DNA from: Diphasiastrum complanatum
Taxonomy: Eukaryota; Streptophyta; Lycopodiopsida; Lycopodiales; Lycopodiaceae
Length of the DNA: 64,000 nt
Reading direction: 5' to 3'
NCBI GenBank assembly: GCA_029204225.1
Contig: CM055095.1
Span: 21,557,252 to 21,621,251, forward strand
Position 1 is the first letter of the stretch, and each line of letters starts with the position of its first letter. The position numbers and the translations under genes were made by a program. The notes beneath the pieces are model-generated. The model did not search any database, was not told where the DNA came from, and saw nothing but the letters and a program-made list of their open reading frames with translations. Positions 1-64,000 of this stretch are shown piece after piece.

Positions 1-1180
1 CTATCAGTGACTAACAACAATGTATATCTCCCCTTATTTGATTGTGGTGAAGGCTTATTAAAACCAAAAGCGCCAATAGATGTAAAAGGGATCACATGAT
101 TTTGTTTGAGCTTTGTAAACAAAAATTAGCTACAATTTGGTCCATTTGCAATAATGAGACGAAAACATTACCATAAACAAAATTCAACTTCAGCTAGCAT
201 ACATGACGCATTTGTGATCAACTTCGCTTTTTTATTTGAAGACAAAAATCAACGTCCTCTCATCCAGAATACATTTATGAATTACGAAAAAAAAATATAA
301 CAATTCTCTATTCCTTAAGCATAAAGATAGTGGAAATTGGATTTCAGACGGAATTCACAACTTGACTTGACTGTGAAGTTGACCAGCGAAAAACTGATGA
401 AATAATCGGTTTTATAAGCTAAATATAGGGCCAAATTTTTTCCAACATCAATTCATAGAGCTACATAAATTCCGTCCTTTGAAGAGCTTTTTTGGATCAA
501 CTCTTCCTTGACCAGCCACTTGATATGCGACTTGTGTTCTCGTTGTCAGATGACGCAAACTGGACTTCAAAATGATTATAAAGTATTGGATTTATCTCCT
601 TTACTCTCCTAAATCCTACGTTAATCTATCTCCATTCATGTTGTTCCATTTTTTACTCATGTTGTCGCACAGTTGCATATTTACATGTAAAATAAGACAA
701 ACGAATAAAACGCGACTATCTACATAAATACAAGTATATTTCCACAGGTGAAAAAGGCAAAAAACATGACACTGTGTTTTTACATGTGATTTGCAGGCCA
801 AAAAGACGACACTGCCCTACAAATGCAATAGGTGCCCTTATAGAAAAGCAAAGGCACCTTGGTGCGTACAAAGAAGAAAAGCCTATATAAATTGCTTTTG
901 CTAATGGATGATGATTTTGTTTCATTAGCATCATTCTAAATACTTATGGAGGAGCTAAACAACAATCTGTGTGCTATATTTATCTGATTCTCAAAAGGAA
1001 GCACAATTTTTGATTCATGAAAAGAATTTTTTTCAAAAACGCTACTGTGTTGCATACGTAAATCAGAACCTAATTGCACCAAACATCTAAACAAAAGTTT
1101 TCTTAGCAAAGTTCACAGAAAGGAAACTACATATTTGTGCGTATTTCTACATAAATCATAGAACAAAATTTGCAACTCAC
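1..1180. other. Intergenic, AT-rich
   Basis: I see no gene, RNA or clear repeat here. The short open frames have no recognisable protein content and the DNA is AT-rich with scattered homopolymer runs. It lies downstream of the AHA1-like pseudogene. Confidence 0.6.
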
Positions 1181-2040
1181 AGTGGAATATTGGCCATCAT
1201 TCTAGCTGCTGGATCTCCATTTCTGAACTATCAGTTTATTTTTCTATAGCTGTTGGTTTACTCCTTTCATAGCTTCATCAAAGACTGAAAAGATTCCACC
1301 AGCCTCTTTGCTAATCTGGGCATTGCTCTGAGTGAAACCTTTCCATCTTTCGTCCAGTAGAGTGGAATAAATATCTTGTGGCCTACAATGAAACCTTTCA
1401 ACCAAGGAAATGGTCTTGAAGCCCTCCTTCACCTGAGTTTTTGACTTGGTTGGAGCAGACTGCTTAGATCCAACACCCTTAACATCCTTATCCAAAACTT
1501 TACCAACTTTTCCTTCTGATTCTTTTGAAACCTATTTTCCTGCAAGTTCCTCTTTGGTTGGCCCTCCAACAGCCATATCTGTCACATACCTTCCCACCCG
1601 CTCCAGCACAATCGGCTTTCCTTTTGCAAGAAAAGCCTCTCTTAGCCTCTGTCCTATCGGTGACTCATCAAGAATGTTGACTCTAAGCTCCGGCTCTTCA
1701 TCAACATTTTCATTCGCTTGTAGAGTAATTCCACTGTTCCTTCCACCTGTGCCAAGATATTGCCACTTCCATTCTTTGCCTCCCTTGACCAGTTCAACAC
1801 CACTTTTATCTCATATCCGAGGATAATCTTGCCCTTCCTAATGTTCACATATGCCTCTCCGGTCACACTCTCAAGATTCTTAGTAGTAATGTACGACCCT
1901 CCCTCACCGTTGAGGATCTTGACATTTTCAAGAAGCTCTCCAAGACGCTTGCGAGTCCATTCTAAACAATCTTTTTCAGCCCAATGCCAGTTGTGTACGT
2001 TGGCACCATCACTCCTATCTTGGATGATCGGATGGTGGTG
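1181..2040 (-). pseudogene. AHA1-like (activator of Hsp90 ATPase) pseudogene
   Basis: AHA1 proteins are cytosolic co-chaperones that bind Hsp90 and stimulate its ATPase. Read on the minus strand, the copy starts with the N-terminal AHSA1 domain, including GANVHNWHWAEKDCLEW and GEAYVNIRKGKI. After a linker it enters the C-terminal SRPBCC-type domain (ISLVERFHC, RWKGFTQSNA). It is broken: a single-base frameshift lies near 1,695, just before a NILDESPIGQRLREAF segment, an in-frame TAG falls near 1,531, and two more stops lie near 1,244 and 1,210. Homology stops at about 1,181, where GTGAGT could be an old splice donor. Both domains are read without an intron, so this may be a processed copy, but I cannot confirm the parent's intron pattern. 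Homology before about 2,040 is lost, so the first residues are missing. Confidence 0.85.
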
Positions 2041-2888
2041 ATGATGGACCTTCATCAAGTCAAAAGCCAAGGAGAACATCAACGTTCCAGAGGTGCAATG
2101 CAACACAAACAATTGAATGATCCTCAACCATGTGAAATGAATGGCATTGTAACCGATCAGCTTGTTGTTCGTTGTGATCTTGCACAGAAGATATACTGGT
2201 AAGAATTAGGCTTCCGATCAATGATCTTTGCATACATATGCTGATTTGAATAGGATTTGCTCTTCCTTTCTATAAGAATCTGCCCAAAAAATTGAAGAAA
2301 AATGGAAGAGAGAAAGTTCCTGAAAGTTCTAGAAAGAAAGATAGGAGGTCGCATCAAATGAAACCGCAATCCATCGTATGCTTCTGTGAGGCAAGTTACG
2401 TACCTAAACAAAACCAATTGGTCCAACCTTCAAGCCTTCGCAACGATAACCAACAAATGGCTTGATTCCAAGGCAAAACACATCCAAAGATACATCAAGA
2501 GCAAAGCAGAATTAACAATAAGAAGCAGAAGAGCCGCAATCTTCACCACCACGAACCAAACCAAAGCCATAAATACAATATGCCTTTCTGAATGAAATCG
2601 ATGCATAGAAAAAAACTCACCTTTCCGCAACAAAAGGCCTTCGATCAACCACAGCAAAAGGCAAAGCGAGTGAGCAAGCAAGAGCAAGAGAGAGAGAGCG
2701 AGAGGGGGACAAATTTTTTTTGAAATGTACGTGTGCGTGCGCGCGCGTGCGCCCAACAGAAAAAAAAAAGGACTGTATGTGGTTTTTCTGACCATTTTCT
2801 TTCAAACGTTTTTTTAGCTCTTTTCTTTGCAAATGAGTGACCTTTTTTGTGAGCAGAGCGTGACATTTTCAGCAGCACACGTGGAAAA
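2041..2888. other. Intergenic with purine and GC-alternating tracts
   Basis: I support no gene here. A GA-rich purine tract at about 2,687-2,710 is followed by a short alternating purine-pyrimidine run (gtgcgtgcgcgcgcgtgcg) near 2,733, a Z-DNA-prone composition. The reading frames across it are low complexity. Confidence 0.5.
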
Positions 2889-3375
2889 TCATCTATTATG
2901 AGAGCATCCTGCAATAGGAAATATGTTAGCAATAAAGGATGATGCAAAAGGAGGGTCAGCAACAGAAACTTCCTCATCATCTAGGATCTGAACTAATAGA
3001 AAAAGTACGAAATCACTCTGATATTCAACCAATCGACATTTCTTGTTGCAATAAGGACATAGTGAACTGCTTCTGAAAAGATCAAACAATTTGGTAAACA
3101 TTCTATCCAGTCTATGTCTGAAAGCTGGGAAGAAATGAACAAGCTCAATATAATGCATGTACTGGAGTGAACCTATGGAGAAAACAAGCTTACTAAGTAT
3201 ATCTCTGAATCTAACATAATGTTCATAAAAAATGTCAGAATTTGGTTGTGCAGTCTTGAAAACATGTAGATATGGCCTGAATAGGCTGTGGAAGTAGTCT
3301 AGGTTTTCAGTAATCCCAAATCCACTAAGAAATGAACTCAAGCCTGAATCTCGTGAGGATCCTAAGGAAGAGGCC
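2889..3375 (-). pseudogene. Gene C copy 1 (C'), truncated H2B-like histone-fold candidate
   Basis: This is a degenerate paralogue of gene C at 13,846-15,326. Both share the block LDRMFTKL, then CP..NKKCR.V..QS.FV.FLL, about 60 residues later than a SxFLSxFG start segment. The predicted start, equivalent to the ATG of the other copy, is changed to ATC near 3,375, and the open frame extends back into the leader, so this is probably not functional. The shared block resembles the C-terminal half of the H2B fold ([21 protein letters not shown]), but the match is weak. The acidic and C-terminal parts found in the longer copy are absent. A TATA element with an upstream G-box lies at about 3,604-3,630. 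It is transcribed away from gene A copy 1 through a shared spacer. Confidence 0.6.
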
Positions 3376-4198
3376 GTGGAAGTAAAGTGAATATCGCGCT
3401 TGTGCGCCAGGAAGAACAGAAACAAAACTACTATATCAAGATGGCGCACAAGAGGGATATATACGACAGGCAATACCGAATATCGCACTTGTGTGCAAGT
3501 AGGTGTCGTTGAAAGCAAACGGACAACAATGCACGCGCACAAGGGTGACATGCTGTGAATTTCGATAACGAAAAAGGTAAAAAAATTAATCGGTTCTCGT
3601 GCCATTTATACTACATTTTTGCACGTGTGGTCAACGGTCAATGGACACATGTCTACTTTTGATTCAACTTCAGGCACTGGCACACCTGGACACATGTGAA
3701 ATGACACTTGGACATGTGTCGCATGTTCATTTGTTTGCTCGACAACATGTGTCGCTCTCACATTTGGTCATACGAATCCCACACGTGTAAAGTCACAAGG
3801 TGACACATGTCACTCTCTCATTTGTCCGTACAACTCCCACGTGTGATAGGACGTCCTTTCGCACGTGCAAACCGCGATATAAAATCACAAACTTCGATGA
3901 ATTTTTTTCACTTTTTTTTTCGCTCCGCATATCACACTTGTGCGCGTCCTTCACAATCCAAAATTCCACCTACAGCCTTCCGTGTGCACAAGTCCGATAC
4001 ATCTGCCTACGTGTCCCCCCCGTATCGCACTTTTGCATCTTTATTCAAAACTAATTGCTCTCTCTTATATTCAACTCCCACAGATCCGATATAACGTACA
4101 TTCTGTTCATACATATCGGTCCTCTATGAGATCTTTATCATCCTTCCCTGCTCATCCTCGCCGTCACGCACAAGTCCGCTATTGCATAGTACACATCC
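3376..4198. promoter_or_regulatory. Divergent promoter between C' and A' (module copy 1)
   Basis: The spacer separates two divergent genes. Each side has the same core layout. For C' (minus) a CACACGTGCAAAA element is followed by TATAAAT at 3,604-3,630. For A' (plus) CGCACGTGCAAA is followed by ATATAAAA at 3,861-3,884. Between them are many ACACGTGT or ACACATGT words, which are G-box-like. Both leaders also repeat a short word such as ATATCGCRCTTGTGCGC or its reverse (for example near 3,392, 3,478, 3,930, 3,983 and 4,021). The promoter role is inferred from position and from conservation with 12,380-13,845. Confidence 0.65.
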
Positions 4199-4995
4199 AT
4201 GGATAGGAGAAAGCAGACAAGGAGGGACTTCTTCTCTCCTGGCTCATCCTCAGCCCCTGCGGTTGTCATTTCACCTCCTGCTAGACCTAGAATGCGCAAC
4301 CGCAGCAGGTGGATCTCTGAGATACGCAAGTATCAGAGATCAATTGCTCTGTTGATCCCAAGAGCTCCATTCTATCGTGATGTCCGAAACATAACAAGAA
4401 ATGATCTTGGACTGCTGGTCAAATTTACACCCAATGCTCTTCAGTGCCTTTAGGAGGCTGCTGAAGACTACCTTAGCCTTTTTTTTGAAGATTCATTTTT
4501 GCTTGCCATCCATTCCAAGAGAGTCGCCATAATGCCCAAGGATTTTCAGCTCCTGATGAGAATGAGGGAGAGGTTCTGCGGGTTACACGTATCTCAACCT
4601 GCTGCTCCCAGACCAACTCCTCTAGATAGGACTGATCTTCCTACGAAGCGTCCTAGGAAGCAGACAACCCCCAAGAGAGCTCCAAAGAAAGTAAAGAGGG
4701 TAGACACCACAGATTCTGTGAGATCTGACCCGGAATCAGTTGTAGATGATGCTGTTGTTGATAATGTTGTAAATATAGCTACATCTGTTTTGGATACCCC
4801 TTTAATTACTGTAGATACTACACATCCACCTCCTCCTCCTCCTCCTCCAAATTTTTATACATATATAGATTCGGATGATTATCTTAAATTTGAGAAAGAC
4901 ATATCCGATGCTATAGATACAATTGGTACTACTTTTTATTTTAGACTAGATGAACTTGATTTTAGTAATTTTAGAGGTCTAGATTGGAGTATCAA
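4199..4995 (+). pseudogene. Gene A copy 1 (A'), N-terminal part: histone H3-like domain plus linker
   Basis: The frame begins MDRRKQTRRD, which follows the H3 tail start (MARTKQTARK), and then has an H3 fold: EIRKYQRS for the alpha-N helix, LLIPRAPFYRDVR for alpha-1, [21 protein letters not shown] for the end of alpha-2, loop 2 and the start of alpha-3. Loop 1 is one residue longer than in canonical H3. A TAG at 4,451-4,453 replaces the Gln codon expected from LQEA in H3, and the same frame continues open after it. The fold is followed by a Lys/Arg/Pro-rich linker ([16 protein letters not shown]), an acidic stretch and a proline run. Gene homology stops near 4,995, where copia gag sequence in reverse orientation begins. 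The missing rest of the gene is found in reverse orientation at 27,910-28,871 (see findings). Confidence 0.85.
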
Positions 4996-5842
4996 GATGG
5001 ACTCCATCCTCAACTTCCATATTGAATAATTGGAAGTAGACAATCTCTCACTTGGTTGCAACAAGTATGAACTCATTGAAGTCATGTAAAGTGGAGATAA
5101 ATAAAAGTGATGAACAAAAAATGTTGCTTCTCTCTCACTATAGGATCCAATAATGGTGTGCTACCATCGCCTATGCAAGATCTTGCAACAAACTGTGAGA
5201 TGATTCTCACTAGCTATCTCAATCTCTCCAAAACTAGATCTACTTCACATCAAATGATGGAGTATGGGCAAAGTTAGAATCAAACACTCTTAGCACATGT
5301 GAAATACACTAATAAACCAAATTTGACACAAATACAATGATATTGCATGAAACAAAATGGCTAAGATCTCAAAATCGTGCCTAGATCACATATAGATGAG
5401 ATTGGTAAGCATTCAACTGTGATTTTGGATCAAACAAGCAATCTTTTGACCAAACCAAATGTGTCCACCCAGATCTAGGTGCCCTACCTAACCCTCTTCA
5501 AAAGCTTATAACTTTTGATTGGCTCAACCAAATGGAATGAAACTGATTGCATCAGAAACTAGACAAAAATAGCTTCAAAACAAGCTATCTAGCAAGATTT
5601 TTGGATCAAACATGAAAGAGAACTCCCAAACTGAAATTGGATGTTCCTCACACGTGTCTGAGCTTTTGATTCCATACAGTACCAGGTCAGACCCAATCAA
5701 TGTCCTTTTGATCTCTTTTGATCCAAAATTGAACAAGATAGCTAGGAAAATGGGCCTTGACAATTTCTAGCTCAAGATTGATGAATAGTTTTCACTCAAA
5801 TGGATCAAAATGCATGGTAACCTTAGGTAGGCTCTGATACCA
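4992..5842 (-). mobile_element. Copia-1, 5' internal part: primer site, leader and start of gag
   Basis: On the minus strand the sequence runs from the LTR end through a primer binding site at 5,830-5,842 (TGGTATCAGAGCC, complementary to the 3' end of initiator tRNA-Met), then an untranslated leader. A gag start codon is at 5,085, and its N-terminus contains [16 protein letters not shown], a typical copia gag opening. Gag breaks off at about 4,992. The continuation is at 28,872 on the plus strand. The open frames on the plus strand here are not genes. Confidence 0.85.
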
Positions 5843-6662
5843 TGTTGAATTACACACGTGTGGATTGTCCACTACATGTACTTGTGATCTCCTAAGGTGT
5901 GTAGATGCACCAAGATCAAGACAAGATTGAGATTCAAGATCTATCTTTGATTCTATGGCAAAAACACACTACTACATGCATTCAATCACTTCCAACTCTC
6001 ACTCACACGTGTGGGAAGTGTTCCAAAAGTATTCTAAGTAAAAACAAGTTGCTCTCCTTGGGTAGAGAGAGAAAAACCATCATGAACTCTCGGGTAGAGA
6101 GAGAAAGCTAGAAATTCAATGACACTCAAAATCCACTCAATCTCAAAATCAATTAGATCCAAAAGGAGGAGTACAATGATACTAATAGATTCATGAGCTA
6201 CCACTATGCTTAACTATGATTGGATCACACTTTGCCACCTCTTAATCCTATTGGACCATTGATCCATGCACCTCTAAATTCTATTGGACTATATTCAAGC
6301 ACACCTCAATTTTCTATTGGACCTCACAAGGTTCCACCTCTAAATCCTATTGGACCTCTTAAGCTTCATCAAACAAAAGCATAACACTTGTCTACACTCT
6401 AATTGGCACAAGTTTGGCTCTATTTTGGCTCAATATTGGCATTACAAGTGGAAATGGATAATTTGCCATCTATGCCAAATTTGACCCTATCAACATCCTA
6501 CACCTAAATGCTTGACTATGAAATTCTATGAGACCCCTATATCAAACATTTTGATTTACTTTACAATTCTCCACACGTGGGAACATCCTCCACACATGTG
6601 AGATTCACTTACAAACTTCTATCATAAAAAATACCAAGCTAGATTTTTGCCAATTTCTCACA
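5843..6662 (-). repeat. Copia-1 5' LTR (inverted), 820 bp
   Basis: On the minus strand it starts TGTGAGAAATTG and ends AATTCAACA, next to the tRNA-Met primer site. It matches the 820-bp LTR at 31,470-32,289 with only a few differences seen by eye, so the insertion is young. The flank outside its TG end reads TTTCA, the same five bases that follow the other LTR. Confidence 0.9.
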
Positions 6663-7630
<968 letters not shown>

Positions 7631-8185
7631 GTACCAGAGATCTGTTTCTGAAAAGTAAAAATGTAAGAGCAAAGGTCGAAATGCACCTTGGAATAAGAGA
7701 TGGTATACTGCCTTAAACAGATCCACATATTCCGAGGTCTGTTTCAACCTCCACTGATTCTCACCCATTATCAATAAATATCAATAAAAGTAGAGATTTG
7801 TTTCTAAAATGTGTGGATTTATTTTTATAAATCCTAATGTAAAATAAAATTGAATGTATTCCTACACTACAAAATGTGCATCTACAGTAAAAAATAGAAG
7901 ACAAACATTTATGTAAAAAATTATAAGCAAAGGTATATAAGCATTTATGAGCTGGTAACAATCTAGCATATAATCTGTTTATGAATTGTAAAAATGTATG
8001 AGCAGAGGTCGGAACGGACCTTGGACTAAGAGATGATATATTGTCTTAAACAGACCCACATATTCCGAGGTCTGTTCCAACCATGTGTAGATCTATTTTC
8101 ATAAATCCTAATGTAAATAAAATTGAATGTAGTCTTACACTACATAATGTGGATCTACAGCAAAAAAATAGGAGACAAACTGTTA
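7631..8185. repeat. Local tandem duplication
   Basis: Two diverged copies, about 7,665-7,910 and 8,000-8,180, share gagcaaaggtcg-like text, cacatattccgaggtctg, ataaatcctaatgtaa and a block ending ctacagtaaaaaatag. Words such as ggtcggaacggacc are related to the 14-bp inverted repeat at 18,679-18,748, so this may belong to the same family of small elements. No coding content is seen. Confidence 0.6.
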
Positions 8186-8396
8186 CAAAACCGTACAAGT
8201 ACCTGGAACTGCTACTAGTTGTCATTAGAGAAACTTAGAGCCCGACGAGAGCCTTTGAAAAAGATGTTTTTTTATTTTTTTTTCTTATTTTTGTTGGCAT
8301 GTGGACCAATTGAAACCTTAGCTTCGGGGTTCTATGTAATGTAGAATTTTCCAAATATATATAAAATAAAAACTTTTTAAATATATTGTTGTTTCG

Positions 8397-8460
8397 TCGG
8401 ACAGCATGTGGAAATGCTATTGGTTGATGAGGCCTGCCCTTCCAGCTCATCACTGTCCGA
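8397..8460 (+). promoter_or_regulatory. Inverted-repeat promoter element upstream of gene B
   Basis: TCGGACAG at 8,397-8,404 and CTGTCCGA at 8,453-8,460 form an inverted repeat around ATTGGTT (a reverse CCAAT box). The same arrangement lies at 26,088-26,131 upstream of the other gene B copy, and little nearby sequence is conserved. It is about 240 bp from the start codon. A protein-binding site is inferred. Confidence 0.5.
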
Positions 8461-8702
8461 AGAGACCCAAAAATATTGAAAATGAATATGACAGATGGTT
8501 GAGAAGAGAAAATCGATGTACCATTAATGTATATGCATTGTCAAACCATGGTTAACAGGGATAACCAGAGTTAATTTGTGGTGCCAAATAGATCAGTGTT
8601 TCAAATTTTTGCCAACACTTTTTCTCAGATTCATGGCTTTTTGTCTACGCAAATTTTCAGATTCATAGTTCATTGTTTCAGATTTTTGCATGCAAATTAC
8701 GA

Positions 8703-10180
8703 ATGGCGCCATCAAGGAAGTCGTGCTCCTCAATCGACTCTGTGCTTCTATTCAACGAGACAGATAATAATGGATTATGGGTGCCAAGAAAATATTCAAA
8801 AAACTCCTGGGTTTTGATACATCCATCATCAAGAGGAGCATTTCAAAAAAGAAAAAAGGTGAAAACTATCATTTCGATCTTATTGGAAGGCCAAAATTTT
8901 GGATTTCAGAACATCATCAAGAGGAAAATCTATTTTTGAAATTCTAGTCCAACATGTATATATGCATTCAGAGATAAATGTGCAAAGATTCAACCATCAG
9001 GATCACAAAAAAAACAACTGTGAGTATTGATATTTTTGATACTTTGATTTTTGTCATTCATAAATATCTAATAGTAAACTTGCCAATCTGATCATTTTTC
9101 TCTTGCAGATTTATATCCATCCAACATAAATGAATGAGAGCCGAGTGGATCTTTAGCAAGTGTGTTAGATGTTATTCACACTGATATTGGACAGCTGCAA
9201 TATCGAGGTAGAACTGCAAAAGATCTAGCTGATAGTGGAATCTTTTTTTATGAATCAATGTACATTCCTGATACAAAAGGAAATTTTGGACAAATAGTAC
9301 CAATTCCATTACCTAGTTTTGAAAGTGATGAATGGATTGCACCAGCTGCTACAGTTTCAGAATCATTTCGTTACAAGATATATAATGATGTAAAAAATTC
9401 ATTAAAAATGAGCACGAGATCGAAAACAGGCAGATTGAGTTGGTTTATTTCCTTGAATATATTTGTGAATTTCCTTTCAAGTGTCAATATTCACAAAACC
9501 CCAACGATGTTTGTATGCAAAAATTTAGCAGATAGTTTATTATCTGAACTTATGGATAAAGGCTGGGACAAAAGATCAGATGGAGAAATAGAATACAGAA
9601 TTAAAATGTCTTCCATGTGCTTCCATTATCAAATTGAAAAACAAATGTTAAGCTTATGCTTCCATTATCAAAGATGGAAAAAAAAATAAAGGTAAATGGG
9701 TGCCACTCGATCAAGACTTGGAAGCAAGTGGACATTCAAAACGAAAAAATATTGAAATTATATAAAATGATGTCGTTTTGACATGTGTTGAGCTGGAAGA
9801 AAATTGGAGTCTAAACTACATCCGGCGGGAACTATTGCTCCTACAAGATGATGTACTTTCGGACTTCAGATTCATTTTCAATGGTAAACTCGTAAGTAAC
9901 TGTAAACACTTGATCTTTTATGAATAGTTTCAATCAAAACTTTCTAATACAATTTTGTACTAATTCTAACTAACTTTGTATTAGCTTTATGCAGGTACAT
10001 AAAAGACATGAGCTCGAGATCAAATGCAAAGATATTGACGAAACAATCCAACTTATGGAAGAACACTCAGATTCACTATCAACAAACACATGCCAATCAT
10101 CATGTCTTTTTATCATTATAGAAAAATTGCATTCCATTATTAGACTATGGACACAAGCTGATTGTAAGAATCTATTGTGA
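8703..10180 (+). pseudogene. Gene B copy 2 (locus 8.7 kb), unknown protein, broken
   Basis: I do not recognise this protein. Comparison with the copy at 26,346-27,715 gives three exons: 8,703-9,019 (donor GTGAGT), 9,109-9,891 (acceptor TTGCAG, donor GTAAGT) and 9,995-10,180. The intron positions are the same in both copies. Shared segments are KNSWVLIHPSS in exon 1 and LQYRGR, FYESMYIP, PLPSFESDEW, SWFISLNIFV, FVCKNL and IEKQMLSL in exon 2. The predicted product is about 390 residues with no visible signal peptide or clear membrane span. Defects here are a frameshift within exon 1 near 8,860, TGA for a conserved Trp near 9,147, a frameshift in the A-run near 9,680 and a TAA near 9,762. It converges on gene A, whose stop is about 90 bp downstream. 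Confidence 0.7.
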
Positions 10181-10270
10181 TATCAATATAAAACAACCCA
10201 TAAACGGGTTGTTTACAAGTAAAATGATTGTATCTTTTTTTTTTATGTCTCTCTATTTACAAATAGATCT

Positions 10271-12379
10271 CTATTCAATCAATTTTTCTATATTTTCTAT
10301 TTCAGTATTAGGAACTGATAAAGCAACAGCTCCTTCTATAATCTCCCCCTCCTCTATTTCGGGAAGGGCCTCAATGCCTTTTAAGACAAGAGGAATATCT
10401 GCTACAAAATTGCCTTCCTCTGTATTAGGAAGGACTTTTATTTTTTTTTGATCATATAAAATAAGATCTGCATCTTGCACAACCTGAAAGGCTGTTAAGA
10501 TAGGAGCATATTCCTTTTGAGGGCCTTCGATTGCAGGTGCAATGCTTACACCGTACTGGGCAAAGGTTCTGATCAACTCTAGCCGAAATCTATATACATC
10601 ATCAAGAGTATACGACTCAAGAGTGAACTGTCATCACAAAACACGAGAATCAGCAAATTACAAACAATGATAGTAATAAAATATGAATCAGAATGAAATG
10701 AACTACAAATGAATAGAATATTGTCTTTTCAATATCTACGTCCATTAGTAAATTATACCATTCAAAAAATAACTTCGTATTGTATAGGACGAACCATGCA
10801 CAACTAAAAGCGTCATTCTGTTGTACACACTGCATATAGAGAACAAAAATTAGTAATATTATGATAGAAATTTTATTTATGTTATGACGATACATTTGAT
10901 TTAAGAAAAAAAATACATGCATATCAGAGATAAATTGAATATACCTTCAGAGATTTGATGGTTATATCTCCAATTGAAATTGCCGTTGTCGGTACTTTTC
11001 GAACGACATCATGAAGTAGAGAATCAAATCCTCTATGTGTATTTGCAGCTGAGTTTAATTTTACACATAGAAAATTTGATACTCCCTCCTTATTTATCTT
11101 TACAAATAAATGTTTAGGCTCCAATGCCGACTGCAACAACCAAGATACAAATATCGATAAATCCATATTTATGAAAAATTCCGTTCTTATTAACATAATG
11201 AGGCATGCAACAATTCAGAATAAAGCAACAAAAACAAAAGAGCAATCCCTACTTATTTTTATATGGAATCAAATAGAATTTCGCCATAGGACTGCACTCG
11301 ATAAAATAGACAGTCTTCTCAAAATTGGCTTCTTTCGCCTTTACCGCTCTTATGAAAAATGGACTAACTACAAAAACTGTACCATGAGAATCGAAACTAA
11401 TACTATTATGCAAAAATGAAACACTGGCCTCTACTATTGCATCTGAAATTTCTGAGGTCTTATCTTTAAGCTCGGCACAAAATTTAGGACCTAATCTAAA
11501 ATTTCTATGTGTATTTGGAAGAAAAAAATCAAAAAGTTTGTCGAGAAGATCAATTTTGTTAGCTAGGTAGGTCTCGTATTGATTATAATGGTCAGAATAA
11601 AAAAAAATCTGGGCTGGATCGTATGAAATTCTCACAAAAAGATTATGTACATGAGGGGTAGAAAGAGAAGTGAAAACATTATTTACAGATTTCTCTGTTA
11701 TTTTGTCTAGATCCTCTTGGGTAATCAACAATTTTGGTGATGAAACCTGCTGAGGAATTGGACGAATAATAGGAGGAGGACTGGGTGAAGATTCTCGATC
11801 TGAGTCAGATTCTCCAGTCATCTGACTCAGAGCTCAGGATGACACGGGGTCTTTTGGTAGGGATACGTCTAGGAGGAAGGGAAGCAGTTGGCCTTCGAGA
11901 TCCAGCCTTCTTGGGAACAACCTGCTTTCTCTTCCTCCTAGAGGTAGTAGGCATGTCGGTTCTATCTAGAGGCATGTTTCTGGAGGTGCTGGCATTATCT
12001 ACATGCAGACCAGAATATCTGTCTCGAAGCCTTTTGAAGATGACGAAATCCTTTGGCATGATGGTGACACGCTTACCATGCACTGCCAAAAGCAAGTATC
12101 CTCAAAAAATTGGGACAGAAAATCTTCTATAGCACCTTGCAAAGCCTGCATGGCTGTTACAGCAAAACGAACATCAAGCCCAAGTGACGGAGTGACATTT
12201 CGGACAGATCGACCGAAAGAAGCTCTAGGGATCAACAATTCAGTTGATCTCTGGAGTTTTCTGATCTTTGTAAGCCAAACCTGCTTCCTGCCACGCCTAC
12301 GGCCAGTACCAGGGGGAACACGGGAATGGGATGGCTATACAGTGGTGATGGCACGGGCGGTGGATTTAGTCCTGGCCAT
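10271..12379 (-). pseudogene. Gene A copy 2: histone H3-like domain fused to Ulp1/C48-like protease, broken
   Basis: Four exons can be read on the minus strand: 12,379-11,253, 11,130-10,945, 10,829 to about 10,728, and 10,629-10,271. The start MARTKSTARAIT copies the H3 tail. The H3 fold follows (KIRKLQRSTELLIPRASFGR, QFFEDTC, LLAVHGKRVTIMPKD), then a basic linker and an acidic stretch. The protease part begins with ISDAIVEASVSFL, continues through VFVVSPFF and FYLIPYKN, and crosses an intron into RHWSL with the catalytic His at 11,126-11,124. It ends with QQNDAFSC, whose Cys is at 10,802-10,800. This is the order and spacing of Ulp1 desumoylases. The usual catalytic Asp position reads LNS, so Asn replaces Asp. 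Breaks: TAG at codon 15 (12,337-12,335), a frameshift near 12,085, another near 11,815 and one near 11,115. The predicted intact protein would be roughly 600 residues and nuclear. Confidence 0.85.
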
Positions 12380-13845
12380 CATTCTCGGAAGAAGAAAATC
12401 AACAAAAAGAAGTTTGAAATAAACAAAAGTGGATCAAAACAAAAAAATTTGCGACAAATGGGAGCTTGAGATCGATACCAGCACTGAATATCGGTTTCGA
12501 GCACAAGATCTATAGAGATTATATGTAGAAAAAGATGTGCGCTCGAAAGCGATATTGCACAGCAGGCGGTATCGAACTCAAGCGCACTGTGAGAGAGCGG
12601 AAGCCTGAAGGATGAAAGAGCACGCTTGAGAGCGATATCAGGAGCTAAAAGCGAGAATTTTGCAAAAAAAAATAAAAATTTCGAGGGCTTATATATACGA
12701 AATTTTTGTACGTGTGAAAAGACGGTCGAGACACATGTCGTCAGATGATTAGACCACGTGGAATGTCCGTACTGATTATGATATACCAATTATGAGGCCA
12801 CGTGGGCTGAGACACGTGCGCGAATCCCTGATCGATGCGTGTCATTCTCGCACGTGACAGATGTCAGATCTATCCTTTTAGGTACGACGCATTTATTTTG
12901 CCAATCAAAAGTCGACACGTGTTCCTTCGTCACTTTTTCACACGTGCAAAATAATTTTTATAAATAGATCTTTTTGGGAACGAATTCTCATGCAAATTCA
13001 CGTTTGCTTTGTCGGATATCGATTTCAAGCGCGCCGCTTGCTCTCATTACAACTCGTTGGCTATTATGCGCCTGGATCCGATACTGCATCGTATGGTATC
13101 GCATTCAAGCGCATCTCGCATACCTTTTCTTTTCTGGTCATTGTTCTTGCGTTTGGATCTGATACTCCAACTTCAAAAATCTCTCTCGAGCGTTCGTTGA
13201 TTGGACGTGCTTGTCGAACCAGGGGTTTACGCCTGAGAGCGATATCTTTGTTTAAAATGTCTAATTTTGAATCCAGTTTAGTTTCTTTTTTTAATGAATT
13301 TTTGAGACACGTGTCGTCTGATGATTAGTCCACGTGAAATGTCTATACTGACAATGATGACCAAATTATAAGGACACGTGGGCTGTGACACGTGCGCGAA
13401 TCCCTTGACGACGCGTGTCCGTGATAGATGTCAGATCAATCATTCAAGGTACGATGCATTTATTTGGGCCAATCACATGTCGACACGTGTTCCTTCGCCA
13501 CTTCTCCACACGTGCAAAAAAATTTATATAAATAGGTATTTTTCGGCTCAGATTTTCACGCAAATTTATGATTTCTTTGTCGGATATCGATTTCAAGCGC
13601 GTCGCTTGCTCTCATTACGTCTCGTTGACTATTATGTGCCTGGATCCAACACTGCATCCTCCGGTATCGCATTCAAGCGCGTTTCGTATCCCTTTTCTTT
13701 CCTGCTTGTTGTACTTGCGCTTGGATCCGATACTCCAGCTTCCAATATCTCTTGCGAGCGCACGTTGCCTGGACTTGCTTGTCTGACCTGGGGTTTGCGC
13801 CTGAGAGCGATATTTGGAACTTCAGTTCTGTTATTTTTGTTTAAA
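12380..13845. promoter_or_regulatory. Divergent promoter between gene A and gene C (module copy 2)
   Basis: The spacer drives A leftward and C rightward. The A side has CACACGTACAAAAA followed by TATATATAA at 12,690-12,718. The C side has CACACGTGCAAAA followed by TATAAATAG, present twice (12,939-12,968 and 13,507-13,537) because of a 576-bp tandem duplication. CACGTG cores are frequent. Both leaders repeat a word close to GATATCGATTTCAAGCGCG (for example 13,014, 13,096, 13,583, 13,665, and in reverse near 12,569). The layout matches 3,376-4,198, which supports a conserved bidirectional promoter. Confidence 0.7.
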
Positions 13846-13879
13846 ATGTCAAATTTTGAATCCAATTTGGTTTCTTTTT
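12728..13879 (+). repeat. 576-bp tandem duplication of the gene C promoter and 5' end
   Basis: Unit 1 begins at 12,728 (gagacacatgtcgtc) and unit 2 at 13,304 (gagacacgtgtcgtc). They share G-boxes, the TATA element, the leader words and the first 15 codons of gene C (ATG at 13,257 in unit 1, at 13,846 in unit 2). Unit 1 is cut off at MSNFESSLVSFFNEF, where unit 2 begins. By eye the units are roughly 80-85% identical, so the duplication is not recent. Confidence 0.85.
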
Positions 13880-15326
13880 TTAATGAATTTGGTAATACTA
13901 ATAGGTATTCTACCTTCTACAACTGAGGGCCCTGGTGTGGAGGCTGTTTCTGAGATATATCTCAGATTTAAGTCCTTGTTCAATACTCCGTTATTCAGGT
14001 CTCAGAATAAAGACATGATTCATTATCAGGACTTGGTGGCACTCGATAAGCATATCTATAAAGCTAAGCTTGATAGAATGTTTACCAAGTTACATAATGA
14101 TTTCAAGTCTGTAGATGAGTGTCCAATTCATAATAAAAAATGTAGATTTGTTGATTTTCAGTCTGCTTTTGTTTTTTTCCTTTTGTTAAATATTTCTAAC
14201 GATTTGGACTCTGTGCCCTCCACTTCTAAAGCAGCTTCTTCTAGTGGTACAAAGTCTAAAAAGTCAAAGATTGTAGATATAGAAACCTTTTTTATTGATA
14301 CGAGTGTTGATTTAGATGATTGTTCTGAATTTGATCCTACTCGAAATAGGTCTACCTTTATAGGCCCTAGAACACCCACCACCCTTTCTCCTTCTGATAA
14401 ATGTTTGATCACTTTGCCTACTTATAATATAGATAATAATTTCTTTTTGACAATGTCGGATATATTGGATCTTTTTTACTTCACTGAAGTTGAGACTCTT
14501 TGTATTTTGAGCAAAGAGCTTGATGAATTTTCGGATATTATTGATTTTGATGCTGATGATCTTCTCCTTGGTGTTGACGATGTACATAATGATAGATTTT
14601 ATTCAGGGAAAGATTGCTTGAAAATGGATGTGGAGGAAATGCGCAACAAAGAAGATGATCTGCCTTCTGAGGAGGAGTTTCTTAGAATCCAAAGTCAACT
14701 TAAATTTCCACAGCCAACTGCCTATTCACCAACAATATTGACATCGAAAGGTGGACATAATATTGATGGTGAGACAGTAATCAAAGAAGACAAAGCCGAA
14801 TGTGTAAGTTTTTGTCTCTTATCAAGTACTAGTAGATTTTTTATGTCAGATTATATACTGGAGCTTACTTTGTTTTTTATCATTTCAAAAAACAATTTTC
14901 CTTGATGATTGCGCAATTCATCGAGGAGGGCAAAAATCTTCTGCGGGAGAATTTTCAAGAGATCATGCACTCGGGCACTATCTAAAGTCCTTCAAGAATA
15001 ATGAGATAAGTGTTGCCCATTCAAAGTTTCATCAACATGGTGAAACTATGATTATGGCAATCAAGGCACTGTCTCATTTTCTTGGAGGACATAATTTTAA
15101 TAAGGTGCATAAAATAATTTTTGTAAAGAAAACTATTGCGGTTAAAATTTTAGGATATGGACCAGTGAATTCCATGTTCAGATTATCTCATTTTGCAGTG
15201 TGTGCTGCTTACGTTGATCTTAGTAAGCATGAAAACTATGAGCTATTGGATCCATACGAAAGAAAAAAATTGTTGCATGATTCTAAGTTGCAACTTTCAT
15301 TGGAAAAAATATTGGAAGCAGATTAG
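13846..15326 (+). pseudogene. Gene C copy 2: divergent H2B-like histone-fold candidate with long C-terminal part
   Basis: The start is ATG 13,846 (MSNFESNLVSFFNEFG), chosen because it follows the TATA element and is kept in the upstream duplicate. A frameshift near 13,900 shifts to the long open frame that runs to a donor GTAAGT after 14,803. That frame holds SEIYLRFKSLF, then LDRMFTKL, then HNKKCRFVDFQSAFVFFLLL. These lie in the order of H2B segments SIYVYKVLKQ, VNDIFERI and [20 protein letters not shown], but identity is low. A KSKKSK basic patch and a long acidic region follow. Later coding blocks lie at about 14,905-15,104 and 15,154-15,326, with an uncertain acceptor and phase between them. 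Gene D converges on its 3' end. A histone fold is inference; a different function is possible. Confidence 0.6.
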
Positions 15327-15386
15327 ATACTGCTGAATTGTACTTTGTAAATATTTTTATTTAATATACAAAATTTTATTGTGTGT

Positions 15387-18068
15387 CTATAGCCTACTGG
15401 CTTGTATAAATTTGCATGCTTTTTGAAATTTTTTATAATCCGTCAATTTTGTATTATGACGAATTTGGATTCTTCTGTAAAACCATTGAAAAAGTTGCAG
15501 TATATAGCTGTTTTTTGTGCTAGTCCCGCCATGTTGTGTACTTTTATGAAATGCCGCTCTTGCTTGCCAATGAGATTTTTCCATTCCTTGCGATGACCAT
15601 ATTCTAAGACTTCCACTATTTCTTGCAAAGAATGTCGAATGATGTCGTAATATGTGCTGCATGTCATAAAAACACAATCTAAATCAGTAACAAAAGTATC
15701 TAATTTAATTGCACATATTTGTCTATGGTAGTGTAAAATCAAAATCTTACCATATAATGTGTTATATGATCAACACCCCATGCACTCTGAACTGCATCCA
15801 CAAATTCATTGGTTGTTTTCTGTATCATTTGAACATCAGTATTTGAAAATTTATTTTTTCTCAAGTATTTCACCATGTTGTCTAACTTTTTTCAAACTTC
15901 TACTTTGTGTATACGAGTAGAACCTTCTTCTTCGAAATCTTGAGTTGCTGCAATAATTTCTTTCCAAACCGTGTATTGAACCTTAAACTGTTTGCCAGAA
16001 TAATTTGATAAAAATCTTCGAGCTTTAAATCCTCCAATGCTCGGCTTGCATGGAATATTTCATGTTTTACCTGATAAATTGTCATCTTTTTTTATTTTAA
16101 CGTGGCCTTTATGTAAGCTTGCTTTGGACAACACATCCTCTCATCTGGAAATAGCTTCCTTTGCAGAGGCCTCTGGCTCGGAATTCCATGCAAACAAGAT
16201 GTGAAGATATATTATTTTTTCTATAATACGCACCTCTGCATGCAATGTACAGATATGAACATTTCGTAGAGTAATCGGTAGTACAGGTTTCCAATTAGGA
16301 TCTTCTCGATCTCTTGATATTCATGTACTCCTTGTCATGTCTTTTGCTATTTTCATGCAGTACAAACAAGGGTGTTTAGAGTTGGCGCCATGAGATACAT
16401 TGAACATACATTTTAATGTCTTTAAATCTTCTACTAGATGCCATTCAATGTTGAAAGTGCCAATTCTAGGAATATTGAGTGGAACTCCCTCCATGTGATT
16501 TTTTATGGTGGCAAGATATAAATTTTCTCTTAAATATCCATAAGAGAATGTTATGGTCTTCTTTCAGCACCTATAAAAGAATACAAAAACGTGATTAGCC
16601 TCGTAATATTAACACAGAGAAGATTTTAGATATGAAATCCATATTCAAATTATTATCCCTATTTATTATGCAAAGGAACTGCTATACCTGAAATGCTGCC
16701 AACCACCAGATATCATTTTCTGATTGAACACTGAAATTGAGGCCTTCTGAGTCCTCTGAATTTGAAAGTGCTCCATTCATGATTGTGAGACTGACTCTTT
16801 TCATTTTTTGTCCTTTTATAATTTTAGACTCATCTAACTTGAGAACAACTATCAACTTATTATTGACATTCTCATTTGTAGTACCGTAAAAATCTATGAT
16901 GAATGTTAATAACTGATTAATGTCAATAAATAAATTGTTGGAATTGTTATATGCTAGACTTTCTCCTTTCGAGCAATAGACTTCATTGATATGAGATGGA
17001 TTACCATGGAAACTTTTTAATATTTACCTGTGCAAATGCCTCCTTTATCATCTTAAACATTGTTGCATATGCTTCCCTACTGATGCTAGAAAATTCACAT
17101 GCCCCTGAAGCAATGTAGTGTCTAATATTTTTCCAACTTCATCCTTAATGTTATCAGTAACTGAAGCCTTAATCTTTTTCATTTTGTTATTATTTAACAT
17201 TGATTTCATAGATTTAGAAGTCAAGATAGAGCCTAGTGAGTTTCCAATTGAAATCTCATCGATCAAATGGTCTTCAACCACAATGCTGATCTGCATTGCA
17301 AACATAATGTTCATGAAAATCTCACTAGAAATTAGGACACTCATAGTATTCACAACAGTATATAATAAGCAAATCAACAGAAAGTTGAAATGCATAAATA
17401 ACAAAATTAGTGATTATGAATAAATCAAAAAGTTCAAGCAATTTTTAGTACCAAATAAGCTATAACTTGAATGTACGGATTCGTCTTTTTCTATGACCTC
17501 CTCTAGATGATAGATCACATATATCCTTGTTTACCAGTCTTTTCCTCTTGTTGCTTTGGACCTTTCTGTTGAGCACATCCATATCTTTAACAAGAGACAA
17601 ATATGAGATACGCATGGATTGAAATGCAATTTTTATCTCATCATTACTAGTTGTATAATGATGCAAAGAAGATTTCAACCTTTGGATCTCCTCTTTGAGC
17701 ATCTCATTTTCATCCAAACAAGTTTTTATCTTTGTAGATTTTTCTTCGCACTCCTTTGATATTTTCCTTAATTCCTCTTCCAAATAATGTATTCTTTGCA
17801 TTGAATGTGCATTCCCATAGAGCATCAAATTCTCACAGTAACCAAAGAGGCCATTTTTACCATGACACATATAGATTATTAACTGACTCACCGAATGAAA
17901 ATCTGGATGTTGCAATGAACATGGATCAATAGGATACAATGTTCGTGATGACCATAAATCTACATGTTTTAGCTTTTCCTCCCTATATCGGACCATATCA
18001 CAAGTTGACAATTTGGGTTGCTTTGAATTTCTTGTCCTGAGCGGAGCATATTCTGGTGACAGATCCAC
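15387..18068 (-). pseudogene. Gene D: multi-exon unknown protein with coiled coil and C-x2-C segment, broken
   Basis: Minus-strand exons I can trace: 18,068 to about 17,470; 17,290-17,028; one ending at 16,688; 16,570-15,751; and about 15,700-15,387. Exon 1 encodes a heptad-rich segment (YLEEELRKISKECEEKSTK) and a basic end with RKRR. Later exons carry NNKLIVVLKLDESK, QSENDIWWLAAFQ, FNIEWHLVEDLKTLKC, ANSKHPCLYCM, HICTLHAE, GGFKARRFLSN, HITHYM and QGMEKSHWQARAAF followed by TQHGG and LQLFQWFYRR. The dense Cys/His/Trp pattern suggests one large conserved domain, perhaps DNA- or repeat-related, but I cannot name it. Frameshifts near 17,115 and 15,585 and stops near 16,325, 16,145, 16,065 and 15,882 make this copy non-functional. 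It converges on gene C. No copy of D is seen next to C' in module copy 1. Confidence 0.65.
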
Positions 18069-18170
18069 ATGAAGATGATAAAGCTTTGTTATCAGTACAG
18101 TAGTATAGTAACAAACAACACAATGACAATAACAAAACTAGAGATGGCGCTAATGACTCTGTTGGAGATA

Positions 18171-18365
18171 GAGATGGCGTAGGCTTTCTTCAGAAATGTC
18201 ACTTCTAATTTAAATTTTTGAGTGTTCCCAACTATTGGGAGGGAATATTTCAGCATTTTAAAAAATTATATCTTAACTATGGTTAAACACTAGTGAATTT
18301 TGATGTGACTAAACTAAGGTGCATTCATTTACATGGAAAGTAGTGCGGGCAGATGCGTAAAGAAG
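18171..18365 (+). repeat. Dispersed 195-bp repeat, copy 1
   Basis: It begins GAGATGGCGTAGGC and ends GCAGATGCGTAAAGAAG, and matches 50,887-51,082 along its full length in the same orientation at roughly 85-90% by eye. It includes gagtgttcc, attgggagggaatat and tacatggaaagtagtgcggg. No terminal inverted repeat is obvious. It sits upstream of gene D; the other copy sits upstream of the BELL gene. Confidence 0.75.
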
Positions 18366-19199
18366 TTAGAAAATGATATTATAATTACTTTATAGTTATT
18401 TTTCTCTCTCCTACATGGCATTTCTTATAGGGCCCTCTTTGGGCCCATATTTTTTCTAATGGTTAGTCAACTGCTTGGATGGTGTTAGAGCCAAAAAATC
18501 AGCATACAAACCTACAAAACAATTTCATAACAAAAACTCATACAACTATTGTCTCATGGGAAAATCATAGAACTACTCATCATAATTGAAGATTCTGCTC
18601 AAAAAAACAACTAAGCTTCACAAATGTATCATAAAATTTACATATTTGTCATTGGAAAGCTCAAAAAGACATGTAAAGGGAGGTCGGAATAGCCCTCAGA
18701 ATAGACACTAGTATACTGTTAAAACCAGCATGGTCTATTCCGACCTCCATTCCAACCCTGAAAGTATCTCTGAGATCTGCTATAGAATTTGTGCCTCAAA
18801 TGCTATGATGATGATCAGCCCAGTAACCAATAATGAAACCTGCAAAACAAAAACCAGTATTGTAGTTTGTTAAGTTTATTACCACAAAAAATAATTGTAA
18901 CAAATTAATTTTACACAAAGAACAACAAACATCCATATGGAATTCTGTGTATGCACCAAAAAACTAGATGTCTAGTTGATGAATAAGGATTTGGCATTAG
19001 AATAGCCATTGGAATAGGCGCTGATTTAACAAATCCCATAGATCCGTCATTATTTTTTGCGGACAGAAGTTGGTTCTTCGGTGAGTTCTAATTTGCAAAC
19101 CACTTTGTATTGCTAAAAATCATGATTGCACGTTCCTTTGCAATGTATGTTGTTTGGCGCCCTTTCTGATTGAAGGAATATTCTGTTATTCATGACTAT
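18366..19199. other. Intergenic with a short perfect hairpin
   Basis: The only structured element is a perfect 14-bp inverted repeat, GGAGGTCGGAATAG at 18,679-18,692 and its complement at 18,735-18,748, with a 42-base loop. It could be a small non-autonomous element. No gene is supported. Confidence 0.5.
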
Positions 19200-19489
19200 T
19201 GTTGCACATGTATTGTGTAGGACGATGACTCACACTCACATGACTATCGAAGAATTCAACCAGATGTTGCCATGTAATCCACAAGATTCAGATGTGCAAG
19301 CACACAAGAGCCACGACTTTCCTCGCATACACCTCTCATGAACTTGCACGAAGATATGTCCCAAGGAAATACAGTACACGAGGATGTGTCATTCACAACG
19401 CATGATCACGAGGGGGACATGGATGACATGATGGATGCATTCCTCACAAACCCACCCGAGGCCACATTGACAAGGGAATAAGAGATGAT
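19200..19489 (+). pseudogene. CACTA transposase (TNP2-like) relic, left part
   Basis: The frame HEGDMDDMMDAFLTNPPEA near 19,410-19,465 is followed, after removal of Copia-3 and one copy of the ATGAT duplication, by the right part at 25,182. Together they resemble the start of a TNP2 transposase of CACTA/En-Spm elements. Stops occur in both parts, so this is a dead fragment. The assignment rests mainly on the right part. Confidence 0.5.
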
Positions 19490-20266
19490 TGTAGGAAAAA
19501 TAGTAATTATTCTTCCACAGAGAACACGATGCAAGTTCAAATAAATCAGACTAATATCAGTGTCTTCAATCGTGATTTTATCTAATCTATCTACTAATAG
19601 AACATTATTTATTCTGATTGAATATGTGTGCAAAAATTATACGCGGAAGTATGAGACAACTTAAGACAATTTAGACAATAAGAAACTATTGATCAAAAAT
19701 AGATTTTTTATAACTCTGAATCAGATTCATTAATATACATTTCTTGTTGTCTTATCTCGTTGTTGTGTCTCTGATTGAGTTGTTTTTCAACAAGTAGTGC
19801 AAATGTATTTATATTGCTATAGGACAGGTCTTTTGGCCTTTTATTTACTATAACAGTAGAAATTCAACCATTTATGAAGGTTGATATTCAAATAGACGCT
19901 TTGTTTCTAGGCTCAAATAAATTCTGTTCGTGAATATTTTGTGACAGTATGTCTCTTTGTCTCAGCTTCATGTTTCGTGAATTATTCGCGACACTTGTCT
20001 CTTCACGACATTTTCGTCTTTCGTGTTCGCGATAGATGACAATTGTTGAGCTTGAAGGAAGCTAGAATATTTTGCGAACTGTTCGAGATAGTTTTGCGAC
20101 TTCTAAGGCTTGAACAAGACACTGTTTCGCGAATCTTTCGTGAATCTTTTGTGTTGGTCATGAATAGAAAAGTTGTGAGTTCGCGTCCATTTCTTTCTCA
20201 TCCTTTGTCAAGTAAACTGTGGGCTTTGTTGGTAGAATCAAGATCTGTTTGATCAATTGTTCTACA
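19490..20266 (-). repeat. Copia-3 3' LTR
   Basis: It is bounded by TGTAGAACAATTG and TTTTCCTACA on the minus strand. It is 777 bp against 723 bp for its partner. Both contain long runs with many TTCGCGA-like words (for example TTTCGCGAATTG), and the length difference lies within that part. Confidence 0.88.
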
Positions 20267-23200
20267 GCTCCCTCTCAAAGTGGTAGTTGGATTAACCCCA
20301 ATCTTATTCGCTACTTCTCGAACAAGACTTTACTTAGTGGCCTTGTAAAGATATCAGTTGTCATTTCCTTTGTGGGTATGAAGACTGTCGTCAGTATCTT
20401 CTTCTTGACTAAGTCCCAAATCACATGATACTTGATAGCTATGTGCTTTTTTTTCGAGTGAAATACAGGATTTTTCATAAGATAGATTGTTGAAGTGTTT
20501 GTTATCCATTAACAAGACATAAGGTTCAGAACTAGATTCATCAAATCCTTCCAATATCTATTTAATCCAGATCAACTCATTTGCCATCTTGGCTACTGCT
20601 ACATGTTCCACTTCACAGGAAGATTGAGCTACTGTTGTTTGCTTCTTGCTAATCCATAGTATGGCTGCACCAAATGCTAGAGTACAACCTCCTGAAATAC
20701 TTTTGCTATCATCCTTCATGGATGCCTAGCTTGAGTCACTGTATGATTCAATGTGAAATTCCGCTTTCTTTGAATAACACAGTCCATAGTCTTTTGTTTT
20801 CTGGAGATATTGTAGTACTCTCTTTGCCAACTTCCAATGTAACAATCCTGGGTTCTGATTATATTGGCTCAGCCTGTATACTGCAAATGCTATATCAGGT
20901 CTGGTGTTGTCTACTAGATATAACAATGATCCAATCAGCCTGCGATAGGGTGTTCTGGCCATTCGTTCTTCTTCCTCGAGGGTCTGCGGACAATCTGCCT
21001 TGTTCAATATTGTTCGAGGTATCATGGGAGTTTGCACACCTTTGCATTCGAGCATGTTGAAGTCTTCAATGATCTTTTGAGTGTATTTTTGTTGATGAAG
21101 ATACAACTTACCACCTTCAAAGTCTCTCACAATCTGCAAGCCTAGATAGGAAATTAAGTCAACATAAACAGCTAAAATGAATATTTCATTTTGGACATAT
21201 TTGATATAGACATTTGATTCAACAAATAGTGGTCTGAAGCCTGTGGAATGTAGTGCTTCGTCCTTCTTTCTATACCATTGTCTTGCTGCTTGTTTGAGAC
21301 CATAAATGCTTTTATTCATGTGACATATGTATTCTGGATATTCTTGGCTTACAAAACCAAGTGGTTGGTCCATGAATAAGTCTTCTTCTAATTCCTCATG
21401 CAAGAAAGCAATTTTCTCATCCACAATATGGATTTTCAAATCATGAGCCACTTCATACACGAATAACAAACAAATTGATGTATGTTTGACTACTGGTGAG
21501 AGAGTGTCAGTGTAGTCGATCCCATACTTCTATGAAAATCCTTTAGCAACCAACCTTGTCTTGTATCTGATGTTTTTTCCATCAGGACCTGTTTTGATCT
21601 TATAGATCCACTTGCACTTGACTGATTTTCTGCCATCAGGTATAGGTGCAAGTGTCCATACATTGTTCTTGTACATTAATGACATTTCATCCTCCATTGT
21701 CTGAATCTAGCGATCTTTATCTGGTCCATCTACATCTTCCTCGAATGTTTGAGATTTGTCAAAGAATCCACAAAATTCGATGGTCGTATTAAAAACATCC
21801 TGCCCATACATTTCTGGTGGTTTACGTTGCTATCTAATCTTCTTACAGGTGGTTTCGAGTTTGATTCTGCAGGTTTTGAGTTCAATTCTGATTCAAACTT
21901 TTCTGCTGGAATTCGAACTGGTGATTCGAGTCTGTCAGGCACTCGATCTTGACCTCCCTCTAAATCTAGTAACTCTCTTTCATCTTTTGCTTGTTGTTCT
22001 TTTGTTGTCATTGGCAGATCATAATAATTTTTGAAAATTTCATAGCCGACTAGATCACTATCTGCTATGTATTTCATCTCATCAAATTCAACATCTCAAA
22101 CAATTTTTATTTTGCCAGTTTCGAGTACAAACACGATAATATGACGAATGTAACTCGAATCCTACTAGAAAAGCTTGTTTTATCTTTTCATCGAGTTTCT
22201 TTTTTAGCTTATTTGGTATGTGTCTATATACTACGCATCCAAATGTTCGAACATGTGCAAGATTTGGCTTTGACTTCCAATATATCTCATGAGGAGTTTT
22301 ATCCGGTATTCGAGATTTCAGAATACGATTCTGAAGATAATTTGATGTAGCCACTGCTTCCGCCCACAACTGTTTTGGTGCTTTTGCATGAGCCATTATA
22401 CACCTTGCAGCTTCCATTAGTGTACGATTGCTTCATTCAGCTATTCCATTGTGCTGAGGTGTGTAAGATGCAGTCTTTGTGTGCATAATATCTCGGTCAG
22501 AGCTTTGAATTCATTGGAAATGTACTTACCTCCACGATATGTGCGAATTTGCTTCAGTTTATTGCCTGTCTGCTTCTCAGCCCAACTCGTATACTCAACG
22601 AATTTCTCGAAAACTTCAAATTTGGTACGAATAAAGTATACTATAGCGAACTTGCTGAAGTCGTCAATAACGTAATGAAGTACTTTGCATCACCCAACGA
22701 CAATACTCCGAATGGTCCACAAATATTTGAATGCACAATTTCAAGTACCTTAGTTGCTTTATAAATATCCTTACTGAAAGGTGTTCTAGTCATCTCACCT
22801 TTAAGATAGGATTTGCAAGTAGTTCGAATATCTCTACTTTTGATTTCGACTCCTTGAATTCTCTGACATTTATTGGCTTGGTTCAAGGCTTCGATGTTCA
22901 TATGACATAGCCTTTTGTGCCACAGTACATCTGTTGATTCCTGAGTTTGATCGACTTGTTCAATTCTTGTTCGAATGTTCAGGTGATACAAGTTTCCTTC
23001 TCTGCTGCCTTTAGCAATCAGGTTATCAAAATCTTCCTCAAACAATCTAAAAGAGTTCTTTGTGAAGGTTACTGACATGCATGTATCAAGTATCTTAGCT
23101 ACAAATATAAGATCTTTATCAAGAGTAGGGACATAGAGAACTTCCTCCAGTTTCTTGTCTCCCTGATTCGTGTCTAGCATAATACACCAGTTCCATCACC

Positions 23201-24453
23201 CACGTGTTTAGAACCGTCTCCAAGTATAATGAATCTTGAATCGTTCATCTTCTTGTACTCAAACAAAATTTGTTTCGAGGAAACAAAATGTGAGGTGGCT
23301 CTGGAATCAAGTACTACTTCTCGAATTGAATAAGATGAACAGCATAGATTAGTACTAACATAAGCTACTGAATTCCTTGTTTCTCTGTCTTTTACTGCTC
23401 TGGAGCATTTTGCTTTGTCTTCGACATAGTTTGAATCTGAAGGTTCACTTTGATTCTACTCCTTTTTGTTTCTGGGATTCTGATAATAGTCTATTGCTGC
23501 ATGACCCTATTTATGACAATTAATACATTCAATCTTTGGATTTAGCCAACACTTTTCTTCTATGTGACCTGATCTTCTACATCTGTTGCAGATCTTCTTA
23601 TCACCAGAATTCTTTTGTTGTTTTCTAGATTTTTGTTCATTAGTCTTAGACTCACTCCTTTTAGACAACTCCCTCTTAAACTTAGACTTCCTAGAAGATT
23701 TATTCTTCTGAGTAAATAGAGTATTTTTTGAATCACCATTTTTGTCATAGCATTCACGAGCTTCTACTTCTTCGTTTAGTCCGTCTATTGTCTTTTGCAG
23801 TGTCATTGTCACATCTTTCGCCAATAAGGTTCAAGTTGTGTGGAATGACCTGGGTAGGGCTCGAAGAAAATAACTAAGTTATTTTTCCTTAGAAATTGTA
23901 TTTTCTACACCAGAATTTTGCAAGGAACTAAATAGATCTTTAATCTTTCGCACGAATGTGTTCAGGTCTTTGTCGTCCCACTGTAGGTAAGTTAATTGGT
24001 CTTCCAAGAACATGATTTGATTATGAGATCGAGTCTCATTCTTGGTTTGCAATTCTTTCTATAAATCCTTTGCATTTGAAATTGATGTAAGATCCAGCAT
24101 TATATTGTCATGCACTGAAGATGCAATAATTGCTATAGCTTTGTCATTTTTTAGACTCCATTCTCGAAATTCTTTGCCAAGCGTAGCTTCTGGCTTCTCC
24201 TCAATTGGTTCTACCCATTGCCATATACCTTCACCCTTCAACAAGAGTGAAGTCTTTAATTTCCAAATCAAGTAGCTTGAACCTTCTAGGTCCAAGATTG
24301 TAGTAATCTTAGCTTGAATATTGGTGATCGATGATATTTTTTAGTTCTGAATAACCTCCAAATAGTGGCTTACTGATGGATGTATGAAGAATGCTGAGAG
24401 GGATTCGAAGATAACACTGTATCAGCTCTTAATTTCATATGCTTTGATACCAC

Positions 24454-25176
24454 TGTAGGAAAAATAGTAATTATTCTTCCATAGAGAACATGATGCAAGT
24501 TCAAATAAATCAAACTAATATTAGTGTCTTCAATTACGATTTTATCTGATCTATGTACTAATAGAACAGTATTTATTCTAATTGAATATGCGTGCGAAAA
24601 TTATATGCGGAAGTAAGATACTATATGCGGAAGTATGAGACAACTTAAGACAATTTAGACAATAAGAAACTATTGATCAAAAACGAATTTTTCATAGCTC
24701 TGAATCTGATTCATCAATATACATTTCTTGTTGTCTTATCTTGTTGTTGTGTCTCTGATTGAGTTATTTTTGAACGAGTAGTGCAAATGTATTTATATTG
24801 CTACAGGACAGGTCTTTTGGCCTTTTATTTACTGTAACAGTAGAAATCTAATCGTTTATGACGGTTGATATTCAAATAGACGCTCTGTTTCCAAGCTTGA
24901 ATAAATTCTGTTCGCGAACATTTCACGATAGTCTGTCTCTTTGTCTCAGCTTCATGTTTCGCGAATTGTTCGTGACACTTGTCTCTTCGCGACATTTTCT
25001 TCTTTCGCGAATTGTTCGCGACAGATGACAATTGTCTCGCGAATCTTTTGTGAATCTTTCGTGTTGGTCATGGATAGAAAAGTTACGAGTTCGCGTCCAT
25101 TTCTTTCTCATCCTTTGTCAAGTAAACTGCACACTTTGTTGGTAGAATCAAGATCTATCTAATCAATTGTTCTACA
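24454..25176 (-). repeat. Copia-3 5' LTR
   Basis: It is the partner of the LTR at 19,490-20,266, with the tRNA-Met primer site immediately inside it. The two differ by scattered substitutions and an indel, so this insertion is older than Copia-1. Confidence 0.88.
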
Positions 25177-25335
25177 ATGATGTGTGGCTTGGCATCCACT
25201 CCTTTGTATGAGGGTTGAAAATTGTCAAAGTTGCGAGCTTGTTTGATACTTTTGAACTTGAAAACTAAGTACGAGTGGTCAGATGCAAGCATCACGGAGT
25301 TGTTTGGGTAAGCTTGCTAGCTTCATGTGTGTTAT
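25177..25335 (+). pseudogene. CACTA transposase (TNP2-like) relic, right part
   Basis: The frame reads ASTPLYEG, a stop, then KLSKLRACLILLNLKTKY and EWSDASITELFG. This is the conserved segment near the start of TNP2 transposases (a LYxG...KLSKL...LLNLK..xxWSDxSxxxLL pattern). TGA replaces the Cys usually found after YEG. The transposase gene was split by Copia-3. Confidence 0.65.
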
Positions 25336-26087
25336 AGACAAATTGATCTCATTTCATTTTATTTTTTCATGTGTTGCTAGAAACTATGTCCAGTCTCTTA
25401 GCGCAGCTGCATGGGGTGAGCGTAAAAAGGGTGCGACGTCAGTCAATGCTAAAGTGATCGTTGGAGATGACAATGCAAAAAGTGTGTCACTCTTACGAGT
25501 AGCCTTAGGATTAGATTTACATGGTGCCTTTGCTTTTAGGGCATCTTTGGCATTCTGTAAGATAGTGTCCTCTTTTCGCCTGTCACCATAACGTGTGTAT
25601 AAACACAATGTCGCGTTTCTTTCGCCTTTTCTTCGTATGTGTGAATTTGCGTGTAAATATGCAGACTGCGTGACAACGTTAGTAAATATGCAGCATGAAT
25701 GGAGGCAGATTAAAATGGGATTTAAGGAGAGTAGAGGGAATAAATCCAACATCCCCCCTTAATCTGGATCCGTGAATGCCTTGATCTTCAGACTGAGCAA
25801 TGCACAAAATTTGTTGTGTGCATTAACACTGAGGGCTTTCGTAAAGATTTCTGCAACCATGTCCTGCATTCTGCAGTACGTTAAGCTCACCTCTCTGTCG
25901 AGAACCTTGCCCCTCATTAGAGGAGTTCTCAATATCAAAAAGACCCTTTGTAAAGATACTTTTTTTTTTTTCTTTAGTTTCGACCGTCACCAGGCCCAAT
26001 CGAAATGCACAGATTTGAAATCTACGTAACGTAGTTCAAATTAACTAAAAAATAAAAATGCAATATAGAAAACTTTGAAACTTGTGT
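25336..26087. other. Intergenic
   Basis: No gene is supported. Open frames on both strands lack recognisable content. It lies between the CACTA relic and the gene B copy and could include more transposon remnants. Confidence 0.45.
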
Positions 26088-26131
26088 TCGGACAGCATGG
26101 ATGTATCCCATTGGTTCTTCTTCCTGTCCGA
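26088..26131 (+). promoter_or_regulatory. Inverted-repeat promoter element upstream of gene B copy 1
   Basis: TCGGACAG at 26,088-26,095 and CTGTCCGA at 26,124-26,131 flank CCCATTGGTT. It matches the element at 8,397-8,460 but with a shorter spacer. It is about 215 bp from the start codon. Confidence 0.5.
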
Positions 26132-26345
26132 CATGTGCTAATCTGCCTGACGTCACTACCTCAAGTTAAATTTACTTGACTATGCTGGTTAGTTATAGAA
26201 ATATAGTATGTACAGTTACATAAAATATGGTATACGCAGTAACTGTGACTATGTTGGCATTCACATTAGATTAAATGTGATACGAAAAATTAAAATTAAG
26301 TACCATATCAGAGAGATGTTTGGTGCCCAAGCTTTGAAAATAGCA

Positions 26346-27715
26346 ATGGCAAGGAGACCCAGATCTACAATCGAGTCTGTGATTCTTTACAATGAGAAAG
26401 ATGAAGCTGATAACTGGAAGCCAACAAAATATACGAAGAACTCATGGGTATTGCTGCATCCATCATCAAAGGGCAATTTTCAACAAAAAAAAAGCGCAAT
26501 TGTGACTTACAAATCTTATTGAAAAGCAAAAATTTTAGGGTTTAAGACTACCCTGGGAGGTCAATCTATATCAGAAGTCTTAGTACAACATGTATATATG
26601 CATTCAAAAATCAAAGTACACGATATCAATCCTCATGATCATCAATGTAATTGTAAGTATATTAAAACATATGCACTCTATAGCAATCATAGGTGATTTT
26701 CTTTATTGATGCTCTTCAGATTATGATTTAAATACTTCAACATTGTTTTTTTCTTTCAGATTTATATCCATCATGCATAAGTGAATGGGAGCCCGCACAA
26801 TCACTTGCAGGAATATTAGATGTGATTCACTCTGATGTTGGAAAGCTGCAATACAGAGGAAGAAGTCCAAAGAAACTTGCAGACTGTGGTATCTATTTTT
26901 ATGAATCTTTATATACGTCACAAACAGATGGAGGTTTTGGCAAGCTCAAAGCAATTCCATTGCCTAGTTTTCAAAGTGATGAGTGGCCTACTCCTGACAA
27001 CATTGTTTTTGAATCCTTGAGATGCAAGCTACTCATTGATATTAGAAATGCTATGAAGATAAGCACAGGCTCAAAAATTGTTCACCTAAGTTGGTTTATC
27101 TCATTACATATATTTGTTGATTTTTTCTCGAGTGCTAGTGTTCGTAGGAGACCAACTTTATTTGTTTGCAAGGATTTATCATATGAGACTTTGTCAGATC
27201 TCATGGATCAAGGCTAGGATAGTAAAACAAATAATGACATAGAATGCAGGATTAAAAGGTCCTCAATGATCTTTCGTTATCATATCGAAAAGCAAATGCT
27301 TAGTCTCACATTTAGCTACCAGAGATACAAGAAAATTGAAGGTACATGGCTACCACTGGATCAAGACTTTGAACTAAATGGTCACACAAACCGAATGGAG
27401 ATAGGCATTATCTACAATGAGAAATGTTTGACTATGGTTGAGGTGGAAGAGCATTGGAAGTTTGATTTTATCAGAACAGAGCTCATGTTATTACAAACCA
27501 ATCTACCAACATATTTCAGATTTATCATCAACGGAAGACTCGTAAGTACTTTATGTTTATTGCCATTTCAAAATAGAACAAAACAATAGAAAATGTCATC
27601 ATTTACAATTGCACATTCACTAATATTTGTCATGTCACAGATGCGAAAAAGACAGGAGCTGATAACGTGCTGCAAAGATCTACCTACAACAATCACCATT
27701 GTGGGAGAACAATAG
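26346..27715 (+). pseudogene. Gene B copy 1 (locus 26.3 kb), unknown protein, broken
   Basis: This is a paralogue of the gene at 8,703-10,180 with the same three-exon structure: 26,346-26,652, 26,760-27,541 and 27,641-27,715. It begins MARRPRSTIESVILYNEKDE. Conserved segments are KNSWVLLHPSSKGNF, SEWEPAQSLAGILDVIHSD, LQYRGRSPKKLADCGIYFYE, HLSWFISLHIFV and FDFIRTELMLLQ. Defects are a frameshift in the A-run near 26,490, TAG replacing a conserved Trp near 27,217, and an earlier stop than the other copy. It converges on the gene A fragment at 27,910. I recognise no domain. The well-kept splice sites show that this was once a spliced, translated gene. Confidence 0.7.
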
Positions 27716-27909
27716 TTTCAAATAAACTTTAGTAGAAATCTGTGTATACACTCTTTCATTCAATAAATGAAAGCCCAAGTTGGGCATCAATACATGTATT
27801 TTGTGCTTCCAAATTCATAAAATGGAACAACATTTGATATATAAATGTATATTTTTCTATGAATTCTATACATGTATTTTTTTCTATGCTATCTATATTT
27901 GTTTTGATC

Positions 27910-28871
27910 TTAATTTAGTATAATTACATCATCCTTTGCACCATCATCAATAACGGGAGGCTGAAGCCTTGCCCTAGCCAGTATACTCAAGATGATTTCT
28001 TGTCTAAATCTGTACACTTGACTTGATGTGTACTCAGGAAGTGTAAACTGCAAAATAGAACATTCATGTATTAGTAATGGCTAAAGACATCAACAAAATA
28101 AAAAACTAATTTTGATTCCAAAATAAGAATAAATAGAATTTATTACCATAGAAATATCAACATCTTGTTGAAGGTTGAACCACTCAAAAAATAGCTTTGC
28201 ATTGTATAATGTGTACCAACCACAGCTGAATGAATCATTTTACTGGGGTGACTGAAAAATAATTCAGCACACAAGAAATCAATTATAAAACAGAATGAAT
28301 TAGAATGAAACAATTACATTAGAATACTGATTTTAAAATGCTATTAAAAAAGACAGAGTGTACCTCCAAATTGACGATCTCCCAGTCCACGGAATGGGGA
28401 ACATCTGTAGGAATATATTTACTTAGATATGGAAGATATATATCTACATCCTTATGCGTGTTTCTCGCCGAATTCATCTTGACACAAAAACCTTTAATAC
28501 TATTTTTTACAGATCTCTTAATAGAGATCAGGTTTAAACTCCAATGGTCACTGCAAAATAAGATTGAAAGTTCTTTAGCGGCAATTCTAAGAACTATTTA
28601 AATTGACAATGCCAATGTTAATGCATAAAACAACAACAAGCATTTAATATATCTTACTTGGTATGATAAGGGATGAGCAGATACTTTGTTGCTGGTGTGA
28701 ATCCACTTGTCAGACACTATGACAATGTGTCATTATTCTCCTTGAAGGCCTGAAGCAGAAAGTTACTCAGCACCAGCAACTCATTGGATGAATCTCTTGC
28801 AATGTCATATTGCAAGAGTGTCAGCCCAGACCCTATCACAGGATCACTGATAGAAGCCCGTCTGTCTTTGA
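27910..28871 (-). pseudogene. Gene A copy 1, C-terminal part: Ulp1/C48-like protease domain
   Basis: Four exon pieces align with gene A copy 2: 28,871-28,658, 28,550-28,364, 28,251-28,147 and 28,047-27,910. The first ends KYLLIPYHT and splices in the same phase into NDHWSLNLISIK (catalytic His at 28,546-28,544). The third contains NDSFSCGWYTLYNAKLFFEW, with the catalytic Cys at 28,224-28,222. Its usual Asp position is Asn (KMNS), as in the other copy. A TAA replaces the second Gln before the Cys, and a stop lies near 28,725. The upstream end at 28,871 abuts copia gag, so the H3-like half is missing here. That half is at 4,199-4,995 in the opposite orientation, and the two join in frame. Confidence 0.82.
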
Positions 28872-31469
28872 GATGATGTGATGGACATTGTACTTGGGAT
28901 TGAGGAGGAGCCTCAAGTCCTTCAAGAAGTACAAAAATACAAGAAGAGAGCTAGGATGGCTCTCCACTACATTAAGATGAATGTCTCTAATGAGATATTG
29001 AGGGAGATTGGTGATTGTTCTACATCCAAGGAAGCTTGGGATTGTCTCAAGTCCATCTATGAGGCTAAGAACACCTCTAGGCTCCTCACTCTTAGAAATC
29101 AAATATTCCAAAGTAGTCAAAAGAGTGATGAGAGTGCATCTAATTATGTTTTGAGAGTCAAGGATATTCATAGGGAGCTTGCATGTATTGGTGACTCAAT
29201 CAATCAAAGTGAGCTAGTCCAAGTCATTCTCAATGGCTTGAGAGATGAATATGACAACCTTGTCCAATCCTATGCTATTAAGGAGGAGCTACCAAGTTTG
29301 GAGGCCCTTCAAAGTGTGCTTATTTCTGAAGAATCAAGACAAGAGTACAAACTCTTGAGGATGGACAAGCTATCACTCAATCATGATGATGGCAAAGTTC
29401 TATTTTCCAAGCACAAAGAGAGGAGTAAGAAGCAACACCATCACTTCTCTAATGACAAAGCTAAAGACCAAGATGGAGAGGAGGAGGATACCTCTCATGC
29501 TTCTAATTCAAATCTCAAGAAGAAGATGATCAAGTGCTTTTATTGTGGCAAGAAAGGCCATTATGCCACCAATTGCTTCAAGAAGAAGAATCAACTCAAT
29601 CAAGCCAACATCACCAATGAGAAAGAAGACTATATTGCAAGTGATGGAGAAGGCTCTCTTATGGCATCAAGCTTCTCCTCTTCCACCTTCAACAAGGATG
29701 ACTCATGGTATATTGATAGTGGAGCATCTTCACATATGTGTGGCTCCAAGCACTTTTTTTCATCTATTATGCCTTATGGAGTCAAGAAGACCATATACTT
29801 TGCAAGTAAGCATGAGTGCAATATTGAAGGAGTAGGGATTATTCCCTTGAAGCTTGCATCTTCTAAAGATCTCTTTCTCAACAACGTTCTTTTTGTCCCA
29901 AAGCTTACAAAGAACATCTTAAGTGTTGGCCAACTTCTTGATAGTGGCTTTGATGTCAATTTCAATATTGACAATTGTGTGATTAAGAAGGATGGTGAGA
30001 TCCTTGCATATGGATCAAGATTTGAAGGCATCTACAAATTGGATCCAAGTGAGAGTGCAAACTCTCTTGATGTTTCTTATATTTCCAATATTTCAAAGGA
30101 GGAGGATTACACAAGATGCACATATCTTCTCTCTTCAAGTATTATGGTGTATGATTATCCCTTATTATTCAAAGCATATGTTGAGAAGAAATTCTCATTG
30201 AAGATCAAAGCTTTGAGGAGTATTGGAGCTCTTGAAGGAATAGCAGCATATGAAGTTTTATTCAAGATGAAGCCTAAGGTTGATCACCTTAGTGAACTTG
30301 GTAGTGCTTGCTTTGCACATATTCCCTTGGAAACAAGAAGGAAGGATGATCCAAGCTCATGGATCATGATTGGATACTCATCCATCAAGGAGGCCTTTAG
30401 TGTCTTTACACTCTCTATTTCAAATGTGATCGTGAATAGAGATGTCATATTGCACGAAGATTCAATCTTGGAAGTGGCCGAGATCAAGGCTTCTCAAGAA
30501 GCATCACAAGTTATCCTTTTTGAAGGTATTCAAGTTATGATGGGGCCAATGTGTGAGGAGGAGTTTCTTCTTCATATGATTTCAAGAAGATCTTCAAGAT
30601 GCATGGCCGAGTCTTTATGGCTCACCTTACATGGCAAAGAGGGGCATCTTTCATGTTGTATCTACTACAACACATTCATATATGCTTCTCTTCCTTTGCT
30701 TGAAATGCTATCTTGCTTCATTGAATTTTTTGGATCTCAAAGTTCAAGAAAAGCTATACTAGTTTTGTATGATGCTTATGGTATGGACATGTTTCTTGTC
30801 ATTATTGACTTAGATGTGTTTCCAATCCTTTTTGAAAGCAAGATATTGTATTGTCAAAAGTATGCTCTTGGTTCTAGTAAGAACAAGATTGAGCTTGGTA
30901 CTCACTTTTTTGAAAATCATGTTTTCACATGTTTTGAGGCAAATTGTAAACTCCTCTTGAGATTAAGTGAAGCATCCAAAGTGGACACTTACATCCTTGA
31001 GAGAGTAACTAGCCTAAAAAAGATCAAGATAGTCTTTGATATCAAGATTAGATCCATCATGGATATAGTTCATTGTATGTGGACTAGTCAAGCTAGAAAG
31101 CATAATCTTGATAATCATCATTGTTTCACATCTTATGATCTTGATCTCCATAATTCTTATGAGGCTTGGAAGCCTCAGATTTCTCTATTTATGGTGCATC
31201 CATCATGCAAGTGGAACTTTCAAGGCAAAGATCATCATCAAGCATGGAGGAAGCCCATGATAATAGTGGCATATTGGTGGAGCACTCTTCAAAGGCATTG
31301 GCAAGAGATCTCTACCAAAGAGATCTTATCATGGATATGGTGAGGGTGCTGCTATGATGGATCCCTTGGCTGATCTTCACTTCTTATGCATACCAAAGGA
31401 TCCACTCAAAAAGATTTAAAAACTTCTCAAGTGATCTAGTACCTTTCCAAGCTATTTTTTGAGGAGGAG
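28872..31469 (+). mobile_element. Copia-1 body: gag-protease ORF with atypical remainder
   Basis: An open frame runs without a stop from 28,866 to 31,343 (in-frame ATG at 28,878). It starts inside gag (VLGIEEEP, with the UBN2-type stretch through SRLLTLRNQIF), then has a zinc knuckle CFYCGKKGHYATNC, the protease site WYIDSGASSHMCG and a pre-integrase segment (LTKNILSVGQLLDSGF). It jumps to the integrase C-terminus (AYEVLFKMKPKV, then SSWIMIGYSS and NRDVILHEDS). The HHCC finger, integrase core, reverse transcriptase and RNase H are not visible. About 280 residues after that have no family I recognise. A purine tract (GAGGAGGAG) precedes the 3' LTR. It appears non-autonomous. The missing 5' part is at 4,992-6,662. 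Confidence 0.88.
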
Positions 31470-32289
31470 TGTGAGAAATTGACAAAAATCTAGCTTGGTA
31501 TTTTTTATGATAGAAGTTTGTAAGTGAATCTCACATGTGTGGAGGATGTTCCCACGTGTGGATAATTGTAAAGTAAATCAAAATGTTTGATATAGGGGTC
31601 TCATAGAATTTCATAGTCAAGCATTTAGGTGTAGGATGTTGATAGGGTCAAATTTGGCATAGATGGCAAATTATCCATTTCCACTTGTAATGCCAATATT
31701 GAGCCAAAATAGAGCCAAACTTGTGCCAATTAGAGTGTAGACAAGTGTTATGCTTTTGTTTGATGAAGCTTAAGAGGTCCAATAGGATTTAGAGGTGGAA
31801 CCTTGTGAGGTCCAATAGAAAATTAAGGTGTGCTTGAATATAGTCCAATAGAATTTAGAGGTGCATGGATCAATGGTCCAATAGGATTAAGAGGTGGCAA
31901 AGCGTGATCCAATCGTAGTTAAGCATAGTGGTAGCTCATGAATCTATTAGTATCATTGTACTCCTCCTTTTGGATCTAATTGATTTTGAGATTGAGTGGA
32001 TTTTGAGTGTCATTGAATTTCTAGCTTTCTCTCTCTACCCGAGAGTTCATGATGGTTTTTCTCTCTCTAACCGAGGAGAGCATCTTGTTTTTACTTAGAA
32101 TACTTTTGGAACACTTCTCACACGTGTGAGTGAGAGTTGGAAGTGATTGAATGCATGTAGTAGTGTGTTTTTGCCATAGAATCAAAGATAGATCTTGAAT
32201 CTCAATCTAGTCTTGATCTTGGTGCATCTACACACCTTAGGAGATCACAAGTACATGTAGTGGACAATCCACACGTGTGAAATTCAACA
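31470..32289 (+). repeat. Copia-1 3' LTR, 820 bp
   Basis: It begins TGTGAGAAATTG after a purine tract and ends AATTCAACA, and is followed by TTTCA (32,290-32,294). It is the same length as, and nearly identical to, the inverted LTR at 5,843-6,662. Confidence 0.92.
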
Positions 32290-33440
<1,151 letters not shown>

Positions 33441-33589
33441 CCGTATCATTGTCCGAGCTTTTATAGGTATTGAGTCTAAGCTGCGAGGGCAATACCAACA
33501 TATAAATCAAATTTCCATCTATGAATAACCACAAACCATAACCCTAACAATATTAATGATGACACGAATCGATTGAGGATGCATTCAAG
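33441..33589. other. Short intergenic stretch
   Basis: Spacer between the tandem array and a copia fragment. The words TATAAATC and CCTAACAATA may come from an LTR, but no partner is visible. Confidence 0.35.
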
Positions 33590-34505
33590 GAGATCTGCTA
33601 GAGAAACGAGAGCACCAGTCATGTACCTGACATCTCATCTTCTGCTCAAGAAGAATTCTGTGGATTCGGGGGTGAACCACAAACTTACAAAGAAGCCATT
33701 GACAGTCCAGACAAGGACAAGTGGATCAAGGCCATGGAAGACAAAATGAGTTCCATGAAGCAAAACGAAGTGTGGACTCTCGAGCCACTACCACTTGACA
33801 GAAAGACTGTCAAGTGTAAGTGGATCTACAAGCATAAGTATGGACCAAACAACAATGTACTAAGATACAAAGGCAGACTAGTTGCAAAAGGTTTTTCACA
33901 GAAGTATGGCATTGACTACATAGAGACCTTTTCTTCTGTTGTGAAGCACACATCTCTACGCATATTATTTGCATACGCAGCTGCCTATGATCTGAAGATC
34001 CACATTATAGACGAGAAGACAGTTTTTCTACATGGCGAACTCAATGAAGTAGTCTACATGGACCAACCACCAGGTTTTACCTGTGAGTCACTTGTTGACT
34101 ATGCCTGCAGAATGTGCAGAAGCATCTCTGGGTGGAAATAGTCTACCAGACAGTGGTATAAGAAAAAGGATCATGCTCTCATATCCTTAGGCTTCCAGCC
34201 TTTAATGGCTGACTACAACGTTTATGTGAAAGTCATAAACGGGGAGATCATCATAGTCGATGTCTATGTAGATGACACACTAATTCTGTCATAGAGCGAC
34301 AATCTGATTGCATAGGTGATGGCAGATATTTTGAGTCACTTTGAAATATCAGACCTAGGAGAAGCAAAATGCTACTTGGGTTTACAGATCGACAGATACC
34401 TTCAAACCGAGAGATTGTATCTGCACCAGTCAAGATACATTTAGAAGATCATTGATGACTTTGACATGACAAATTGCAAGGGAGTAGATACTGACTCAGT
34501 TGGAT
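33590..34505 (+). pseudogene. Copia-4 reverse transcriptase fragment
   Basis: The frame reads EVWTLEPLPLDRKTVKCKW, then RYKGRLVAKGFSQKYGIDY, ETFSSVVKHTSLR, FLHGELNEVVYMDQPPGF and the active site VYVDDTLIL (YVDD at 34,265-34,276), ending near CKGVDT. Stops at 34,139, 34,291 and 34,441 show decay. It is related to the RT of Copia-3 (compare HIVDEKIAFLHEEL with HIIDEKTVFLHGEL). No gag, integrase or LTR is attached. Confidence 0.85.
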
Positions 34506-34779
34506 TTAATTATAATTAGGTATATTTCAATAATCCAATTTTTAACATATCTCAGTACTTGAAACATTTATGTATGAATATATATTTGTTGAATTTAAGT
34601 TTTCTTCATCAATTTTTAAGTGTTTAAAATGTAACTCAAATAAATTTTGCAAATTTTCTTAATTAACAACTATCAACAAATGATTTTGCTTATCAACTTT
34701 ATAAGAAGTGGTGCAAAAGACTCATGGGGTCAGATGGAGTCCATTCTTAGGGCAAAATGGAGCCGTAGTTTTTTTATTT
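34506..34779. other. AT-rich spacer
   Basis: AT-rich DNA between a copia fragment and the fold-back repeat. Nothing else is seen. Confidence 0.4.
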
Positions 34780-35045
34780 TTATTTTTTAACCCTCGAAAT
34801 AATCCTCGAAGCAGGGTGCCATTTTGGAAGGGATATACCAAAGGATGTCCCTTGGTATATCCCTCGGAAAAGACATGTCAAACACAGCCTTTTAGAGGGA
34901 TATACCGAGGGACCTCGATATTTCCCTCGGTATCCTTGTGCTATAAACAACGCAGAAATGAGATGAAGAAGCCTCGATTACTGAGGGATATATCAAGGAT
35001 CTCCTTCCGAGGCATACTTCATGGTGTATTCCGAGGTTTTTGATC
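34780..35045. repeat. Fold-back repeat built from GGGATATACC words
   Basis: GGGATATACCAAAGG and CCCTTGGTATATCCC face each other at 34,830-34,863, and further copies (gggatataccgaggg, ttccctcggtatcc, gggatatatcaagg) follow up to 35,040. The frame of about 111 codons across it is a by-product. It may be a small fold-back or MITE-like element. Confidence 0.5.
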
Positions 35046-35290
35046 TTTTTTCAAAAAAGTAATTCTTCATAAAAGCCTTGGTAATAGGGTCAAAAATCCT
35101 CCAGAATGTTGTAGTGAAGCCGACTACAGCTACAAACCAAGTCTGAAACATCTATGTATGTTCAGATGTCTCTACTATGCATAAATCCCTTCGGATTTGA
35201 GGAAGAAACTCGACCCTGTAAGCTGTAAGTACATTTTCATTGGCTACTCAAGGACTCACATACGAAGACCTACAAAATGAGTCAACACAA
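35046..35290 (+). pseudogene. Copia-5 integrase C-terminal fragment
   Basis: The frame contains KPSLKHLCMFRCLYYA, a stop, IPSDLRKKLDP and CKYIFIGYSRT, which is the region just after the integrase core in copia polyproteins (KPxxxHLRVFGC...KLDP...CIFIGYS). It is isolated and has stops. Confidence 0.75.
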
Positions 35291-36226
35291 CACATCGCAA
35301 TGTCCAACCTACGGTCCCTTGCGATAGCAAACCGAAGGAAACCGCCATGACAACGATTGTGGTTGGATGCGGTTTTAACTTCATGCTCCTGAGGTCAAGC
35401 TACATTTACAATGACTTCACATTTCCAAGCTCCCAATGCGTACGAAGGAGATCCTTCTTGTACTTCTTCACATCTTCATGATACACCAAAAACCGATTTA
35501 CGGATCAAGTACAAGGGATGTTAATGATCTTTTAATATGTAAACTTAGAATAATAGAATATCATCAAGCAGTTATATAAGCAACTGAACAATTAGAAGGA
35601 AATATTTGATGGGATGATCGATCAATGTATTCATAGAGATCAAACGACCAAAAGCGGTCTTCTAATAGTTGACTCCTCAGAGTTACTGATCAGTTAAGAG
35701 AGGGTAAAGAGTATTTTGAAGGATAAACTCATTAGCCTCTATAAGTAGGGTCACGCACATTGCGCTATTGTTTTGTGTTCTGATATAGTTTTTACTACAA
35801 CACCATTTTATACAGAAGCGCTATTTTTCATATCAGGTATATTTATGTTGAATGTTTGAATGTCTCTCACTCTTTCTCTCTATCATTGGAACCATTAATG
35901 AAGAACTCTATGGCTATCTCAGATGCCTATTCTTTTTGCATTCTCTGTGGTTGTCTACGACACCTACTCTGATATCTAATCAAATCAAAACTGCTCTACA
36001 TGCTTAGTTTCTAAAGTAATCCAAGATCCTTATTCATTAGTTTTCAAAAAGTATCATTGGTTTTCTTTGATTGGGTGTGACGACCTCTATTCTGCTATGG
36101 CCTATTAGACCACCCTTTGTGTGTGTGTTAGTTCGTCATCATCATCCCTAACACAATGGACCACTGAACCAATCTCAATCGATCAATAAATCCCAATGAA
36201 TCATACATCAAATTAAGCAATCAAAG

Positions 36227-36229
<3 letters not shown>
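35291..36229. other. Intergenic, possible LTR remnant
   Basis: No gene is seen. TGTTAATGATC near 35,519, TATAAGTAGGG near 35,741 and CTCTCACTCTTTCTC near 35,868 together look like an LTR promoter end, but no second copy exists in this window. Confidence 0.35.

Positions 36230-36293
<64 letters not shown>
36230..36293. repeat. (CT)n microsatellite
   Basis: A pure CT dinucleotide run of about 64 bp. Reading frames through it are artefacts. Confidence 0.95.
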
Positions 36294-37747
<1,454 letters not shown>

Positions 37748-37970
37748 CTATTGTGGAGAAATCGAGTTTTGGAGGTTTTCATTGGTCCATGTTTGCCCTA
37801 CAATGTCTTTGAAGGGCATTTGAAAGGCATTTAAAAATTTGTTAAAAAGCAGTTAAACTGAGAGGAAATTCTTTCTCTAAAACTTCTGAAGGGAAATTTC
37901 TAGAAAGAGAAAATCAAGGTATAAAATTGTGAAGGCAAGAGAGAAATCTCGATGGATGGCAGAGGGGAGA

Positions 37971-38391
37971 TGTGAGAGATTTCAACTAATTTAATCATAT
38001 TTGCTAAAGTTGTTTATTTGGCATTTGAGGCCAATTTCATATTAGACTTAGAGTTTGACTTTTCAAAGTTATATTAGCCTAAAGGCATTTGAATAAACAC
38101 TTCTGTAAAGTGGGGGAATTTATATTACACGAGTTATAGTAGAATTTTCTATTACGGAGGCAAAGCAAAGTTTGAATTTAGGTTTGGACCTACTATAAAA
38201 GGATGTAACTTGTGGGAAGAGATACAATTCTCTCTCTCTTATTTCATTCATGCTTATACATGGTTCTCTTGGGTTCTACTATCCATTGGTGCACTATACT
38301 TGTGATATTTTGCAATTTTGTGTGTAGAATGTTCATTATAAGCTGTTTTTAGATCCACACATGTGAAATATAGTAGCTTAATGTTATTACA
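37971..38391 (+). repeat. Copia-2 5' LTR, 421 bp
   Basis: It starts TGTGAGAGATTTCAAC and ends TTATTACA. Compared with the 3' LTR it lacks about 50 bp near 38,132 and has many substitutions. Confidence 0.85.
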
Positions 38392-41300
38392 TGGAAAATT
38401 TTAGGCAATTGCATGTAGATTCTGAAATAATCAATTTTTTGTGATTTTGTAAAAACCCTAATATTGATTGGATCTCTAGATTGTGAGGTTACTAAACCTC
38501 ATTTGAGTGTGTTTCAATTTTAGAAAGTGGCAAGAGTCATTAGATTAAGAATAGATCATAGGTTAATCAAGATTTCACTATTCTATGTGTTGATTTGCTT
38601 GGTATAGGTGCTAGAAGAAAATTGAGAAGTTTCATATCTTTGTGATTTTCTTTTGAAAACATTTGTTGTTGTTCAAAGGAGTGCTTTGTGCATTGAAACA
38701 GGTTGAAAGAGAGGATCGAGTCATTGCTACATGGCTATATGAAGTGTGGTCATGTTGGAAGCCAATGGTAGGCTTACCTCAAGTAACTATTCACTGTGGA
38801 AAGTGAGGATGGAATCATTCTTGAGATGAATGATGTTTTGAATATTAGTGTAGGTTTGGAGGAGAGGCCAGCAACACAATAAGATCAAATGAGGTATGAC
38901 AAGAGGGCTAAAAGGGCTCTACACATGATAAAGATGAATGCTACTAATTAGCTTCTCAAAGAAGTTGGTAAGGGCACTTCATCAAAGGATGTTTGAGATT
39001 CATGAATCCAAGTCTACTTCTAGAGTGTTGACTCTAAGAAGGCGAATCTTTTCTTGTTTGCAAAAGAATGAAGAAAGTCCAAATACTTTTATTTTGAGAG
39101 TGGAAGCATTGAATGATGAGTTGGCTTGCATTGATGAGAGCATTAAGGAAGGAGAGCTTGTTCAAGTTATTCTTAGTGATTGTTGGATGCTCATGCTAAC
39201 ATTGCTCAAAGTCTTGCTATTCAAAATACTTTGCCAAGTTTGATTGATCTTCGAGGTATCTTGATCAATGAAGAATATAGGCTTCAAGCAAGAGGTGGAT
39301 CTTCATCAGCATCTCAAGTTGGAGGAGGAGGCTATGTTCATCAAGGGCAAAATCAAAAGAAAGTGGTCTAAAGGGCAAGATCAAGGGGAGGCTTTTTCAA
39401 ATGGCAAAAAGAAAGATAGATCAAAGCTCAAGTGCTTCTATTCTGGCATCAAAGGACACTTTGCAAATGAGTGCTACAAGAAGAAGAGAGATCAAGGAGA
39501 CAAGCAAGGTAATCTTACTTTTGATGAGGATGGTTTGGATGTTCAAGATGCAAATGATGATGCTTTTGTGATGTCTTCATGTATGCTTGCTAATGATGGA
39601 GATCTAGATCCATGGTGGATTGATAGTGGAGCAATTCACACATGACTTTTCACTTAGAGTACTTCACTTCTTAGTTGGCATATGGAGATGACAAGAGGGT
39701 GATCTACACGGCCAATGATGGTGAGTGTGCAATCAAAGGGATTGGCACAATTCCTATTTCTCTCTCTACAAATAGGAATGTTCATTTAAAGAATGTTTTG
39801 TTCATACCTTCCATTACCAAGAATTTACTTAGTGTGAGTCAATTGCTTAGTAAAGGTTTCAAAGTTGAGTTTGATGGAGATGCTTGCATGATCAAAAGGA
39901 AGGATGTCTTGATTGCAAAAGGTGAAAGACAAGGGAAGTTGTTCAAACTAGATGCTTGTGTTATTGGTAACCAAGTTGGATTTGTGGCAAGTGAGCAAAT
40001 ACCTACTCAAGAGGTTTGCATAATAGGATGGGGCACCTCAACTTCAAGTCATTGGAAGTAATGGCTAAGAAGCAAGTTGCCAAAATCTTTAAGTATCATC
40101 AATCATAGACTACCTTATGCTAGATCTTAGTCTTTTTAAGTTGTAGATTCGGATATTCACGAAATTACTCAAATTAGCAATAGTGGAGCTAAGATGTATG
40201 TAACTTTCACTGATGATTTTAGTAGATTTTGTTGCATCTGTCTCCTAAAGAGCAAAGATGAAGTGTATGACGCATTTGTTAAGTCCAAGAATGCAAGAGA
40301 GAACTAATTTTCTACAAGGATCAAGTGCTCACAGAGTGACAATGGTGGAGAGTACATATCTACCAAATTTAAGACTTTTTGTGATGACCATGGGATCAAG
40401 AGAGAGAATACAACATCAAGGACCCACAACAAAATGGAGTGGCTGAAAGGAAGAATAGGAATTTATGTGAAAGTGCTAAAGCCATGAGGTTAAGTTCTAA
40501 ACTTGATAAGCCATTTTGGGATCAAGCTTTGTTGTGTGCTAATTTCTTGTGCAATAGGGGGCCGAGTGCTATTTTAGATGACATGACACCTTCTGAGATG
40601 CTATTCAAGGGGAGGCCGAGGGTCAACTTTCTTAGAACTTTTGGATGCACATGCTATGTCAACATTACTCTTGATGATGGGACCAAGGAGGATTTATTTT
40701 CAAGGAAAGGTATATTTGTTGGATATAGTGAGGTGAGTAAAGCCTACAAGGTTTACATTCCTTCTACTAACAAAGTGATTGTTGGTAGAGATGTCATTTT
40801 TTATGAGGAGAACATTTCAAAAGTATCTTCAAGAATTACTGATGGTGATGTGGATGGATCTAACATTCTTGATATTGATGTAAAGGATCCTACTTTGGAT
40901 GGTGATGATGAGGGACCATCATCAAGTCAAAAGCCAAAGGGTGCAAAGATTTCATCATAGTCAATACCATGTTCTTGAGAATATCCTTTTGCCACCAACC
41001 TTGCCATGTACCCGTGGTAAAGATGGTGAGTATTCGGATAATCATTTCTCTTGCTAATCTTTATGGATGAGATCTATGGCAATTGGACATTACAAATGCA
41101 TTTTTGAGTGGTGATCTTGAGGAGGAAGTGTACATGGAGCAACCTGAGAAGGCTTTGTTATGAGTGAGTATGATCATTCACTCTATTATAGGTTTGCTGG
41201 AAATGATGTTACCATGCTAATCTATGTGGATTATATCATCTTGAGTGGTGAGACAATCAAGATGTGGAGGATGTCAAGAGTGCTCTTAAGAAGGAATTTG

Positions 41301-41840
41301 AGGTGCATAATCTTGGTCACTTGCAGTACACTTTAGGAATAGAAGTCATTAGGTCTTCTCAATCTACTTTCTTTTGTCAAGTCAAGTATGCTAATTCCAT
41401 AAGTGCTTATTGTATTTTCATAGGTGATGGAGCTATATCATGGATGTCAAAGAAACAAGCCACTATCTCATTGTCATATAGTGAGGCCGAGTACAAAGCA
41501 CTTACACATTGCACAAAGGAGATGGTATGGATCAAGAGGATGATCAAAGATCTTTACTTGCTGGATTTTCCAGAGAGCCCAATCATCTTTTGTGACAACC
41601 TATAAGCCCAAAAGTTGGCAACCAATCCTATCTTTCATGCTAGGAGCAAGCATATTAAGGTGGCATATCACTATGTGAGGGAGCAAGTCATGATAAAGGA
41701 GGTGGAGCTTCAACATGTTTCTTCAAAGGAATGTGTAGCTGATATCTTCACCAAAGCATTAGAAAAAGACTTGTTTATGAAGCATAGGACATCACTTGGA
41801 GTGTTATCAAAGTCCATGCTAGAACTAGTTGAAGAGGAAG

Positions 41841-42311
41841 TGTGAGAGATTTCAACTAGTTTAGTCATATTTGCTACATTTGTTTATTTGGCATTTGAGG
41901 CCAATTTCATATTAGACTTAGATTTTGACTTTTCAAAAATATATTAGTATAAAAGCATTCAAATAAACATTTCTAGAAAGTGTGGGAATTCATATTACAC
42001 GAGTTTTAGTAGATTCAACTTTGAGTAGTAGAGATGTTGAATCTAGTCACAATAATAGTAGGGCTTTCTATTATGGAGGAAAACCAAAATTTGAATTTAG
42101 GTTTGGACCTGTTAGAAAAGGATGTAACTCGTGGGAAGAGATACAATTCTCTCTCTCTCTTATCTCATTCATGCTTATACATGGTTCTCTTGGGTTCTAC
42201 TGTCCATTGGTGCAATATATTTGTGATATCTTGCAATTGGTGTGTAGAATGTTCATTAAAAGTTATTATCAGATCCACCTGTGTAAAATACAATAGCTTA
42301 ATGTTATTGCA
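41841..42311 (+). repeat. Copia-2 3' LTR, 471 bp
   Basis: It starts TGTGAGAGATTTCAAC and ends TTATTGCA. It has an extra block at about 42,012-42,066 (TAGATTCAACTTTGAG...) relative to the 5' LTR. Confidence 0.85.
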
Positions 42312-42583
42312 CGGACAACAACTTTATTTTATGTCTCAGTTCATGTTTGATTAAGATCTATTAGAGTTTGCATTTGATTTTTAGTGTAGATGCTGATTTT
42401 TCTACATTGACAAAATGGGTGAATTGCTTGTTTTCTAACCAAAGATCATTTTGTAGGTTGGGATCTTAATAGATCTAAAAACTTTCACAAGAGATGGCAA
42501 GAGAGGAATGCGAGAGAGTGAAAAAGTTTCAATTTTTTGGGTTTTTTTGGGTATGGGAGAGAAATATCAATATAGTGAGGTAT

Positions 42584-42651
<68 letters not shown>

Positions 42652-44793
42652 CTTAAATCTTGATTTCATTCATGGTGTGATGATCTTGCAATTCTGATAT
42701 TCTTTTAATAATCTTGGTTTGATGTGGTTGCACTCTCAACTTTGAGAATTTGGCAAAAATTAAATCGTAAATTCACTCTCCTCACTATTGAATCCCTTTT
42801 TATAATCGAAACTATTCACCCATGGTTTCATGCTCTCTTTGTTCAACATGAATATACTCTCTTAATAATGTCTTTTTTTGGTTTCAATATCAAATGTGGA
42901 GTTATGCACTACTTGCCAATGACGTCTTAGATGTTGGAAAATTATGATAGTATTTCTTGCCTGGAGGTTTTTGGGCTATCTATACAATCAAGTATTCATA
43001 AATAGTAAGGCTATCAAGGGGGTATCACCCTCATCAATTCTACCACCTCGACTTTAAAGTGGAGACAATTGCAATTTTTTCGAATTAATTTGCCATGATT
43101 TTGCTTTTAATCCACACTAAATACAAATATTATTTGACTCCATTCAATTTTAATCATAGGTTAGGAAGACTGATATTGCATCATACATTCCAATTTACGT
43201 AGTTGAAGACATCATGGTTCTTGGTGAGGCCTATTTTTTTTAGGCATAGTTCTCTTGGGCTAACAATGAAATCCTATCGGCCCATGCATGGTGTGATGAT
43301 GGATTGTGCTAGGGTTGGGCTTGCCCACCAAGGTTCGGTTTGATTCCATGCGCATGAGTGTTTGGACACTAAGGCCAAAGGCCTTCTTAAGGAATGTGCA
43401 AAAACACACAGTAAAATTTATTTTTATATGCAATAAAAATTGGCACCCCAGAGAAAATAGTGCATATTTCATGGAGCTACACATAATTGGTAAGTTCGTC
43501 ACAAACAAAAGATGCACAGTAGCTGAATGTTTAGGCTTCCCGCTTGATTTCTTTGAGTGGCTGGATGGTAGGTTTGAAGTCTGAGAAATTCAAATAAATT
43601 TGGTCCAATTTCAAGTCATGGCGGGAAAAGTGTAGGCACTCCATTATTTCACTCTTCACCATGCCAAAATGAAATAATAAATAGGTCTACTTCCGTCGCC
43701 ATAGCTCTGCGAACGTTGGAACTCACCATCTTCAGGAATCAGTTGAGAGAGAGACAATCCCAGCGGCAGGCTTGTATTTTAAAATTTTGAAAGCCAGACC
43801 TAATTTTGAAAGCCATACCTTCCAGTCAAGATGAAGGGTATCACTATTCACTAACTGTCAACTTGAAAGCCTAGCGAATGTTGGGCCTTTCAATTGAAAT
43901 GTGCAAACGGTTTGAAACCTTTCAGAAGATGTTTACTGACAAGGGTACGGAAGGGTTTTCGCAGCTTTGGCTCTCGGGTGAAGTCTGAGCTATTAATTCA
44001 GTTATCTAACTTTGGAAGGACAGATTCTTCATGTGACAGTTAGCAAATTATTTTGCCTTTTGTTGAAAAGAAAAGAGGCAGTTGAAGGGCATTGCAAGCC
44101 AGCTCAAGGCTGAAGCTGCCATCTACACGACTCAGGAAAACACAAAACATTTATACTCCATGCAAAGCATTGTAGCTTCCTTAGTTTGTAAAGGACAAGA
44201 TCCATGTACTAAGAAGACCGATGTTTGAGATTAATTGTTAGATGCACGTGACTGACGATTTCTAGCATTTACTATGATTTCACCAACTGTGTAGACATTC
44301 TTTGGTAGTCTGGAAGGTGCAGGGACCATGTGATGACAGAAATCTGTTAATAATTAGATTACAAGTATGAATTTACAAATAGCAAGAGAGAATCCTGACC
44401 TCAATTTCCCTCCTTATTTAGTGAAAAGGACCACAGGCCTTTCCCTCTCCGGGAGTATTGGTAGAGTCCATGTGTACATTACATTGCCCATACATGCGTG
44501 ACTGCTACTGCAAGGTTCTGCTGGCTGCCAGAATTTTTGTTACACGATTTCTTGCACCCTTTCTACTTGAGCTACTTCCGCTTACATAAATCAATCGAAA
44601 GAAGCTTCATCTGCATGGAATAATCTCTACTATCTACTCGTCCTCAAGAAGAAATCAGTCTCGGCTTCCATGCAGCTAATGCAATGCTTCATGAGCGTTA
44701 ATAGATTGCACAGTACTGCACATGGATCGATCATTGCAATTATAGCAAATGTTTAGGCTTATCAGCGTCTCTTTGGGGTAATCAGTTCACTTC
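42312..44793. other. Intergenic with a (GA)n tract
   Basis: A pure (GA)n run lies at 42,586-42,648. The rest is AT-rich with no gene I can support. It forms the 3' flank of the BELL gene. Confidence 0.5.
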
Positions 44794-47700
44794 TCAAGCC
44801 ACAAAGTCGTGTAACATCTGCATTTCAATGTGTTTAGAATTTGGGTAGTCAATACTTTGATGATCACTAATCTGACTACCAGTGCCCTCGTAGATACTGT
44901 TGCCGTATTCATTTTTTTCGGTGCCAACAGTTTCTCTTCTGGAAATTGCTATGCTCTGACCTCCATGAAGATATGACTGTCGATTTGCCGAGAGCGATAA
45001 ATTATCACAATGCCTTAATCCAAGCGTTAATGACACCCCATTGACTGGATATAGTGACGTGAAGGCTCTGCTCAAGTTTCCATCCTCGTAAGGTGTAAGG
45101 ACTGAACCGTCATGGCACATTTGTCCTCCATTATATGGAATACTGTAAATATGTGAATCTTGCCGCGTTGCCACTTTGGTTTTATTTTCAACATCACAAC
45201 TTGTATCATTATGCATCTCATCAGATTCAGTTGTTGGTCCCTTATTTGCATTCAAAAGCAAATTGGTATGATTAGAAATTCCGATCCTGGACTTCTTCAT
45301 CTGAACTGGACTCAAACCATCGGGGTTTGAGTCTTCATATAATTGAGCCTCGTAACCATTTCCAATCTTCATGTTTTCATTTCTTGTTGAAGATATGTTT
45401 CCCGGATTAAACTCAGACGTTAAACCATCACCTTCTAGAAACATTTGAAGGTCTGAAGCTCCTTCGGATGTGATTTTATTGTCAAGAGCAGCCATGTTTG
45501 TGTAATTCTGATCTTGCCGACTCTCGGTTTTGCATGTTCTGTCGCTTGTACCAAGGTCAGTAATTCCATCACTATGAGAGTTGTCACCTTCACCATGATA
45601 TTTTCCTGGAGCTTCAATCCCCTTATCTCTAGCTTCCTCCTGATACATCTCTTCCACCATAGGCTTCCACAGGCGAACTCGAGCATTTATGAACCAATTA
45701 GAGACCTGCCAGTGTAAGAAACAGCATATAACAAAGCAAGAAATTCTGGAAGCTGAAATCCTTAACATGATCGTAAAAGCAGGAGATTGCATTTACATTG
45801 ATCACAATGACCTACATACCTGACTTCTCGTTAGTCCAGTCTGCCTTGCCAGCATTATTTTATCTGCATCTTTGGGGTACCTGTCAAGTCACATAATGTT
45901 GTGATCTAGCAATTGATAAGTGCTGCAAAAGAAAATGGAGGCAGTACATGTGTTGGAATCAGCTTGAAATGGATGAAAAAGAGTTGGGAGCTCCACTCAC
46001 GGGTGTAAGAAGTGTTCAAATAGCCAAGCTCTTAGAACAGAAACTGATCTCTCTGGTAGTCCTCTTTGTGGTCGCCAGGCATGCTGTTGTAGCATACCCA
46101 ATTGCTGGAACGACCTCTGCTGACGGAGTTGTTGATCTACGTATCGTAGACGAGATATTCCACCTCTGTTTGTTAATTGCCTACCAATCTCTTCTTCACC
46201 CAAAGCTTTACATACAAGCTGAATTTGACCACTTATTGCGTCTCGCAGGCATCGAAAATAGCGGGACATGGCCTGCAATGCCAATGCCGTATAGGGAATT
46301 GCAGCTCCGACTCCCAGAACACTATCGAAGGAGGCCACCACAGCATGCATTTGATCGCTGTAGATTCTGTATCGCCTATCTACCTGCAAAAAATTGTACC
46401 GAGCAGGGTGTTGAGTAAAGAAAAAAGAATTCACATTTATATGAGCATGACAACCATAGGAAAACTGCTCCTGAGTAATTTGCATTAAACAAAATAAGTG
46501 GCCAGTCGTTGAGGACTTCCTTTCCCCTATTTGAGGTTTGGAGCTGGTTAACTTTAATTAGCTAGACAAATGTGGAAAATGTTGCAGAAGCCATTCCTAA
46601 CGTTTCTGGGTTGAGCATATCAGTTAAAAGAAAACAATTCATCTGGGTTTTGGCTAGGAATCGTGTGGAACATTGCCTCCAGACGCTTTGGGCCCTTTTC
46701 CATTCATTGAGGCTTTCAGTGGATGAGCTCTTAGATTTTGTGGGGCTCAAAGGTCACACTGATCAAGCTAAAATTCCTCCTATTGAACTCAGAATCTATG
46801 GTCGATGGTCACTCTCAACTGTCCTTTCATGAAGAGATATTCTCAATTGTGTGCTCTTGTTTGAAGTTTGAAATTGTCATTTGTGAAACCTAACTGTAGT
46901 CTGTTTATGCCCATCCCCTGCTATTCTTTGACCTAGCTGTTCTTTCTTACACAACGTGGTCATCCACAGGAAAAATTTCTTTTGTGATAATCACTCCATA
47001 CCATATGGCAATGGTTTTGGTTTTTGACATGAAGGATCAAGATATTGCCTTTCGGCCTTCTTTGGCTTTGAAGCTGTGTATCAAAACTACTGCTGGTTGT
47101 TTATTTATTGGTCTTTAACATAGAGCTTTCTCTAAGAACTTTTTGGAATTCAGATTAGTGATCTCATATGCACTGCTTCAATCATGGTTTATTGGCTGTA
47201 TTTCAGTAGAAAGCATTTTTAAAATTTTCACTATTCAGATTGATTTTGGCAGCAAACTTACATCCATTTCTCATATTGGGCCTATGAGTGAACTCCCCAT
47301 AGTTTGTAGAGCTTTTAAGTTCCCATTTCTCTGAATAATCGCCCATCTCCCCATTGAAAAGGGCCCAGGACGTGCTGTTGGTAGCTCCTCGCAAGAAGAA
47401 AGTCACAGTGTCATGTATGAAATGTGGGAGACTTCTCCACATTCTATACAAGAGGTGTACTAAATGTTGTTTGAAACTTACCCAATCTGTACTCTTCGGA
47501 ACTATGGAGGCATACAAGAGAAAACGTCATACCACTGTAGAAAACAGCATAGTCACCTTTAGCTATTGGCATGCTTTGCACTTTCTAATAATCTCGGCGA
47601 CCTTCCCAGTGCAGTTGTGCCGATAGTAACAATGAGTCACAGCTTGAAACATTGAGCAATCTCCTTGTGATAGTTGCCTAGTTCACAATGTATAGCCTCA

Positions 47701-48580
47701 ACAAATTTGACATGTAGATTCATCCTCAGCTCTCTGAGCCCAATTAGGGCGAACCGAACTCACTCCCCTATGCACTTACCTAAATAGGGTTACACATTAA
47801 GGATTATCAATTAGCAGGCTTTGGCTGATTCAGAATGATTGTGACTGTAGTAGAACAAAAAACTGAGCTTCTGATATTTGGTCATATACCTGTTCCAGTG
47901 AGAAGAAGCTGAAAGTGGAGGAGGTAAAAAAAGGTGGCACATGATGGGCTGTAGAAAAAACAAATAGTGGCAGGAGAGAAGAAATCTGAGAGGTCTCCAT
48001 TATGTCTTCAAATTAAGACTTTTGTTCAACAAGCATGAATGCTATATCTGGAGAATCGTTGATCAAATAAATGGGCAGCAAAGGATAAAATTTACAGAAG
48101 CAACACATCTGGCATTGTAAATCACAAAATACAGATAAGAATGAACAATCAGTGAGCCAAGCCATGGATATGTCAATTGTTCAGAATTTTTTAATAGCTC
48201 TGTCAAATCGCAGCAGACAAATATTGTTGGCTGAAGCATAGATCTGGGGGTTTTGCCCAGCATACAGAGCACATAGTTTTGAACAAAATACATAAGGTTG
48301 TTCCTGAAAGTCTCATGAATAAAGCTCGGGCTAGCTTTACTAGATAGTACTTACAAACACCAGAATGTGATTTGACTTCATGTCAAAATTCACTCTCAAA
48401 GATCTCCATTGGTTTGTAACTTGAATATCACCTATTTAGAATACTAAGTAAAATTTGGGTTTTCCATTTTCATGTAACACTTTCAAGGTTTAAATTCAAC
48501 CCCCAAGCAACAAATATGAACCTAAGAGCATTGTGTCACAATATGACATACTTACAGAAATCCATGATTCCACCTTTGCC

Positions 48581-48645
<65 letters not shown>

Positions 48646-50448
48646 CTCCTGGAGCATGAATAGAAGTTTTCCCTTCTTTGTTTCACAATCTTTCCTTTCG
48701 TCTGAGCTTAAAGTGGAAAAACTCTCAGTAAAGTTAGCTGAAGACACTGTAGCTAATACTGGCCCAAGACTGGTGTGCATAGCTTCAACATGTCTTGTTT
48801 GATCTTTGAAAGAAGATCCTTGTATTGCAGCATCTGCAGAGCCAAAATCCATATCCTCATGATTTTGACCCTTCCACATTTGTGCACTTTGATATCTTGG
48901 CGAACTGTGCTTTATAATATCCTTTCTGACACTGCATACTTCATCTAGAAGCTGCTGTGCTGCTTTCAAATATTTACTGCGGGAAAGAAATGTAAATGAT
49001 GCAGACCCTACAAGTGAATCTTGCTCAAAGTGGAATTGCCTGTCGTCACCAAGATTTGTAATTTCTTGCATTTCTTCTGTATACTCTCCATTTCTAGAAG
49101 GATGAAGATTACTCAAATTACTGGTGAACTCTATGGGAAAATTTTTGACATCAATTTGAGATGTTACAGAATTTTCACCCTCAGAATGAAGATGTACATC
49201 AAATCCATTAATTTGCATGGATGGAGGCCGCTTAGATGAAAGTGAGAGATTGAGGCATTGTCCATATGCAGTTCCAGCAAGTGGGCTTTCATTATGGAAT
49301 TTATTTTCTGATCCGGCTTGAAGTAATTGCTGTTGCTGATTAGGGAAGGTTGAGAAGAAGTTTTGTCTGATCCTGCATCCAGTCTCTGGATATGTCTCCT
49401 GGTTTAAGTTCTTAGCAGTATTGGCTTGATCAGTTAAATGCTTCATGCGTTGTGTATCCACATTTAAAGGCAGGAACAACAACTCATCCCCATTCCTCAA
49501 AGTGTTATAGACATGTGTAGCCCGTGGTGACCGCATTGAGCCATCACCTAGAGACCTATCTAACCTTGAACTGGAGGGTTGAGCTGAGGAGAATGTCATT
49601 TCTACCAGATTCTGTTGAGCTTGCCCACCATTAGGTAAAGGGTTCAAAGAACTGGCATTTGGTGGGCTCAGCAAAACCATGTTACCTGTTGTTGGTACAT
49701 TAACGTACCCATCGGTTCCATTGTTCATCAAGTAGAGTTGCATTGCCTCAGGTGATACATTTGTCCCCAGCAGATTACATGATGCAATGGATCCATCCTT
49801 ACTGGAGCTTTCATGTGTACCAGACTGCAGAGCACCTAGAAGCAGAGTGGCAGCCAAAACATTTTGGGATGCTCCTGAGCTTGTATGGACAGGAACACCT
49901 TGGATTCCACCTGATCTGACAAGGTTCAAGGGACTTGAATTGTTTTGAGGAAGTTGACTGTTCACAGTTTCCCAGTTGCCACTTTTTGAGAACCAATTTT
50001 TTTGGCTAGGATAGCCTCCAGATACAAGAGATTGGCCAGAATAAACTGTACCTGCGGTGACAGGAGTTTGTGATCCAATGTCTGCAGGAGAAGAACAAAA
50101 GTAAGCATTGGTTTTTGCTGGAACTGCCAGCAACTCTGCACCCGTGGCAAAATTGTATGAATCTGACGACATCATCTGTGAGTTGTATAGTGGCAACATC
50201 GCATTTGTAGTCGTTTGGTTGGAAGCTCTCGTGTATCCTCGTAATAAGCCTGAAAAAGGCTCTTCCTGGTCTGATTGATGATTCTGTTGTGCACCTTGCT
50301 GTAATTCCCGTACTTGAATAGCCAAGCCAACGGAATGGTCACGATTATGGCCAGTATGAGGTGAAGCTGTGTGGTTTATGCCTGGTATTCTAAGTTTTTC
50401 ACGCCTGCTTTGTTGTGCTACATGTGTTTGCTGCGTCAGATGATGCAT
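44794..50448 (-). CDS. BEL1-like homeodomain (TALE) transcription factor
   Basis: BELL proteins are nuclear DNA-binding regulators that pair with KNOX proteins to control meristem and organ development. Exons on the minus strand are 50,448-48,646, 46,383-46,001, 45,880-45,820 and 45,705-44,794. Together they give 3,159 nt in frame, or 1,052 residues plus a stop. The SKY motif ([17 protein letters not shown]) ends exon 1, the BELL domain is in exon 2 ([20 protein letters not shown]), and the homeodomain spans exons 2 to 4 ([56 protein letters not shown]). Exon 3 is 61 bp, as in other plant BLH genes. All junctions are GT-AG. Two in-frame stops upstream of 50,448 make this the first Met. The protein is longer than most angiosperm BLH proteins (about 500-800 residues), mostly from a low-complexity N-terminal region. 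It appears intact. Confidence 0.95.
46384..48645 (-). other. Intron 1 of the BELL gene, 2.26 kb
   Basis: The donor GTAAGT is followed at once by a (CT)n tract in transcript sense (48,585-48,640 on the plus strand is (GA)n). The acceptor is TTTTTTGCAG. No open frame inside has recognisable content. Confidence 0.85.
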
Positions 50449-50723
50449 ACTGCAGTGCAGTGACTCAGAGATGCTGCTCCTGATCCTTTCTTATCTGGTC
50501 ACATTTCTTCATCTACTGCTGAGGGCAACCCAGCTTTTGATAATTTGAACTCTTTTGGTTCCAAATTATACAAGGGCAGAGCTGTTATTGTATGATTGAA
50601 ATGGAAGTTCCTTCAAAACATAACCATCGATGTTTATTTTGCTTGTATTTTATTCATCCGAGCTGCTGCTTGAATATTTGGTCAAATGCCAAATCTGAAA
50701 GATGCTAGTTGCACTGGGATGAA
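50449..50723 (-). other. BELL gene 5' UTR exon end (predicted)
   Basis: A good acceptor (GTGATTTTTTCAG) ends at 50,724, so the last 5' UTR exon probably runs from 50,723 to the start codon. It contains at least one very short upstream frame (ATG GTT ATG TTT TGA near 50,625). Earlier leader exons would lie further upstream. Confidence 0.5.
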
Positions 50724-50886
50724 CTGAAAAAATCACAAAGCATGAGAGTTAATGTCCATCTAAGAAAATAATTTAACACAAACTTCTCTCCAGAGTGTCG
50801 CAAACAAAGATTCACATACTCAACGAATTTAATCTTTTACATTCTGTACGCTGCGCTCCAAATGCCAGTGTACAGAACATTGAATA
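50724..50886. other. Upstream region of the BELL gene
   Basis: A short stretch, likely 5' UTR intron. Nothing specific is seen. Confidence 0.35.
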
Positions 50887-51082
50887 GAGATGGCGTAGGC
50901 TTTGTTTCTGAAATGTCACTCCTAATTCAAAATTTTGAGTGTTCCCGCCTATTGGGAGGGAATATTTTGGCATTTTAAAAATTATACTTTAATTGTGGTT
51001 AAGCACCAGTGAAATTTGATGTGACTAAAATTAGGTGAATTCATTTACATGGAAAGTAGTGCGGGTAGATGCGTAAAGAAGA
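50887..51082 (+). repeat. Dispersed 195-bp repeat, copy 2
   Basis: Starts GAGATGGCGTAGGC and ends GTAGATGCGTAAAGAAG, matching 18,171-18,365 end to end. It is opposite in strand to the BELL gene. Confidence 0.75.
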
Positions 51083-51835
51083 AAGGCATCAAACAAACAT
51101 AACACCTACTGTCAGAAATTCATCCCTGTAAACTATAAGAAATCAAGCTCCATACATGCTGTGCAGTAATAAAAAATAAAATAAAAAGAGGAATTTTCAA
51201 TTTCAAGCGATTTCAACAAATAGCCAGCCTATGGAGCACAGTAGTTCGAGTCCTCACAACATACTGGATGTCGTACAGAACGCTGGCCCAAATATTTGTT
51301 CAGAATTTTGTGAAAGGTAGTAAATATTCACGAACGTTTTTAAACACATAGAAGACATGTGGAGCATCTTGTTCAGGTACATGTATACATAACTTTGCAA
51401 ATGTGGATGACAAGAACTTTGACAACATTTCCAGCACTGAAATATGATATGGTTCTGTATGATCCCTTAGGGGAGGTGCTCAGTATTAGAAGTTGCATCT
51501 TCAACTGGGTGCTTTAGGACTCGGTCACAAGGCAACTCGGGTGACATGTGGGGACTTGGAGTGCGAATTACGAGGATAGGAACAACAGCTTTTGCTAATT
51601 AGTTTCAAGATAGGCACTTTTTTTAAAGTTCTCTTTGCTCATTTAACCTAATCCCAATCTTTTGTTGACAAATATCTATCCTTGTTTTGCTTCAATAAAA
51701 TCTGATCAGCAATATCTAAGTGGAAATGTGTTAGTTAGATGAATCCAAACTCCCTTATGGTGCGACCCACCTGATACTGTTTAGACCTTGAGGCTTGAGT
51801 GCACAATTACCAATGGGGCATTCCTGCCTTGGACA
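51083..51835. other. Intergenic or intronic, nothing seen
   Basis: No gene, repeat or motif is supported. Confidence 0.45.
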
Positions 51836-52510
51836 CGAGATATCTTGGATGCTCATTCAGAATGAACAATTCCTTAAAATTCTCAAAGGCGTTTTTGACT
51901 ACATGCATCTTAGGCACACATGAGTTGTTGTCTACAATGTGCTAGTAGTTTAAAATTTACCTACCAGTTCCAACTTCCAGGATGTGACATCCTGGGTCTA
52001 GGAGCACTGCTACTCCAATTCCATGATGTCATTCTAATAGTTTAAATTTCTTTTGAGGATGTGCTAAAATACACATCCTGGACCTGGGAGCACTGCTACT
52101 CCGATTCCATGATATCATCCAAGATAACCAGTTTTTGCATGTGGCCTTCGCAACTCTCTCCCCCTCTCCCTCCGCTTACCCCTGTTGTGGAATCAGAATG
52201 AACCTCCATTCACTTATGGACAAGATGTACAGTCCACAGTGAGCATATGGACCATGTACCAGTGCCAGCCTTCCCACCAGGCACTGTATACTTAGTGGAA
52301 GAGCCTCAAAACATTCTCTCTCTGTGAGGGGTACCACACAACACAATAGAATCTGATGCTTATCTATAATAAGAAACTCCTTGAAGATCCCAAAGGTTTT
52401 TTGATTACATGCAATTGTAAGCAGGAGTGACTTCTTCAATGTGTAGGGTGTGCTAAAGTGCACATCCTGGACTAGGACCTGTGCTACTCCCATTCCAAAA
52501 TGTCATCCCC
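51836..52510. repeat. Local duplication with three copies of a 65-bp word
   Basis: The segment 51,850-52,110 is partly repeated at 52,365-52,510. The core text (cacatcctgg, then gcactgctactcc and attccatgatgtcat) appears at about 51,974, 52,070 and 52,460. No coding content is seen. Confidence 0.6.
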
Positions 52511-53934
52511 AGCAAGGTGCCCTTCCCCATTGATCTAGCTATACTTAATATGAGCATTATGAGATTAAACCATTGTGTACAGAACTAGCAAATTTAAGGA
52601 AAGTTCAATAAAGCCTTACTGTAGGTGACATGATGTTGATAAAAAAGGTATCTTGAAATAAGCCATATGATGAAATTCAGAGCAGTTGGACAAGCTATGT
52701 AGTCATGAGCAAGTTTGCATAAAGTAAATAAAATGTTCAAGGCTTTAGATTACAAATGGGTACCCAATATAGATGAGAAAAAGAATGTGGCTGGTCATAA
52801 AAATGGCAGTGTAGAAGCAACATCACCTAAGTTGGTCGTATTTAAGAGCATTTTATTATTGGATGTTTCCCATGTATTGAACAGGATGCCAGAATGATGC
52901 ATTCCGGCTGAATGAAATGTTTTCTTTCAGAGAGTATAACTATGTCTCTTGAACATATCACGATATCAATTCAGAGGATGCTGATTTCAGACAAAAGTAG
53001 ATGGCTCAGCAGTTGTAATTATAGCATTTGGATTATACTGGCAAAGAGAAGAGCGATGCTTCTAATGTTCGCAAGGGACAATGAGTAATACAGCACATTC
53101 ACAATTTGAATATGTCCTTTTTCAGTAACTTCAGGGATGCATTTATAAAGTGAACACTGACACAATGTTCACCCTGTTGATGTCTCCCACACGAACTAGT
53201 TCACACAGGGTTCCGCGTAGGGAAAGTCGAATGTTGATATGAAATCATGGATTGAATTGGGTGTCAGGAAGTTTTCACCAGTATCTATGTATAGACCATA
53301 CTCGCCTCAAATATTAATAGGTGTCTTATATGTGATATGAGGATTTGGTAGATCATTATTATTCAAGAAAGTTGTTATCTAGAACAAGAGCAGACAATCA
53401 GGGTATTTTTACATAGGAGCTATGTGATTAGCAGTCGATCACAGAGGAGAAAAAGTACAATCATTTGGATTGGTCAAGCTAGCCTGTACATCTTAATGCT
53501 GTTGACCTTTTATATCATCAATGGTCATTATGACAAAACTACACATGCAGCTTATAATAGATGTAAACAAATGGAACATTTTAGAATTATGTTCATCCTG
53601 TACCATTTAAACTGCTTGCAAAAAAGCTTTAAGTATGATGGCCATGTGGAAGGTCAGATCTTAATAGATCCACGAGAAGTTTTTATTTCCTGATTGCATC
53701 AGGCATTATAATAGTTTGAATTTGGTAAGATCAGCATATCAAATGTGAATTTTTTTTTAAGAAAAGTGACTTTAACCAAATTTTGGAAGTATAATAGTCA
53801 GCAAATCAAGAAAAATGAATGCATTCAGGAGGAAATAATGACAGATCGCTTATATAACCTGATTCAGATCTTCTATAGACCAATATGTATGGTTTTCTAA
53901 GTTCTATGAACCATGTTTAATCAAAAGTATTTAA
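52511..53934. other. Intergenic or intronic, nothing seen
   Basis: AT-rich. Short frames on either strand have no recognisable content. Confidence 0.45.
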
Positions 53935-54330
53935 TTTATATATATACATGTATATATATCAAAGATGAATGGGATGGGCACGGACGCGGACGCATCCACC
54001 CGGATGAATATTTTAATATTTTAGTGTATAAATGGCTTAAAAAAAAAAGGGGGATGCATCCGAGGACGCGTCCGGGGGTCGGCGGATGCATTTGGGTCCA
54101 GACCCGGACCCACATATATATATATATATACATATATACAAGTAAAGTGTGCCCGCCGATGGCGGGAGCGTGCGTGCGTGTGTCTGTCTGGATTTGTTGG
54201 GAGCGTGCGTGCGTGTGTCTGTCTGGATTTGTTGGTATGTCTATGTATATGTGTATGTATATGTTTATGTATATATGTATGTATATGTATATGTGTATGT
54301 ATATATGGTTATGTGTGCATGTATCAGAGA
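53935..54330. repeat. TA/TG-rich simple repeats
   Basis: TATATATACATG runs are followed by a duplicated gcgtgcgtgcgtgtgtctgtctg block (about 54,170 and 54,204) and by TATGTATATG repeats. A GC-rich segment at 53,975-54,110 (ggacgcggacgcatccacccgg) is reused in variant form 60-100 bp later. Confidence 0.7.
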
Positions 54331-54348
54331 GAGAGGGAGACACGTGGG

Positions 54349-54384
<36 letters not shown>

Positions 54385-54497
54385 GTGTTCAGTGAGAGCG
54401 GGGCCAACGAGAGGATGCTGGCCAGGCCAGCGTGGCCAGTGAGAGAGAGACACAGGGAGGGGGGAGATAAGACGTTGGCCAGGCTAGCCTGGCGAGC

Positions 54498-54556
<59 letters not shown>

Positions 54557-54744
54557 TCGACCGCAAGGGACCCACACACGAAGCAGTTGTGGGAGGGTTT
54601 TGACTAGTGAATCCACTGTAAGGCAACCGCAAAAGAAGCAGTTGCGGTTCAAGACGATTTTGACCAGTGTTGATTCCACCGCAAACGAAGCAGTTGCAAT
54701 CCTTGACGGTTTAGGGTTTAGGGTATGTGTGTAGATGTTTTGAC

Positions 54745-54814
<70 letters not shown>

Positions 54815-55099
54815 GCTCGAAAGTTGCCACATAGGCTTGCCATGTGTAAACCCATGTAGGCTTGGGACTTGCCACATGGAAAGCCACGTAGGACTAACGT
54901 AGGCTTGTGTAGCAGGCCACATAGGCATGTCATAGGTCTGCTATCTACCAAGCCTGTCGCAGACTACCATGTGGCAAGCCATGTAGGCCTACCCCTGGCA
55001 AGTCATGCAAGCTTGGGGTTTGCCATGTGGCAAACAACTTAGTTCTAACATAGGCTTGCGTGGCAAGCCAACCAGGCTCCGCCACATAGGCCTGAGTGG

Positions 55100-55145
<46 letters not shown>

Positions 55146-56050
55146 GGGGCTCAAAAGTTGCCACATGGCAAGCCACGTAGGCCTACCATGTGGAAAACCA
55201 TATAGGCTTGGGACTGGCCATGTGACAAGCCATGTAGGCCTACCATAGACTTGTGTGGCTTGCCACATGGCCTACCATAGGCTTGTGTAGTAGGCCACAT
55301 AGGCCTACTATCTACCAAGCCAATCATAGGTTGCCACATGACCTGCCACATGGCAAATCATGCAAGCTTGGGGTTTGCCACATGGCAAGCCATTTAGGCC
55401 TACGCTAGACTTGTGCGACAAGCCAATTGAGCTCTGCCACGTAGCCCTGAGTGGACCTAGAGAGAGAGAGAGATAGAGAGGTGGGCTCAAAAGCTGACAC
55501 GTGGCAAGCCATGCAGGGCTACCTAGGCTTGCGTGGCAGGCCACATAGGCATGGCATAGGCCTCATGTCTTCCATGCAAGCATGTTTCAAGTTGCCACAT
55601 AGGCTTGTGTGGCAAGCCAACCAGACTCTGCCACGTAGGCTTGAGTGGACCTAGAGAGAGAGAGAGGCGGGCCACGTGGAAAACCATGGAGGGTTGGTAC
55701 TTCCCATGTCGTAAGCCACGTAGGACTACAATAGGCTTGTGTAGCAAGCCACATAGGCATGTCATAGATCTCCTACCTGCCAATCTTGTCGCAGGCTGGT
55801 CACGTGGAAAGCCACGTAGGTCTACCACGTGGCAAGTCTTGCAAGCTTAGGGTTTGCCATGTGGCAAAACACGGAGGTCTAACATAGGCTTGTGTGGCAA
55901 GCCAACCAAGCTTTGCCACGTAGGCCTGAGTGAACTTAGAGAGAGAAAGAGGTGGGGCTCAAAAGCTGGCAAGTGGTAAGCTACGTAGGCCTACCATAGG
56001 CTTGTGTGGCTTGCCACATGGCCTACCATAGGCTTGTGTAGCAGGCCACA
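54331..56050. repeat. Degenerate minisatellite with (GA)n tracts
   Basis: Four (GA)n runs (54,350-54,382, 54,502-54,553, 54,750-54,810 and 55,104-55,142) are set in a field of repeated words: GCCACATGGCAAGCC, CATGTAGGCCTACC, AGGCTTGTGTGGCAAGCC and TAGGCCTGAGTGGAC. Higher-order units of about 360-400 bp begin after each TGAGTGGAC(C/A) plus GA run (near 55,090, 55,450, 55,640 and 55,930). An earlier part (54,555-54,690) repeats accgcaa-gaagcagttg. Frames across it are artefacts. Confidence 0.8.
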
Positions 56051-59000
56051 ACGTCGTACTTGGAGTCTAGCTCTAGACTTTGAGTCTCGACTCTCTTGAC
56101 AGATTGTTACCAAAGCAAGTAGTTACGATATTAAAATTTGAGAGAGGCCAACTATTGCAGGCCTGCAGATTGAAGAAAATCTTCCACACACATTCTTCTA
56201 TAAGTGGCAAAGCCACAAAGTCAGGGCTCAGAGTCCAGACTCAGAAGTTCAGACACAGATTAATGAAAGGATTTATATAACTTGAACTATAATACCTTTT
56301 GGTTTATGCCAATGACCGTGCTTGAAAGATGCGGGCCATACCACTCAACCTAGTACTCATTGACACCTTGAACTATGAAGCAAGGTATAGACTACAGCAC
56401 CTCATGAAAGCAATCCAAATACTGCGAATGCAAATCATGATTGAATGTCTTTAAGTAGACTGAAAATCAGAACAATAGAAGGGATTGATTCCTTGATCAG
56501 AAGTTAAGTCTAGAAAAGAGATTCTTATGCCCCCAGAATCATAAAGTTTTTGTCTTGGGGGGGAATTTGGGAATTTGGTTGGAAAATGAAATAGAAAATG
56601 TGATTCATGCAGTATGTGATGAAACCATAGTTCGGCAGCATACTAAACAATGTCGTCCCATATGCCATACAGGACTTGTTTGGTATGTAATTTGGAAAAG
56701 CCCCACATTCTTCATGGACTGCACCTATTGTTTTAGTTTTCTTTTCAAAATGTTTCTAGACAGAGTAGGATTAACTTTGTTCATATTTAGGATTAATTGG
56801 CTTCTGATCCATGATGCTAAAAGATCAATGGCCATAAGACCGCCAGAATAATGCATTCCAACCTTGCTTTTCTGAGAAAAAAACAGTGCAACATATCCAG
56901 GCTATTTTGCCTTTGTAATTCTTGAAGTCTGTAAAGTATAGGGGCTGGATTTGATCAGATATTATGGTAGTCAAGATTTTGCAGAGTGAAGCACTTCCAA
57001 ATTACCTTAACACATGCGATGGATATACAAGGCTGTTGATCAGGAAAAGACGAGATTTCCCTCGATGCATACTATCAGACCAAACTGACAAGAGATCAAA
57101 ATATCACATGTAATCATTCTAAACTGGCGAACCACCTGCTGCCATGAAGATATTAGGTTGACAATCAAGGGGATAGGAAGTGACATGCTCAACTGATAAA
57201 CTTGAGCTTCTTTTGGAACTTTTGGATGAAGCAGCTGCTTCATTGAATGCCTGAAATGCTCGCTGTATGCCTGGATGTTTCCTTCTATCTTTAAGCTTTT
57301 GAAACTTTTTGAAATAGATAGTCTAAGTACTGAATCTAAGCTGAACAGCTGTGTAAACTATGCCACATTAACCTATAATCACAGATTAGTTACAGAAGCT
57401 TCTATTCACCCTGTAATGCAAAACAGAGTCGACAATCTTGAATGAAGCAGCAGCTAGCCGGTCAAGTATTGGCACCCAATATCATTGTGCAAAATATCTT
57501 GAGCTTCATACAAAATTGCAGTGGTAGAAAGCCTTCTTGTCTCCTCAAATATTTGCTAAAAAGAACCCAAAATACAAGTTTTAGTCGTTCTTTGTGTACC
57601 AAGTTCGTTGCATTCCATGAATACAGAACGATATGCCCAGCATGAAAATGCTTGGAATGGGTTTCTATGTACAAGACGTTGCACCTTATAAAAAGTCTTA
57701 GAATACGTTGTCATGAAAAATGCTTATTATACGTTTTTTATTCCAAAAATATGGAACCTGGGTTTTTGCATGCGAACTCTACGATATCTTTTGAGGGAGG
57801 TCACTGCTGGGCCAAACCCATGATTGCTGGTAGACTTCAAAACTATTCATTTCTTATTGCATTCTCACTTCTGTCTATGATTTGAAGTATGAACATGAAC
57901 ATCAGAAATCTCATGAAGCTTTTAAGTAAATGAATAAGTCAGGACATTCAATACAAAAGCTCATCATATAAAATGGTGTATAATATGTCATATTATATGA
58001 AATTTTATGATATATTAACTATACGGCATTTAAAAGTGTGATACTATGGTACTATAAAATGAGACACCCGCCCAAAAATCTTCGAAACGGGCTTTTATGC
58101 TTTGAAGTTTGAACCTTTCATCTTTTCTCTCCTATATTCTAGATATTGGTAGGAGACCTTTAATCTTGGATAGACGGAATTATCAGGCATAGATCCATGA
58201 CATACAGTATGTCGTTCTGAATGCCGTTCTGTACTCTTTTTGCACGGGACATGGGCAGACTTCCCACATTCTGGACAAAATGTGTTTATTTTCTTTGGAT
58301 AAGGCGTGACTTTTTATATTTATTTTTAATTATTTATCACGTTTTTCTGTGTAGTGAAGGTGCCATTATCCCAGCAAATCATGGTTTCTCAATCCCTCAA
58401 TTCCTATTTGAGCTTGTAAGATCTTTCATACAAATTAAGGGGTAGCCAGACCATAGAGAAATGTCACTACAAAGCTTCTGTTAAGATAAGCCTCCAAACA
58501 GAACAGCGGCCACCACTGTGAAAGCGGTAGATGTTAGGATTATGCAATTGAAATCTCTCCTTTTAATAGATGAATCTTACGTTTAACAAGGACACGTTTT
58601 GCACAAGATATAAAGCCTGGCAATCAGAGATAGTTGGGGCCAGATGTGGATCCTCTTTCATATTAGTTAGAATTCTATAGATGGCAAGGATCTCTCTCAT
58701 ACAGCAACACACTCAGTAGATAGCCACGGACATCTTATATGTAACTTACAAAGACAGAAAGTATTCAACCTTTACAACGGCCTAACATTGGAACATTTCT
58801 CAGCAGATGTACCAAAAAAACTCTATGACCCCATGAATCTGTTAATATATTCAGTGTCTTCCAAGCTACACCGCAATAAATGCATGTTTTTACTTGTGTT
58901 TCCCAGCGACTGCATAAACTGTAGACCTTAACAATCATAGCGTATCTTCTATACTGTTTACCTTTCCTATTGCATACTAGTCAAAAAGAATTCTTCAGCA

Positions 59001-59366
59001 TAATTTCTATTTCACTGCTTCCACACAAGCTCCATGCGTACACTATCATTCAAGCTGCAAAGACATTTTAAATTCTTTTGAAAGATCATTTCTGATAATT
59101 GGTGAAATAACAGCTCTCCTTTTTTTTTGCATTCTCCATTTGACGGCCTTGTGGAGTCAATAGAGAAAGAAAACAAAGGCTTACTATGTCAATTCATTTT
59201 TTACATTCTGTATGTAATTCTGCGATACTTATGATGCCCTTTCACAGTATTCTTGTTGGGTGGGTAGCAGGTAACTGTGGTTTAGAAGAAAATGAAAAAC
59301 CTTATAATTCATTGGCATTATGTGAACGAATCAAAATATTTGAACAATTTTCAAAAAGGTACTCAC
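56051..59366. other. Intergenic or intronic, nothing seen
   Basis: AT-rich sequence with no supported gene. It may lie inside a long 5' UTR intron of the BELL gene. Confidence 0.4.
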
Positions 59367-59453
59367 TCAACCTTGCCACTTGAGATGTATCTGCATCTTC
59401 CTACGTGTGTGTGCTTCCAAGTGTGCTGACGAAAGCTGTCCATTGAACCATTC
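59367..59453 (-). other. Candidate 5' UTR exon of the BELL gene
   Basis: On the minus strand a polypyrimidine acceptor (CTCTTTTTCAG) and a strong donor (TTGA then GTGAGT) enclose 87 bases of more balanced composition than their surroundings. It codes for nothing recognisable. The role is inferred only from the splice signals and strand. Confidence 0.25.
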
Positions 59454-62269
59454 CTGAAAAAGAGTAACACTCTGATTGACTTCGATAGTTCAGTTTTTTT
59501 AGATAAACATATCCTTTCGCAAGGAAAAATCTGGTGCAGACAACTTGATTAATATATACTACTACAGCTTACAGCACCACAACATATGTACCTCTATGCT
59601 ATCAAATAATTTCCATTAAAATCCCTGTAGTTGCTGAATGAGTTTGATCCATATTCTGAAGTTAAATGCTGATAACTACTTTATTTGAATCGAATGAGCA
59701 CGTTTTGACTCTTGAGTATTGTAGGTACATTCGATACAAAATCTGAATAGCCAACAATAAAACATTCTGAAGAATAGTGGAAGACATAACTTAAAATAAA
59801 GAGAACCTGGAGACTATTAAATATAGGAAGCCTCCCTAAAACGGTTGAATGATTGAGAATGCATCCAAGTTTATGTACTTTAGCTTGTAGGACGAATATC
59901 TTCAAACACTGTGACCTAGAGATGATCTCATTTAGCACAAGAAATGCAATAAATGAATTAAGCTAACGAATCAGTATAAAGATTGTTACAGACATCAAGG
60001 GAAACTTGGGTCTTGATACCGAAATAACGATTTGCCAAAAATCTCCAGAGTTCACGGACAGCAGGGCAGACTGGACCTTAAAATGGCAACATCAAGGCTC
60101 TTGAAGACAGTCAAGTCATAACGTACTCCCAACTAGGCACTTATACAAAGTGATCCAGATCTTATTTAGTTCAAAGCGATTCGCAACATCAAGTTCGAAA
60201 GCATGATTAAACATTCAAGAAACTTATCGGGAAAGTAAGATCAACATCAACCATTCAAAAACCTGAACCAATACTACTCTGTCGATTTTGTTACTCCTTA
60301 CGATAAGCTGCAGGAGTTGGTTATCCAGAATAGTGTTAAGCTTTTACTTTCTGAAAACGGGTCAGAGTGTCAGATATACGTGCAAGTTGCAACGCTACAT
60401 GAGATATATCATGTGTGGTCTGCTTCTACCAATTTATGCAGCAGAGGGACGATCATTTTCTGAGTAGACTTTCCTTGAGGAGCTGCTTCTTGCGTTGATT
60501 GTCAGCAAATCGGAAGCAAAAATCTCAACTCACGGTACACTGTAACTTTGTTACTACGGGCATGATTAGCCTTAGTTCTGGCATGTTACGTTCTTTTTCA
60601 GATGAACTTCTTTTCGACGTCAACATACGACGAGAACTTGATGTCTCTCCGATCCTTTAATAAAGTCTCTGCTCGTTTGAATCAGAGCTCGTGTCGATGC
60701 TGGTTTGTGCATGCGTTTGATAACAAGCTCATGGATCAAACTTGTCAAAAGCCATGTCCAAAAAGCTTGAAAATCACCTAGCAACAGCCAATAAGAATTT
60801 CAAAGAAATCGCTAAGATCGGTTGGCTTGACAAGAAACACACTATCTATATTTCTTGCTCAAAGTGTGCAACTGACAGACACCACTACAACTAAGAGCCT
60901 TAATCTTTGTGCTCACAGAACGTCCACCGCTAACAAATAGATTAAGGAGAAGACTACTGCCTTTTATATAGGCAACGATATACAATGTTCTCAAACTTCA
61001 GGTAGCCTTGCAAAGAGATTTCAGTTGAAACTTACACCACAAAGTAACTAGGACATGGCTATATTTCTTTCGAAGCATTTTACCTTCATCCTTGGAATAA
61101 TTGCATAACAAAGAGCAAATGGTGTGTTCCATTGAACAACTACAAGTTTGGATTCGTAGATTTGAGATACCAGGCATACGGATCTGTGCTACAATCTTAC
61201 AGCTTTCATATTATGCATCAGTTTTTCTCTTCGCTATAGTGGAGCTTGGCAGTCAGAAAGCTGTAGTTTACGCGAGCTCGTCAAAATTTTAACAATCCAC
61301 CCAATCCAACCAGTCTTATATAAGATCGGAAAGTGATTATCGTTAATATTGAATAAATGTATATTTGAAATGGATTGAGTGATACGCGTTGGGGGTCTAA
61401 GCAACATACTATCTAAAATTCGCGCCGTTTATAAAAACAGAGTGTACGGATTCTGTGATATAAGCAGCAGGCGTCAAACCATTCTAATTGACACCATTTG
61501 ATAAAGTAATAAGACATGGTGACTCTCGGGTTTCCTTAGCTTCGTAACGCCCTGCAACTCATCGCATAATTTGATCGAAGGGTCTTAGGAATCACAAATC
61601 CGAGGTAAAAAGGGGCAGATACAAAGGAATGTCAGCACAACAGGAGTTATCAGTACCTCAAGTGGACAATTGGGGCCATGTTCAGCTCGGCGCACTCGAA
61701 CTAGTAGAAGACCAGTCCCTTTGATTCCTTACAGACGCAGCAAAAGTCCATCCCCGTGTCTGAACTTCATTCACCCGGGCATAGCTTAAGTGCTTCATAC
61801 ATGTCAAAGCTAAACAATGGCTGTTTACTTTATACTGTTTACTTTACAAAGATCTCTATCTCTATCAATTTGTGCTATGTTGGAGGTGTTCGTGTCACGA
61901 GCACCTGCTTTGTAGATAATTCACCTCTCTACAACAGACAAGTCCCTTCAAACTCACTGCTATGTTTGCTGACAAGTTCACACCGTATGTCTCACATAAA
62001 CACCTTTTCTCATTCGATGACGAACTATTGCGCAGAGGATCAAGAACTACCTCCTGATTTGACACTGTCATGTAAGCCGGGATATTTCAAAGATTTTCTT
62101 CGCTTTGCACAGGAAACTTACAACTACACATGAGATACATGACCCCAATTACCGGCTAGCAAAAAACACACCCACAGGTCTATTTCCTAAGCAAAACAGA
62201 CTCCATTCCATGACAGACGATAGACAGGCACAGCACATGACGAGCAGCAGCAGCGGCGAGAAAAGAAAG
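59454..62269. other. Intergenic or intronic, nothing seen
   Basis: No supported gene. Confidence 0.4.
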
Positions 62270-62670
62270 CTACCAGCCACTAGAAGCTGGTGAACCAAAG
62301 GCGCATCGGTGATGAGAATCGCAAGAGGGGAGGTGTGAGCAGTCCGAGGGACAGCGATGGCCGCCTGCATCGTCTGGAGACGCGAGCCCACTGACACTGA
62401 CGCAGATCTGAGCCGTCGCTAGCGCCTCTCCTCCCCATGATTTGGCCTTCTCTACTGCTCCTCCTCCTCCTGCTGCCGCTGCTTCTTCTTCTTCTACAGC
62501 TGCGTGTTCGCAAACCATGATCGACTGATCGACCAAAAAATAGCAGCATCGACGAGAGCTTCTCTCTCTCTCTCTCCTCCCCCCCTCTCTCTGTCTTTCT
62601 CTTTCTTTCGTTTTCTCAGCCAAAAGAGGAAACGGCCTCCACCTTCCGTCACCTTTCCTCATATACTTAA
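62270..62670 (-). promoter_or_regulatory. GC-rich first-exon-like segment with TATA-like element
   Basis: This stretch is clearly more GC-rich than the rest of the window. On the minus strand a TATA-like AAGTATATGAGG near 62,660 is followed by a GAGA-rich leader and a frame beginning MVCEHAAVEEEEAAAAGGGG near 62,519, ending at a possible donor after 62,274. It could be the first exon of the BELL transcript or of a separate gene. The protein is low complexity and I recognise nothing in it. Confidence 0.35.
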
Positions 62671-64000
62671 ATTTATGTAGCCCCCCCCCCCATCACTAAT
62701 TTATCATTTCTCCAAATTAGTGCTCTTACACACAAAGTTTATTTAAATCCCTCCCCTCCCATAATATTATACAATGCCCATAATGCATTCCCAAGCACTC
62801 AAAAGAATAAATAGGTGTAATCTATGAAAGCGACCTCACATCAACCCTAAACCCCACACAACTCTCCATTTCTAGGTGAAAACACACACACACACACACA
62901 CACACAACATGGAACTGCAAGTTCTAAGTCTAATATTACGTAAAGGATATTATTTCGGATTTTTTTTTCATGGGAGAAAGACTTTGGGTAGAAAGTCAGC
63001 AACCTTTTATGAGCTTCGCTCCCCGATGGGAGGCTTAGACATTGAAAGGTATACATATGATTTTACGTGTGTGATATTTTTCCATCGAAGAAAGACTTTG
63101 GTTGAAAAGTTGGCAAATTTTGTTTTATTTTAGCTTTGATGCCAAGCGAGAATAAGGTAAGCTATCGCGATCATATGCTCAAGATGACGTGTCTCTACGT
63201 GATTTCTATTTATGAAATTGCAATGTCTTTATGTATTTATAATTATTTTCTGGCATTTGAGATATTTTTCACTTATAGGCAAAGATTGTAGCGATATCAA
63301 AGATCACCTTGTTTAGCTTTGTCGCTACGCACGAAGTTACCATGATGATGTGCAAAGGGAGTGCAAAGGGCTAACACATATTTCCTTGGCGAGTTTGAAT
63401 GTGCATATGTATCACAAAACTTGTGATATTTCAAAATAACTTGATTTTTTTCTTTTGGCGGAGGTACGTAGTTACTTTGCACTAGTATTATAATTAGTCT
63501 ATGCACAATATATACACTTTACGATATCCATGAGCAAGCCACCCAAAGTTTGGAGCATACAACTTCGAGACATTCATATTCCAAAGAGGCCGAGATTCGA
63601 GCATGCATCAAGTAGGATGAAGGAGCAAATCCTATCTAACTCGGAATTGTGGGGGCCAAAGTTAGTAATTCTCACTACAAATCTTTTAAGCATAGTAGTT
63701 GATATTGGTGGAGCATATACGTCATGTAAGGTACCAATATGTTCTTATCTTGTAAATGTTTTGAGGTTGTTTGTGTAGCCACTTTGAGATGATTGCATGC
63801 CATTGAGGTGGAATTTCACGTTAGATCATCTCTATGATAACTTCCACATAATCTAGTAGAGTCCTTGAGGAACGTATCGTATTGGGTTTCTAACAATGAC
63901 TTATGTGGTCCTTTCCTTCACTTATCTTTACTCATGGCATAAATTATGTCTTGATATTCTTGGAAGATACAATGAGAAACACATAGCGCCCCCCCCCCCC
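62671..64000. other. Intergenic with simple repeats
   Basis: Contains a C run near 62,682-62,691, a (CA)n run at about 62,882-62,906 and a duplicated short text (gaaagactttggg/ttg) near 62,976 and 63,091. The last ten bases are all C and may be an assembly-edge artefact. No gene is supported. Confidence 0.45.

Follow-up and report, generated by a model that had tools for sequence, protein, structure and literature searches.

The window analysed here is a stretch of 64,000 nucleotides from Diphasiastrum complanatum, and positions below are those of the window. It contains two copies, of two families, of a gene (here designated H3-Ulp) that links a histone H3-like domain to a Ulp1-type (Peptidase_C48) protease domain. 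Copy 1 is a broken four-exon gene on the minus strand (12379–10271). Its translations give, in order, an MARTKSTAR start, the H3 fold, HGKRVTIMPKD, LIPY, HWSL and QQNDAFSC, which is the order of Ulp1. Exon 1 (11253–12379, minus strand) encodes the H3 tail and histone fold (about 12379–12003), a basic, serine-rich linker and the start of the C48 domain as far as KFYLIPYKN; the fold extends to HGKRVTIMPKDF and is followed by the linker. This exon was assigned from its translation, the Pfam Histone match and the relatives L064, L065, L066 and, in part, L067. Exon 2 (10945–11130, minus strand; HWSLN...VKLNSAANTH) carries the catalytic His and was assigned from its translation and from splice sites in L008, L009, L026 and L033. 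Exon 3 (10725–10829, minus strand; CVQQNDAFSCAWF) carries the Gln and the catalytic Cys, as judged from sequence, translation, Pfam and the splice sites of relatives. Exon 4 (10271–10627, minus strand) encodes the C-terminal region with an acidic tail up to the stop, consistent with its translation and with relatives. All exon borders of copy 1 were set on the window sequence using splice sites observed in relatives. The gene is broken by a stop in the tail and a frameshift in the fold (exon 1), a frameshift in exon 2 and loss of the third splice donor, downstream of exon 3.

Copy 2 belongs to the second family and is split over two distant places. Its H3-like part and linker (4199–4985, plus strand; Pfam Histone and homology) start with MDRRKQTRR at 4199 and contain one stop. 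On the plus strand the exon 1 match ends at about 4985; it is picked up again at 28872 on the minus strand, beyond a Copia insertion and an inversion. There the start of the C48 domain (28654–28872, minus strand) was recognised from L086, an uninterrupted family 2 counterpart. Exon 2 (28364–28549, minus strand; DHWSLN...VKMNSARNTH) and exon 3 (28147–28254, minus strand; QSPQ.NDSFSCGW, with a stop inside) follow by homology, and then the beginning of exon 4 (27913–28047, minus strand). A Copia-type gag-pol frame of 821 amino acids (28878–31343) is inserted in copy 2 and adjoins the resumed exon 1. The break is flanked by two inverted arms of 821 nt (5842–6662 and 31470–32290) that are 99% complementary. 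The earlier note had copy 2 spanning the inversion, and exon 1 indeed switches strand between these arms. We infer that a retrotransposon inserted into copy 2 and that recombination between inverted LTRs followed.

The N-terminal part is a histone fold nearest to H3. Pfam Histone matches copy 1 with E=2.9e-12 on a 72-aa piece (the piece past the frameshift is sub-threshold, at 0.016) and copy 2 with E=8.5e-22 when the stop is read as X. It also matches all four joined family 1 relatives (best 6.9e-23), the first joined member scoring 79.9 bits against a cut-off of 26.4. In a PDB search, H3.1 was matched at 2.3e-22, and the best 60 PDB matches listed are H3 proteins. The two copies described in the earlier note, each with an H3-type start, an H3 fold and motifs in Ulp1 order, are therefore borne out by the translations and by Pfam Histone in both. 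A structure model of the H3 part of copy 2 was poor, with mean pLDDT of 56.7.

The H3-type modifiable N-terminal tail is not conserved. Specifically, family 1 keeps only the MARTKxTA start, altered in some copies, and the family 2 tail reads MDRRKQTRRD. Between the families, the fold and the RV(T/A)IMPKD segment are conserved and the tail differs. Shared residues raised the possibility of a CenH3 origin. Identity over the fold is about 49–54% to H3 and about 44–50% to Arabidopsis CENH3, leaning slightly to H3. Loop 1, which is of interest as a CenH3-type feature, is not lengthened in family 1 and is one residue longer in family 2.

The C-terminal part resembles Ulp1-type proteases, more clearly in family 2 than by Pfam in family 1. 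The protease pieces of copy 2, joined by homology, match Peptidase_C48 with E=1.2e-11 and 45.3 bits, against a curated cut-off of 20.7. The Cys exon of copy 1 alone gives 0.053, below the Pfam cut-off. Two of the four joined family 1 relatives match, again below the cut-off (best 0.017; 15.1 bits for the first member), and with the E limit set at 10, two of three protease stretches from family 1 give a match. Thus, of the profile matches called for by the earlier note, that to the histone family was obtained for both copies and that to C48 for copy 2, the copy 1 family staying below the cut-off. The two families align across the whole protease domain with about 40% identity; His and Cys are invariant and Gln is kept, with a stop at one Gln position in copy 2 of the window.

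In a profile comparison, the HWSL and Cys motifs aligned with those of a host SENP8-like protein and of a SENP8 chain (probability 55%, E 1.2e-4). The best PDB match of a four-row protease profile was the Ulp1 protease 1euv, a weak match (0.018) aligned from the His to the Cys motif. An NCBIfam search gave no match. A genome-wide Peptidase_C48 search by single exons found three places, none matching H3-Ulp exons, because the domain of H3-Ulp is split over exons and such a search misses it. The usual catalytic Asp is absent at its place in the alignment of both families, and the residue preceding the Cys is Ser or Asn rather than Asp. As we read the alignment, the Asp seems to be replaced, and an invariant Asn in K-[LM]-N-S is its best candidate stand-in.

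The two parts belong to one gene. The genome searched comprises 1.74 Gb in 5,176 contigs, and in five copies elsewhere, from both families, one open exon joins the histone fold to the mid region; in all but one of the five it extends to the start of the C48 domain. Three of four family 1 relatives have an uninterrupted exon 1 frame, of 427 (L064), 394 (L065) and 397 (L066) amino acids, which leads from the H3 start as far as LIPYEN or its counterpart, in the stretch ahead of the catalytic His. In the fourth (L067), a frame of 438 aa stays open across the H3 fold and through some of the mid region before it diverges. In family 2, the frame of L086 is open from H3 to LIPYHT; its middle stretch reads in a different frame from copy 2 of the window, and the frame is thus open without giving an intact protein. 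L064–L067 were selected for long open frames, and L086 for its 471-aa frame. Three introns follow exon 1, with donors and acceptors alike in L008, L009 and L026 and with phase kept; L033 has lost two splice acceptors.

Loci picked by one part also carry the other. Among 30 loci picked by the mid region alone, the H3 part lies upstream on the same strand in 29, with exon 2 in all 30 and exon 3 in 26. Among 30 loci picked by H3 alone, the mid region lies downstream in 26, exon 2 in 25 and exon 3 in 24. Both sets consist of the best-scoring matches; the window copy itself and one nearly identical to it are present in each. The linkage of H3 and mid region is not due to chance, because 29 of 30 and 26 of 30 loci picked by one part carry the other. 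H3-like and Ulp1-type domains are linked, through a shared open exon and three further exons, in two deeply diverged families. The histone-protease fusion architecture is almost certainly real.

H3-Ulp is part of a larger element. In copy 1 the element occupies 8223–18461 on the minus strand (10239 bp), as defined by comparison with the C577 copy of 9920 bp and by the ends of five pairs. Its ends are inverted (CATTAGA...CTAATG) and read CATTAGAGAAA, from which the window copy differs once at its left end, and TTTCTCTAATG. Allowing up to three mismatches, the genome contains 1149 matches to the left and 1184 to the right end pattern, and none to the reversed patterns. The flanks differ among copies, except that L070 and L075, among ten right ends, have one flank in common. 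No clear target duplication was seen in five end pairs, two from whole-element homology and three paired by position and orientation, 8.5–9.3 kb apart, among the exact matches listed. The flanks of the window pair have 2 bases in common and those of two other pairs 1 base, which chance could give. Genome searches with the H3 part and with the mid region each returned more than 5,500 first-look candidates (150 scored, all matching), and the second-family query 7,291 (150 scored, all matching); these candidate sets overlap and are not copy counts. At two places (C1:47307936/47312569 and C5:2725139/2729771), one right-end and one left-end pattern lie about 4.63 kb apart in the same orientation, which suggests a derived or rearranged family.

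The element carries further genes. Gene B (region 13805–15323, plus strand) is divergent from H3-Ulp, and gene C (part, 9138–9686, plus strand) is convergent with it. Both have relatives in copy 2, at 2892–3605 (minus strand, 41% identity) and 26732–27586 (plus strand, 59% identity), respectively. A broken gene region, T/D (15390–18137, minus strand), contains candidate transposase pieces and a coiled-coil protein; genes T and D have no copy 2 counterpart within the window. The pieces of genes B, C and T/D that were scanned gave no Pfam match above the cut-off. The pieces of gene T include GANSKHPCLYC and SSQGMEKSHWQARAAFHKSTQHGG. One of them returned 10,568 first-look genome candidates (150 scored, matching), more than the H3 part, and a PDB search with a gene T piece gave a chance-level match only. 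Gene T may encode a transposase whose superfamily is unassigned. Between gene B and H3-Ulp lies a direct repeat (12900–13199 and 13468–13767; 84% identity, spacing 568), and doubled matches occur in other copies too. The repeat may be part of a common two-way promoter region.

The inverted ends and the high copy number fit the mobile-element origin that the earlier note had thought possible; its example, the MULEs, is not supported. Specifically, the element has inverted ends, a 9-bp duplication was seen in none of the five pairs, and no MULE transposase was detected in the gene pieces scanned. Membership in CACTA/EnSpm was rejected on the CATTAG ends, the lack of a 3-bp duplication in all five pairs and the lack of a detected CACTA transposase domain, and membership in fungal-type hAT on the lack of a hAT match in the pieces scanned and of an 8-bp duplication in the five pairs. 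These transposase scans used broken gene pieces, from which a distant relative could escape. The genome gave 37 chlorophyll a/b-binding matches, and among 14 control genomes Synechococcus elongatus alone gave any, which marks the host as a green organism; together with the genome size this points to a plant. It is very probable that the host is a plant and that the carrier is a high-copy mobile element. The reading of the element as an endogenous virus or another integrating genome is consistent with the absence of a clear target duplication in all five pairs and with the other genes matching no known family. It is very improbable: no viral protein was recognised, and defined inverted ends at more than 1,100 places each, with reversed patterns at none, fit a transposon.

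Fully intact H3-Ulp genes were not found among 64 overlapping loci (L004–L067), many of them overlapping or near-duplicate and four being the window's own copy or a near-identical one. All four exons are well covered in nine of the 64, each with one to five stops; about half end before or within exon 4, as do most of those picked by H3, so that intact copies may exist elsewhere. The earlier observation that the copies are broken thus holds for the window, and the search for intact members that it called for returned none among these loci. A codon-position test among family 1 copies gave no significant result (P=0.12 for the H3 fold, P=0.67 for the protease), using the 44 of 64 rows that remained after short rows and near-duplicates of more than 98.5% identity were dropped.

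Between the families, synonymous sites are near saturation, with pS of 0.66–0.71 in the tail, 0.71–0.87 in exon 2 and the rest of exon 1, and 1.07 in exon 3, which is short. In these comparisons, which involve five copies plus one short pair for exon 3, pN is 0.19 in exon 3 (87 sites, one pair of copies), 0.29–0.31 in the H3 fold, 0.37–0.45 in the linker, 0.47–0.48 in exon 2 and 0.54–0.57 in the tail. It is 0.45–0.51 in the mid region and C48 start, where the out-of-frame stretch of L086 inflates the mid-region value; the C48 start was therefore compared with the in-frame end of L086, and the linker comparison was repeated with copy 2 of the window. The latter gave a smaller gap between linker and fold (0.37–0.42 versus 0.30–0.31). 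Because pN is low where pS is near saturation, purifying selection most probably acted on the H3 fold and on the Cys exon once the families had separated. Constraint between families is only weak on the C48 start and exon 2. Both parts likely had a function in the past.

The reading that we prefer, a reasoned guess to which we give a probability of roughly 0.45, is that H3-Ulp acted as a chromatin-tethered SUMO protease. Specifically, H4, a histone chaperone or DNA would be the partner through which the H3 part brings the protein to chromatin. The protease part, once at chromatin, would remove SUMO or a related modifier. Local removal of the modifier would then relax the silencing of the element by its host, or aid its mobility. 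That the H3 part sat in or docked on the element's own nucleosomes, with the tethered protease stripping SUMO from silencing factors there, would make this a local, self-directed anti-silencing, a reading that we consider unlikely. Points against the SUMO protease reading are the apparent replacement of the Asp, the sub-cut-off C48 scores of family 1, the non-significant within-family test, the weak constraint on the C48 start and exon 2, the out-of-frame stretch of L086 with the smaller linker-fold gap obtained with copy 2, the poor structure model and the fact that no intact copy was found among the loci compared.

The C48 part could be a pseudo-protease that binds SUMO or another modifier uncut, in which case the protein would read the modifier at chromatin or compete with host proteases. 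The loss of the usual Asp in both families, with Ser or Asn before the Cys, is what such a protein might show, yet the His, Gln and Cys positions are kept, bar the one stop in copy 2, and exon 3 is the least changed part between families. Papain-type proteases use Asn as the third catalytic residue, so Asn in place of Asp is compatible with activity and need not mean a dead protease. We regard a pseudo-protease as doubtful. The H3 part could instead be a decoy or an assembly handle that occupies H3-H4 chaperones or steers integration to certain chromatin, the protease acting elsewhere; conservation of the fold and of RV(T/A)IMPKD, together with loss of the tail, is consistent with this role, which we hold to be rather unlikely.

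H3-Ulp could also be a functionless passenger, in which fragments of host H3 and ULP genes were copied along with the element (transduplication). Capture of gene pieces is frequent in plant transposons, according to PMC13317346 and PMC2528002, and the copies read are broken, with a within-family test that gives no clear constraint. However, the order of parts and the flanking genes B and C are common to two families near synonymous saturation, and both the H3 fold and the Cys exon have been restrained in amino-acid change. Passenger capture is thus improbable, more so than a pseudo-protease or a decoy.

Host-derived genes that influence silencing are known cargo of transposons, and the VANC/KIU genes of Vandal MULEs reportedly oppose silencing by a different route. 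According to PMC13317346, non-TIR MULEs contain Ulp1-bearing KIU genes, for which an anti-silencing role is reported. PMC2528002 describes ULP1-like regions in grapevine CACTA and MULE families, and PMC3538342 a fungal hAT transposon in which an H3-like gene forms an ORF of its own. No histone-Ulp1 fusion was found in the literature searched, which omits most subscription papers, so the statement of the earlier note that no described protein joins the two parts holds there, the parts having been published separately on transposons. What appears to be new, as far as the literature searched goes, is the joining of a histone fold to a Ulp1-type protease; transposon-borne Ulp1 in plants and a separate H3 in a fungus were already published.

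Each known system shares some features with the H3-Ulp element. KAONASHI/KIU elements, Vandal-type MULEs of Arabidopsis with similar ones in melon, rice and grapevine, are likewise high-copy plant DNA transposons with a C48 gene beside other element genes. In contrast, the C48 domain of H3-Ulp is fused to an H3 fold, and its element has inverted-repeat ends; neither a 9-bp duplication nor, in the pieces scanned, a MULE transposase was seen. Grapevine CACTA (EnSpm) elements are also plant elements of at least 10 kb with short inverted ends and a ULP1-like region, whereas the H3-Ulp element has CATTAG ends, a 3-bp duplication in none of five pairs, no detected CACTA transposase domain, and an H3 fold. 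The H3L hAT element of Pyrenophora tritici-repentis is likewise a DNA transposon and carries, besides an H3-like histone gene, an ORF of unassigned function. There, H3L is a separate ORF beside a hAT transposase in a fungus, with 26 copies in the reference genome, whereas the plant element has H3 fused to a protease and a far higher copy number. Cellular Ulp1/SENP proteases for SUMO and NEDD8 have the HWxL, Gln and Cys motifs in identical order; H3-Ulp differs from them in its N-terminal partner, a histone fold, and in the altered catalytic Asp position.

If the preferred reading is true, a histone-Ulp1 fusion under selection would give mobile elements a new means of acting on chromatin, and would offer a natural tool for probing SUMO removal at a chosen nucleosome.

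The same genome contains a third H3-like repeat family, which is stand-alone. Its example, L085 (C11:4816700-4818000), has a proline-rich N-terminus and ends with LARRLRRE and a stop. Of 6,095 candidates, 150 were scored, with 77–100% identity, and stops lie within the match in 34 of the 150 rows. With this third family, recruitment of H3-like proteins by repeats may have happened repeatedly.
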